From Gemmatimonadota bacterium (GTDB taxonomy: Bacteria; Gemmatimonadota; Gemmatimonadetes; Gemmatimonadales; GWC2-71-9), in contig QHUB01000037.1 in assembly GCA_003221035.1 (NCBI GenBank), positions 1-48,509 of the forward strand: 48,509 nucleotides of DNA, written 5' to 3'. The notes beneath the pieces were generated by a model. That model did not search any database. It saw only the letters and a list, made by a program, of their open reading frames with translations, and was not told the origin of the DNA. Every line of letters starts with the position of its first letter. The first letter of the stretch is position 1. The translations under genes were made by a program, and so were the position numbers. This document shows positions 1 to 48,509 of this stretch, one piece after another.

Positions 1-1415
1 GTTCGCCGAGTCGCCCTGCCGTTGCCGGCTACCCTCCCGAGCGCGCCGATCGGCGGTTCGAGCCCGAGACACTCATCGGACGTGAGCGCGAGTTCAGTGT
101 GTTGTACGACGCATGGCTCGAAGCCCGGCGCAAGTCACCGCGTATCGTCGTCGTCACGAGCGATCCCGGAGTCGGCAAGACGACGCTGGTGAATGCGTTT
201 GCCTCGAGCTGTCAGATGGAAGGGGCGGTGGTCGCGCGCGCGCAGGCGTATGACGCCGAGCGCGAGTTGCCGTTCGCGGTGTTGGGGGAGCTGGTGAAGC
301 AGCTCGCGACGCAGCGGGCGATTGGGAGTGCGGATCCGGAGGCTCTCAGTGAACTGACTAGAATCAGTTCGGAGGTTCTCCGCGCATTTCCCGGTGTCCC
401 GAAACCCGTAGAGTGGGCCACAGAACTGATGCCCTTGCGCATTGCCGACGCATTCCTCAAGACGGTAACAGCGGGAGCGATTGACAGCCCCGTTCTTTTG
501 TTGGTCGATGACATTCATGCTGCTGATAATGCGAGTACCGCCATCCTCCATTCCATCTCGCGGAAACTTCTTGACACGCGGGTCTTGCTCGTTTTGACCG
601 GTCGCCCCAGCGAACTTCGGCTGTCGGGCCCCCCCTGGGCATTGATGTCTGACGCCAGTATCGAACGGCTAGAAGTCCTAGACCTTGAAGTCCTGACGGA
701 GGATTCGGCCGCCAAGTTAGTCCGCTCTTCTGCAACGAAATTCGGTGATAATGAGCCACCGGTTGAACGGATTCTAAAGGCGAGTGGCTGTAATCCCCTG
801 GCAATCGAACTCCTGACTCGAGAATGGGCCGCGCATCGAGGTGCGTCGTTGCTCCATGACCTTGAAGCGTTGGACACACAGCCCGTTCCAGCGATCGGAA
901 TACCCCGGGCCATCGGCGTCGTATTCGAGCGACAATGCAGACGACTGGAGACGCACGTTAGAGGCGCACTCGACCTAGCTGCCGTCCTCGGCCGACGTCT
1001 AACAGACTTGGGTCTTTATTCGGTTATCGGGTTATCACCGGGTCGAGCTGCAGAGGCGCTTTCGAGACTTCGCGCGGAAGGGCATCTGCGCGAAGTGAGG
1101 GGCGAACTGGAATTCAGGAACGAGCTCATAAGAGCTCAGGCATACTACGCTGTCCCCGGTAGTATCCGCCAACACCTACATCGCGGGGTAGCTGATCTAC
1201 TCGCCAACGCACGGTCGGTCCGCGATGGGGCGATATGCCTTGAGATCGCCTGGCATCACCTTCGAGGTGCGGACTTCGATCGTGCTCTAACGTACGCGCT
1301 AGATGGAGCGGCGGCCGTATTGACTGTTGGAGCCCCTCACGGGGCTGAGGACATACTAGCCACGATTGCCCGTTTGAATCCAGCTCCAGCTACTCTTGGC
1401 AAAGGCGTTCATTGA
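1..1415 (+). CDS. AAA ATPase (AAA_16-like) regulator, N-terminus outside window
   Basis: This is the ATPase half of a large signal-type NTPase. The reading frame is open from the left window edge, and the motif LIGREREF, typical of the start of AAA_16 domains, lies at about 72-95. The GTG at 99 is therefore an internal codon and the true start is off the window. A P-loop (DPGVGKTT) follows at about 160-185 and a Walker B-like segment (LLLVDDIH) at about 500-525. The C-terminal part is helical, as in LuxR/MalT-type STAND regulators. The frame stops at 1415, overlapping the next TPR frame by 20 bases, and the two halves look like one protein broken by a frameshift near 1378-1412. Codon use is more AT-rich than in the genes to the right. 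The domain that precedes the ATPase (kinase, cyclase or winged helix) cannot be seen. The ATPase call is firm; the cellular role is unknown. Confidence 0.75.
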   Translation, partial: SPSRPAVAGYPPERADRRFEPETLIGREREFSVLYDAWLEARRKSPRIVVVTSDPGVGKTTLVNAFASSCQMEGAVVARAQAYDAERELPFAVLGELVKQLATQRAIGSADPEALSELTRISSEVLRAFPGVPKPVEWATELMPLRIADAFLKTVTAGAIDSPVLLLVDDIHAADNASTAILHSISRKLLDTRVLLVLTGRPSELRLSGPPWALMSDASIERLEVLDLEVLTEDSAAKLVRSSATKFGDNEPPVERILKASGCNPLAIELLTREWAAHRGASLLHDLEALDTQPVPAIGIPRAIGVVFERQCRRLETHVRGALDLAAVLGRRLTDLGLYSVIGLSPGRAAEALSRLRAEGHLREVRGELEFRNELIRAQAYYAVPGSIRQHLHRGVADLLANARSVRDGAICLEIAWHHLRGADFDRALTYALDGAAAVLTVGAPHGAEDILATIARLNPAPATLGKGVH

Positions 1416-2655
1416 ACAGTCTAAGGCGGAGCAAGCCCTGCCAATAATCGATGATCTCGCCGTAAACCCGTCACTGAGTCTCCACGAGCAGGCGGAAGTT
1501 GCGATGATGCGGGCCTCAGTCGAATTCCTCCTGATTACTGGATTGGGAAGTAGATACTGTGACGCTGCCAAAACCGCGCTTGAAGCCGCTCAACGAACGG
1601 AGGATCCACACCTTATTTCGCAAGCACTTTTCGAATGTGCTAGAGCGGCAGGGGACGAGGGTACGGCCGATCTTTTCAAGACAGCCGAAGCAGGAGCCGA
1701 CGCTCTCTTGGCAAAAACAAGTCCGGACCGAATACCGATGGCCATTTTGGCGAAATCATATTGTCGTTTTCTTTTGGGGGACCCTGCAGAGGCGACAAAA
1801 CGACTACGAGAAGTCCTTTACACTAGTCAACCGACCGCGAATGCCGCTCAACTCGCGATCATCCATTCGGGGCTGGGAATAAACAACTATTTCATGTGTC
1901 ATTTTGAGGAAGCCTATCAAGATTACACGAAAGCGTTCGAGCTTACGAAAAAAGTTGGCGACGACGCTCGGCTTTGCACAATTGCCGCAAATCTCTGCGC
2001 GGTTCTAATGACCCGCGGTGACTACGATAGCGCAGTGCGATATGGCAAGTTGAGCGTCAAGCACGGGGAATCATGCTCCTCCAGTTATCTGCTGGTTGCT
2101 TACACCAACCTTATTGATCCCTACATGCTCCAAGGCGATGAGTCGGCCGCCATGCAATGCCTTGAGACAGCCCAAAAATGGATGGCCCCAGAACGGCGCT
2201 GGAGGCTCAGGCTTCAGTTTATTGCGGAGGCCGCTTCGTTCGCTCTAATGCAACGGAACGTCGGATTGGCGATGGATCTCATCGCGCAATTGGAAAGTGT
2301 CTCGAGAGAACGAGAAATAGCGATACCGATGCCTGGGGCTTACTGGAAACTGAAGGCCTTCAAGATGGCGCAGATGGGTCAAATGGAAGACGCATATAGC
2401 ACAGTCTCAAAGTTGGCAACGCTATGGCGTAATACGCTAGTTCTTGCTCACCTCGATATGGTTGCTACGAAGGCGTGGCTTGAAAGATTAGATCAAGGGA
2501 CTGTCAGACCCGAAACGGCAGATGATCTGGATCTTTTTCGTCGACTTGGTGCGGTTGGAAAAAGACAGCTACTCGGGTTTCCTTGGTTCTGGGAGACCCT
2601 GGTAGATTTGCGGAGTCGACAGAAAGCGCAGCGTATTCAAGAGTGGTCTAGGTAG
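1396..2655 (+). CDS. TPR-repeat protein, probable C-terminal half of the AAA/TPR regulator
   Basis: This is a helical repeat protein of about 419 aa with TPR-like units, for example around residues 150-200 (LGINNYFMCHFEEAYQDYTKA) and 200-240 (RGDYDSAVRYGKLSV). The first available start is TTG 1396, inside the end of the ATPase frame, with no clear ribosome binding site. Reading upstream in this frame gives QLQLLLAKAF, which continues the repeat naturally up to a stop at 1375. This supports one ancestral protein with AAA_16 followed by TPRs, a common STAND layout. No C-terminal HTH is present, so it is unlikely to be a plain LuxR-type regulator. It may scaffold protein contacts for the ATPase. 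Base composition is AT-rich for this window. The gene ends convergently, overlapping the HD-GYP gene by 8 bases. Confidence 0.6.
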   Translation: MAKAFIEQSKAEQALPIIDDLAVNPSLSLHEQAEVAMMRASVEFLLITGLGSRYCDAAKTALEAAQRTEDPHLISQALFECARAAGDEGTADLFKTAEAGADALLAKTSPDRIPMAILAKSYCRFLLGDPAEATKRLREVLYTSQPTANAAQLAIIHSGLGINNYFMCHFEEAYQDYTKAFELTKKVGDDARLCTIAANLCAVLMTRGDYDSAVRYGKLSVKHGESCSSSYLLVAYTNLIDPYMLQGDESAAMQCLETAQKWMAPERRWRLRLQFIAEAASFALMQRNVGLAMDLIAQLESVSREREIAIPMPGAYWKLKAFKMAQMGQMEDAYSTVSKLATLWRNTLVLAHLDMVATKAWLERLDQGTVRPETADDLDLFRRLGAVGKRQLLGFPWFWETLVDLRSRQKAQRIQEWSR

Positions 2656-4018
2656 TGCGCGCGCTGGAACGCCGGCTTCTGGCCGCCACCTCCATACTGA
2701 GCAGCGATGTCGTCTCGGTCGTCATCTGTGGACCCAACAATCGGCGGATGCTTGCTGACTTCGAAACGAGCGCAACGAGTCTGGGATCAAACTGCCGCCC
2801 TGCATGTTTCGCAAGTTCCTCGAGCGTTCTCTGCAAACTCAACGCTTTACGATACGGTCGATCAGTAGTCATGGCATCTATGGTGTCTGCTACCATGATG
2901 ATGCGCGAACCAATCGGAATGTCCTCTCCCACCAAGCCATCGGGATAGCCCGTACCATCGTAGTTCTCATGATGATTGCGGATATCGGTCTGTACCTTGC
3001 CTCTAAACTCCGCGATTGTACTGGCTAGCTCGGCGCTCCTCACTGGGTGCGCCTGCATAAGCATGCGCTCCTCCGGAGATAACCGCCCTTCTTTTCGAAG
3101 GAGCGGAGCAAACTCCTCATAGATCTTGCCAACGTCATGAAGCAACGCGGCTGTGCCGACCTGATCGACCTGCCTAGTCGTAAGCCCCATCTCACGCGCA
3201 ATCTGTCTCGCGTACTCGGAAACCCGTACTGAATGGCCAGAGGTGTAAGGATCCCGTGCTTCGATTGACTTCACCATCAGTTCGAGCAGTTCCCTGTTAG
3301 CCCGCTCGACCTGAAGATTCATCTGGTACATATGGCGAATGAAGAACAACGGGAGCACCAGCGCTGCTAAGCCTACGATCTGGAACTGGATATAAAGGAA
3401 GGCAAGAACGATCGCGAGTGTGCTTGAAACCAAATCGTAGATGAGGGAGTCACCCGCGATTTTGGTGCGTGCTTCTCGAAGCGGGATGTCAGTTGTGAGA
3501 AATACAGCGAGAGCCACCGCCATCTGATTTACAACAAAAAACACAACTACTAGAGAGGCGAACGACAAGAAGTTCACGTGGACCTTGTCGAAACCAACAT
3601 GCCCTCCGAGTCTGCTGTACACAAAACCACCTAAACCAACAAAAAGCATGTATTGAGCGGTATTGAACGCCGCGCGAATGAGAGTCTTACGGCGCACAAC
3701 CAACTGTGAGATCAACCCGGTAAGACATGCTATGACAACTGGCCAAGGCGGAGGAAACAAGAGGACAGAAGCCAAGAATGGCACGAAGACAACAGACGAC
3801 CCGATACCCGCGTTCGAGATTCGTGGTGATGGGATGAATGAAGAATCGCTAACAACACCGAGCACGGTAAAGGCAACGAGAGCATTCCAGAATGAACGAT
3901 CCGAAAGGCTCGGCACGTACCAATCGGTCGCCGCGAGCAGCGCCGCGGCGGCCAAAGCAACTAGCAGTAGGAAAACCCGGAAACTGATTCGATCGAACTG
4001 TGGCTGCTTCTCAGTCAC
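2648..4018 (-). CDS. Membrane HD-GYP domain protein (putative c-di-GMP phosphodiesterase)
   Basis: This 456-aa protein has about six hydrophobic segments in the first 230 residues, forming an MASE-like sensory membrane domain, followed by a short linker and a C-terminal HD-GYP domain. Visible HD-GYP signatures are the HD pair in LLHDVGKI, the HH pair in NHHENYDGTGYP with the GYP motif itself, and a downstream conserved Asp in MVADTIDAM. The family hydrolyses cyclic di-GMP to GMP using a di- or trinuclear metal centre. I place the start at GTG 4018, because AGAGG lies 7-8 bases upstream; a TTG at 4057 would add 13 residues without a better site. There is no partner in an operon: it converges with the TPR gene on the left. 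Activity is inferred from motifs; the signal sensed by the membrane part is unknown. Confidence 0.85.
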   Translation of the reverse strand: MTEKQPQFDRISFRVFLLLVALAAAALLAATDWYVPSLSDRSFWNALVAFTVLGVVSDSSFIPSPRISNAGIGSSVVFVPFLASVLLFPPPWPVVIACLTGLISQLVVRRKTLIRAAFNTAQYMLFVGLGGFVYSRLGGHVGFDKVHVNFLSFASLVVVFFVVNQMAVALAVFLTTDIPLREARTKIAGDSLIYDLVSSTLAIVLAFLYIQFQIVGLAALVLPLFFIRHMYQMNLQVERANRELLELMVKSIEARDPYTSGHSVRVSEYARQIAREMGLTTRQVDQVGTAALLHDVGKIYEEFAPLLRKEGRLSPEERMLMQAHPVRSAELASTIAEFRGKVQTDIRNHHENYDGTGYPDGLVGEDIPIGSRIIMVADTIDAMTTDRPYRKALSLQRTLEELAKHAGRQFDPRLVALVSKSASIRRLLGPQMTTETTSLLSMEVAARSRRSSARTT

Positions 4019-4436
4019 CGTTGCGCCTCTGCATAAGTCCTTCGGTTGATCGCACAAAAAAAGGAGAGGGACCCCACGCCATCGCTAGAGTTGTGAAATA
4101 CCATCTGCGAAAAACAACTTCGCGACTGCCGTGAACAGAAAAGCGAGCAGTTGCAACATCGAGCGTCACCCCCTTAATGGGTCCAGCGAGTGAATACGGC
4201 CTCGCCTTTGGAGTGGTACGCCTCTCTATAGCGTACCCGACGCTCCGCTCGTCTACTGTTCGCTACGCTCCGCTCTAGCTAGCGGTGACCAGGGGCCCCC
4301 TGTTTTCGATTGCACCACAAATTCAAAGACGGCTGACGGTCCAACGACGCTACCTTGATGCTACAAATTCAAAGACGGCTGACGGTCCGACGACGCTACC
4401 TTGATGCTACAATTTCAAAGACGGCTGACGGTCCGA
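4019..4436. other. Intergenic tract with hairpin and tandem repeats
   Basis: This is the longest stretch of the window without a gene. The right part holds the 46-bp tandem repeat and the middle holds a perfect 7-bp hairpin at 4215-4237; both are listed separately. Between 4240 and 4290 the bases CGCTCCGCT and close variants recur on a short scale. I see no credible ORF, tRNA or terminator with a T-run here. It must contain the promoter of the HD-GYP gene and the 3' end of the HTH-receiver transcript, but I cannot place either. Confidence 0.5.
4215..4237. other. Perfect 7-bp stem-loop
   Basis: GGTACGC at 4215-4221 and GCGTACC at 4231-4237 are exact reverse complements around a 9-base loop. 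No T-run follows on either strand, so it is not a classical terminator. It could be an operator or an RNA structure in the upstream region of the HD-GYP gene. Confidence 0.4.
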
Positions 4437-4446
4437 CTACGCTACC
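4317..4446. repeat. 46-bp direct tandem repeat, about 2.8 copies
   Basis: Copies start at 4317, 4363 and 4409. The unit begins ACAAATTCAAAGACGGCTGA, continues through ACGGTCC and CGCTACC, and ends TTGATGCT. Copies 1 and 2 differ by one base (CCAACG versus CCGACG). Copy 3 has ACAATTTC at its start and CGACTACG internally, and merges into the last codons and stop of the HTH-receiver gene (stop at 4437-4439). There are no spacers, so it is not a CRISPR. The array probably arose by slippage or duplication of the 3' end of that gene. Confidence 0.85.
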
Positions 4447-5036
4447 ATCCGCGCCTGCAACGCACGACGCATCGCCTCGATCACCACCCCCATCCCATCC
4501 ACCTTGTTGACGATCGACCGCACACCCAATCTCCGTAACTCATTCTCGGCACTCGCCGGCAATCCGCCCGTGACGATCATCACAGGCGCCGTGAGACGCT
4601 TGCTCGTGTCCTGCAACCGCTCCACCACCTGCACCGCGTTGAGATCGGGCAACGCATAATCCAAGACCACCAGATCAGGACTCATGCGGCCGATCTCGAG
4701 CAATCCATCGACCCCCGTCGTCGCTTCGACGACCTCCACATCCGGCGCCTCACGCTCGATCGTCCGCACCAGCGCCGCGAGATAGCCCGGATCATCCTCC
4801 ACCACCACCACCACCGGCCGTTCACGACCCGGAAGCAATTCGCTCGGCAATGCCATACCATGGGCACGCAGAAATTCCGCCAGATCGGCCGACGCCACCC
4901 GCCGCCGGCCCGTCGGCGTCCGATGCCCCTTCAAGTGCCCCTGGTCGATCCAGCTCGCCACCGTCGCCGGCGTCACCTGCAGCACGCGCGCGACACGCTG
5001 CGTCCCCCAATAGCGCTTGGTTCTGACGGTACTCAC
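4437..5036 (-). CDS. HTH (excisionase/MerR-like) plus receiver domain protein
   Basis: This 199-aa protein has an N-terminal helix-turn-helix resembling HTH_17 or BldC-type domains (residues 9-58: KRYWGTQRVARVL, then VTPATVASWIDQGHLKGHRT). A response-regulator receiver domain follows at about residues 74-197. Receiver residues are present: acidic pocket E80-D81-D82, phospho-acceptor D126 in VVLDYALPDL, T156 and K178. The order, DNA-binding domain first and receiver last, is the reverse of most response regulators. The GTG start at 5036 has no obvious Shine-Dalgarno. No histidine kinase lies next to it, so the partner is unknown. The protein likely binds DNA under phosphorylation control. Its stop lies in the third copy of the 46-bp repeat. 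Confidence 0.8.
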   Translation of the reverse strand: MSTVRTKRYWGTQRVARVLQVTPATVASWIDQGHLKGHRTPTGRRRVASADLAEFLRAHGMALPSELLPGRERPVVVVVEDDPGYLAALVRTIEREAPDVEVVEATTGVDGLLEIGRMSPDLVVLDYALPDLNAVQVVERLQDTSKRLTAPVMIVTGGLPASAENELRRLGVRSIVNKVDGMGVVIEAMRRALQARMVA

Positions 5037-5132
5037 GAAACACGAGATATCGCTAAAAACGAAAGTCCGCTAGATGGTATTAACCCTCACTAGGTACTGG
5101 ACGGGTAGGCGATAGACGGCTAAAAGACGCCG

Positions 5133-5148
5133 AGGCGCCGAGACGCCT
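5133..5148 (-). terminator. Possible weak terminator after the 246-aa gene
   Basis: Read on the minus strand, AGGCG and CGCCT form a 5-bp stem with a 6-base loop about 30 bases past the stop at 5179, followed a few bases later by TTTT. The stem is short and the T-run is not adjacent, so this is a weak call. Confidence 0.3.
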
Positions 5149-5178
5149 AAGTGGTTATGAGGAACGAGGTTGGAGGAG

Positions 5179-5919
5179 CTACCGGCGGGCGTCCACCCAG
5201 CGGTTCGTCGCGTCCAGCACAGCCAGCACCGCGCTGCGCTCGGCCGACTCCCGAATTTCGCACGTACCCGTCAACAACTGCGCCTCGCGCCCGCCCAGGC
5301 CGTGGACGGCGACTAGCACGAACTTGCGATCGAACGCATCGATGATCTGCGCGCCCTCGAGCGCGATCGAGCTGTCGGGCAACAGGTGATCGAGACACGC
5401 CGCGGTCGCCCGCGCCGCCGCCTCCACCCGGTTCCGCACGGTATCGGTCCCGAGCTCCTCGGCGTGCGCCTCTTTCTCGCCGTACGACAGCTTCACCATG
5501 AGGTGCACGCGCTGCGGCTTGTCCGACGGCCTGACCTCGAGCGTCTTGAACACCACCACCCGGCGCTTGGACCGCTCGTTGATGGCCTCCTCCTGCAGCG
5601 CCTCGATCGACCGCACGTCCGCTACCTGCGCGACGCTGATCTTGCGGTGATCGACCTTGAAGCCGAGCTGCGCCATGAGCGCGGACTCGATGTTGCGGAC
5701 GGTCTGCTTGGGCTGCTGGCTGCCGCGCGTCGTGACGTGGATCTCGCTGACCTCGCCGAGCGGCGTCACGACGACGCGCGCCGCCACCACGCCCACCAGG
5801 CTGCTGATGAGATTCTCGACCCGCTTCATCCCCCACGGGTCGGGCGTTCCGCCACTTCCACTACCCCCGCCCAACGGCAGGTTGGGCTGATCCGAGGCCG
5901 GCGATGGATTCGACGTCAC
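5179..5919 (-). CDS. Conserved-looking protein of unknown function, partner of the FeS-GGDEF protein
   Basis: This 246-aa soluble protein matches no family I can name. The N-terminal 30 residues are disordered (Gly/Ser/Pro-rich). Two domains can be guessed. Residues 33-100 carry the conspicuous stretches LGEVSEIHVTTRG, QTVRNIESAL and VDHRKISVAQV. Residues 118-246 are an alpha/beta region with VHLMVKLSYG, ATAACLDHLL and FVLVAVHGLGGREA. There is no signal peptide and no membrane segment. Its ATG overlaps the stop of the upstream hydrogenase-like cyclase by 4 bases (ATGA), so the two are almost certainly co-translated. A role in the output or control of that cyclase is inference from this coupling. 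Confidence 0.75.
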   Translation of the reverse strand: MTSNPSPASDQPNLPLGGGSGSGGTPDPWGMKRVENLISSLVGVVAARVVVTPLGEVSEIHVTTRGSQQPKQTVRNIESALMAQLGFKVDHRKISVAQVADVRSIEALQEEAINERSKRRVVVFKTLEVRPSDKPQRVHLMVKLSYGEKEAHAEELGTDTVRNRVEAAARATAACLDHLLPDSSIALEGAQIIDAFDRKFVLVAVHGLGGREAQLLTGTCEIRESAERSAVLAVLDATNRWVDARR

Positions 5920-7673
5920 GGCGTGCTCCCTCCCCCTTCCCCTTCAACCGCGGTGGCAACCTGATTGCGGCCGAGCGCCTTCGCGCGGTAGAGCGCGCGA
6001 TCGGCGGTGACCAGCACGTCTTCATCCTGCTTGAGATCTCCACTCGCCTGCGCAGCTGCTGACGGTCCACGATACTCGGCGACGCCAATACTCGCCGTCA
6101 CCATTCCCTTCGGGTAGCCCATCGAGTGCCCGACCTCTTCGATCGACGCGCGCATCTTCTCCGCGACGCCCCGGGCCCCCTCGACTCCCGTCCCTACCAA
6201 TACCACAACGAACTCGTCGCCGCCATACCGGCCCGCCAGGTCGGTCAACCGGATGTGCGCCTGGCAGCGCCGCGCCGTCTCGCGCAGCACGGTGTTTCCC
6301 GCCTCGTGCCCGAACTTGTCGTTCACCGCCTTGAAGTTGTCGAGGTCGATGAACAGCACGGCGAAGTGCTCGCCGCTCCGGCCGCGGTGGCAGCGGGCGA
6401 CTTCGTTCGCCAGGCGGTCCCGCAGGACCCGGAAGGAGGCGAGACCGGTGAGCGCGTCCACGGCCGCTTGCTGCTGGGCGATCGTCGCCTGGCGCTCGAG
6501 GTAGCGGGGGCAGGACTTGAGCGTCGTGCGGCCCCGCGCCGCCGCGACGGCGAACTCCTGGCAGGTCTTGTAGCCGCAGGCCCCCGAATCCCAGGTCCGG
6601 CCGTTGGGCGCGAGGCCGATCTGCTCCAGGACGTATTCGACCGATTCGATCGTGGGGCCCGTGCCGTTCACCGAGATTTCGAACGCCGAGCCGACTTCGA
6701 TCTCGATGCCGTCGGCAAGCACCGGAGCGGCAGCGCGCGGCGGCTCGGTCGCCCCCACGATCGCCCGGCGCTTGAACAGCTCGTCCTTGGGGCCGAGCAG
6801 CGGGTGGTCGAGGCAGCCCTCGCAGGGCAGGATATCGATGAAGCCGAGGTCGATGCGGTCCACGCCGACCGCGCGGGCGATCCCTTCCAGGGCGCCGAGG
6901 CCCCGGACTTTTCGGAAGCGGCGGCTGGACTGGCGCTCTTCCTTTAATAGCTCGAGCGGCAGGCCGCCCGCGGTGCTCCAGTAGCGGCGCCGCTCCTCGG
7001 GGATGCGGCTGAAGAAGAGCGGCTGCTCCTGCACCCGGATGCCGCGCTTCTTGAGGATCGTCTCGAGCTCGGCGAGAGTGATGGCGGCATCGATGTCAGT
7101 TCCGCCTTCTGTCAGGCACACGCCGGCGTACACGATCGGCGCATCCTGGCCGTACATCGCCTTCAGATAGCGCGCCTCGGCCTCGATTGGCGTGGCCACC
7201 GGCGCGAGGTAGGGGATCAGCTCGGGATACTGGTTCTTGATCGTCTCGACGATGACGGGACAGGTGCTCCGGATGACAGTGCCCCCCCGCCCCCACTCTT
7301 CTTCGGTCCAGAGGTCCAGGTATTCCTTGGCGACCAGCTCGTCGCCCAGGACGCCGCGGTGCACCGTGCCAAATCCGGCGGCGTAGCAGGCGTTGACGAC
7401 CTGCTCGGGCGTCGCGGGATAGAACCAGACCGCGGATTCGACCGACAGAATCAGGACGGCTTTGTGGCTGAGGGTGTACTCGAGCGCGCGCGTGGCGTCG
7501 CCGACGGCGAGGATGGCTTCGTGGGGACACGCGGGATAGCAGAGACCCGCACGCGTGCAGGCCTCGTCCACGATCCAGACCTTCAGCTCTTCAACCGCGA
7601 CGGCGTCGGAGGGACATACCCGCACACATGCCAGGCATGCGACGCACAACTCGGGGTCGATTCTAAAATCCAC
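5916..7673 (-). CDS. Ferredoxin / iron-hydrogenase-like / Fe-S / GGDEF fusion (redox-type diguanylate cyclase)
   Basis: This 585-aa protein has four parts. Residues 1-55 form a ferredoxin-type domain with C10, C13, C16, C20 and a second motif C39, C45, C49-P, where the usual fourth Cys is Ala42. Residues 70-310 resemble the large-subunit C-terminal domain of [FeFe]-hydrogenase but are degenerate: C138 (STCP), C186 (AGVCLTEGG), C284 and C287 (PCEGC) remain, while the proton-transfer Cys and the Lys of the second motif are absent. Residues 360-392 are a Fe-S domain (ACGYKTC and a later C388). Residues 400-575 are a GGDEF domain with intact GGDEF at 484-488 and an RxxD product-inhibition site (RLTD) five residues before it. 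It should make cyclic di-GMP under control of one or more Fe-S clusters. No hydrogenase activity is expected. The start is GTG 7673. It lies first in an operon with the 246-aa gene. Confidence 0.88.
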   Translation of the reverse strand: MDFRIDPELCVACLACVRVCPSDAVAVEELKVWIVDEACTRAGLCYPACPHEAILAVGDATRALEYTLSHKAVLILSVESAVWFYPATPEQVVNACYAAGFGTVHRGVLGDELVAKEYLDLWTEEEWGRGGTVIRSTCPVIVETIKNQYPELIPYLAPVATPIEAEARYLKAMYGQDAPIVYAGVCLTEGGTDIDAAITLAELETILKKRGIRVQEQPLFFSRIPEERRRYWSTAGGLPLELLKEERQSSRRFRKVRGLGALEGIARAVGVDRIDLGFIDILPCEGCLDHPLLGPKDELFKRRAIVGATEPPRAAAPVLADGIEIEVGSAFEISVNGTGPTIESVEYVLEQIGLAPNGRTWDSGACGYKTCQEFAVAAARGRTTLKSCPRYLERQATIAQQQAAVDALTGLASFRVLRDRLANEVARCHRGRSGEHFAVLFIDLDNFKAVNDKFGHEAGNTVLRETARRCQAHIRLTDLAGRYGGDEFVVVLVGTGVEGARGVAEKMRASIEEVGHSMGYPKGMVTASIGVAEYRGPSAAAQASGDLKQDEDVLVTADRALYRAKALGRNQVATAVEGEGGGSTP

Positions 7674-7784
7674 GAAAGAGGCTCCGAGCTGGGCGCTGGA
7701 GAACCTGGAGCTAGGATCCAGGGCCGTGGTTCAGGGCGGCGCTAATCTATCGCGTGGTGGGGGAGTTGGCGATAGGATGTTTTG

Positions 7785-7808
7785 TGCGGTGTTTCCTGCT
7801 TAGGAATC
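7785..7808. repeat. Duplicated block A1, left copy
   Basis: The 24 bases here match 9389-9412 at 22 positions. It lies at the 3' end of the 38-aa ORF, whose stop (7800) is inside the block. Together with block A2 it marks a rearranged duplication of the 7.8-10.3 kb region. Confidence 0.6.
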
Positions 7809-7916
7809 ACGCGACCGGCGGCGGCGGCGCTGCTCCAGAATGATCAAGACGAACCCAGCCGCAACGAGCAATGTCATTGCGACCAGCGAAGGCACCCAAG
7901 AGATAAGAAACCTCAC
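7800..7916 (-). CDS. Possible 38-aa single-pass membrane microprotein
   Basis: A GTG at 7914-7916 overlaps the TGA stop of the upstream 74-aa gene (ATGTGA), giving a 38-aa product ending at TAA 7800. The sequence starts MRFLISWVPSLV and has one clear hydrophobic segment (about residues 3-27). It ends in a strongly basic tail with five consecutive Arg, the expected orientation signal for a cytoplasmic C-terminus. The overlap with the stop suggests translational coupling. No family is recognised. Small size makes chance possible, but the hydrophobic segment plus basic tail and the coupled start argue for a real gene. Confidence 0.45.
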   Translation of the reverse strand: MRFLISWVPSLVAMTLLVAAGFVLIILEQRRRRRSRDS

Positions 7917-8137
7917 ATCCGCTGTTTCCACGCTTCAAGGATGATCCCGACTACAATGAAAATCAATGCCATCGCGACCAGAAAGCCGACGATCGCCCCC
8001 CGCGGACCGCTGCTCTGAAAAAGCGTGTCCAATGGCGCGAAGACGAGCACAAGGATTCCAAATTCTCTCGCTGTCTCACCCACGAGCATGACGGCTCGGC
8101 GAGGGTCAATCACGGTCATGATTGTAGCAAGGGACAC
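7913..8137 (-). CDS. Small membrane protein, 74 aa, unknown function
   Basis: The product has two hydrophobic stretches, GILVLVFAPLDTLF at about residues 27-40 and GAIVGFLVAMALIFIVVGII at about residues 47-66, and ends in a basic tail. The GTG at 8137 lacks a clear ribosome binding site; ATG 8119 (MTVIDPRR) is an alternative start. The family is not recognised. It is followed by the overlapping 38-aa ORF. Part of its coding sequence (8065-8086) recurs exactly at 9419-9440, at the end of the VapC-like gene. Confidence 0.5.
   Translation of the reverse strand: MSLATIMTVIDPRRAVMLVGETAREFGILVLVFAPLDTLFQSSGPRGAIVGFLVAMALIFIVVGIILEAWKQRM
8065..8086. repeat. Duplicated block A2, left copy (22 bp exact)
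   Basis: These 22 bases are identical to 9419-9440. Here they lie inside the 74-aa membrane protein gene. In the second copy they cover the last codons and stop of the VapC-like toxin. Confidence 0.7.
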
Positions 8138-8169
8138 TCAACGCACGATCAACGGTAGCTGCGATCCAA

Positions 8170-8290
8170 CTAGTCGATCGCGTATTCCTTGAGTTTGCGA
8201 TAGAGCGTCCGCTCGCCGATCCCGAGCGTCTCGGCGGCCTTGCGGCGGTTGCCGTGCGTCTCGCGGAGTGCGGCGTCGTGATCCAACTCT
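8170..8290 (-). pseudogene. Orphan Fis-type HTH fragment of a sigma-54 activator
   Basis: The last 34 codons encode AALRETHGNRRKAAE-TLGIGERTLYR and end KEYAID. They differ at one residue from the C-terminus of the sigma-54 activator ending at 10170. DNA identity over about 110 bases is roughly 84 percent by eye, so the copy is not recent. Upstream of 8290 the homology stops abruptly and no ATPase domain is present. A 63-aa ORF can be read through it (to 8361) but its first part is unrelated. It is best seen as the surviving 3' end of a duplicated regulator gene. Confidence 0.7.
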
Positions 8291-9275
8291 AAGACCGATG
8301 GGTATTCGCTTCGTTCTTGATCTTCATGGTGGCGGGTGGCCGAACCAGGAGAATCAGGCAAATACCTTTGGGCGGCTCAACCGACTCGGTCCCTAGGGAG
8401 AAGAACATGTTGTAGTCGCGCAGCCACTCACTGACGGAGCGAATGAGCACAGTCCGCTGACCGCCCTGCCACGTTAGGACGGCCTTGGCTTCATCGAAGG
8501 GGTCAGAGCACCCCTGACGCGCATCTCTCGCAAGACCGGCTATGGAAAGGGCGGCGCCGCGCGCGTGCTCTGCGGCCTCTCTTTCATCCAGTATCTGACA
8601 GGTAACCACAAGAGTCTCGCTGCGCGCCTCACCCGAACACGCAACGGGCTTTGTCATTGTCGCGAGCAAGCCCGATGCCGCGTCGAGTGTACGTGGCTCT
8701 GCCGAAGGGAGGATTGCGTAGTTGCTCGTCGACATCGCGCCTTTGGTGGTTGCGCGCAAAACCAGCAGCGCAACCTGGGCGGCCTGCTGCGGGTCGTCGG
8801 TGAAAGGTGAGTGCCGCCCTTCCCTATCGACGCAGCCCGACCGCGACGTTCCGGAGAGCGCACCCGCGCAAATCGCGAGAAGTGAGAGATGCGTAATTCT
8901 CAGGGAATCCTCCTCATCTCGCAAAGCGAGGCCAGAACGCGTACGGGAAATAATGAAAATCAACCAGATCTGCCAAGTACCATTCGGCGACCCCCTCACC
9001 GGAATAGCGGGTCGACCCTCGATTGTGACCCATCCATGGTAAACGGCTCTCGGACTAAGAGGGGCACTTTGTGTGCTCAACTGAAAACGTCCCTGCAATA
9101 TCCTCCCCGTTCTTGCTTGCCACCCCGCATAGACGATTTCTTGCACCGGGCGGCTTACTGACGTCACCGATCGCAGGAACCGGCCATCGCTCACGAGCTC
9201 ATTCATCGGAATGAAAACGACCGTGCGAGTCGCCCTAATGAGCGACGCCGTAGAAGCCACGGTGCGGGGATGCAA
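8289..9275 (-). CDS. Unrecognised ORF, possibly two fused or degraded genes
   Basis: This is a 328-codon open frame with no recognised domain. The second part (from about 8903) looks like an exported protein: a strong GAGGAGG lies 5 bases before a CTG codon at 8903. The following residues (RITHLSLLAICAGALSG) resemble a signal peptide, then comes a Ser/Ala-rich body with motifs such as AGLARDARQG. The first part (9275-8904) reads like the end of a different protein (PVQEIVYAGWQ, WQIWLIFII). The frame is open back to a TAG near 9315 without an ATG. GC is lower than in the flanking housekeeping genes. If real, the product is either 204 aa with a non-standard CTG start or a 328-aa TTG-started protein. 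The function is unknown. Confidence 0.3.
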   Translation of the reverse strand: MHPRTVASTASLIRATRTVVFIPMNELVSDGRFLRSVTSVSRPVQEIVYAGWQARTGRILQGRFQLSTQSAPLSPRAVYHGWVTIEGRPAIPVRGSPNGTWQIWLIFIISRTRSGLALRDEEDSLRITHLSLLAICAGALSGTSRSGCVDREGRHSPFTDDPQQAAQVALLVLRATTKGAMSTSNYAILPSAEPRTLDAASGLLATMTKPVACSGEARSETLVVTCQILDEREAAEHARGAALSIAGLARDARQGCSDPFDEAKAVLTWQGGQRTVLIRSVSEWLRDYNMFFSLGTESVEPPKGICLILLVRPPATMKIKNEANTHRS

Positions 9276-9388
9276 AGGAACTTGGGGTATGTCAAGTTCG
9301 TGACAACGCTACCGCCGCCACGAACGACGCCTCCGGCAGGTTGATCCCAATCGTAAAGCAGAGGCCAATCCCAACCCGGTCTGTCGGC

Positions 9389-9440
9389 TGCGGTGTTTGC
9401 TACTTAGGAATCGCCCGACTCTCGCTGTCTCACCCACGAG
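9389..9440. repeat. Duplicated blocks A1 and A2, right copy
   Basis: 9389-9412 matches 7785-7808 (22 of 24) and 9419-9440 matches 8065-8086 (22 of 22). On the left the two blocks are 256 bases apart and enclose coding sequence; here they are only 6 bases apart. The right copy thus looks like a deletion derivative, or the left copy carries an insertion. Confidence 0.6.
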
Positions 9441-9855
9441 TCAAACCGATTGTGCTCAGTCCCAGGGCCCGCGCTGCGGCGCCGAGCCGGACGTCGTGTG
9501 TTGCGAGCACGGCGTCGTCGCCGACGTGTTCCCGCCAGGCCAGCGCGCTCGCCAAATGCACCGCATCGAGAGTTCCAAGTGTGAGCGGGAGCGGCTGTGC
9601 CGCCCGCCCGAGAATCGGCCGAGTGACCTCGACGATGGCCAGCGTATTCAGCACGTCATACACGGCAGCGCGCCGCTCTCCGACCTCGTCCTCGCTCAGC
9701 CGCTCCGCGAGACGGACACGGTCGATCGTACGCAGACACTCGACCTCGGACAGCGCGCTGGTCGCGGCGCGGTCGAGGGCGCTCCACTCGCCGAGCCGTC
9801 CCGGTTGGCCTAAAACGAGCCGAAGAATGACCGACGACTCCACGTACGCGATCAC
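9430..9855 (-). CDS. vapC: PIN-domain toxin (VapC-like)
   Basis: This 141-aa PIN-domain protein belongs to the family of Mg-dependent RNases that act as toxins of type II systems. It shows the N-terminal strand IAYVESSVILRLV, the middle acidic motif in ALSEVECLRTID, TLDAVHLASAL with the third acid, and the C-terminal THDVRLGAAARALGL. The first acidic position is Glu (YVES) where most members have Asp, which is tolerated in some subfamilies. The start overlaps the antitoxin stop by 4 bases, the usual arrangement. The last codons and stop lie in a 22-bp block shared with 8065-8086, so the C-terminus may have been exchanged. The gene sits in a rearranged patch, as is common for mobile toxin-antitoxin pairs. 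Confidence 0.85.
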   Translation of the reverse strand: MIAYVESSVILRLVLGQPGRLGEWSALDRAATSALSEVECLRTIDRVRLAERLSEDEVGERRAAVYDVLNTLAIVEVTRPILGRAAQPLPLTLGTLDAVHLASALAWREHVGDDAVLATHDVRLGAAARALGLSTIGLTRG

Positions 9856-10112
9856 CGCTCCCCACGCTCTGCGGCAAGCTGCTCCAGTACGTCGCGCTTG
9901 AGCCGCAGTGGCGCCGGCATCCGAACGTCCCCCGGACGCCGCGCTCCGGCACTCGGCTCTCGCACTGCCAGACGCGACGCTCCGCCGGTAATCGGCTCGA
10001 GCCGGGCGATCGGAGTGTCGCGGTCCAGCACCGTGATCGTCTGCCCACGTCGCACGCGGCGCAAGTAGGCGCTCAGACGACTCTTCAATTCCGCAATCTT
10101 GACTGTTGTCAT
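9852..10112 (-). CDS. vapB: Phd/YefM-type antitoxin (VapB-like)
   Basis: This 86-aa antitoxin has an N-terminal Phd/YefM fold (TTVKIAELKSRLSAYLRRVR, then GQTITVLDRDTPIARLEP) that dimerises and binds DNA. A basic, Pro/Arg-rich tail from about residue 55 would wrap the toxin. I chose ATG 10112 because the family consensus begins right there. ATG 10118 and ATG 10139 are in frame upstream, but they lie in an imperfect palindrome that looks like the operator. It lies immediately upstream of the PIN toxin and overlaps it by 4 bases. Autorepression through that palindrome is expected for the family. Confidence 0.85.
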   Translation of the reverse strand: MTTVKIAELKSRLSAYLRRVRRGQTITVLDRDTPIARLEPITGGASRLAVREPSAGARRPGDVRMPAPLRLKRDVLEQLAAERGER

Positions 10113-10138
10113 GACCATAAGATAGTCATATCTGGTCA
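10112..10138. promoter_or_regulatory. Probable autoregulatory operator of vapBC
   Basis: TGACCA at 10112-10117 and TGGTCA at 10133-10138 are reverse complements, and inner AGATA/TATCT arms extend the symmetry around GTCA with a small offset. The palindrome covers the antitoxin start, where Phd/YefM proteins normally bind to repress their own operon. Confidence 0.45.
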
Positions 10139-10169
10139 TGTTGGAAAGGCGGGGAAATTGCGCGAGACC

Positions 10170-11687
10170 CTAATCGATCGCGTACTCCTTGAGCTTGCGG
10201 TAGAGCGTCCGCTCGCCGATCCCCAGATTCTCAGCGGCTTTTCTTCGGTTGCCGTGGGTCTCGCGGAGCGCGGCATCGATCGCGGCCTTCTCGACGTCGG
10301 CCATGGACATGCCTGGCTGGTAGACGACGGGCTTTTCGGGCCCTGTGGAATCGAGAGGATCCAGGAGCCGGGAGCCGGGAGTCGGGGACGCGTGGCCTCC
10401 AACTTCGATCACTTCGACGCGTTCTGAAGGACGCTCTTCGATCCGACGCCGTAACGCTTCTATCTGCATTTTCAATTCAACCAATGTGCGGAAGATGAAC
10501 TCCAGCTCCTGACTCCCGGCTCCTGACTCCACACGAGGGACTCGCACCGGAAGGATCCGCGACCGCTCCCGGATCTCCTGCGGGATGTCCTGCGCGCGGA
10601 TCTCCCCCGCGGGCGCGAGCACCACCATGGACTCGATCAGGTTGCGCAGCTGGCGCACGTTGCCGGGCCAGTCGGCATCGTCGAGGATCTGCAGCGCTTC
10701 CGTCGTGATGCCCTTGAACGTGCGATTGTGCGCGGCGGAGAATTCCGCGATGAACGTCCGCACCAGCAGCGGGATGTCGCTGCGCCGCTCGCGCAGCGGC
10801 GGCAGATAGATCGAGAGCACGTTCAGCCGGTAGAACAGATCGTCCCGGAACGCGCCGAGGTCCACCGCCTCTTTCAGCGACTTGTTGGTCGCAGCGATCA
10901 CCCGGACGTCCACCTGAATGGCCTGCGTGCCGCCGACCCGGAAAAAAGTCTTGTCCTCGAGCACGCGCAGCAGCTTGACCTGCGTCGCGGGCGCCATTTC
11001 GCTGACTTCATCGAGGAAGATCGTGCCGCTGTTCGCCAGCTCGAACCGTCCCAGCCGCCGCTCGGCGGCGCCGGTGAACGCGCCCTTCTCGTGCCCGAAC
11101 AGCTCGCTCTCGAGCAGCGTCTCGGTGATCGCGGCACAGTTGACCGCGATGAACGCTTTGCCCCGCCGCGGCGAGAGATCGTGAATCGCCCGCGCCACCA
11201 GCTCTTTCCCGGTGCCCGACTCACCCTGCACCAGCACCGTGGACGACACGGGCGCGATCTGCTCGATCTTCACGAGCACTTCCTGGATCGGGGCCGATTC
11301 GCCGAGAATCCCGGTCCGCAGTTGCAAGCGCCGGCGATCGATCAACCGCCGCAGCGTGAGGACGACTTCGCTCGGATCGACCGGCTTCACGAGCCAGCCG
11401 GTGAGCCCCAATTCGCGGCCGATCTGGCTGGGATCGTCGTCGGTGGATTCGACGAGGCCCAACGTTGAAACGGCGTGCTCGCGGGCGGCGGCAAGCAGCC
11501 GCTGCGCGGTGGACTCGTGCAGGCCGCCGGTGAGGATGATGGCGGCCGGCTCTTTGCCGCGCACCGCACTCCGCACATCATCCAGGGACGACACCGTCGC
11601 CGTATCGTAGCCCGCTTGCTCGAGAGCCGCGTTGACCCGGACGGCTTGCTCGAGATCGTCGGTGGTGATGAGGACGCGGTCAGCCAT
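10170..11687 (-). CDS. Sigma-54-dependent activator with degenerate receiver domain
   Basis: This 505-aa NtrC-family protein has a receiver-like domain at residues 1-118, an AAA+ domain at about 126-360 and a Fis-type HTH at 455-505. The AAA+ domain is complete: Walker A GESGTGKE (155-162), the sigma-54 contact loop GAFTGA (202-207), Walker B TIFLDEVSEM and the WPGNVRQL sensor II region. In the receiver the acidic pair D10-D11 and K101 are kept, but the phospho-acceptor position is Thr53 (IILTGG). Control by ordinary phosphorylation is therefore unlikely. The linker from 385 to 450 is low in complexity and contains two heptamer tandem arrays at DNA level. The start overlaps the end of the mogA/moaB-like gene by 8 bases. 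Its target promoters are unknown. Confidence 0.9.
   Translation of the reverse strand: MADRVLITTDDLEQAVRVNAALEQAGYDTATVSSLDDVRSAVRGKEPAAIILTGGLHESTAQRLLAAAREHAVSTLGLVESTDDDPSQIGRELGLTGWLVKPVDPSEVVLTLRRLIDRRRLQLRTGILGESAPIQEVLVKIEQIAPVSSTVLVQGESGTGKELVARAIHDLSPRRGKAFIAVNCAAITETLLESELFGHEKGAFTGAAERRLGRFELANSGTIFLDEVSEMAPATQVKLLRVLEDKTFFRVGGTQAIQVDVRVIAATNKSLKEAVDLGAFRDDLFYRLNVLSIYLPPLRERRSDIPLLVRTFIAEFSAAHNRTFKGITTEALQILDDADWPGNVRQLRNLIESMVVLAPAGEIRAQDIPQEIRERSRILPVRVPRVESGAGSQELEFIFRTLVELKMQIEALRRRIEERPSERVEVIEVGGHASPTPGSRLLDPLDSTGPEKPVVYQPGMSMADVEKAAIDAALRETHGNRRKAAENLGIGERTLYRKLKEYAID
10364..10384. repeat. Heptamer tandem array (3 units, GGAGCCG type)
   Basis: The units GGAGCCG, GGAGCCG and GGAGTCG lie back to back inside the linker-coding part of the sigma-54 activator. 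Length 21 bases keeps the reading frame. Confidence 0.75.
10503..10530. repeat. Heptamer tandem array (4 units, TGACTCC type)
   Basis: The units CAGCTCC, TGACTCC, CGGCTCC and TGACTCC follow each other in the same linker. On the minus strand they read GGAGTCA/GGAGCCG, the same family as 10364-10384 and 17393-17413. Confidence 0.75.
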
Positions 11688-12237
11688 GAGCGTGCGTCGT
11701 GCGTCGTGCGTCGTGCGTGGTGTTCGTCCCGGAGATCAGGTCCACTGCATGGTCCAGGAACTTGTCAAGCACCGTCAATCCCTCTTTCACTCCGTTTGTC
11801 GATCCCGGCAGGTTGACAATCAGCGTCTTTCCGCGAGTGCCCGCTTTGCCCCGCGACAACCATGCGCGGGGAAATCCAGGTCCCGAGGCCGCGCGGATGG
11901 CCTCCGCGATCCCTTCGGCTTCGCGCTCGAGGATCGCGGCAGTGGCTTCCGGAGTCACGTCGCGCGCAGTGAGACCGGTGCCGCCGGTGGTGAGCACGAC
12001 GTCCACTTCGTTCGAGTCCGCCCAGCGCGCGAGCTTGCCGGCGATGCGGTCGGTTTCGTCCGCGACGACGCTGCGCACGACGACGTCGTAGCCGCGCTCG
12101 CTCGCCCAATCGAGAATCGCGTCGCCGGACGTGTCCGCTCGCTGTCCTACGGCACCGAGATCCGAAATCGTGAGAATCCCGATGCGGATGTTGCCGCCCT
12201 TCGCCGCCCCTTCGCCGCCCCTCGCCGCCGCTGTCAT
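11680..12237 (-). CDS. mog: Molybdopterin adenylyltransferase / MoaB-MogA family protein
   Basis: This 185-aa protein of the MogA/MoaB family adenylylates or binds molybdopterin on the way to molybdenum cofactor. The family signatures are TTGGTGLTARDVTPEAT in the centre and LPGSTNGVKEGL near the end, with a start-proximal strand IRIGILTISD. It could be MogA or the related MoaB; the sequence alone does not separate them. The N-terminal 15 residues (Ala/Gly/Arg-rich) are coded by an 11-bp tandem repeat, and the last 14 residues (Thr/His/Arg-rich) by a heptamer array. Both ends are therefore lineage-specific decoration. It overlaps gcvT by 4 bases and the sigma-54 activator by 8. No other moa or moe gene is in the window. 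Confidence 0.85.
   Translation of the reverse strand: MTAAARGGEGAAKGGNIRIGILTISDLGAVGQRADTSGDAILDWASERGYDVVVRSVVADETDRIAGKLARWADSNEVDVVLTTGGTGLTARDVTPEATAAILEREAEGIAEAIRAASGPGFPRAWLSRGKAGTRGKTLIVNLPGSTNGVKEGLTVLDKFLDHAVDLISGTNTTHDARRTTHAHG
11692..11719. repeat. Heptamer tandem array (4 units, GTGCGTC type)
   Basis: GTGCGTC occurs three times in a row, then GTGCGTG. The array codes the odd C-terminal tail of the mog gene product and lies directly upstream of the start of the sigma-54 activator (11687). Confidence 0.85.
12200..12230. repeat. 11-bp tandem repeat, about 2.8 units
   Basis: TTCGCCGCCCC is repeated twice and followed by a partial copy. It codes the low-complexity N-terminus of the mog product, right at the junction with gcvT. 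Confidence 0.7.
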
Positions 12238-13358
12238 TTCTTCGTCCGGTGCGGCACAAAGGGCATCTTCACCACCTCAGCCGCCACCTTCTTACCCCGG
12301 ATGTCGATCTCAATCTTCGTGCCCGATTGCGCGCGATCCTTGGGCAGATAGGTCGTACCAATCGCGGCGTTTACGGTCGGCGTCACCGTGCCGCTGCGCA
12401 CGACGTCCACCTGCTTGCCGTCGAGAAACACGGGATAGCCGTGGCGCGCGACAGCCTTGGGCTCACTCACCTTGAACCCGACGAGCCGGCGCCTCACGCC
12501 TTCGAGTTTTTGCTTCTTCAGCGCCTCGAGTCCCGTGAACGGCGCGCCCTTGTCGAGCTTCACGATGAAGGCAAGTCCCGCCTCGTACGGCGTCGACGTG
12601 TCGTCGATGTCGTTGCCGTAGAGCGGCAGCCCGGCCTCGAGGCGCAGCGTGTCGCGCGCGCCGAGTCCGGCGGGCTCCGCGCGTCCCGCACCGACCAGCG
12701 CGTGCCAGAGCTTTTCGGCGTCGCCGGCGCGGCAGTACAGCTCGAAGCCGTCTTCGCCCGTGTAGCCGGTGCGCGACACGAAGCACTGCGCGCCTGCGAC
12801 CTTGCCTTGCGCAAAGTGATAGTACGGGATCATGGCCAGCCCCAGGCTCGTGAGCTGGCCGATGAGCCCCTCGGCCTTGGGGCCCTGCACCGCGAGCAGC
12901 GCGGTCTCGTCCGAGATGTCGCGCAGCCGCACGTCGGCGCCGCCTTTTTGATCCAGGATGTGATCCCAGTCCGTCTGAATGTTCGACGCGTTCACGACCA
13001 TCATCAGCTTGTCTTCGAAGCGATAGACGAGGCAGTCGTCGACGAACGTGCCTGCTTTGGTGAGGATGCCGGAGTACTGGGCCTGGCCGGGTTTGAGCGC
13101 CCCGACATCATTGCACGTCACACGCTGGACGAAGGCGTTGCGGTCGGAGCCCGTGATCTCGAATTCGCCCATGTGCGAGACGTCGAACACGCCGACGTCT
13201 TCGCGCACGGCGCGGTGCTCGCTCGAGATGCCGCTCGGGTAGCTGACGGGCATCTCGAACCCGGCGAACGGCACCATCCTGGCGCCGAGCGCGACGTGGA
13301 CGTCGTGGAGCGGAGTACGCTTCAGAGGCTCGGGACTGGGGACTGGGGACTGGGTCAT
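12234..13358 (-). CDS. gcvT: Aminomethyltransferase, T-protein of the glycine cleavage system
   Basis: This 374-aa T-protein transfers the aminomethyl carbon of glycine from lipoyl-H protein to tetrahydrofolate, releasing ammonia. Visible conserved parts are the start RTPLHDVHVALGARMVPFAGFEMP, GVFDVSHMGEFEITG, the folate-site region CLVYRFEDKLMMVVNASN, and the late motif SRTGYTGEDGFELYC. I use ATG 13358, where the stop of argF and this start overlap (ATGA). Upstream codons in frame belong to argF. The first residues (MTQSPVPSPEP) come from a heptamer array and are not part of the family core. gcvH and gcvP are not in the window. Confidence 0.95.
   Translation of the reverse strand: MTQSPVPSPEPLKRTPLHDVHVALGARMVPFAGFEMPVSYPSGISSEHRAVREDVGVFDVSHMGEFEITGSDRNAFVQRVTCNDVGALKPGQAQYSGILTKAGTFVDDCLVYRFEDKLMMVVNASNIQTDWDHILDQKGGADVRLRDISDETALLAVQGPKAEGLIGQLTSLGLAMIPYYHFAQGKVAGAQCFVSRTGYTGEDGFELYCRAGDAEKLWHALVGAGRAEPAGLGARDTLRLEAGLPLYGNDIDDTSTPYEAGLAFIVKLDKGAPFTGLEALKKQKLEGVRRRLVGFKVSEPKAVARHGYPVFLDGKQVDVVRSGTVTPTVNAAIGTTYLPKDRAQSGTKIEIDIRGKKVAAEVVKMPFVPHRTKK
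13332..13352. repeat. Heptamer tandem array (3 units, GGGACTG)
   Basis: Three exact copies of GGGACTG sit at the start of gcvT and code the Pro/Ser-rich N-terminal residues just before the conserved part of the protein. Confidence 0.85.
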
Positions 13359-14254
13359 GACATGAGAGTGGCGAGCAGCGCCTTTTGAACGTGGAGCCGG
13401 TTCTCGGCCTCGTCCCACACGCGCGACTGGCGCCCGTCGATGACATCCGCCGTGACTTCCTCGCCGCGGTGCGCGGGCAGGCAGTGCAGGAAAATAGCTG
13501 TCGGATCCGCGAGCTTCATCAACTCCGCGTCCACGGTATAGCCCTTGAACGCGTTGCGCCGCGCCTCAGCCTCGCCTTCCTGTCCCATCGAGGCCCAGAC
13601 GTCGGTGTTGATCACGTGCGCCCCTTCCACCGCTTCTTCCGGAACCTCCGTTACCATCACGCATCCGCGCTTCTTGGCGTCTTCATACTTGGAAATGTTG
13701 GGCTCGAACCCCTCGGGACACGCGAGCCGCAGCTCGAAGCCCAGGACCCTCGCGGCCTCGAGCCAGGCGTTGGCCATGTTGTTGCCGTCGCCGACCCACG
13801 CGATGCGCTTCCCTTCCCAGCCGCCGAGGTGCTCTTGGACCGTGAAGAGGTCGGCGAGGACCTGGCAGGGGTGGGTGAGGTCGGTGAGCCCGTTGATCAC
13901 CGGAATCGTGGCGAACCGGGCCAGCTCCTCGACCTCGGCGTGGTCGTAGGTGCGGATCATGATGCCGTCCACGTAGCGCGAGAGCACGCGGGCGGTATCG
14001 GGGATCGGCTCGCCGCGGCCGATCTGGATGTCCTTGCTGGAGAGGAAGAGGGCCTGGCCGCCGAGCTGGTAGGCGCCGACCTCAAAGGAGACGCGGGTCC
14101 GGGTGGACGACTTGGCGAAGATCATGGCCAGGGTTTTCCCGGAGAGGGGGGTCTCCCGGTACTGCTTGGCCTTCATCCGTTTGGAGAGGTCGAAGAGCTG
14201 CTCGATCTCCGTACGGCTGAAGTCGGTGATTTGGAGGAAGTCGCGCTTCGGCAA
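13355..14254 (-). CDS. argF: Ornithine carbamoyltransferase
   Basis: This 299-aa enzyme forms citrulline from ornithine and carbamoyl phosphate in arginine synthesis. The carbamoyl phosphate site is SSTRTRVSFEVG (about residues 49-60). HPCQVLADL is at about 128, GDGNNMANAW at about 156 marks the ornithine domain, and HCLPAHRGEEVT near 259 is the late OTC signature. Length fits the family. The start codon at 14254 follows the TTGGAG-type region poorly, but the N-terminus MPKRDFLQITDFS matches the family. It lies after a 150-base gap containing a palindromic repeat, so it may have its own promoter. It overlaps gcvT by 4 bases. Confidence 0.96.
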   Translation of the reverse strand: MPKRDFLQITDFSRTEIEQLFDLSKRMKAKQYRETPLSGKTLAMIFAKSSTRTRVSFEVGAYQLGGQALFLSSKDIQIGRGEPIPDTARVLSRYVDGIMIRTYDHAEVEELARFATIPVINGLTDLTHPCQVLADLFTVQEHLGGWEGKRIAWVGDGNNMANAWLEAARVLGFELRLACPEGFEPNISKYEDAKKRGCVMVTEVPEEAVEGAHVINTDVWASMGQEGEAEARRNAFKGYTVDAELMKLADPTAIFLHCLPAHRGEEVTADVIDGRQSRVWDEAENRLHVQKALLATLMS

Positions 14255-14280
14255 GTCCTCACCCCCTGACCGCTCCCGTT

Positions 14281-14321
14281 GTCCTCACCCCCTGACCCCC
14301 TCTCCTTTGGAAGAGGGGAAC
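14281..14321. repeat. 44-bp palindromic dispersed repeat, copy 1
   Basis: The element begins GTCCTCACCCCCTGACCCCC and continues TCTCC, a short spacer and a GGAGAGGGG-like arm. A second half copy (AGTCCTCACCCCCTGACC) lies just before it at 14255-14272. The same unit recurs at 39555, 41319 and, inverted, at 41669. Here it is intergenic, upstream of argF. Confidence 0.8.
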
Positions 14322-14406
14322 TGGGCGTCATCGGTCAAAATGACAGGCTACGATGACAGGCGGATTTTACCCGGGGGTCGGGGCTGGGACAAGTCTTATA
14401 GGACGG

Positions 14407-14805
14407 TCACCTCTTCAGGGTGGCTCGTACTCTCACACTGCCGAAGGTCTTGTCGGCGGAGAGGCCGCTTTCGGATGCGATCCAGTCCATGTCGCGAACG
14501 AAGGTGTCCACGTTCTGGGTGAAATGAACGGTTTTCCCCGACAGCGTCCAAGTGCCGAGCATGTCGGCGAAGGCCATGAGTGTATCGACCGGCAACCAGA
14601 GTTCACCGATGACCTGTCCGCCGGGGGCGAGCATCAGCTCGAGCGACGCTCCCGCGGCAACCAGATCCCGGTGCACGCCGGCACTGTCGGTGGTGAGCGT
14701 CTGAAGCTCATAGACGCCGCCGATGGTTTCGGTCGTGGGCTTAAAGGAATCGGAGCAGGCAACGGCAGCAACAGCAACGACGAGAAAGCCGGGCAACTTC
14801 CGCAT
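14407..14805 (-). CDS. Small lipoprotein of unknown function
   Basis: This 132-aa lipoprotein starts at ATG 14805, chosen because GGAGG lies 4-5 bases upstream and a typical type II signal peptide follows (MRKLPGFLVVAVAAVAC with Cys at position 17). The mature part is a beta-rich domain with GGVYELQTL, LELMLAPGGQVIGELWLP and TWTLSGKTVHFTQ, reminiscent of lipocalin-like small lipoproteins, but I cannot assign a family. The final RVRATLKR suggests a closing strand. It lies downstream of the plug lipoprotein terminator, so it is likely a separate transcript. Its place would be the inner or outer membrane facing the periplasm. Confidence 0.75.
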   Translation of the reverse strand: MRKLPGFLVVAVAAVACSDSFKPTTETIGGVYELQTLTTDSAGVHRDLVAAGASLELMLAPGGQVIGELWLPVDTLMAFADMLGTWTLSGKTVHFTQNVDTFVRDMDWIASESGLSADKTFGSVRVRATLKR

Positions 14806-14858
14806 GCAGCCTCCGTGGTATTGCTCCCCTGAGGCCATGTGGTACCCGGAAAGCAAAA

Positions 14859-14883
14859 CGGCGTGCCCGTAACAGGCACGCCG
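14859..14883 (-). terminator. Rho-independent terminator after the plug lipoprotein gene
   Basis: On the minus strand a 9-bp perfect stem (CGGCGTGCC with GGCACGCCG) with a 7-base loop is followed by TTTTGCTTT. It lies 10 bases after the stop at 14893 and before the next lipoprotein gene, so it should end the hslVU-plug transcript. Confidence 0.85.
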
Positions 14884-14892
14884 CGCGCCAAA

Positions 14893-15329
14893 CTAGTGAC
14901 CCTTTTTAGTCTTGATGACGATCACCCCGTTGGCGCCGCGCAGGCCATACAGCGCGAGGTCGGCGGGATTCTTGAGGGCCGTGATCGACTCGATGTCCGC
15001 CGGATTGATCCACGGCAATGCCCCGCCGGCGGCGGTCTCGACGGGCGTGCCGTCGACGACGTACAGCGGACCCTGCTCGGCCATGTTCGACGTCGGACCC
15101 ATCATACGAACCACGATGCCGCCGGCGGGTCCCGGACTGACGATCACGCCGGAAAGCTTGCCGGTCAGCATTTGATCGAGGCTCCGCGGCGCCGGCTCGC
15201 CGGGCTTCGCGCCCTGGACCGTGGCGGAGGGTGGCGTCGGTATCGCCGCGCTCGGCTGCGGGTTTTGAGGTTTGCTGTGGCCGCATGCGACGAACAACAT
15301 CCCCAGCACCGCGACCGAAGTGTGTCGCG

Positions 15330-15333
<4 letters not shown>
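14893..15333 (-). CDS. Stand-alone TonB-receptor plug domain lipoprotein
   Basis: This 146-aa lipoprotein (lipobox in VLGMLFVAC, Cys17) has a Pro-rich spacer and then a TonB-dependent receptor plug domain of SusC/RagA type. Visible signs are [25 protein letters not shown], the [22 protein letters not shown] strand-helix pair and the closing [16 protein letters not shown]. There is no beta-barrel, which in a true receptor would add 600 or more residues. It therefore cannot be a transporter by itself. It could be an accessory plug-like protein at the outer membrane. Its ATG overlaps the hslU stop (ATGA at 15330-15333), so it is expressed with the HslVU protease. A terminator follows. Confidence 0.85.
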
Positions 15334-16853
<1,520 letters not shown>

Positions 16854-16855
16854 AT

Positions 16856-17401
16856 CTATAACTCGAGCACCGTGATGTGTGTGTTCGTATAGACGCAAAT
16901 GTCGGCGGCGATCTCCAGCCCTTTCCGGACGATCTCCGCGGGCTCGAATTTGGTGGACTCGAGCAGCGCCCGCGCCGCGGCGAGCGCGTACGTCCCGCCC
17001 GACCCGATCGCCAGAATCCCGTCGTCCGGCTCGATCAGCTCACCCGACCCGCTGATCACGTAGCCATGCTCCTTGTCGGCGACGACGAGCAGCGCTTCGA
17101 GCCGGCGCAGCACCCGGTCGGATCGCCAGTCTTTCGCCAGCTCGACGGCGGCGCGCGGGAGGTTCGTGGGATAGCGCTCGAGCTTCTCCTCGAACTTGTC
17201 GAACAGCGTGAACGCGTCCGCCGCCGCTCCGGCAAAGCCGGCGAGGATTTTCCCGCCCTTCAGCGTCCGGACCTTGTTGGCGTTGGCTTTCATCACCGTC
17301 TCGCCGACCGTGACTTGCCCGTCGCCGCCGATCGCGACCTTCCCGTCGCGCCGGACGCTGAGGATTGTGGTGCTATGTATGCGTTTCAGCCCTGACTCCA
17401 A
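16856..17401 (-). CDS. hslV: HslV, proteolytic subunit of HslVU
   Basis: This 181-aa threonine peptidase forms a dodecamer with HslU. The catalytic Thr is the first Thr of STTILSVRR, exposed after processing. [28 protein letters not shown] and [17 protein letters not shown] are family hallmarks. Usually only Met precedes the mature Thr. Here a TTG start at 17401 would give a 10-residue propeptide ([10 protein letters not shown]), coded partly by a heptamer array. No ATG is available nearby, so the true start is uncertain. The gene follows xerC by 11 bases. Confidence 0.93.
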
Positions 17402-17413
17402 GCTCCAGACTCC
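17393..17413. repeat. Heptamer tandem array (3 units, nnACTCC type)
   Basis: The units TGACTCC, AAGCTCC and AGACTCC bridge the end of xerC and the start of hslV. On the coding strand they read GGAGTCT-GGAGCTT-GGAGTCA, so they also supply GGAG motifs near the hslV start. Confidence 0.65.
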
Positions 17414-18306
17414 TAGGCCCTTGGATGCGCCTGGTGGTAGACCTTTTTTAGTCGTTCGACCGACGTATGAGTATACACCTGGGTAGTACCCAGCGACGCG
17501 TGACCGAGCAATTCCTGCACCGAGCGCAGGTCGGCGCCCGCGTCCAGCAAGTGCGTCGCGAAGGAATGCCGTAACGCATGGACGTGCAAGTTCTTGCCCC
17601 GCGCGAGCCCCGCGAACAGACGCTTCATCGCCAGCTGCACGCCGCGGGGCGTCAGCCGCTTGCCGTGCTGGTTGACGAACACGGGCCGAGCGCCTGTGAA
17701 CAACCGGTCGCGATACGAGAGATACTTTCTGAGCGCCGCGGTCGCGTGTGAGCCAACGGGAACGATGCGCTCTTTCTTGCCTTTGCCGCGCACTTTCACT
17801 TGATCCGACACGAGATCTACATCGGGGTCGTTGAGTCCCACGAGCTCTGAGAGTCGCATTCCGGTCGAGTAGAACAGCTCGAGCATCGCGAGGTCGCGCG
17901 TTTCACGGAAACCGCCGGCCGCTGCGCGCGCTTCCGCGTCGGCGAACAGCAGCTCGACTTCGGCTCGGCTCAAGTAGCTCGGTAACGTGCGACCCAGCCT
18001 GGGTGTTCGCGCCGAGCGCGCGGGATTAACCTCGAGCCCCTTCGTTGTGTTCAGGAAACGGTAGAACGTGCGCAGCGCCGACAGCGCGCGCGCCATCGAG
18101 CGCCTGGCAAGCCCGCGCCGCTCCTCGGCGGCGAGAAACCCGCGCACCGCCAGCCGGTCTACGCCTGCCCAGGTCCAGGGACCGCCGTAGTAGTCGCGGC
18201 AGAACGCGGCGAAGGCTTCGAGATCGCGGGCGTAGGCTTTGACGGTGTGCGGCGAGTCGTTGCGCTCTTTTTCGAGGAAGGTGACGAACTCGGCAATCTC
18301 GTTCAC
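17413..18306 (-). CDS. xerC: Tyrosine recombinase XerC/XerD
   Basis: This 297-aa recombinase resolves chromosome dimers at dif. The N-terminal SAM-like domain spans residues 1-90 ([23 protein letters not shown]). The catalytic domain has Arg in [12 protein letters not shown], Lys in [24 protein letters not shown] (HxxR), [15 protein letters not shown] and the nucleophile Tyr in QVYTH. I use GTG 18306, whose GTGA overlaps the trmFO stop. The longer open frame upstream is an antisense-like shadow of trmFO. The position next to hslVU and trmFO is a common bacterial arrangement. No dif site was identified in the window. Confidence 0.95.
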
Positions 18307-19610
18307 GCAATCACTCGGATGCCGATTGACCCCACAAACTCCCGCATGCTCGCCAGCGCGCGCTCGGCCAACACTTCCTTTTTCTTGAACTTGTCCTTCG
18401 GCCCGTTCTCCAGCGGCTCCATCAGTCCGAAGTTCGCGTTCATCGGCTGGAAGCGTTTGGGCTCGGTCTCCCGGAGGTAGCGATATAATGCGCCGAGCAT
18501 CGTGGTCGGAGGCGGAAGAATCGGTTCTTCTCCCCCGAGCATGCGCGCGAGGTTGATGCCGGCCATCATTCCCGTCGCCGCCGATTCGGTGTAGCCCTCG
18601 ACGCCGGTGAGCTGGCCCGCGAATAGGAGGAGCGGATCGTCTTTGGCGGATAGATGGTGAGTCAACGCCGCAGGCGCATTGAGATACGTATTCCGGTGGA
18701 TACTTCCGAACCTCAGGAACTCGGCGTTTTCCAAACCGGGAATCATCCGGAATACGCTCTGCTGCGCGCCAGTCTTCAGGCGAGTCTGGAAGCCGACCAG
18801 ATTCCACATCTGCGCCGCGCGATCTTCCTGGCGCAGCTGCACGACTGCATACGGCTCGCGACCCGTCTTCGGATCCACGAGCCCGACCGGCTTCATTGGC
18901 CCGAAGCGCAGCGTCTCCGGCCCCCGCCCCGCCATCTCTTCGACGGGCAGGCATCCCTCGAAGTAGGGGACTTTGTCCCACTCGTGCCCGGGCACGTACT
19001 GTTCGCCGTCGAGCAGCGCGGCGACGAAGGCATCGTATTCCCCTTTGGTGAACGGCGCGTTCCAGTAGTCGTCGCCCCCGCCCTTGCCGTAGCGCGAGAG
19101 CTTGAACAGCCGGCTGTAATCCAGCGAATCGCCCGAGACGACAGGAGCGATCGCGTCGAAAAATGCCAGTGATTCGACGGATAGACGGCTGGCGATCGCG
19201 GCAGCGAGCGCATCGGATGTGAGTGGGCCCGTCGCGACGATGCCGGGCGATGGCAGCTCCGTCACCTCACCGCGCACGAGCGTGATGTTCGCGTGACCGA
19301 GCACGCGCTCCTGTACGCGCGTCGCAAACACGATGCGATCCACCGCGAGCGCGCTGCCGCCCGGAATGCGCGCTTCGTCCGCGGCCTGCAACACGATGCT
19401 GCCGAGCATGCGCATCTCGGACTTGAGCAGACCGTGCGCGTGCGTGGGTTCGACCGATTTGAAGGTGTTGCTGCAGACCAGCTCGGCGAGTCGCTCCGTC
19501 TGATGCGCGGGGGTCATTTTCACCGGGCGCATCTCGTGGAGGACCACCTTCACTCCACGCTCTGCCAGGGCCCACGCGGCTTCGCAGCCGGCCAGGCCGC
19601 CACCGATCAC
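18303..19610 (-). CDS. trmFO: tRNA uracil-54 C5-methyltransferase, folate/FAD type
   Basis: This 435-aa flavoprotein methylates U54 of tRNA using methylene-tetrahydrofolate and FAD. The N-terminal dinucleotide fold starts at once with VIGGGLAGCEAAWALAERG. The family motifs TPAHQTERLAELVCSNTFKS, AVDRIVFATRV and ESAATGMMAGINLARML are present, and the C-terminal NANFGLMEPL is typical. The only usable start close to the fold is GTG 19610, with no clear ribosome binding site. A palindromic repeat right after the topA stop lies between the two genes and may have replaced the original leader. It overlaps xerC by 4 bases. Confidence 0.93.
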   Translation of the reverse strand: MIGGGLAGCEAAWALAERGVKVVLHEMRPVKMTPAHQTERLAELVCSNTFKSVEPTHAHGLLKSEMRMLGSIVLQAADEARIPGGSALAVDRIVFATRVQERVLGHANITLVRGEVTELPSPGIVATGPLTSDALAAAIASRLSVESLAFFDAIAPVVSGDSLDYSRLFKLSRYGKGGGDDYWNAPFTKGEYDAFVAALLDGEQYVPGHEWDKVPYFEGCLPVEEMAGRGPETLRFGPMKPVGLVDPKTGREPYAVVQLRQEDRAAQMWNLVGFQTRLKTGAQQSVFRMIPGLENAEFLRFGSIHRNTYLNAPAALTHHLSAKDDPLLLFAGQLTGVEGYTESAATGMMAGINLARMLGGEEPILPPPTTMLGALYRYLRETEPKRFQPMNANFGLMEPLENGPKDKFKKKEVLAERALASMREFVGSIGIRVIA

Positions 19611-19627
19611 CGGGACGAGCGGGGGCG

Positions 19628-19649
19628 GGGGCGCAGCACGCTGCGCCCC
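19628..19649. repeat. Palindromic repeat between topA and trmFO
   Basis: GGGGCGCAGC and GCTGCGCCCC form a perfect 10-bp stem with a 2-base loop. It abuts the topA stop (19649-19651). A related half site (GTAGGAGCGCCCCTAC) lies at 23261-23276 inside aroC. It is probably a REP-like element; no T-run follows. Confidence 0.65.
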
Positions 19650-22042
19650 TACGTCGTCACCTCTTCGGTTTCCGGAGTAGACTCCTCCAGGACCATTGTG
19701 TGTCCGCACTTCAGGCACTTGCGTGTGGTCTCTCCCGTCGTCTTCGACTTGATCTCTTCCATTCCGAGGAAATGACAGTTCGGGCACTCTACCAGCACTG
19801 GCTTATTCCAGGTCGAATAATCGCAATCGGGATAGCGCAAGCAACCGTAGAACGTCCGGCCGCGCTTGGTCCGGCGCTCGGCGAGATCGCCGGTGCCGCA
19901 CTTGGGGCACTTGATCCCTAGAGGCACGGGCTGGGTGTACTTGCACTTGGGATAGCGCGTGCAGGCGAGGAACTCGCCGAACCGGCCGGTCTTGATCACC
20001 ATCGGCGCGCCGCACTCTTTGCAGATCTCGTCGGACGGACGATCCGGTACCTTGTCTTTTTTGATCGAGCGCGAGTAGTCGCACTCCTTGGTCGCGTAGC
20101 GCACGCACGCGATGTACGGCCCGAACCGGCCGCTCTTCACCTCGAGCGGGCTGCCGCACTTTGGGCATTTCTCCGTGTCGAGGCCGGTCAGATCGTGCAC
20201 TTCGTGGATGATCTTGTTCACGTCCACGGCTTCCAGCGCGATGTTGAACGGCTTCCAGAATTCGCCGAGCACGTCCTGCCATGCGATGTCGCCCTCTTCG
20301 ATCTTGTCGAGCTCGTTCTCCATTTGCGCCGTGAACCCGACCTCGAAGACCTCAGGGAATGAGCGCTTCAGCACCTTCCAGACGGTCTCGCCCTGCGGCG
20401 TGGGATGAAAGCGCCGGTCTTTGGCGGTGGCGTACCAGCGCGTGCGCAGCGTGGAGATGATCGCGGCGTACGTGGACGGGCGGCCGATTCCCAGGCGCTC
20501 CAGCTCCTTCACCAGGCTCGCCTCACTGAAGCGCGGCGGCGGCTCCGTAAAGTGCTGGCTCGGCACGACTTGCTTGAGCGTAGCGCGGTCGCCCTTTTCG
20601 AGCGGCGGTATCGGGTCGAGCGACCCCAGCGTCTTGGCGTCTTCCGCCTCGTACGCTTCCTGGTAGAGGGCATGGTAGCCGTCGAACACGACGCGCGAGC
20701 CCGTGGCCCGGAACAGGAATTTCCCGTCCGCGAGGTCGAAATCGACCTTGGTCGCTTCGTAGACCGCGGGATTCATCTGCGACGCGAGGAAGCGGCGCCA
20801 AATCAGCTGATAGAGTTTAAAGAGATCGCGCTCCAGGTATTTCTTGATGTCTTCAGGCTTGAGCCCGACTTCGGTGGGCCGGATGGCCTCGTGCGCGCCC
20901 TGCACCTTGGAGCCGCGGCCACCCTTGTGCTCGTTGGGCTCGTCGGGCAGGTAGCGTTTGTCGAACTGCGCGTTGATGTACTCGCGCGCCTGCTTGATCG
21001 CGGCATCGGACACGCGCACGGAGTCGGTGCGCATGTAGGTGATGAGACCGACCGAGCCCTGATCGCCCAGCTCAACGCCTTCGTAGAGCTTCTGCGCGGC
21101 GCGCATCGTGCGCCCCGCCGAGAAGCCCAGCTGCTTCGCGGCTTCCTGCTGCATCGTGCTCGTGGTGAACGGCGCCGGCGCCTTGCGGCGGCGCTCGCCG
21201 GTCGCGACGTCGGTGACCACGAACGGCAGCTTTTCGACTTCGGCGACGATCGCCTTGGCGTCCTGTTCGTTCTTGATCTCGGGCTTGTGCCCGCTCAGCT
21301 TCTGGAGCCGCGCCTGGAACGGCTGGCCGTCTTTCTCGAGATCGGCCGCGATCGTCCAGTATTCCTGCGGGACGAACTTCCGGATCTCTTCCTCGCGCTC
21401 GATGATCAGCCGCAGCGCCACCGTCTGCACGCGTCCCGCCGACAGACCCGTCTTGATGCTCTTCCAGAGCACGGGGGAAGCCTTGTAGCCCACCAGCCGG
21501 TCGAGCACCCGGCGCGCCTGCTGCGCGTCCACTTTGCGCTGGTCGATGGCGAGCGGATTGGCGAGGGCTGCGGAGACGGCGTCTTTGGTGATCTCGTGGA
21601 ACAGCACGCGCTGGACATTGCCATTGCCGTTCAGCTGGGATGCCACGTGCCAGGCGATGGCTTCGCCTTCCCGGTCAGGGTCGGTCGCGAGCAGCACCCG
21701 GTCGGCGGCCTTGGCCGCCTTTTTGATCTCGGCGAGGGTCTTCGCCTTTTCCTTAATAGTGACGTATTTGGGCGCGAAGTTATTGTCGACGTCCACACCC
21801 AGCTCGCGCTTCGGCAGGTCGCGCAAGTGCCCCACGGTCGCCTTGACCGTGTACCCGCGGCCGAGGTACTTCGCGATCGTTTTAGCCTTCGTCGGGGACT
21901 CGACAATGACGAGTGCGCCGCCCTTTACAGGAGCGGCGTCGGTCTCTTCAGTCTCCGGCGTCGGGAGAGATTCGTCCGCGACCTTTTTCTTTCGCGGCGC
22001 TCTCTTCTTTTTCGGTTTCACTTCTTCTTCGTTATCAGGCAC
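19649..22042 (-). CDS. topA: DNA topoisomerase I (type IA)
   Basis: This 797-aa enzyme relaxes negative supercoils. After a Lys-rich N-terminal tail (residues 1-40), the TOPRIM domain begins at ALVIVESPTKAKTIAKYL with DPDREGEAIAWH as metal site. The catalytic Tyr lies in VGLITYMRTDSVRVSD, with SAGRVQTVALRLI before it. Four C-terminal Cys4-type zinc ribbons follow (CPKCGSPLEVKSGRFGPYIAC, CKECGAPMVIKTGRFGEFLAC, CPKCGTGDLAERRTKRG and CPNCHFLGMEEIKS). Start GTG 22042 has AAAGG about 8 bases upstream. It lies just after aroK. Confidence 0.97.
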   Translation of the reverse strand: MPDNEEEVKPKKKRAPRKKKVADESLPTPETEETDAAPVKGGALVIVESPTKAKTIAKYLGRGYTVKATVGHLRDLPKRELGVDVDNNFAPKYVTIKEKAKTLAEIKKAAKAADRVLLATDPDREGEAIAWHVASQLNGNGNVQRVLFHEITKDAVSAALANPLAIDQRKVDAQQARRVLDRLVGYKASPVLWKSIKTGLSAGRVQTVALRLIIEREEEIRKFVPQEYWTIAADLEKDGQPFQARLQKLSGHKPEIKNEQDAKAIVAEVEKLPFVVTDVATGERRRKAPAPFTTSTMQQEAAKQLGFSAGRTMRAAQKLYEGVELGDQGSVGLITYMRTDSVRVSDAAIKQAREYINAQFDKRYLPDEPNEHKGGRGSKVQGAHEAIRPTEVGLKPEDIKKYLERDLFKLYQLIWRRFLASQMNPAVYEATKVDFDLADGKFLFRATGSRVVFDGYHALYQEAYEAEDAKTLGSLDPIPPLEKGDRATLKQVVPSQHFTEPPPRFSEASLVKELERLGIGRPSTYAAIISTLRTRWYATAKDRRFHPTPQGETVWKVLKRSFPEVFEVGFTAQMENELDKIEEGDIAWQDVLGEFWKPFNIALEAVDVNKIIHEVHDLTGLDTEKCPKCGSPLEVKSGRFGPYIACVRYATKECDYSRSIKKDKVPDRPSDEICKECGAPMVIKTGRFGEFLACTRYPKCKYTQPVPLGIKCPKCGTGDLAERRTKRGRTFYGCLRYPDCDYSTWNKPVLVECPNCHFLGMEEIKSKTTGETTRKCLKCGHTMVLEESTPETEEVTT

Positions 22043-22100
22043 CGATCAACCTTTGTTCAAAAGACGTCCAGACGGCTTGCCGCCGACTCGGGTTGCATCT

Positions 22101-22619
22101 TTACCAACCCGCGCTCATTTGCGCAAGCTTTATGACCTCGGCTGCCACATTTTCCGCACTTTTCGCCTCGGTCAACACCGTCGCATCTGCTTTCGCGTAA
22201 TACGGATCACGCGTCTGATACAATTCGCGCATGCGCGCTACCGGATCATCGCCCATCAACACGGGCCGGGTTCCCGAAGGCTCGGCACGCCCTGCTGCCA
22301 CTTCGGCACGCGCCTTCAGATAAACGAAGTATCCGTGAGATCTGGCGGCGTCGAACTGGCCGGGTTGCGCGGCCCATCCGCCTCCGGGCACGATCACCGC
22401 GGGCTCGTGGCCGAGCGCCGTCTCCACTTCCTGTCGTTCCATATCGCGAAACGCGGGCTCGCCCTTCTCCGCGAAGATCAGCGCGATCGGCTTGCCCTCT
22501 TTGCGAATCAAAATGCTGTCGATATCCACGTATCCCGTCTGCAGCCGCTCGGCCACTATCTTGCCGACGGTGCTCTTCCCGGCGCCCGGAAGACCAACGA
22601 GCACGATGTGCTTTTTCAT
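22101..22619 (-). CDS. aroK: Shikimate kinase
   Basis: This 172-aa kinase phosphorylates shikimate in the aromatic amino acid pathway. It has the P-loop GLPGAGKSTVGK (residues 9-20), the DID motif (DIDSILIRKEG) for shikimate and Mg, the FRDMERQEV helix, and the substrate motif PGGGW. The ATG overlaps the stop of aroC by 4 bases (ATGA). Length is normal. It works directly with the neighbouring chorismate synthase, separated in the pathway only by EPSP synthase, which is not in the window. Confidence 0.95.
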   Translation of the reverse strand: MKKHIVLVGLPGAGKSTVGKIVAERLQTGYVDIDSILIRKEGKPIALIFAEKGEPAFRDMERQEVETALGHEPAVIVPGGGWAAQPGQFDAARSHGYFVYLKARAEVAAGRAEPSGTRPVLMGDDPVARMRELYQTRDPYYAKADATVLTEAKSAENVAAEVIKLAQMSAGW

Positions 22620-23800
22620 GAGGCCGCCCCCTTTGGTGTGCGGGCGCGTACCTGCGCAAGATAGCCGTCCACGTTTCGTTTCAGCTCGCTGAGCGCGTCG
22701 CCGCCGAATTTCTCGAGGAGCGCATCGGTGAGCACGATCGCGAGCATCGCTTCAGCGATCACGCCCATGGCGGGCACCGCGGTCACATCGGAGCGCTCCG
22801 ATTGCGCCTGGGCGGGACTGCCCGTCTTCAAATCGACGGTCTTGAGCGGCGACATCAGCGTCGAGATCGGCTTCATCGCGACGCGCGCGACGAGCGGCTC
22901 GCCCGTCGTCATCCCGCCTTCGGTGCCGCCCGCGCGATTCGTGGCGCGCGAGAAACCGGGCATGATTTCGTCGTGGACCTCGGAGCCCTTGCGGCGCGCG
23001 GCTTCGAAACCGAGACCGAGCTCGACGCCTTTGACCGCGGGAATCGACATCAGGGCCTGCGCCAGCCGGCCGTCGAGCTTGCTCTCCCACGAAACGTGCG
23101 AGCCGAGACCGACGGGGACGCCGAGGGCGATGACTTCGACCACGCCGCCGAGGGTGTCGCCGGCGGCCTTCGCGGCGTCGATCCGCCTGATGATCTCCTG
23201 CTCCGCCGCCTTGTCGAGACAACGGACGGGCGATTGATCGGCAATTTCGTTGACGTTGGAGGGTAGGAGCGCCCCTACATCTGCCACCACGCCGCCGAGC
23301 TCCGCGACGTGCGACCCTATTTCGATGCTGAATTCGCGCAGCAGCTTCTTGCATACCGCGCCGCACGCCACGCGCGCGACGGTCTCACGCGCGCTCGCGC
23401 GCTCGAGGATGTCGCGGGCGTCCGTGCGGTCGTACTTGAGCGAGCCCGCGAGATCGGCGTGGCCGGGGCGCGGCCGTGTCACCTGGCGGCGCCGCCCTTG
23501 CGGATCGGGGATCGCATCGGCCTCGGGCGCCATGACGTCCTGCCAGTGCTCCCAGTCGCGGTTCCAGATCAGCATGGCGATGGGGGAACCCAGTGTTTCT
23601 CCCGCCCGGACACCCGACAGCCACTCGATTCTGTCGGACTCGATCTTCATGCGGGCGCCGCGGCCGTAGCCGCCCTGACGGCGCTTCAGCTCGACGTCCA
23701 CGTCGGCGGCGGAGATGGCAAGGCCCGCCGGGATTCCCTCGAGAATCCCTACGAGGCCTCGGCCATGTGATTCGCCCGCCGTCGTGAATCGGAACGTCAT
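22616..23800 (-). CDS. aroC: Chorismate synthase
   Basis: This 394-aa enzyme converts EPSP to chorismate with reduced FMN. The family signatures are GESHGRGLVGILEGIPAGL near the start, RRQGGYGRGARMKIE, the RPGHADLAGSLKY flavin region, RASARETVARVACGAV, and SIPAVKGVELGLGFEAA late. The start at ATG 23800 matches the family N-terminus MTFRFTTAGESHG. It is followed in operon by aroK, and a hairpin separates it from the pilus-linked lipoprotein gene upstream. A short palindromic half site (23261-23276) sits in the coding sequence between two conserved blocks. Confidence 0.96.
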   Translation of the reverse strand: MTFRFTTAGESHGRGLVGILEGIPAGLAISAADVDVELKRRQGGYGRGARMKIESDRIEWLSGVRAGETLGSPIAMLIWNRDWEHWQDVMAPEADAIPDPQGRRRQVTRPRPGHADLAGSLKYDRTDARDILERASARETVARVACGAVCKKLLREFSIEIGSHVAELGGVVADVGALLPSNVNEIADQSPVRCLDKAAEQEIIRRIDAAKAAGDTLGGVVEVIALGVPVGLGSHVSWESKLDGRLAQALMSIPAVKGVELGLGFEAARRKGSEVHDEIMPGFSRATNRAGGTEGGMTTGEPLVARVAMKPISTLMSPLKTVDLKTGSPAQAQSERSDVTAVPAMGVIAEAMLAIVLTDALLEKFGGDALSELKRNVDGYLAQVRARTPKGAAS

Positions 23801-23832
23801 AGCCGTATTCTATCGCCTCCCCATTAACAGCA

Positions 23833-23854
23833 GAGCCCGACGGGGGTCGGGCTC
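23833..23854 (-). terminator. Probable terminator after the pil operon lipoprotein
   Basis: GAGCCCGAC at 23833-23841 and GTCGGGCTC at 23846-23854 form a perfect 9-bp stem with a 4-base loop. On the minus strand TGCTGTT follows rather than a clean T-run. It lies 36 bases past the stop at 23890, before aroC, so it plausibly separates the two transcripts. Confidence 0.55.
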
Positions 23855-23889
23855 GGCGTATCACGTCCCGGGCCCTGCGGCGCCCGGCA

Positions 23890-26481
23890 TCATCTGATCG
23901 GGACCGGCGGCCCCCACATCGGGTTGGTCGGGAACGGATTGGTCACCACGGGCAGCTCGATCATGACGAGGCCGGCCCCCGTTATTCCGAACAACCATTG
24001 CCGCGTGTTTGCTTTGTTGCGCGCGACGCGGAGCGGTCCGATGATCGGATCGCGCACCACGATGGTGCCGATTTGTCCGAAGAAGAAGGTATCCCAGACG
24101 TCGATGTTGCCGTCGGCCCGCGCCGAGAACGCGATGCGGTCGTTGGGATTTCCCGCGCCGCCGAACGTGGGCGTGCCCGGACTGCCGGCCACGAAGTTGT
24201 GATTGAAGTTCATGTCCATCCCGAACGCGCCAAGCGGTGCGGGAGCCGTTCCCTTGAGCTTCATGCCCTCGTCGAGGAAGTAGATCGAGTCGGCGCGGAC
24301 CAGGTTCGTGCCGCCGTTGAAATTCGTCGCGACCGAATGGATGCTGACGCCGGTGTTGCTGATGAAGTCGCTCACGTCGATTGCCGGCGTCATGCCGCGA
24401 TCGAGGTCGTTCGAGCCGGAGTCGGACGTGAAGCCGGCGAAACCAGGATCCGTCGGGCAGGGAGCACCCAACGCCACGTCATGAATCAGCCGCGCCTTCG
24501 TCGTGTACCCGACGACGCGCGCGAACGCACTCGCGACGTTCCCGCCCTCGCCGACGATGGCATGCGTGAAGTTGCCCGAGTTCCGGACGTACGTCGAATC
24601 GCCGAGCCCGAACGCTTTCAGGTCGACCGTCACGCCGGCGCATGCCGTCAGGATCGTTTTCTGCTGGTTGTACGGCCGGCCGCGCCGGATTTCGATGCGC
24701 AGCGTGTCGCGCCCGTCGTCGGCCAGCGTGCTGTCGCCGGCCAGCTCCCAGAACAGGTGGCCGAACAGCTTCAGGGTGTCGGTGGTGTTGATCAGCTTCT
24801 CCATCCGCACCGTCGCCTTGCCCACGAACGGCGTCGGCTGGCTCAGGGTCGGCGTCGTCGAGTAGATCGCGAACACCGAGTCGGCATGGCAATTGGGCGT
24901 GCCGGTGACGACGCGGCACACCGTCCCGACGTATTGCGGGCGATCCGACACGTCGTAGAGAACGATCTGCTCGCGCAGCGGCGAGAGCAGAATCTTGTAT
25001 GTCTCGATCAGGTAGTCCGGCAGGTCATGCCGCCACACGAGGCGGCGCACGCCCGGACGGACGTCGATGATCGACAGCTCCACGCCGCCCGAGTTCGCCA
25101 CGACGATCGTGTCGCCGTAGTTGCCGAGCGTATCCCGCGGCCAGAGCGCGATGCCCCACGGCACCGGCCCGCCGGTCGGAATGCCCGCCGCGACGAACGA
25201 CGTATTCGCAACCTGGAAGATCTCGACGCGGCCCAGGGTCGGGTTCGTGAGATAGAGGCTCGAGTCGTTTCCGTTGAAGATCGCGTCGGCGATCCGGCCG
25301 CCGAACGGCAGCGGCCGCGTGATGCCCGCGACGACGACGATCGTGTCGATCAGCCCCTGCGGCGCCATCGGCACCGCAGAGACGGTCTTGGCGCCGCGCG
25401 TCGCGCCGGACTGCACCGGCGCGCTCGGAATCAGCGTGGTGCTGTTGGTGAACGAGCAGTTGCGCGCGACGGCAGCGTCGCACGCATACCCCTTCACCAC
25501 GATGGTGTGGGGAAGCGGCTGCAGGCCCTGTAATCCCAGCGAGAAGTTGCGCGTGATATCGCTCAGGTTGCCCGCGGCGACGTTCACGGTATCGAACTTC
25601 ATGCGCACGTTGTTCGTGTCGACCTCGAACCCGATCCACGAGATCGCGCTCGGATCCTGCGCCCGGACGTGAATGGTGTCGTCCACCTCGACGCGCTGGG
25701 CGACGCGGTGCGCCACGACCGGCGGCGTATTGTCCGTCGCCACCGACTGAATCGTGACGGTCACGACGCTCGAGAACCCGCGCCGGCCGGCCGAATCCTC
25801 GGCGAAGCCGATGATGTTGAACGTGCCGCTCGACGGGACCACGACCAGCGTGTCGACGTACTCCACGGAATCGGCGTACGGCGTCGAGTACACGATCGAG
25901 TCGGTCGGCGGCGCCGTGGGATTGGTGACGGCGTTCGCGGGCGCGACGAGATAGCCGATCTTGGCGATTCCGCCCGCCTGCACGGCGATGATGTCGACCG
26001 GAATGCCCTTGCCCGTGGATGCGAGCGCCCCCGCCGAGGGCAGCACCAGCCGCACGCGCAACGCCTGAATGTTCTGCAGATAGATGAAGACGGTGTCTTC
26101 GGCGAAGTTGCCGTTGCCGTCCACCGCGCGACCGACGATCTGAATGAGACCACCGGCGCCCGAGCCTCCCGAGAACGTCAGCGTGTGGCCGACGTTGTAG
26201 GTCTTGACCTCCGTCGTGAACAGCGTGTCGAGCTGGCCGATGAGCCCGCCGCTGAAGGTCAGATCGATAGTCTTGAGACCGAGGTTGTCGTTCGCCTGTA
26301 CGTTGAAGCGCAGCCCGCCGGCGATGTCCTGCGTGTCGCCGCCGGCATTCGTGAGGGTAATCGTGGGCGACTGGGTGTCGGGCTGCACGCCGCCAATGCG
26401 GCGCGACGTCTCGCACGCATAGACCGCGAGCGCGAGCGAGCCGATGTACAGGACTGCCGAACTCCGTCTGACCAGCCGCAT
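23890..26481 (-). CDS. Large exported lipoprotein of unknown function, linked to pilQ
   Basis: This protein of about 863 aa has a type II-like signal peptide (SLALAVYAC) and is predominantly beta. The first 350 residues read as two or three Ig-like or cadherin-like domains (TQSPTITLTNAGGDTQD, TDNTPPVVAHRV). From about 390 to 530 there are propeller-like strands (DSSLYLTNPTLGRVEIFQV, NYGDTIVVANSGGVEL). The last part (about 680-860) is again repeat-like (GNIDVWDTFFFGQIGTIVV). I prefer ATG 26481 over ATG 26499 because GAGAGGG lies 5 bases before it. It directly follows pilQ by 33 bases, so it is probably the last gene of the pilMNOPQ operon. A surface or pilus-tip/secretin-associated role is inference only. 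Confidence 0.75.
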   Translation of the reverse strand: MRLVRRSSAVLYIGSLALAVYACETSRRIGGVQPDTQSPTITLTNAGGDTQDIAGGLRFNVQANDNLGLKTIDLTFSGGLIGQLDTLFTTEVKTYNVGHTLTFSGGSGAGGLIQIVGRAVDGNGNFAEDTVFIYLQNIQALRVRLVLPSAGALASTGKGIPVDIIAVQAGGIAKIGYLVAPANAVTNPTAPPTDSIVYSTPYADSVEYVDTLVVVPSSGTFNIIGFAEDSAGRRGFSSVVTVTIQSVATDNTPPVVAHRVAQRVEVDDTIHVRAQDPSAISWIGFEVDTNNVRMKFDTVNVAAGNLSDITRNFSLGLQGLQPLPHTIVVKGYACDAAVARNCSFTNSTTLIPSAPVQSGATRGAKTVSAVPMAPQGLIDTIVVVAGITRPLPFGGRIADAIFNGNDSSLYLTNPTLGRVEIFQVANTSFVAAGIPTGGPVPWGIALWPRDTLGNYGDTIVVANSGGVELSIIDVRPGVRRLVWRHDLPDYLIETYKILLSPLREQIVLYDVSDRPQYVGTVCRVVTGTPNCHADSVFAIYSTTPTLSQPTPFVGKATVRMEKLINTTDTLKLFGHLFWELAGDSTLADDGRDTLRIEIRRGRPYNQQKTILTACAGVTVDLKAFGLGDSTYVRNSGNFTHAIVGEGGNVASAFARVVGYTTKARLIHDVALGAPCPTDPGFAGFTSDSGSNDLDRGMTPAIDVSDFISNTGVSIHSVATNFNGGTNLVRADSIYFLDEGMKLKGTAPAPLGAFGMDMNFNHNFVAGSPGTPTFGGAGNPNDRIAFSARADGNIDVWDTFFFGQIGTIVVRDPIIGPLRVARNKANTRQWLFGITGAGLVMIELPVVTNPFPTNPMWGPPVPIR

Positions 26482-26514
26482 ATCTACCCTCTCGGCCATC
26501 TCAACCGGCCGGGC

Positions 26515-28431
26515 TTACTGCCCGGTCGGCGAGACGAGATCGTCGATGATGTGTGGCGTAATCAGAATGAGCAGATCACGCCGGTTTTCCTGTTGAGACG
26601 TGAAACCGAACAGCTTGCCGAGGATCGGCAGATCTACAAGGAAAGGAATTCCGGACTTTGTTACCGTGACCTCAGTCACCGTAAGTCCGCCAATTACAGC
26701 CGTTTCGCCGTCTGAGACGAGGATTTGGTTGTCCGCCTGCTGCGTCTGGAACGTGTAGCCGATGTCCACCGCCGCCGGCCGGACGTTCGAGCGCTCGGCG
26801 TGCACTTCCATCAGGATCTGACGCGTGCCGGTGACGTGCGGCGTGACGCGGAGGTTGATACCGGTCTGTTGGAAGCTGACCGTCGCGCGCGGCACGTTCT
26901 GTCCGGCCACGCCGCCCGTCGACGCGGCACTCACGTCGATCACGCGGATCGGCACGCGATCGCCGACCAGGATTTCGGCCTGGCGGTTGTCGAGCGTCGT
27001 GATCGTCGGCTCGGCCTGGATGTCGGCGAGCTCGACGCGCTGCAGCGCCTGCACGAACGTGGTGAGATCGAAGTTGCCGAGCGCGGTCGAGAAGATCAGG
27101 TCGAGCGCCGGATTCACGACTTCCTGGCTCGCGTTGCCGAGCGCGGAGAGCGAGTTGCCGCCCAGCGCCACGATGTTCTGGTTCGCGGGGAAGTTGTCCG
27201 TCGGCACGAGCGCGTCAGGCACCCCGTCCAGGTTGGTGTCGACCGGCTTGGCGGTCCGTGGATCGGGCCGCTGCACGAGCTTGTTGAAGAACTGGTTCGT
27301 CGTGCCGAGGTCGTACTTCACACCGAGCTCTTCGACGTCGGTACGATCGACGAAGATGATCTTCGCCTGAATCGACACCTGCGGCGTGCGTTGGTCGAGG
27401 CCCTTCACGAATTCCACGACCTCGTCGATGCGCGAGCTGACCTCGGTGATCACGAGCGCGTTGCTGGTCGAATCGGCCACCGCGGCGCCGCGCTTCGTGA
27501 GGATCGAGGCGATCGACGGCACGAGCGAGGTCGCCTTCGCGTAATTGATGCGCACCAGGCGGGTCTCGATCGGCACCGTGGAATCGGCACGCGCGAGCTC
27601 GACCTGGCTGACCACCATGAGGATGCCGCCGGGCATCGTCTTCACGGCGAGCCCCTGCGACTGCAGCACGGCATACATCGCGAGATCCCAGGGCTGATTC
27701 TTGATCTCGGCGGTGACGTTGCCCTTGATGTCGCGACCGAGGATGATCGTGCGCCCGCTGAACGCCGCGAAGCCGGCGATCACGTCCTCGATGCTGGCGT
27801 TGTCCCACTGCACGGTGATGCGCGGCGCCTGCGCCTGCGTGGCGTCGGCGCGATGGCGGGCGAGGTATTCGTCGATCGACATCGGCTGCGCGGGCGTCGG
27901 CGTCGTAATCCTGGCCGCCTGACCGAGCTCCGCCGTCGTCTCCATCGGAGCCGCGCCTTCATCCATGCGCTCGCGGGCCTGCGCGCGCGCCGCGACAGCG
28001 GCAGTCGGCACGGTCGTGCTCGACCACGCCGCGAACGCGGTGCGCTCGGTACCGATGCGCACGAGCACCTGACCGGAGGCCTTTTCGACCTGGTAGTCCT
28101 TCAGGGCATCGAGTTCGATCACGACGCGGACGATGTCGGGCGTGAACTGCCCGTAGCGGATGTTGCGGACCCCGCCGCGATTCTGCCCGTCATACAGCGT
28201 CACGGGCGCGGTGAGATGCGTGCCTTTGAGATCGATGACGAGCCGTGCTGGATTGGCGAGCGTGAAATCCTGGACCACGGCGGCACCCTGCAGGTCGATG
28301 ACGATCTCGACCTTGCCGGCCGCCGGCAGCACACTCACCGCGCGGACTTCTCCGTCGCGAGCTGCCGTCCCGGCAAGGGCCCCGGGAACGACAGTCGCGA
28401 ACAAGACCGCAAGGAGTAACAGAGCCTTCAT
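26515..28431 (-). CDS. pilQ: Type IV pilus secretin PilQ
   Basis: This 638-aa outer-membrane secretin forms the pore through which the pilus exits. It has a signal peptide (residues 1-20), an AMIN domain (about 28-130, KVEIVIDLQGAAVVQDF), a linker, an STN/N0-type domain (about 205-275, ITVQWDNASIEDVIAGFA), a NolW-type N1 domain (about 290-350, RLVRINYAKATSLVPSIAS) and the secretin core from about 355 (TPQVSIQAKIIFVDRTD, VELADIQAEPTITTLDNRQAEI, GKLFGFTSQQENRRDLLILITPHII). Shine-Dalgarno GGAGGAG precedes ATG 28431, which overlaps the pilP stop by 4 bases. Confidence 0.95.
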   Translation of the reverse strand: MKALLLLAVLFATVVPGALAGTAARDGEVRAVSVLPAAGKVEIVIDLQGAAVVQDFTLANPARLVIDLKGTHLTAPVTLYDGQNRGGVRNIRYGQFTPDIVRVVIELDALKDYQVEKASGQVLVRIGTERTAFAAWSSTTVPTAAVAARAQARERMDEGAAPMETTAELGQAARITTPTPAQPMSIDEYLARHRADATQAQAPRITVQWDNASIEDVIAGFAAFSGRTIILGRDIKGNVTAEIKNQPWDLAMYAVLQSQGLAVKTMPGGILMVVSQVELARADSTVPIETRLVRINYAKATSLVPSIASILTKRGAAVADSTSNALVITEVSSRIDEVVEFVKGLDQRTPQVSIQAKIIFVDRTDVEELGVKYDLGTTNQFFNKLVQRPDPRTAKPVDTNLDGVPDALVPTDNFPANQNIVALGGNSLSALGNASQEVVNPALDLIFSTALGNFDLTTFVQALQRVELADIQAEPTITTLDNRQAEILVGDRVPIRVIDVSAASTGGVAGQNVPRATVSFQQTGINLRVTPHVTGTRQILMEVHAERSNVRPAAVDIGYTFQTQQADNQILVSDGETAVIGGLTVTEVTVTKSGIPFLVDLPILGKLFGFTSQQENRRDLLILITPHIIDDLVSPTGQ

Positions 28432-28841
28432 GGCATCTCCTCCTGCTTGGCGAGCGACAGGGTCTCCTGACGCTCGAAACCGAATTCCTGCACGGTGAAT
28501 ACGACTTCCCGGGGCCGGATCTGCGTCACCTTCAGGCGCCCGACGATGTCGCCCGCTTTCACACGGTAGATGCGGCGATTCGTGATGTCGCGCAGCACGG
28601 CGACGCTGCGCGAGGCATAGCGGCCGTCATAGACGACGGTCGTCAGCTTCAGATCGGAGATGAGCGGCCGCACGTCGCCCGACTTGAGCAGCGACATGAA
28701 CGGATCGCGCCCGCCCCCCTCGTATGCGAACACTTCCCGGAGCAGCGTCGTGGACTGCTGCGCCGTGGTATCACGCTCCGGCTGCTGCGCAGCGGCCGGG
28801 CTGGACAGAACGGCGAGCAGTGCGAGGCTAGCTACGCGCAC
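28428..28841 (-). CDS. pilP: PilP-like pilus assembly protein
   Basis: This 137-aa protein carries a signal peptide (MRVASLALLAVLSSPAAAQ), a short linker with FAYEGGGRDPFMSLL and a small beta domain (about 60-137) with LKLTTVVYDGRYASRSVAVL and YRVKAGDIVGRLKVTQI, as in PilP, which links PilNO to PilQ. The RDPF motif is typical. There is no lipobox Cys, unlike Neisseria or Pseudomonas PilP. The GTG start overlaps the end of pilO by 14 bases. Assignment rests on position and the RDPF/beta domain. Confidence 0.85.
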   Translation of the reverse strand: MRVASLALLAVLSSPAAAQQPERDTTAQQSTTLLREVFAYEGGGRDPFMSLLKSGDVRPLISDLKLTTVVYDGRYASRSVAVLRDITNRRIYRVKAGDIVGRLKVTQIRPREVVFTVQEFGFERQETLSLAKQEEMP

Positions 28842-29460
28842 GAGGCGCTCCCGCTGGTTTCGGCGCAGGCGGCGGTCCCTGGGCCTTCACGAACGTGCGG
28901 ATCGAGAACTCCGCGAGCAGGAGCGCGCCGGCCGTGTCGGCGAGCAGCTTCTGCACCGCCGGTGTGGCCATGGAAAGCATGACGTCCTGCGGCACGACGA
29001 TGCGCGGCAGCGACGCGACATCGGCGAGGTATTCCCCGATCTGGTCGTAGTGGCCGTACACCTCGAGGCGGTAGCGGTACGTGTCGAACGGCGAGCCGGT
29101 CTCGGGAGTGAGCGGCTGGATCTTGCCGAGGGTGATGCCGCGGACTTTGGCCTTGGTCGAGATGTCGTCGATCAGCGTGGGGACCTCGTTCCGCTCGGGC
29201 ACCAGGCGGCGCATCAACTCGAGCGAGCCTTGGTACTCCTCGACGCGACGGCGCAAATCCTCGATGCTGCCGCTCGCGAGATCGTGCTTCGCCTGCTCGA
29301 TCCGCTTCTCGAGGCTGTCCGACTGCTGGTTCGCGGTCGCGATCTGCGCGATGTCGGGCGTGTGCAACTTCGTCCAGAAGAAGTAGCCGCCCGCCAGAGC
29401 GACGAGGACGAGCAGCGCCATGATCTGGCCGCGTTGGTCGGTCGGTAAACCCATTGCCAT
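28828..29460 (-). CDS. pilO: PilO-like pilus assembly protein
   Basis: This 210-aa protein has one N-terminal membrane helix (GQIMALLVLVALAGGYFFW), a coiled coil (about 40-85, SDSLEKRIEQAKHD) and a ferredoxin-like periplasmic domain (about 90-180, TYRYRLEVYGHYDQIGEYLADVASLPRI), the PilO layout. It pairs with PilN as the inner-membrane alignment complex. The C-terminus is basic and Pro-rich. It follows pilN by 4 bases. Confidence 0.9.
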   Translation of the reverse strand: MAMGLPTDQRGQIMALLVLVALAGGYFFWTKLHTPDIAQIATANQQSDSLEKRIEQAKHDLASGSIEDLRRRVEEYQGSLELMRRLVPERNEVPTLIDDISTKAKVRGITLGKIQPLTPETGSPFDTYRYRLEVYGHYDQIGEYLADVASLPRIVVPQDVMLSMATPAVQKLLADTAGALLLAEFSIRTFVKAQGPPPAPKPAGAPRARS

Positions 29461-29464
29461 AGGA

Positions 29465-30175
29465 CTACCTCACCGATTGCACGAGCGGGACCGTGCGGAT
29501 GTAGACCGAATCAGCGATGCGGTAACTCACGGTCACCGAGAACTCGGTGACCGGCCGGTCCGCTTCGATCACGGTCTGCGAGGCCGCCGGCGTCACGTCC
29601 GTGAACCATGGCGACGCCGCGAGCTGGCGCAGGAATGTCGTGTACGCCTGGATGTCCACCGTGCGGCCTCTGATCGAGACCTTCACCGTCGGCCGGCCCG
29701 AGGAATCGCGCTCGACCGTGACTGGCCCACCGGGCTGGCCCGGTTGGGGCGCGGCCATTGCAGACGCGGTCTGCATGTTCGTGATCCACGTGTACGGCGG
29801 CAACGCCTTGGTCGCCTGGTCGAGCACGTGCGGCCAGATGTAGCGGTCGGCATCGATATTGCGAATCACCGTGATCTCGTACAACAGCGAGTCACGCACC
29901 TTCTCGGCCTGGCGCTTTTGCGCGATGACGATCGCGTAGCGCCGCTCTTCCGTGCGCGCTCGATCGAGCCGCGACTCGGCGGCGGCAAGACGGGCGCGAT
30001 CCGTGACGAACAGCAGCGCTCCGCCGCCACCCACCAGCACCCAGGCCGCAATCGCGGCGAGCAACCAGGGATCCTTGACCTGCGCGATGAGGGCCTTGAA
30101 GTCCGGCATGGACAGCGACATGCCGGCGCCTTTGGCCGCCTTCTTCTTTCCTGGGAGTAGGTTTATCTCAATCAT
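29465..30175 (-). CDS. pilN: PilN-like pilus assembly protein
   Basis: This 236-aa protein starts with the PilM-binding motif MIEINLLPGKKK. It has a membrane helix at about 33-58 (WLLAAIAAWVLVGGGGALLFV), a coiled coil and a periplasmic ferredoxin-like domain (YTWITNMQTAS, GRTVDIQAYTTFLRQLAASPWF). The first 9 residues fit the groove of PilM in the family. The ATG overlaps the pilM stop by 4 bases. Confidence 0.92.
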   Translation of the reverse strand: MIEINLLPGKKKAAKGAGMSLSMPDFKALIAQVKDPWLLAAIAAWVLVGGGGALLFVTDRARLAAAESRLDRARTEERRYAIVIAQKRQAEKVRDSLLYEITVIRNIDADRYIWPHVLDQATKALPPYTWITNMQTASAMAAPQPGQPGGPVTVERDSSGRPTVKVSIRGRTVDIQAYTTFLRQLAASPWFTDVTPAASQTVIEADRPVTEFSVTVSYRIADSVYIRTVPLVQSVR

Positions 30176-31224
30176 GCGCCGCGCCTCAGCGCGAGACCCA
30201 CGGCCAGCATGAGCAGCGGGGCCACTTCGTCCACCGGCACCGTTTCGAACACGTCGTCTTTCACGCGGAGGCGCTGCACCGGATTGGCCAGCTCGATCGG
30301 GACTTTCAGGCGCGATCCGAGCACATCGTTCAGACCCGGAATACGGGCACCACCGCCGGTGGTGTAGACCCGCGACAGGCCGCCGGCCGAGCGCGATGCT
30401 GTCGCGAGGAACGCGGCCGCGCGCTCGACGCCGACGGCGATTTCCTCACCGCGAGCGCTGACGTAGCCGGCCAGGTCCGCATGTTGCGCCGTGCCTTGAA
30501 TGATTTTTTCGGCTTCGTCGGCCGCGACGCCCTTTTCGCGCTGCAGGTCTTCGCGGAAGCGCCGCGTGCCGACCGAGAGGTCGCGCGTGAGAACGGGGAT
30601 GCCGTCCTCGAGGATGTTCACATTCGTGACCTCGTGACCGATGTTGACGAGCCCGACGACGCCCTGCATGGCGTCCGGGTGATTCAACTCGAACGCGTTG
30701 TGAATAGCGAAGGCGTCGACGTCGATGATGGAGGGGTCGAGTCCGGCCTCGCCTAACAATCCCACCCGGCTTTCCACCAATTCACGCTTGGCGGCGACGA
30801 GCAAGACGTTCATCTGGAGCCCTTCGGCGTCGGGATCGAGGATCTGGAAATCGAGCTCCACGTTGGCCATGTCGAACGGCACGTGCTGCTCGGCTTCCCA
30901 GCGGATGACCTCCCGGGCGTCCCCTTCCTTCATCCGGTCCATCTGGATCTTCTTGACGATCACGTCCCGGCCACCGACGGCCGTGACGACCGATTTCCGC
31001 TTGACGCCCGCCGCCTCGAACAGCCCCCGAATAGCCTCCGAAACAAGGCCGGGGTCCATGACCTCGCCTTCCACGATGGCATCGGCGGCCACCTCGGTGG
31101 TGGCAACCTTAGTCAGCTCGGCCTCACTACCCCCGTGGTCGATGACCACGAGTTTGATGATGCCGGAGCCGATATCCAGCCCAACCGAGGTTTTTTTGCC
31201 ACCAAACAGGCCAAAAAGAGCCAC
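30172..31224 (-). CDS. pilM: PilM, cytoplasmic actin-like pilus assembly ATPase
   Basis: This 350-aa actin/FtsA-like protein shows the phosphate-1 motif VGLDIGSGIIKLVVIDHGG near the start. ALFGLFGGKK is a typical leader, VGLVNIGHEVTNVNIL is the phosphate-2 strand and VYTTGGGARIPGL the adenosine motif. It sits under the inner membrane and binds PilN. The GTG 31224 start has AAGG 8 bases upstream and lies about 40 bases after the likely start of a consensus promoter (31270-31298). It is the first gene of pilMNOPQ. Confidence 0.94.
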   Translation of the reverse strand: MALFGLFGGKKTSVGLDIGSGIIKLVVIDHGGSEAELTKVATTEVAADAIVEGEVMDPGLVSEAIRGLFEAAGVKRKSVVTAVGGRDVIVKKIQMDRMKEGDAREVIRWEAEQHVPFDMANVELDFQILDPDAEGLQMNVLLVAAKRELVESRVGLLGEAGLDPSIIDVDAFAIHNAFELNHPDAMQGVVGLVNIGHEVTNVNILEDGIPVLTRDLSVGTRRFREDLQREKGVAADEAEKIIQGTAQHADLAGYVSARGEEIAVGVERAAAFLATASRSAGGLSRVYTTGGGARIPGLNDVLGSRLKVPIELANPVQRLRVKDDVFETVPVDEVAPLLMLAVGLALRRGA

Positions 31225-31269
31225 TGTGCACCTTTTGGTCTAGAGACAAGTAGGGGGCGAGGGCAAACT

Positions 31270-31298
31270 ACAATAGGCCCCGCCCCTTATCCTGTCAA
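31270..31298 (-). promoter_or_regulatory. Sigma-70-type promoter of pilMNOPQ
   Basis: On the minus strand TTGACA (31298-31293) and TATTGT (31275-31270) are separated by exactly 17 bases. This is a full-consensus -35 and a 4 of 6 match to the -10. The expected transcript would start near 31263, giving a leader of about 39 bases with AAGG before GTG 31224. An overlapping hairpin (AGCCTC/GAGGCT) lies at 31299-31319, just upstream of the -35. Confidence 0.7.
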
Positions 31299-31359
31299 GC
31301 CTCGAATTGACTTGAGGCTGAAGCACCAACTGTTTTTACTGCCGGTACTTAGGCCACTT

Positions 31360-32517
31360 TTAGTAGAGCTGGACCCAGCCCCGTTGGCGCATCATCGAGA
31401 TCGGACTCGTGGCCTGCAAAGCCGACAAGATGCTGCAGCTAGAGTAGTTCAGCGTGGCCTTACCGCTCAGGTTCTGCACCGACAGGTCGGCGTTCTGGGC
31501 CATCACACCGCCCCAGAAGTGCGCGTCGGTTGAACCACCACCAGAAGTCTTCAGGTCGCCCTGAATGATGACGATGCCGAAGAACTGATACGAGCCCTGA
31601 ACGTTCAAGTCACCGTCGACCAACAGGATGCCCTGGCCCTGATCGCCGTTCAAGGTGGCGCTGCCGGCGATGTGGATAATCGGGAAGTAGTTGCCACACG
31701 GTGCGGCCGGATTCATCCCGTCGCCCCAGTTCAACAGGTTGGCCTGGTTGCACTGTCCCGCTCCGTTGAGCGCCGGGTTCGTCTTGTAGGTGCCACTGCC
31801 GAGGGTGATGGTCGCCCGTGCCGCCAACTGGGCGTAGGTCGCTCCACCGAACGTCGTGAACGAGTTGTTGTTGATGGTCGGGTCATTCACGACCGGCGGA
31901 TTGCCCTGCACCGAACCGTTCCCGCTCGTCGACACGTTGCTGCCGTTGTCGCGAATCCCCGGCTGCGTCGCCCCCGGGGGATCGCAGCTGGCCCACCCCG
32001 TTGGGACCTGGTCGGCGCCATTCACATCGGCGTTACCGGACAGGCTCACGCCACCCTGCGTGGTCAGCGACGCGTGGATCCCGAAGTCGATGGGCGCGAT
32101 GCGCGTGATCAGGCCGATGCGCTGCCGCGCGCCGCCGCCGCCCGCGATGGCACCCCCGGCGCTCGCGCGGTCACGGCCGGTGACGTCGATCAGGAAGATG
32201 TTCGAGCCCAGCTTATAGCTGTACCCGCCATAGCTGCCCGTGCCGCTGGGCGCGGGCTGGTTTGGCCCGATCACGACGGAGTCCTGCGGATAGGGCAGCC
32301 GCTTGTTCATCTGCTCGGGCTGCCAGCTCATCACGCGCTCCTGGGCACCAGCCTCGGCGACGCCGAAGGACTGCTGCACCCGGCGCTGGTTCTCGCCGAC
32401 GCGCTGTTCCTGAGTACCGGCAAAGAACGCTCCCGCGACCAGCGCACCCACGACCACCAGGGCGAAGATCGCCACTGCGAGCGCCATGCCTCGCTCATCA
32501 CGCAACATCCGACGCAT
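31360..32517 (-). CDS. PilX-like minor pilin/assembly protein with long passenger domain
   Basis: This 385-aa protein begins DERGMALAVAIFALVVVGALVAGAFF, a PilX-N-type hydrophobic start with Glu but without the classical GFTLIE signature, so processing by PilD is possible but atypical. A soluble domain of about 330 residues follows, rich in Gly/Asn with regular motifs (GGVSLSGNADVNG, NGSVQGNPPVVNDPT, GILLVDGDLNVQGSYQF), suggesting a beta-solenoid. It is the last of four prepilin-like genes (fimT, pilV, pilW, pilX order), as in many minor pilin operons. The long passenger resembles tip adhesin arrangements, but that is inference. Confidence 0.8.
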   Translation of the reverse strand: MRRMLRDERGMALAVAIFALVVVGALVAGAFFAGTQEQRVGENQRRVQQSFGVAEAGAQERVMSWQPEQMNKRLPYPQDSVVIGPNQPAPSGTGSYGGYSYKLGSNIFLIDVTGRDRASAGGAIAGGGGARQRIGLITRIAPIDFGIHASLTTQGGVSLSGNADVNGADQVPTGWASCDPPGATQPGIRDNGSNVSTSGNGSVQGNPPVVNDPTINNNSFTTFGGATYAQLAARATITLGSGTYKTNPALNGAGQCNQANLLNWGDGMNPAAPCGNYFPIIHIAGSATLNGDQGQGILLVDGDLNVQGSYQFFGIVIIQGDLKTSGGGSTDAHFWGGVMAQNADLSVQNLSGKATLNYSSCSILSALQATSPISMMRQRGWVQLY

Positions 32518-32573
32518 ACTGCCTCCCTTGGAGTGTTCTGGAGGCTCGCCGTCGAGCCTCCACCATCTGCTGT

Positions 32574-33479
32574 TTAGAATCTCCGATTATTCCTCAGCGC
32601 TACGCTCGTCGTGATGCTGTCGACGATCACCGCCGCCGCTGCCTGTCCACCGCGGCGGACGGCACTCACCGTTCGCGCCCGGACTGTGATGTCGATGCGG
32701 GCCACCTGCGCGCGGACGGCGGTCGGATTGCCGTTCACGTCGAAGTACGAGAACGTCAGGCCGTTCGCGAGAATCGGACCGATCAGGGGCTGAGTCGTCT
32801 GGCCGCCGGGCTGGAAGCCGATATACCAGAGCGTATCGCCCGCCGGCTTATACAGTGAGTAGGTCACGCGCTCGAACCCGCGCACCGGGGCACCCGGCGG
32901 AATGGCGTTTGGGACGTTCGTTCCGGCCACGAAATTGCCGCTGTAGGAGACCAATGTGCCCGGCTGTGCAGCGACCGCTCCAACGGCCGGACATACGGCG
33001 GCAGGCGCCGCGGTGAGCTGTGCGGGGACGTAATAGTCATCGGTGCGCGTCGTCTGATCCCCATCGAGGTAGATCAGCATCGAGTCCGTCGCGGTGTTGA
33101 TGGCGCGCGCGCCGAAGAACATCGGCTGCCCGACCTGGCCGCCCCGGATCGTCATCTGCAGCCCGTTGTTGACGCCCGCCAGCAAGGGCGCGACGCATAC
33201 GAAGCTGAGCCAGCGCATCGCGCGAATCGAGATGCTGGTCGCGGACATCGCCGTGATGTCACCGTCGGCCGCATCGAGCTCGCGAAACTCCGCGGGCAGG
33301 ATGTTGGCTGCCGCGCGGATGTTTTGCGACAGATCGATGCGCTGAGTCTGCGCCATGTAGAGGCGCTGGTTGTTGACCAGGACCCGGTACAGGGCGGCGC
33401 TCACCAGCCCCAGCAACACCAGGGCGATGAGGAGCTCGACCATCGTGAAACCGCGGCGGCTCATCCGAAGGTGTTGCAT
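32574..33479 (-). CDS. PilW-like minor pilin
   Basis: This 301-aa prepilin has the processing site SRRG-FTMVELLIALVLLGLVSAAL, with Glu5 of the mature chain present. The following helix includes LYMAQTQRIDLSQNIRAAAN and a large mixed domain follows (MTIRGGQVGQPMFFG, FERVTYSLYKPAGDTLWYIGF). The gene overlaps the preceding pilV-like gene by 19 bases. It probably forms the tip complex with the other minor pilins. The assignment to PilW is from position and size. Confidence 0.85.
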   Translation of the reverse strand: MQHLRMSRRGFTMVELLIALVLLGLVSAALYRVLVNNQRLYMAQTQRIDLSQNIRAAANILPAEFRELDAADGDITAMSATSISIRAMRWLSFVCVAPLLAGVNNGLQMTIRGGQVGQPMFFGARAINTATDSMLIYLDGDQTTRTDDYYVPAQLTAAPAAVCPAVGAVAAQPGTLVSYSGNFVAGTNVPNAIPPGAPVRGFERVTYSLYKPAGDTLWYIGFQPGGQTTQPLIGPILANGLTFSYFDVNGNPTAVRAQVARIDITVRARTVSAVRRGGQAAAAVIVDSITTSVALRNNRRF

Positions 33480-33847
33480 GGGATCGTGGTCTCCGTGGAA
33501 TCGCGGCGCACGCGATTCTTAGTGGTCTTGTACGTGGTAACGATCTTCAGCCGGTAGTTCTGGTTGCCGCCGTCCGCATAGGTCCAGGTGTTCACCGCGA
33601 CCCAGTTGGAGCCGCGATACAGCGTGTCCTGGCCGTTCACGCGCTGCGCCGCGATGCAGGCGGCGATGCGCTGCCGCTCGAGCCGGCGCGACGCGAAGCT
33701 CGACGCCACGGCCGAGCGCTGCCCGCGCGCGATCATGCGTGTCACCAGCGCCGCCGTCGTGACGAGGCCGAGCACACCGACCGTCAGCACGATGATCGCG
33801 ATGATGACTTCGATGATCGTGAAGCCGCTCTTGCTCTTGATGTTCAT
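33461..33847 (-). CDS. PilV-like minor pilin
   Basis: This 128-aa prepilin starts MNIKSKSG-FTIIEVIIAIIVLTVGVLGLV with Glu5 conserved, followed by helix RMIARGQRSAVASSFASRRLE and a small beta domain (YRLKIVTTYKTTKNRVRRD). I chose ATG 33847 because the leader peptide must be short; the open frame extends further upstream but over the fimT gene. It overlaps the fimT-like stop by 4 bases and the pilW-like gene by 19. Confidence 0.87.
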   Translation of the reverse strand: MNIKSKSGFTIIEVIIAIIVLTVGVLGLVTTAALVTRMIARGQRSAVASSFASRRLERQRIAACIAAQRVNGQDTLYRGSNWVAVNTWTYADGGNQNYRLKIVTTYKTTKNRVRRDSTETTIPCNTFG

Positions 33848-34287
33848 TGGCGGGTCACTTTCCCGACTTGGTTGATGACGACGGAGTCGCTGTAATGCGC
33901 TCCCTGAATCCGAATCGACGTGGTCTGGAACGAGGTCCGGATGCCGCGGGGGTCGTACACGACCGAGGCGGCGCTCGGCGCCAACGTCACGCCGAACTCG
34001 GAACCGACCAGCTTCTTGGTCCCGACCGCGACCGCAGCCACGGGCGGGTTCACGCCACAGGCCGTCACCCACACGCTGTCGGCGGTCATGTTCAGCGTTG
34101 CGTTGCAGCCGCGTTGGACCGCGGTACTGCGCGCCGTCACAGCCAGCGTGCCCAGCAGCGCCTTCGAGTTGCGGATGTTCTGCTTCTCGAGGCTGTTGCG
34201 CAGCCGCGGGAAGCCGATAGCCATGATGACGCCGATCAAGACGAACGCGAACATCAATTCGATCAAGCTGAAGCCTTTGCGACCCAT
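33844..34287 (-). CDS. FimT/GspH-like minor pilin
   Basis: This 147-aa prepilin begins MGRKG-FSLIELMFAFVLIGVIMAIGF with a 5-residue leader and Glu5. The helix NSLEKQNIRNSKALLGTLAV and a GspH-type beta domain (SVVYDPRGIRTSFQTTSIRIQG) follow. GGAGG lies 4 bases before ATG 34287. It is the first gene of the minor pilin operon fimT-pilV-pilW-pilX. The DNA upstream (34288-34417) should hold its promoter; a TTGACG lies there, but I see no good -10 or sigma-54 match at the right spacing. Confidence 0.88.
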   Translation of the reverse strand: MGRKGFSLIELMFAFVLIGVIMAIGFPRLRNSLEKQNIRNSKALLGTLAVTARSTAVQRGCNATLNMTADSVWVTACGVNPPVAAVAVGTKKLVGSEFGVTLAPSAASVVYDPRGIRTSFQTTSIRIQGAHYSDSVVINQVGKVTRQ

Positions 34288-34417
34288 GTGTCCTCCGTTC
34301 GGCGGCTGACTAGTACACGATCTATGCCTGACGGTAACTGCAAGTGCGTCAAGCAGATACGCCGAGCAGGCTCGTCGAGCCACACCGCAGAACATTGCAC
34401 ACCTGCAGATTCTTGCA

Positions 34418-35776
34418 CTACTCAATTCCATAGCGCTCGATCTTGTAAAAAAGGGTGCGGAGGCTAACGCCGAGGCGCTTGGCGGCCTCGCGCCGGTTGC
34501 CACCGGTCGCCTTCAACGCATCCGCAATGGCCCGATGCTCCGCATCCTCCACGACCGACCGCAACGTACCTCTCCCTTCTCCCATCTCCTCCGATTCTTG
34601 GGAGAGCGGAGATGGGAGAGGTTCGATTCGAAAATCGGGCGGGCTCAGGACCTCATGGTCGGTGAGCACTGCGGCCCGTTCGATTGCGTTTTCCAGCTCG
34701 CGCACATTTCCCGGCCACTCCTGCTGCTCGAGCCAGGCGATCGCGGAGTCGCTCAATGACAGCGGCCGCCCGAAGCGCTGCGTGAGCCGCCCCACGAAAT
34801 GCCGCGCCAGAGGAGCAATGTCCTCGTGACGCTCGCGCAGCGGCGGCAAGGTGATGACCACGACGTTGATCCGGTAGAACAGGTCCTCGCGAAACCGGCC
34901 GGCGCGGACCTCGGCTTCCAGCTCGCGCGCGGTCGCCGCGAGCACGCGCGCATCGACGCGACGAGTCTTTTGATCTCCCACGCGCCGGATTTCGCTCTCC
35001 TGGAGCACGCGGAGCAACTTGGCTTGCAGACCAATCGGCAGCTCGCCGATCTCGTCGAGGAGCAGCGTGCCTCCGTTGGCCTGTTCGAAGAGGCCCGCCT
35101 TGTCGGCGGTCGCGCCCGTGAAGGCGCCGCGGACGTGACCGAACAGCTCGGACTCGAGCAAGTTCTCCGGGATCGCGGCGCAATTGATCCCGACAAAGGC
35201 GCGCGCAGCCCGAGGACTCGCGCGATGGATCGCGCGGGCGATGACTTCCTTGCCGGTCCCGCTCTCACCCGTGATGAGAACCGTGGTGTTGTGCTCGGCG
35301 ACTCGTGCCACGAGTGCCAACGCCTGTTGCATCGCGGCGCTGGCGACGACGAGCCCGCGCTCTCCGGGACCCGCCGCAAGCTGTGCCTTCAACCCCGCGA
35401 CCTCCTGGCGCAGCCGCTCGCGCTCCTCGGCCTTGCGCAGCGTCAGCACCACTTCATCGGGGCGGAATGGTTTGGGGAGATAGTCGTAGGCCCCTTCTTT
35501 CATCGCCGCGATCGCCGCGTCCTCACCGCCGTAGGCACTCATTACGATGACGAGCGCGCCGCCGCCGCGCTGCCGGTAGTTCCGCAGGAACGTGAGGCCG
35601 TCCATCGCCGGCATGCGCACGTCGCACAGGACGAGATCAAATTGCTCGGCGGTCGCGCGCTCGAGGGCCCGCTTGCCGTCTTGCTCGGCCGTTACGCTAT
35701 ACCCGGCGTCGGTGAGCAGAAGACCCAGGCTTTGCCGCAGTCCCGGCTCGTCGTCGACGATGAGGACTCGCTTCAT
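34418..35776 (-). CDS. Sigma-54 response regulator, NtrC/PilR family (second system of the locus)
   Basis: This 452-aa regulator has a full receiver domain (D8-D9, phospho-acceptor D52 in LCDVRMP, K in LPKPF) and an AAA+ domain with [21 protein letters not shown] and [11 protein letters not shown] Fis-type HTH closes it ([21 protein letters not shown]). The linker before the HTH carries a palindromic DNA element (34579-34618) that codes [15 protein letters not shown] use ATG 35776, overlapping the kinase stop by 4 bases. It probably activates a sigma-54 promoter of pilin or minor pilin genes; the target is not visible. Confidence 0.93.
34579..34618. repeat. Palindromic element inside the response regulator gene
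   Basis: CTCCCATCTCC at 34579-34589 and GGAGATGGGAG at 34608-34618 are perfect reverse complements (11 bp) around an 18-base spacer. It sits in frame in the linker between the AAA+ domain and the HTH. It resembles but does not match the 44-bp repeat family. Confidence 0.7.
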
Positions 35777-36918
35777 CTGGGCAGCGCAATCGGGAAAAAC
35801 AGTTTGAACGCGGCACCGCCTTCGCGCGCCGCATCGACCCACACGACGCCGCCCATGTCATGCACCGACCGCGCGACGATGGCGAGGCCGAGGCCGGTGC
35901 CGCGGCCGGGCTCCTTGGTCGTGAAGAAAGGCTCGAAGACTTTTTCGCGATCCTCGGGCGCAACGCCGGATCCCGAGTCGGCGACGAAGATCAATGCGCC
36001 GGGCTGCCCCGCGGCGAACTCGATCCGGGAGGGCCGACGCTCGACCACGCGCGGAAACATCGAGTAGCGTGGATCGCCGGCGCGCCGGGTTTGGACCGCC
36101 CCGGGCTCATAGGCCCAGCGCCGTGCGCCGATCACGATAGTTCCTCCTGGCGGCGTGGCATCGACCGCATTCAGCAGCAGGTTCACGAGCGTTTGCTCGA
36201 GCACATGCGCGCGACCGCTGATTTCGGGGACCTGCGGGAAGATGTCGGTTTGAGCGTGCAGCGCGCGAAAGGCTCCCTGCGCGCGCAGGAGCTCGAAGGC
36301 GCCCCGCACAATGCGTGCGGGATCTACCGGTACGAGCGGGTCCTCGTGCGGCCGAGCGTAGTCGAGCAGGCTGCGGACGATCCGGTCGAGGCGGTCGAGC
36401 TCGCGGGCCATGCCGTCGGTGATTTCCTTGTCGGTACCGCGGCGGCGCAGCACTTCCAGGTAGGTCCCGACCGCGCCGAGCGGGTTGCCGACTTCGTGGG
36501 CGACACCCGCGGCGAGGCGGCCGATGCTGGCAAGCTTTTCCGAGCGCACGAGCTGGCTCTGCGCGTCGAGCAATCGGTCGGTCATGCGGTTCAGCCGCTC
36601 GGCGAGACTGGCAAAGTCGCGGGTGTCGGCGTCAGGGGCGCGCGCGGCCAGGTCGCCGTCGGCCACGGAATCGGCAGTAGCCATGATCCGGCTGAGCGGG
36701 CGGAGTACCAGGCGGGTGACGAGCGAGCGGCCATACAGCACGAAGATGGCCACTTCGATCGCCACGAACAGCACGACGAGCACCACGCCCCGCTCGGGAG
36801 CAATCGACAAGGCGAACTGCGACGTGCCGACGCCGACGAGGAGCGCGAAGGCGACGAGGAAGGTGAGGTAAAACAGCAGTTCGACGCGGAGCGCCGGCTT
36901 GGCCTTGGGCCCGTTCAT
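35773..36918 (-). CDS. Sensor histidine kinase with HAMP domain
   Basis: This 381-aa kinase has two membrane helices (about 13-35 and 44-64) separated by a very short outer loop, so the sensing region is small. HAMP follows (RPLSRIMATADSVADGDL), then a HisKA domain with the phosphorylated His in AAGVAHEVGNPLGAV and a HATPase_c domain (LLNAVDATPPGG, DSGSGVAPEDREKVFEPFFTT, GRGTGLGLAIVARSVHDMGG). I use ATG 36918, inside a longer frame. It pairs with the NtrC-type regulator by 4-base overlap. It sits between the pilA triplet terminator and the minor pilins. Confidence 0.93.
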   Translation of the reverse strand: MNGPKAKPALRVELLFYLTFLVAFALLVGVGTSQFALSIAPERGVVLVVLFVAIEVAIFVLYGRSLVTRLVLRPLSRIMATADSVADGDLAARAPDADTRDFASLAERLNRMTDRLLDAQSQLVRSEKLASIGRLAAGVAHEVGNPLGAVGTYLEVLRRRGTDKEITDGMARELDRLDRIVRSLLDYARPHEDPLVPVDPARIVRGAFELLRAQGAFRALHAQTDIFPQVPEISGRAHVLEQTLVNLLLNAVDATPPGGTIVIGARRWAYEPGAVQTRRAGDPRYSMFPRVVERRPSRIEFAAGQPGALIFVADSGSGVAPEDREKVFEPFFTTKEPGRGTGLGLAIVARSVHDMGGVVWVDAAREGGAAFKLFFPIALPR

Positions 36919-36947
36919 AGGGCCCCAAGATAAGACCAAAAAAGCAA

Positions 36948-36973
36948 GCGGCGGGGGTTTCTTTCCCCGCCGC
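36948..36973 (-). terminator. Terminator after pilin copy 3
   Basis: On the minus strand a 9-bp stem (GCGGCGGGG with CCCCGCCGC) with an 8-base loop is followed by TTGCTTTTTT. It lies 26 bases past the stop at 36999. It separates the pilin from the downstream kinase gene. Confidence 0.9.
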
Positions 36974-36998
36974 CTGTGAAAACCGGTACCCTAGCGTC

Positions 36999-37367
36999 CT
37001 ACGCGCACTTCGGCTCGCCTTCCTTGTTGGCCGGGGCCAGTGCAGTCGAGCCCACGTAAATCGCGCAGGTCTTGGTCGTGGTGGTATGCGATACCGTCGC
37101 GGTGAAGCCGTCAGCCGTCACCGTGATGGTGGGGCCAACGACGCCGCTGGTGGTGTTGTAGGCGGTGCCGAGGTTGCTCGTGTACTTGACCGAGTCGGCG
37201 AAATACGCCTCTTCGGCCGTTATCAGGTTACGCAGATCCGACTTCATCGACGCGAGATATGCCTTCTCTTTCGTGTTGGCGAACTTCGGAATCGCGATCG
37301 CGGCCAGGATGCCGATGATCACGACTACGATCAGCAGCTCGATGAGTGTGAAACCCTTGCGGTTCAT
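36999..37367 (-). CDS. pilA: Type IV major pilin, tandem copy 3
   Basis: This 122-aa prepilin begins MNRKG-FTLIELLIVVVIIGILAAIAIPKFANTKEKAY with the leader cut after Gly5 and Glu5 of the mature protein, the standard type IVa signature. The C-terminal half is rich in Thr/Ser (AYNTTSGVVGPTITVTAD, FTATVSHTTTTKTC) and ends with two Cys (CAIYVG and EPKCA) that can form the D-loop disulfide. It differs from copies 1 and 2 by one or two residues only. Start ATG 37367 follows GGGAGG. It ends in its own terminator. Confidence 0.95.
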   Translation of the reverse strand: MNRKGFTLIELLIVVVIIGILAAIAIPKFANTKEKAYLASMKSDLRNLITAEEAYFADSVKYTSNLGTAYNTTSGVVGPTITVTADGFTATVSHTTTTKTCAIYVGSTALAPANKEGEPKCA

Positions 37368-37483
37368 CCGACAGCCTCCCTTCCTCCGGGACAGAACTTG
37401 AGGCGCTACCGAATGATCGGGCAGGGGCACGGCGGACACTGTGAGTCAAGTCACCAGCAAAGTGGAACGGCGACAAAAAAAGA

Positions 37484-37503
37484 GCGGCGAGTTTCCCCGC
37501 CGC
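37484..37503 (-). terminator. Terminator after pilin copy 2
   Basis: On the minus strand GCGGCG pairs with CGCCGC around an 8-base loop and is followed by CTCTTTTTTT. It lies 25 bases past the stop at 37529. Confidence 0.88.
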
Positions 37504-37528
37504 CCTCAAAGACTGATATCTCAACGTG

Positions 37529-37897
37529 CTACGCGCACTTCGGCTCGCCTTCTTTGTTGGCCGGCGCGAGCGCCGTCGAACCCACGTAAATCGCGCAGGT
37601 CTTGGTCGTGGTGGTGTGCGATACCGTCGCGGTAAAGCCGTCCGCCGTCACGGTGATCGTCGGTCCAACCACGCCGCTCGTCGTCGCGTATGCGGTGCCG
37701 AGGTTGCTCGTGTACTTCACGGAATCGGCAAAGTACGCTTCTTCGGCGGTGATGAGGTTCCGCAGATCCGACTTCATCGACGCGAGATATGCCTTCTCCT
37801 TCGTGTTCGCAAACTTCGGAATCGCGATCGCGGCCAAAATGCCGATGATCACGACCACGATCAGAAGCTCGATCAGGGTAAAGCCTTTGCGGTTCAC
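37529..37897 (-). CDS. pilA: Type IV major pilin, tandem copy 2
   Basis: This 122-aa prepilin is identical to copy 3 except Ala for Asn in AYATTSG. It uses a GTG start (37897) with GGGAGGAG 7 bases before it, while the other two copies use ATG; this alone could lower expression. The mature protein has Glu5 and the C-terminal Cys pair. There are many synonymous DNA differences to the other copies, so the identity is kept by selection or conversion rather than by recency. Confidence 0.95.
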   Translation of the reverse strand: MNRKGFTLIELLIVVVIIGILAAIAIPKFANTKEKAYLASMKSDLRNLITAEEAYFADSVKYTSNLGTAYATTSGVVGPTITVTADGFTATVSHTTTTKTCAIYVGSTALAPANKEGEPKCA

Positions 37898-37978
37898 TGC
37901 ACTCCTCCCAGAGGACTGGACACGGTCAAAAACTGCGCGGTACGACCCATCGATACGACACTTCGTCACAAAAAAAGA

Positions 37979-38004
37979 GCGGCGAGGTTTGTTTCCCTCG
38001 CCGC
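37979..38004 (-). terminator. Terminator after pilin copy 1
   Basis: On the minus strand GCGGCGAGG pairs with CCTCGCCGC around an 8-base loop, then CTTTTTTTGTG. It lies 23 bases past the stop at 38027 and is the best of the three pilin terminators. Confidence 0.92.
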
Positions 38005-38026
38005 CCTGAGCGTCAGGCCAGAGGCC

Positions 38027-38395
38027 TTACGCGCACTTCGGCTCGCCTTCCTTGTTGGCCGGAGCGAGCGCCGTCGAACCCACGTACACCGCGCACGTCT
38101 TCGTGGTCGTGGTGTGCGACACAGTCGCCGTGAAACCGTCAGCCGTCACGGTAATCGTGGGGCCGACAACGCCGCTGGTCGTGTTGTACGCGGTACCGAG
38201 ATTGCTCGTGTACTTCACCGAGTCGGCGAAATACGCCTCTTCGGCGGTGATCAGGTTACGCAGGTCTGACTTCATCGAAGCCAGATACGCCTTCTCCTTC
38301 GTGTTTGCGAACTTCGGAATCGCGATCGCGGCCAAAATGCCGATGATCACGACCACGATCAGAAGCTCGATCAGAGTGAAACCCTTGCGGTTCAT
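38027..38395 (-). CDS. pilA: Type IV major pilin, tandem copy 1
   Basis: This 122-aa prepilin, first in the direction of transcription, differs from copy 3 only by Val for Ile in CAVYVGS. It has the same leader MNRKG, Glu5, and Thr-rich C-terminal domain with ADSVKYTSNLGTAYNTT. Start ATG 38395 has GGGAGG about 9 bases upstream. The following terminator makes it a one-gene transcript unless read-through occurs. No classical sigma-54 promoter with correct spacing was found in 38396-38610. Confidence 0.95.
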   Translation of the reverse strand: MNRKGFTLIELLIVVVIIGILAAIAIPKFANTKEKAYLASMKSDLRNLITAEEAYFADSVKYTSNLGTAYNTTSGVVGPTITVTADGFTATVSHTTTTKTCAVYVGSTALAPANKEGEPKCA

Positions 38396-38610
38396 CTGGA
38401 AAACCTCCCCTGTATGGTTCCGAGACATGAATGCCACAGTTATCCCGGAGTCCACTGGGGCACGAATCATGCCCCCAAAGGATTAACTCGATGTAACTAC
38501 ACGCACCACAACGTGTTATGGCATGTTCGTCGTGTTCGCCGACGCACGAGAAACCCCAATGAACTCAGGCTTTTTGCAACTTGCCACGCCGGACGCGAAA
38601 ATGTCATAAC
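38396..38610 (-). promoter_or_regulatory. Leader/promoter region of the pilin array
   Basis: This 215-base region lies between the TMTC-like gene 2 stop and pilin copy 1. It is AT-richer than its surroundings. I see no T-run terminator for the glycosylation operon and no convincing -24/-12 (TGGCAC-N5-TTGC) element, although pilA is a sigma-54 gene in other species. It presumably holds the pilA promoter. Confidence 0.4.
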
Positions 38611-40161
38611 TCATTGGCGGTACGCCAAATACCAGTCTCGCTCCCCTGCAAACCGCCTCGACGCCGAATCCGCCAGCGCTCGAGCCTGCGCGAAATGCCG
38701 GCGGGCAAGCTCGAGCAGGAATTCTGCGCGCAGCGTCATCCGCACGCCTACTTCACCACTGCGTCTCCGCTCGATCAGCGGCACGGCAGCCGCCGTATCG
38801 CCGATGCTCATCAGGTAGATCGCGTATGCGCCGTCGAGGTACGGGTCCCCCGCGTAGAGCGAGTCCGCAATGCGATACTCGCGGCGCGCCCCCGTCGTGT
38901 CGTGCAGCCCTGCGAGCACCGCCGCCGCCGACGCGTGCGCACGATACGATTCCGGATGTTCGGTGAGCAGCGTGAGGAGCTGTGCCTGGTTGTTGCGCCA
39001 TGCCGGCAGCCGCGCGAGCGATCGCCAACCTGCGGCAATCGCGACAATCGTCACGGTGACCACGGCAGGACGCAGACCGCGTCGTACGAGAATTTTCGTC
39101 GCTGCCCATCCGACACACGCTGCCGGCAGCGCGACCGCGAGATAGAGATTGCGCTCGGCCAATGCGATACCGGATGCGAACAGAAGGTTCGAAGCGGGCC
39201 AGTACGAGAGTGCTGCGATTCCCGCCGAGAACGCGATTGCGGGCGCGCGCCGCCGGCACCACCACACGAGGGCCGGTACCGCGATGACAACGAAGAGGCC
39301 CGCGATTGCGGCCAGCGAAAATGTGGAACGCGCTTGAATCACTTGCGGGCTGTAGTCGGATGACAGCGAGCTCGGCCAGATGAGCAGCACTCCCGCGCGC
39401 AGCGCGGCCGGCAACGCGATCGCCAGACGAGCCATCGTACCCCTGCCATAGAAGACCGCGGCAGCATCGCCTTCGCCAACCCAACCGATCGAGAACCAGG
39501 CGACGAGATAGCCGATGGTGACGATTCCAAGGGCAATCCAGAATGCACGTGGATAGTCCTCACCCCCTGTCCCCCTCTCCGTTCCGGAGAGGGGGAACGG
39601 GAGCCACTTGTCGAGCAGTATCACGACACCTACGATGACACCGTGCTCTTTGCTGAACATCGCGAGCGCCGCGCAGAGCACGGCAAGGACCCATTTGCCG
39701 CGGCGGGCGGCAAGCACGGCGCCCAGAATCCCGACCGCAACCAGCAGCTCCGCACGTCCAACGATACTCGCGACGGCTTCAACGTGAACGGGGTGCCAGG
39801 CGAAGACGACTCCCGCCGCTGTGGCTCCCAATGGTGGAAGCCAGCGAGCGAGCAGGAGCACGAGCAAGACCGTTGCGAGCCCGTGCCACGACGCGTTCAT
39901 CAGATGCAGCCATCCCGGACGGCCGCCGGAGATCGTCCAGTCGATCGCGTAGCTCAGGATCGTGACCGGTCGATACAGTCCGGCGCCGGTCTCGCGGGGC
40001 CAGTACGGATCGTTGAAGGCGGCGAGCGCGGCGGGCACCGAATGCGCCGCGGGATTCGAGACAACGATCGCGCGATCGTCCTGTACGAAGCCGTAGCGCG
40101 CAGTGGACAGATATAAGGCGACGGCGGCGACGAAGACCAACAGCAACTGCTCGCGCTTCAT
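38611..40161 (-). CDS. TMTC-like membrane glycosyltransferase with TPR tail, copy 2
   Basis: This 516-aa protein has about ten membrane helices and a C-terminal TPR-like tail (about residues 385-500, AHASAAAVLAGLHDTTGARREYRIAD). The N-terminus has the TMTC/GT-C features LSTARYGFVQDDRAIVVSN (acidic DD pair in the first loop) and YRPVTILSYAIDW. VFAWHPVHVEAVASIVGRAEL is a highly conserved TMTC loop. This fold in eukaryotes includes protein O-mannosyltransferases. I use ATG 40161, overlapping the previous gene by 4 bases. The 44-bp repeat (39555-39598) is inserted in frame and codes PFPLSGTERGTGGEDYPRA in a loop. Confidence 0.82.
   Translation of the reverse strand: MKREQLLLVFVAAVALYLSTARYGFVQDDRAIVVSNPAAHSVPAALAAFNDPYWPRETGAGLYRPVTILSYAIDWTISGGRPGWLHLMNASWHGLATVLLVLLLARWLPPLGATAAGVVFAWHPVHVEAVASIVGRAELLVAVGILGAVLAARRGKWVLAVLCAALAMFSKEHGVIVGVVILLDKWLPFPLSGTERGTGGEDYPRAFWIALGIVTIGYLVAWFSIGWVGEGDAAAVFYGRGTMARLAIALPAALRAGVLLIWPSSLSSDYSPQVIQARSTFSLAAIAGLFVVIAVPALVWWCRRRAPAIAFSAGIAALSYWPASNLLFASGIALAERNLYLAVALPAACVGWAATKILVRRGLRPAVVTVTIVAIAAGWRSLARLPAWRNNQAQLLTLLTEHPESYRAHASAAAVLAGLHDTTGARREYRIADSLYAGDPYLDGAYAIYLMSIGDTAAAVPLIERRRSGEVGVRMTLRAEFLLELARRHFAQARALADSASRRFAGERDWYLAYRQ
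39555..39598. repeat. 44-bp palindromic dispersed repeat, copy 2 (inside a gene)
   Basis: The element starts AGTCCTCACCCCCTGTCCCC, then TCTCC, spacer GTTCC, and the arm GGAGAGGGGGAAC. It lies in frame inside the second TMTC-like gene in a loop between membrane helices. Confidence 0.9.
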
Positions 40162-41669
40162 CGGATGCGCGCAAGCAATGAGTCCGCGACGGCAGCGTCG
40201 CCGCGCGTGCGAGCGGCGAGCGCTTGCGTGCGCAGATACCCCGGGCACTCATGGCACATCTGCTCGGCTTGCATCAAGAGGGTATCGGCGAGTCGCGGAC
40301 GTCCGAGCGTGATCGCGGCGTCCGCAGCGGCGACGAAGAGCGTGGGGTCCCGATCGTAGATCTTCGACGCTTCCTGCAGCGCGCGCAGCGCCTGGGCGGG
40401 CTGCCGGTGGCTCTGATAGATCGCCGCCATGCGCGCGGGTCCCCGGTAGGAATCGGGGGAGTCGGTCAGAATACTCTGCGTGACGGCGTAATCGTCGTGC
40501 CAGACCGGCGTGCGGAGCGCGGTCCGGATGGCCCCCGCCACGAGAATCAACGCGAGAACAATACGGTGGCGAGCGCCGGGCAGACGCGCGAGCGCTGCCC
40601 CGGCCGCGAGGGCGAAGCCCACCGACGGCAGATACAGTGTGCGCTCGGCAATCAGCACCCCGGTGGAAAACAGCAGATTCGACACCGGCAGGAAGGCGAT
40701 GGCGATCCATCCAAGCCCAAAGAGCTCGATTGGTCGTTTGCGACGCCACGCGAGGACGAGCAGGCCGCCCCAAACCGCCAGACACAGGAATCCGACCGCG
40801 AATCGCGCATCGAGCAGGGAGTGGACGATCGTGCGCTCGCCGGGCGAATAGTCGACGCGCAGGGTCAGCGGGAAGACGAGCAGGCGGAAGACGTCGCGCA
40901 GCGCCGCGAGTGCGGTAAAGCGGGCGGCCAGCGCGTTCTCACCAAGGAAGATCGGCGCCGTCGCATTCAGGCGCTCGTACGGGTGCAGCACGATCCCGCG
41001 CACGACGAGAAAGGCGCCCGCCACCAACACCCAGCTCGCGGCGAACGCGGCGATGCGCCGCCGGTCCGGCCGTGGAACGAGTGGCGGGCCGACGATCCAG
41101 GCCCAGATGATGAGCGCCGGCGCGACAATCGCGTTCTCCTTGCTGAGCAATCCCAGCAGCAGTGCCACCCCGGACCAGAGTACGTTCTGGCGAATCACGG
41201 CGGCGTAAACGGCCAGGCAGACGGCCGCCGCGGCCATCAGCTCGCCAAGTCCGATGACATTGGCGACGGCTTCGACATGGAGGGGGTGGACTGCGAAGAT
41301 GAGACCGGCAACGAGTGCAGTCCTCACCCCCTGATCCCCCCTCCCGTCGGGAGAGGAGAAACTCAATGCGAGCTTCGCGACAGTGAGAGAGACACCGGCA
41401 TGCCAGATGAGATTGATCGCGTGGAACAGCATCGGATGACCGCTCGCGAGCGTCCAGTCGAGTGCGAACGAGGCGAGTGGAAGCGGGCGATACATCTGCC
41501 CGCCGAGATCAGGCGGCCAGTACGGTCCGCCGAACGCGCTCCAGACACCGTGCAGCGAATGCACGAGCGGATTCCAGACGATGATGTAGAGGTCGTCCAT
41601 CGCGAACCCGTTCCAGAGCGCCGGGATGTAGGGGAGCAGCGCCGCGAGTGCGACGACGATGTACAGCAT
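40158..41669 (-). CDS. TMTC-like membrane glycosyltransferase with TPR tail, copy 1
   Basis: This 503-aa paralogue of the next gene has the same layout: LWNGFAMDDLYIIVWN with the DD motif, MYRPLPLASFALDWTL, FAVHPLHVEAVANVIGLGELM, about ten helices, and a TPR-like end (AIYQSHRQPAQALRALQEASKI). The two proteins likely transfer sugar from a polyprenyl carrier at the periplasmic side. The start is ATG 41669 (MLYIVVALAALL); an upstream in-frame ATG (41720) would add only repeat-coded residues ([14 protein letters not shown]). The repeat (41669-41711) supplies GGAGAGGGGG as ribosome binding site. A second copy of the repeat (41319-41360) is inserted in frame. Confidence 0.82.
   Translation of the reverse strand: MLYIVVALAALLPYIPALWNGFAMDDLYIIVWNPLVHSLHGVWSAFGGPYWPPDLGGQMYRPLPLASFALDWTLASGHPMLFHAINLIWHAGVSLTVAKLALSFSSPDGRGDQGVRTALVAGLIFAVHPLHVEAVANVIGLGELMAAAAVCLAVYAAVIRQNVLWSGVALLLGLLSKENAIVAPALIIWAWIVGPPLVPRPDRRRIAAFAASWVLVAGAFLVVRGIVLHPYERLNATAPIFLGENALAARFTALAALRDVFRLLVFPLTLRVDYSPGERTIVHSLLDARFAVGFLCLAVWGGLLVLAWRRKRPIELFGLGWIAIAFLPVSNLLFSTGVLIAERTLYLPSVGFALAAGAALARLPGARHRIVLALILVAGAIRTALRTPVWHDDYAVTQSILTDSPDSYRGPARMAAIYQSHRQPAQALRALQEASKIYDRDPTLFVAAADAAITLGRPRLADTLLMQAEQMCHECPGYLRTQALAARTRGDAAVADSLLARIR
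41319..41360. repeat. 44-bp palindromic dispersed repeat, copy 3 (inside a gene)
   Basis: AGTCCTCACCCCCTGATCCC, CCCTCCC, spacer GTC and GGGAGAGGAGAA show the family with a few changes. It is coded in frame in the first TMTC-like gene as SFSSPDGRGDQGVRTA. Confidence 0.85.
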
Positions 41670-41711
41670 TCCCCCTCTCCGAAGCGGAGAGGGGGTCAGG
41701 GGGTGAGGACT
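41669..41711. repeat. 44-bp palindromic dispersed repeat, copy 4 (inverted)
   Basis: The unit is inverted here and fills the whole gap between the GT39-like stop (41710) and the TMTC-like start (41669). Its GGAGAGGGGG arm lies directly before the ATG and would act as Shine-Dalgarno. Confidence 0.88.
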
Positions 41712-43178
41712 ACCGGCCACGGTTCACGGCGAACAGCCAGCGGCCGTCGGGCCAGCGGTAGACCGCGGTGAGCCAGGGCGGATAGGCGCCGAGCAGGGCG
41801 CGCAGCTGGATGGCCGACGGGGACGTCGAGCTGGCGAGCAGCACATGCGTGATCCCCATGCGTTCGAGATACGCGCGTTGCTCGGCCGGCGTCGGGGTGA
41901 TCAAGTCGCGATCGCGATATCGCTCGAGATAAAACGGAACCGAGCGCCGGCGGCTATAGAGCCATACGAGCGCTTCGTCATCGGTCGCGACGACGGCGGA
42001 ATCGGGGAGGCTCTGGATGACCGGCAGCAGCTCCGCGAAATTCGCGGAGATCGCCCGGGCCTGAAGCTCCCACCAGTGGCCGCGGAAGCCACGGTATTCG
42101 TAATAGCCGTAGCCTCCCAGTGCGATGACCGCGAGCAATGCGACGGGAATCCGGGCCACGCGCCAGCGTCGCGCGATCTCGATCGCGCCCAGTGCCCACA
42201 CCAGGACGAGCCACGGCAGGACAGCCCAGAGAAAGCGGTCGGGTGGGTGCGGCCAGATTACGAGGATGATGACATAGAAAACGAGGAACAGTCCGATCGC
42301 CGATCGACGCAATACGAACCAGAGGCCGTAGAAACCAATGCCGAGGGAGATGGCCGCAAGAACGTTGTAGACCCAGCGAAAGGGGATCCAACCGAAGGCG
42401 AGTGCGTCGAGGGGGCGCGGCATGTCGCGGAGGTTCACCTTGATCGCCGACAGACCGGCCTGGCTGACGTGGGCGAAATACGTCCCGTAGCCGAGTGCGA
42501 GCTCCGGATCGATCTGGCGGGCGTGCGTAGCGACCCAGAGACCCCAAAGCACCGCGGCGACCGCGCCAGGAATCACCACTCTGGCAATGGCAGGGCGCGG
42601 TGCGCGGCGCAGCAGCAGAAACAGCGCGATCCCGGCGACGAGCGCGATGGCGATGGAGCGCGTGAGGAGCGCTAACGCGGCGGCGGCGCCGGCGATCCAG
42701 GGACGATCACCGCGATCGGCTTCTATCACCGCTAGCGCCAGCAGTACGCTGAACAGCGGCTCTGCGAACAAGACGCCCTGCGTCGCCAGCACCGGTATGG
42801 CGATCGCGGCCGCGAAGACGAGCGCATGCGGAGTCCAGCGCGGAATACCCTGACCCAAGAGCTCCGTCTTTGTCACATGCCACGAGATCAAGCCTGCCGC
42901 GGCGGCATTCAGCATCGCGTTCAGAATCTTCCCGGCCATGGCAGCCGCGTGCACCGACAGCAGGCCGAACAGAGGCGTCAGCAGCGCCGGATAGAGCGGC
43001 GGATAGTGCACAGCGCCGGGCAGGCCGGGCAGGTTCGGGTGTACGTAGCCGTGACCCGTCGCAAGCGCGGTCGCGAGTCCGGCATAGAGCCCGTCGTCAT
43101 AGAACACACCGACGAGCGCGTGATTGAGCGTGAGAAGTCCCACGGCCAGTGCGGCGGCCGCGGTCGCGAGACCAGCCT

Positions 43179-43200
<22 letters not shown>
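41710..43200 (-). CDS. GT39/ArnT-like membrane glycosyltransferase
   Basis: This 496-aa GT-C glycosyltransferase has about eleven membrane helices. The first periplasmic loop contains the catalytic-type acidic pair [12 protein letters not shown] and the motif [15 protein letters not shown], as in the PMT/GT39 family; [20 protein letters not shown] is a second family block. A soluble C-terminal domain follows (about 375-496: [27 protein letters not shown]). It uses polyprenyl-phosphate sugar donors, which fits the adjacent GT2 gene. The start at TTG 43200 overlaps that gene by 22 bases and has no strong ribosome binding site, so the N-terminus is uncertain. The acceptor is unknown; nearby pilins are candidates. 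Confidence 0.85.
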
Positions 43201-43924
<724 letters not shown>

Positions 43925-43928
<4 letters not shown>

Positions 43929-44557
43929 GCCGCCGCCTCACCGATCGCAATGAGCGACTGACCGACGCGCCAGGGGAGCAGCCTCTCGAGTCTGAAAAGC
44001 GGCACGAGCACGTCGTACAGCTTGAGTGAGCCCGCCGGAATCATCGGCCGGCGGAGCACGCGTCCCGCGAGCCACCAGCCCGGTACGCCGGCCAGGTTGA
44101 AGTACTCGGTGTGCGCGACGTTGAACCCTGTCGCCCGCAGCAAGTCGGCCAGCACGCCACGCTTGTACCGGCGGTGATGGCCGAGCTCGCGATCCATCGA
44201 GCCGTAGAGCGCCGGCAGCGCGGGCACCAGCAGCACGAGCCGTCCACCCGGCGCGAGCATGGCGCGGATTTGGGCGAGTGAGCCGCGGTCGTCCGCAACG
44301 TGCTCGAGGACATTGAGGCAGATGATGGTGTCGAAGCGCTGTCCGGCGAGCGCGCCGTGGTCGTCCGGCAAATTGAGTCGCGCAACCGAAACGTTGCGCC
44401 GGCCCGCGAAGCGCGCGCGCAGGCGGGCCAGGTACTCCTCCCGGGTGTCGGTGAGCACGAGGCGCTCGCGATCGACCAGAAATGCCGACAGATTGCCGAT
44501 GCCCGATCCGATCTCGAGCACGCGCCGTCCGATCCAGCGGCGGAGGCGATCGAACAT
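43925..44557 (-). CDS. Class I SAM-dependent methyltransferase
   Basis: This methyltransferase of at least 210 aa has motif [16 protein letters not shown], the acidic [11 protein letters not shown], motif [18 protein letters not shown] and [20 protein letters not shown], as in enzymes of cell-surface polysaccharide clusters. ATG 44557 is the first canonical start, but the codons before it (AARYNRW, back to ETLEQLAG) also look like conserved family sequence in the same frame. The true start may be CTG near 44597 or another non-standard codon, or the start was lost. It may methylate the carrier sugar or a lipid. It lies between pilR and the GT2 gene. Confidence 0.8.
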
Positions 44558-44615
44558 CCAGCGGTTGTAACGCGCAGCGCCGGCGAGCTGCTCCAGCGTC
44601 TCCGCGCCAACCGGA

Positions 44616-46025
44616 TCACTCGGTTCTGGGTGGCTGGACGGTTTCGGAATCGGTCTTTTTCTCGCTGCCGTCGTAGCGGCTCAACTTCCGGTAGAGCGTC
44701 GAAGGGTCGATGCCGAGCACTTCGGCGGCGCGCGTCTTGTTGCCCCCTTCGCTCTGCAGCACCCAGGTGATGTAGGCCTGCTCGATCACGTCGAGCGAAG
44801 GATTGGCGTGCTGTCGCTCGGCAACCAGCGGCTCGGCCTTGTGCTCGCTGATCTTGTCGGGAATCGCCGAGCGCGGAATGGAGTCGCCTTTGGTGAGCGT
44901 CACGGCACGCTCGAGCGCGTTTTCCAGCTCGCGGACGTTGCCCGGCCAGTCGTACGCCATGATCACCGCTTCCGCCTCGGGCGACAGGGACTTTGACGCC
45001 TCGCCCCGCTCGGCGGCGATGTGCACGAGAAACTCTTTCACAAAGATGGGGATGTCTTCGCGCCGGTCACGCAGGGGCGGGAGATGGATATTGATCACGT
45101 TCAGCCGGTAGTAGAGATCGGTGCGGAACCGGCCGCGCTTGATCTCGTCTTCCAGGTCGCGATTCGTGGCGGCGACCACGCGCACATCCACGGGGATCGC
45201 TTCGGTGCCGCCGACGGGGATCGCCTCACGCTCCTGCAGGACGCGGAGCAGTTTGACTTGCGTGGCCGGCGACATCTCGCCGATTTCGTCGAGAAAGAAC
45301 GTCCCGCCGCGCGCCGCCGCGAACAGTCCCTGTTTGTCGCGGACCGCGCCCGTGAACGACCCCTTCACGTGACCGAACAATTCCGACTCGAGCAGGCTCT
45401 CGGGCAGCGCGCCGCAGTTGAGCGACAGGAACAGACCTTCGGCTCGCGTCGACAGCTCGTGCAGATAGCGCGCGATGACCTCTTTTCCCGTTCCCGACTC
45501 GCCCTGAATGAGGACGGTGCTTTCGGTGGGCGCGACCTGTTCGGCCAGGCGCAGGACATCGGAGAAGAGGCGTGACTTGCCCAGCGGCTTGATCTTGCCG
45601 GACCCTTCGCGCCTGCGGATCTCCTGCTTGAGCTGCTTGTTCTCCGCGCGCAGGCGGCGATGCTCGGCGGCGCGGCGGCAGATCGCCACCATGTCGTCGT
45701 TCGAAAACGGCTTCTGTATATAGTAGAAGGCGCCTTCGTTCACGGCCTGAATCGCGGTCTGGAGCGACGCCTGCGCCGTCATCAGGATCACGGGCGTTTC
45801 AGGATCTTGTCCGCGGACCGCGGACAAGATCTCGATGCCGGTCACGCCCGGCATCTTGAGGTCGGTCAGCACGATGTCGGGCGCGGAGCTTTTCAACTGC
45901 TCGAGGCCCGCCTTCCCTCCCTGGGCCGTCGTGATATCGAAACCCTCGTTCTTGAGCAGGATACGGAGCGTCTCGAGGATTCCCTGCTCATCGTCGATGA
46001 CGAGGATAGATGGTGCGTTCGCCAT
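44616..46025 (-). CDS. pilR: PilR-like sigma-54 response regulator
   Basis: This 469-aa regulator has a complete receiver (D11-D12, phospho-acceptor D55 in LTDLKMPG, K in YIQKPF), an AAA+ domain with [26 protein letters not shown] and [12 protein letters not shown], and a Fis-type HTH (GNKTRAAEVLGIDPSTLYRKL). The sigma-54 contact loop reads GSFTGA, not the common GAFTGA; Ser is seen in some active members. The ATG overlaps the kinase stop by 1 base (TAATG). In Pseudomonas and Myxococcus PilR activates pilA, so the pilins at 36999-38395 are the obvious targets. Confidence 0.93.
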   Translation of the reverse strand: MANAPSILVIDDEQGILETLRILLKNEGFDITTAQGGKAGLEQLKSSAPDIVLTDLKMPGVTGIEILSAVRGQDPETPVILMTAQASLQTAIQAVNEGAFYYIQKPFSNDDMVAICRRAAEHRRLRAENKQLKQEIRRREGSGKIKPLGKSRLFSDVLRLAEQVAPTESTVLIQGESGTGKEVIARYLHELSTRAEGLFLSLNCGALPESLLESELFGHVKGSFTGAVRDKQGLFAAARGGTFFLDEIGEMSPATQVKLLRVLQEREAIPVGGTEAIPVDVRVVAATNRDLEDEIKRGRFRTDLYYRLNVINIHLPPLRDRREDIPIFVKEFLVHIAAERGEASKSLSPEAEAVIMAYDWPGNVRELENALERAVTLTKGDSIPRSAIPDKISEHKAEPLVAERQHANPSLDVIEQAYITWVLQSEGGNKTRAAEVLGIDPSTLYRKLSRYDGSEKKTDSETVQPPRTE

Positions 46026-47680
46026 TACGCAGCTTCCTCCTTCCGACGCGCCGCCGGGAAGTAGATGGTGAAGGTCGTTCCCCCCGGCTGCGTATCCACA
46101 AACACGAGCCCGCGATGCGCTTCGACGGCGCGTTGCACGATCGCGAGCCCGAGGCCCGTGCCACCCACGCGTGCCGTGGCAAACGGCTCGAACAGCCGCT
46201 GCTGCAATTCGGCCGGGATGCCGGGGCCGTTGTCGCTCACGCGCAGGGCGACCGGATTGTCGATACCCGCGGCACCGGGCAGCTCGTTTGCGGCCGCGAG
46301 TCCGGTGCGCACGTTCACCGACGCCTTCGCGCCCGCGGCCTGCACCGCGTTGAGCACAAGGTTGGACACCACACGGTGCAGCAGATCTTCGTCGCCTTCC
46401 ATGGGCGTGGGGCCGCCTTCGAGCGTGATCGTTGCGCCGGCCGCGCAGTCGGGATGCTGCCGCACCAGCCGAATCGCGGCGGCGGCCACGGCGTGCAGAT
46501 CCACCGGACGGCATGCGGTGACGCGCACGCGCGAGAAGTCCAGGAACTCCGAGAGCAGGCGCGACAGCCGGTCGCTTTCGCGTACGATGAGGCCGGCGAG
46601 AAACTTCTCGTCGGGATTCGCGCGCGTGGATCGACCGAGCTGCTCGACGGAGCTGCGAATCGAGGCAAGCGGATTCTTGATCTCATGCGCCAGGCTCGAC
46701 GAAAGCTCTGCGACCGCCTCGAGACGCTCGGCGCGCAAATGCAGCTCCTCGAGCCGTTTGGAATCGGAGATGTCGGTGAAGATCGCGGACACGCGAGGCC
46801 GTGTGCCGGAAGGCCCGTCGAGCGTCGTCGTCGTCACGCCGATTGGAAAGCTGTGATCGGCGCGGTGCACCGTTGCTTCGACGCGCATCAGCCGGACTCC
46901 GCGGCGCGCCGTAGAGGTGACGGCGGCCCAGAACTCCGGCGCGAGTCGCGCGAACTCGGGCATTACAGTCCGGCCAAGCCATTCGCGCGCCTTGAAGCCG
47001 AGGATTTCTTCAGAGGCCGGGTTGGCGTACAGGAGCCGCCCGTCGGCGTCCACGGTGATCACGCCGGTGCGGATGTTGCGCAGCACGTCGTCCGCCTCGA
47101 GCTGGACCTGGCGCACTTCGGCCGCCAGCGCCTCGCGTGCGGCGCCCAGGATGTTCACCCGGCTGGCGACATAGGCGATCACCAGCGCTACGAGCACGAA
47201 CACGGCGAGCTGAATCCAGACGCCGGCACTGACGGTGCCGGGATGGCCCCAGAAGACGTCGGCGAAATAGACGAGCCCAGCGAACAGCGTCACCAGGCCG
47301 GCGTTGGCCGGCGGCATGAGCAGCGCGGTAACCGCGACGAGAATGACGTAGAGGCTGGCGAGGTCGGAGTCGGCGCCGCCGGTCATGTGGACGACGGCGG
47401 TGATCAGCAGGACGTCGAACAGGGCCTGGAGATAGAGGAACGTCGGACCCGGCATGCGGCGCCGGACATGCGTGTGCCAGTACGACGCGAGCGTGACGGC
47501 GGCGGCCGCGACCAGCATGAACGACGTGACGAGGATGTCGAGCGGGGCGGCGACCTGGACCTTGAGGGCGGCGGTGACGTAGATGGCGACGCCCAAGCAC
47601 ATCCGGCCCAGGTACTGCAGGCGGAGGAGGTCGAACGCGGTCGGGACCGACCCCTGAGATTTGACGCCGAGCCAGCGCAT
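46025..47680 (-). CDS. pilS: PilS-like sensor histidine kinase
   Basis: This 551-aa kinase has about six N-terminal membrane helices (residues 20-190), as in PilS, then a PAS domain (about 195-310, VLRNIRTGVITVDADGRLLYANPA). HisKA has the phosphorylated His in SSSLAHEIKNPLASIRS, and HATPase_c shows LVLNAVQAAGAKASV, DNGPGIPAELQQRLFEP and GGTGLGLAIVQRAVEAH. In known systems PilS senses free pilin in the inner membrane. It is encoded directly upstream of the PilR-like gene. A large inverted repeat lies between it and pilC. Confidence 0.92.
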   Translation of the reverse strand: MRWLGVKSQGSVPTAFDLLRLQYLGRMCLGVAIYVTAALKVQVAAPLDILVTSFMLVAAAAVTLASYWHTHVRRRMPGPTFLYLQALFDVLLITAVVHMTGGADSDLASLYVILVAVTALLMPPANAGLVTLFAGLVYFADVFWGHPGTVSAGVWIQLAVFVLVALVIAYVASRVNILGAAREALAAEVRQVQLEADDVLRNIRTGVITVDADGRLLYANPASEEILGFKAREWLGRTVMPEFARLAPEFWAAVTSTARRGVRLMRVEATVHRADHSFPIGVTTTTLDGPSGTRPRVSAIFTDISDSKRLEELHLRAERLEAVAELSSSLAHEIKNPLASIRSSVEQLGRSTRANPDEKFLAGLIVRESDRLSRLLSEFLDFSRVRVTACRPVDLHAVAAAAIRLVRQHPDCAAGATITLEGGPTPMEGDEDLLHRVVSNLVLNAVQAAGAKASVNVRTGLAAANELPGAAGIDNPVALRVSDNGPGIPAELQQRLFEPFATARVGGTGLGLAIVQRAVEAHRGLVFVDTQPGGTTFTIYFPAARRKEEAA

Positions 47681-47739
47681 GGGGGGGCATTATTGGGGGT
47701 GGTCTGGCAAAATGCAAGATTCGAGCTTACAGGGAGGCT

Positions 47740-47837
47740 GCAGAGAGGCCGAGAGGCTGAAGGGCTATGAGGAGCGAGCGTGCAGGGTTTTCCCCGCCAG
47801 CTCAGTCCTCATAGCCCCTCGGCCTCCCGGCCTCTGC
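47740..47837. repeat. Large imperfect inverted repeat between pilC and pilS
   Basis: The left arm 47740-47773 (GCAGAGAGGCCGAGAGGCTG then AAGGGCTATGAGGA) and the right arm 47806-47837 pair over about 30 bases with a few mismatches, leaving a 32-base loop. No T-run follows on the minus strand. It could be a non-autonomous palindromic element, an mRNA-stabilising structure for pilC, or a weak terminator. Confidence 0.7.
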
Positions 47838-47847
47838 GGCGTCTTTC

Positions 47848-48509
47848 TTACTGTACTGCGTTGACCATATCAAAGATGGGCAGGTACATCGCGACGACCA
47901 TGCCGCCGACGATCACGCCGAGCACGACGATCATGATGGGCTCGAGCAGCGAGAGCAGCGCGCTGACGGCGGCGTCGACTTCGTCGTCGTAGAAGTCCGC
48001 GATCTTGGTGAGCATCTCGTCCAAACCGCCGGTCTGCTCGCCGACCGCGATCATCGAGATCACCATCGGTGGAAACACTTTCGATTTTTGCAGCGGTGCG
48101 GCGATCGTTTCACCGCCGGCGATCGAGGCGCGCGACTCCATGACGGCGTTGTGGATGACCATGTTGCCCGCGGTGCGAGCCGTGATCTCGAGGCCGTCGA
48201 GGATCGAGACGCCCGAGGAGATCAGCGTGCCCAGGGTCCGCGTGAAGCGTGAGACCGCAGATTTGCGCAGCAGGTCGCCGAGCACCGGCATGCTCAGCAG
48301 CAGTTTGTCGATCTGCAGCCTGCCCGCCGTCGTTTTGTTGTACCGGTTGACGGCGAAGACGAGAAAAACGGCGACGGCGATGATTGCCCACCAGAAATTC
48401 TTGAGGAGGTTGCTCGCGCCGATGACGATGCGCGTCGGGAGGGGCAACGCCAGGTTGACGGATGCGAACATGTTCTGGAACGTCGGGATGACGAAGATCA
48501 GCAGCACGG
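47848..48509 (-). CDS. pilC: PilC/GspF inner-membrane platform protein, partial
   Basis: This is the C-terminal 220 residues of the type IV pilus platform protein; the N-terminus lies beyond the right edge of the window. Visible are a hydrophobic segment (FWWAIIAVAVFLVFAVN), LPVLGDLLRKSAVSRFTRTLGTLISSGV-type helices (shown as GDLLRKSAVSRFTRTLGTL), FPPMVISMIAVGEQTGGLDEML, and the final ALLSLLEPIMIVVLGVIVGG-VAMYLPIFDM with the typical T2SF ending. It interacts with PilM and the motor ATPases PilB/PilT, which may lie further right. Confidence 0.95.
   Translation of the reverse strand, partial: VLLIFVIPTFQNMFASVNLALPLPTRIVIGASNLLKNFWWAIIAVAVFLVFAVNRYNKTTAGRLQIDKLLLSMPVLGDLLRKSAVSRFTRTLGTLISSGVSILDGLEITARTAGNMVIHNAVMESRASIAGGETIAAPLQKSKVFPPMVISMIAVGEQTGGLDEMLTKIADFYDDEVDAAVSALLSLLEPIMIVVLGVIVGGMVVAMYLPIFDMVNAVQ

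Follow-up and report, generated by a model that had tools for sequence, protein, structure and literature searches.

Gene locus and domain architecture

The window, a stretch of 48,509 nucleotides of contig QHUB01000037.1 (assembly GCA_003221035.1) from a member of the Gemmatimonadota, an abundant and little-studied soil phylum, carries a gene for a 585-aa protein that joins a ferredoxin module, an [FeFe]-hydrogenase-like domain (H-domain), a second Fe-S domain and a diguanylate cyclase in one chain (Table 1). This architecture had been proposed in a preliminary description of the DNA, and the profile search recovered all four domains above the Pfam cut-offs: Fer4 (two stretches, the best at residues 4-25, E 1.2e-10), Fe_hyd_lg_C (87-288, E 2.9e-18, 66.8 bits against a cut-off of 22.1), FeS PF04060 (364-389, E 4.3e-7) and GGDEF (403-571, E 9e-37). 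An AlphaFold model, for which 35 orthologues of the protein itself served as alignment input, had a mean pLDDT of 79.5, the Fer4 part being weaker (about 53-72). Residues 1-336 of the model matched CpI (VIA-align Z 25.2, 3.6 Å, 327 residues, 18% identity), so that the hydrogenase fold, and no other, is predicted for residues 70-310, as expected from the earlier description; the GGDEF part resembles WspR/PleD-type cyclases. A chance fusion or assembly artefact is excluded by syntenic orthologues in many independent genomes, and a viral origin was set aside because the matches of a viral_contigs scan with the fusion protein were confined to the GGDEF part.

In relatives, the gene order on one strand is argF-like, gcvT, moaB-like, NtrC-type activator, fusion gene, orf246, HTH-receiver and HD-GYP. 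orf246, which adjoins the fusion gene in all three families that carry it (f1, the family of the window, f7 and f9), has no Pfam match. In its model (pLDDT 87) the C-terminal half is similar to the domains through which isoleucine or leucine regulates citramalate synthase and LeuA (Z 10.0, 113 residues), a moderate match that shows the fold only, and residues 27-100 are predicted to form an ACT/CzcD-C-terminal-like domain; the orf246 product may bind a branched-chain amino acid or a similar effector. In most relatives the NtrC-type gene lies 18-470 nt upstream of the fusion gene; in the window the two are parted by an insertion of ~2.5 kb that most relatives do not have and that carries a probable antitoxin, a PIN toxin and a second copy of the NtrC gene 3' end.

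Table 1. Positions of the features discussed in the text, numbered along the window.
Feature	Position	Strand	Basis or remark
Fusion gene (hydrogenase-like Fe-S/GGDEF)	5916..7673	minus	GTG start 7673, stop 5916; 585 aa
2x Fer4 ferredoxin module, residues 1-56 (C10 C13 C16 C20 / C39 A42 C45 C49)	7506..7673	minus	Pfam, conservation
A42 for second Cys of Fer4 motif 2	7548..7550	minus	C in 67/80 orthologues
[FeFe]-hydrogenase H-domain fold without diiron site, residues 60-336	6666..7496	minus	Pfam and AlphaFold model
C96	7386..7388	minus	
C138 (= CpI C300)	7260..7262	minus	C in 33/80 orthologues, D in 30, S in 17
C186 (= CpI C355), then LTE instead of xAK	7116..7118	minus	E189 at Lys position
C284-E-G-C287 (= CpI C499/C503), then family-specific LDHPLLGP	6813..6824	minus	Profile alignment
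C-terminal FeS module PF04060, residues 361-390 (S363, C366, C371, C388)	6504..6593	minus	Pfam, conservation
S363 for first FeS Cys	6585..6587	minus	TamHydS C379 position by motif spacing
Predicted stalk helix right after C388, residues 389-409	6447..6509	minus	AlphaFold model, spacing
GGDEF diguanylate cyclase domain, residues 403-571	5961..6467	minus	Pfam, model
I-site RLTD (R475, D478)	6240..6251	minus	R and D in 80/80 orthologues
GGDEF signature, residues 484-488	6210..6224	minus	GGDE in 80/80 orthologues
orf246	5179..5919	minus	Overlaps fusion gene stop by 4 nt; predicted LeuA/citramalate-synthase-type regulatory fold (120-246)
HD-GYP-type phosphodiesterase (MASE9-HD)	2648..4057	minus	About 0.3-1 kb downstream of orf246 in many relatives
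NtrC-type sigma-54 activator	10170..11687	minus	
Insertion between NtrC-type gene and fusion gene	about 7700..10165		
PIN toxin	9430..9855	minus	In insertion
Probable antitoxin	9852..10118	minus	In insertion
Second copy of NtrC gene 3' end	8170..8278		109 bp, 86% identical to 10170..10278

The metal site of the H-domain

Residue equivalences were taken from a profile of the fusion family and the sensory hydrogenases HydS aligned to CpI. The four cysteines C138, C186, C284 and C287, which had been read as enough for one cubane, indeed fall on the cubane ligands C300, C355, C499 and C503 of CpI, whereas T137 occupies the position of the proton-transfer cysteine C299 and E189 that of the lysine K358. 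The window protein therefore presents the H-domain fold with four cubane cysteines that characterizes catalytic [FeFe] hydrogenases and lacks the lysine of PCxxK that stands beside the diiron site and helps to hold it; where an H-cluster-competent L2 motif reads GPCIAKK it has GVCLTEG. This lysine is absent in 79 of the 80 orthologues (the sole exception, K189, is not preceded by Pro).

The earlier observation that both the proton-transfer cysteine and the lysine are gone is thus correct, but the missing cysteine is no sign of decay, since it is normally missing in groups C and D of the [FeFe] hydrogenases (PMC8163306). The CxxC spacing of the third H-motif (L3) was likewise rejected as a sign of degeneration, because HydS proteins share it (LFCEGCINGP in L131 and others); both traits are normal in relatives. 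Only the absence of the lysine and of the maturation genes therefore argues against an H-cluster; what does indicate decay is the loss of the PCxAK motif.

In the genome of the window (3.36 Mb, 98.7% complete) the fusion protein is the only protein with an Fe_hyd_lg_C domain, and neither a true [FeFe] hydrogenase nor a [NiFe] hydrogenase was found. HydF was not found there above the cut-off (the best match is as long as a two-domain GTPase), and HydG was found neither in this genome nor in any fusion-bearing genome among the 395 Gemmatimonadota genomes sampled. HydG exceeded the cut-off in one of these 395 genomes (G001), which has a true HydA; in the second HydA genome (G009) it is truncated by the contig end. 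Five heme-copper oxidase genes make it very likely that the organism is aerobic.

Fe-S modules, stalk helix and cyclase output

The ferredoxin module and the second Fe-S domain named in the preliminary description are both present, but two substitutions in them, C42A and C363S, had been overlooked. Seven of the eight cysteines of the two N-terminal [4Fe-4S] motifs of HydS are found in the window protein (all eight in 64/80 orthologues), and the Cx2Cx4Cx16C motif of HydS is incomplete (Sx2Cx4Cx16C; complete in 66/80), so that only three cysteines are available at each of two cluster sites out of four. Across the orthologues the Fer4 cysteines, position 42 excepted, are kept in 78-80 of 80, and those of the FeS module in 79/80 (C366 and C371), 80/80 (C388) and 66/80 (position 363). 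The A42 and S363 substitutions of the window's genus suggest [3Fe-4S] or labile clusters with a raised potential, which would suit an aerobe; they also show that single cluster ligands can be dispensed with, which counts against an Fe-S switch.

The output domain had been described as an intact GGDEF with an RxxD I-site, and the sequence features of a diguanylate cyclase (metal-binding Asp, GG(D/E)EF signature and I-site) are all present in the window protein; the metal Asp, GGDE and the R and D of the I-site occur in 80/80 orthologues. It is apparently a working cyclase; with 14 GGDEF places in the genome, it is one of several. No PAS domain was matched by Pfam after the FeS module of the window protein, the link leading straight into GGDEF. 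From C388 to the GGDEF-proximal D406 it measures 17 residues in 80/80 orthologues, while the C287-C366 spacing varies between 71 and 80.

Orthologues, descent and selection

Of the 395 Gemmatimonadota genomes sampled, 82 carry an orthologue of the fusion protein, in most cases full length (46-88% identity); they include most genomes of f1 and members of f7 and f9 of the same class. The conservation counts rest on 80 orthologues (63 of f1 and 17 of f7/f9). One f7 sequence (L177), without many of the cysteines, is possibly from a broken gene copy. Close relatives with a name are all Gemmatimonadota MAGs except for one contig (L051) assigned to a betaproteobacterial MAG (BP_17), whose fusion gene is 85% identical and lies in the Gemmatimonadota gene order, probably a binning error.

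All four cubane cysteines are kept in 33/80 orthologues, C138 being lost in the other 47. The cubane-bearing sequences make up 33 of the 63 sampled from f1, with the lysine lost and GGDEF attached; the cubane was lost in the other 30 of f1 (C138 to Asp) and in all 17 of f7/f9 (C138 to Ser). On a tree rooted with HydS, which was computed by a quick method with the four cysteine columns excluded and without f2, cubane presence needs two changes (support for the cubane-less f1 clade is 100, for the unity of f7/f9 only 71). Two losses are the simplest reading of the sequences, because HydS and part of f1 retain the cysteines. By its sequence, the fusion protein is a descendant of the group C sensory hydrogenases (HydS), relatives of which with an intact GPCIAKK exist both in the Gemmatimonadota and in the phylum to which a Defluviitaleaceae genome belongs. 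The families can be arranged as a series that opens with f11, where a true HydA accompanies HydS proteins bearing PAS or a histidine kinase (motif GPCIAKK or GPCVTKK), and continues with the cubane-bearing f1 sequences, the cubane-less ones of f1 and f7/f9, and f2.

The preliminary description had called the H-domain a relic, which is misleading. Its dN/dS is 0.03-0.13 in cubane-bearing and cubane-less pairs alike, about 0.1 is found in every domain of the protein, and P86, C96, D111, R135, R257, H290 and E310 are (nearly) invariant in the fusion family and not in HydS. Low dN/dS, fixed Fe-S and cyclase residues and invariant residues of its own indicate a working protein with a re-purposed H-domain rather than debris, and the loss of the cubane under sustained purifying selection indicates that it is maintained independently of H2. 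C96 is present in 78/80 of the fusion family regardless of the cubane and mostly in f2, and is absent from HydS and HydA.

In f2, a family of the same order as f1, the H-domain stands alone, with cysteines in the arrangement SC / GxC / GCxC; 8 of 14 sequences also have a TM-like helix at the C-terminus. These proteins (L110-L124) have a long low-complexity linker and no Fer4, FeS or GGDEF, a second, undescribed fate of the H-domain.

Comparison with known systems

Group C HydS (M2f; e.g., TmHydS; HydDB C1-C3) shares with the fusion protein the order Fer4x2, H-domain, PF04060 FeS and signalling output, the CxxC third H-motif and the missing proton-transfer cysteine. The fusion protein differs from it in having no lysine (PCxAK), no PAS domain and no HydF/HydG in the genome, in the loss of the cubane in many orthologues, and in its diguanylate cyclase output: HydDB links group C to histidine kinase (C1), chemotaxis (C2) and phosphatase (C3), and gives a (putative) diguanylate-cyclase linkage only for [NiFe] group 2c (PMC5037454), which is a hydrogenase-type sensor likewise tied to c-di-GMP but an unrelated [NiFe] enzyme. 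The fusion protein is derived from HydS and probably works like a redox-controlled diguanylate cyclase, but because the H-cluster features looked for are absent it is better not classed among the sensory hydrogenases.

TamHydS of group D (M2e) has the Cx2Cx4Cx16C cluster at the same place after the H-domain and no PAS domain, but it carries a working H-cluster and is not fused to an output domain; the natural S363 of the window protein mimics its C379A variant, which forms a [3Fe-4S] cluster (PMC13104023). The C-terminal cluster of TamHydS gave no response to H2 (PMC13104023), by analogy a caution for an Fe-S switch mechanism. The eukaryotic CIA factor Nar1/IOP1 is a non-catalytic protein with the hydrogenase fold and no diiron site, and the two clusters of Nar1 are rapidly destroyed by O2 (PMC12621388); unlike the fusion protein, it serves cytosolic Fe-S trafficking and has no signalling output domain. 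Bhr-DGC, the hemerythrin diguanylate cyclase of Vibrio cholerae, is 10-fold more active when reduced (PMC9388753) and so resembles the proposed role of the fusion protein in non-heme-iron redox control of GGDEF, but its diiron hemerythrin head is unrelated. Our literature search found no paper joining HydS or Fe_hyd_lg_C with GGDEF, an absence that is weak evidence.

Two sequences (L132/L133), from two genomes in the phylum of the Defluviitaleaceae genome, share the order Fer4, H-domain, FeS, helix and GGDEF with the fusion protein but have an intact GPCIAKK, no RxxD I-site, an additional HD-GYP domain and a linker of 31 rather than 17 residues. The difference of 14 equals two heptads, which could be chance (1 in 7), as the two sequences are related and represent one lineage. 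They would encode a putative H2-responsive c-di-GMP enzyme, a type that is not among the HydDB group C subtypes.

Proposed function and alternatives

On balance we think it probable, by no means certain, that the protein evolved from HydS, by loss of the diiron H2 site, into a diguanylate cyclase gated by Fe-S clusters, likely a redox or O2 switch. The idea of a non-catalytic, hydrogenase-fold Fe-S sensory head on GGDEF, already put forward in the preliminary description, is supported. In favour of the switch stand the domain matches and predicted fold, the HydS relatives, HydF, HydG and [NiFe] hydrogenase not being found in the genome, its five heme-copper oxidases, an H-domain cubane that two lineages dispense with while the other Fe-S cysteines and the cyclase residues stay fixed, the constant 17-residue spacing and the low dN/dS. 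Redox state or oxygen is the likely signal, as far as can be inferred, and the species sensed might be a redox partner, O2, NO or iron; Bhr-DGC would be the precedent for a redox-switched cyclase, and Nar1 for O2-sensitive clusters in a hydrogenase fold that lacks the diiron site. The ferredoxin clusters would exchange electrons with the cell or be oxidized by O2, and the C-terminal FeS site, the last ligand of which opens the stalk helix, would relay this state to the GGDEF dimer; the helix would alter the pairing of the two GGDEF domains and thereby c-di-GMP synthesis, the output being limited by I-site feedback.

The main rival holds that the H-domain was exapted as a receptor, either for a small molecule that would occupy the cavity vacated by the diiron site or for the orf246 product, with the Fe-S clusters mostly structural. 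We regard it as unlikely, yet deserving serious attention: purifying selection persists after cubane loss; C96, R135, R257, H290 and E310, absent from HydS, are invariant across cubane-bearing and cubane-less clades, a hint at a role of the H-domain beyond electron transfer; f2 has retained only the H-domain, in many cases with a TM helix at the C-terminus; and orf246 is translationally coupled and co-conserved. However, nothing in the sensory part is more strongly fixed than the Fer4 and FeS cysteines, no particular ligand is indicated, and orf246 may serve another function. A broader version, possible but doubtful, is that the hydrogenase fold was exapted phylum-wide as a metal-independent receptor, which would first have lost the diiron site and then, in two lineages, the cubane, gained invariant pocket residues of its own (C96, R135, H290 and others) and then been put to use in a c-di-GMP switch; another family of the order would use it as a protein by itself, in part anchored to the membrane.

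If the cyclase were instead set by loss of the clusters, not by their redox state, the protein would be an occupancy switch for iron supply or Fe-S assembly, like IscR or FNR. The three-cysteine sites of the window's genus would be labile, and the destruction of the Nar1 clusters shows how fast O2 acts in a related fold, but the four-cysteine sites are complete in most orthologues, which makes this alternative distinctly improbable. Still far less credible is a decaying relic with no sensory role and a constitutive or dead GGDEF: cluster ligands were lost over time, but selection is strong in every domain, the catalytic and I-site residues are universal and the gene order is kept in relatives. 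A genuine H2 sensor with an H-cluster, for which descent from a putative H2 sensor and the four retained cysteines could speak, is close to refuted, and H2, one of the signals first considered, drops out with it, because the L2 lysine, HydG, HydF above the cut-off and any hydrogenase to regulate, [NiFe] included, were not found in the window's genome and the cubane is lost in 47/80 orthologues.

Significance for sensory hydrogenases

Sensory [FeFe] hydrogenases have been proposed to detect H2, but physiological proof is scarce, and opinions differ on what their accessory clusters do. The fusion family is a natural experiment in which the H2 site was removed and the H-domain cubane lost at least twice. 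Which parts are competent for signalling is indicated by what evolution left untouched: the ferredoxin module, the FeS module at the C-terminal side of the H-domain and the exact length of the helix that leads to the output. The proteins are apparently soluble, have a simple c-di-GMP readout and come with natural S363 and A42 variants; if the Fe-S switch reading is true, this head would join the list of oxygen- or redox-controlled diguanylate cyclases. Among the HydS relatives we also noted fusions to a sigma-54 AAA+ activator and a Fis HTH (L131, L135 and others), putative H2-sensing transcription factors.
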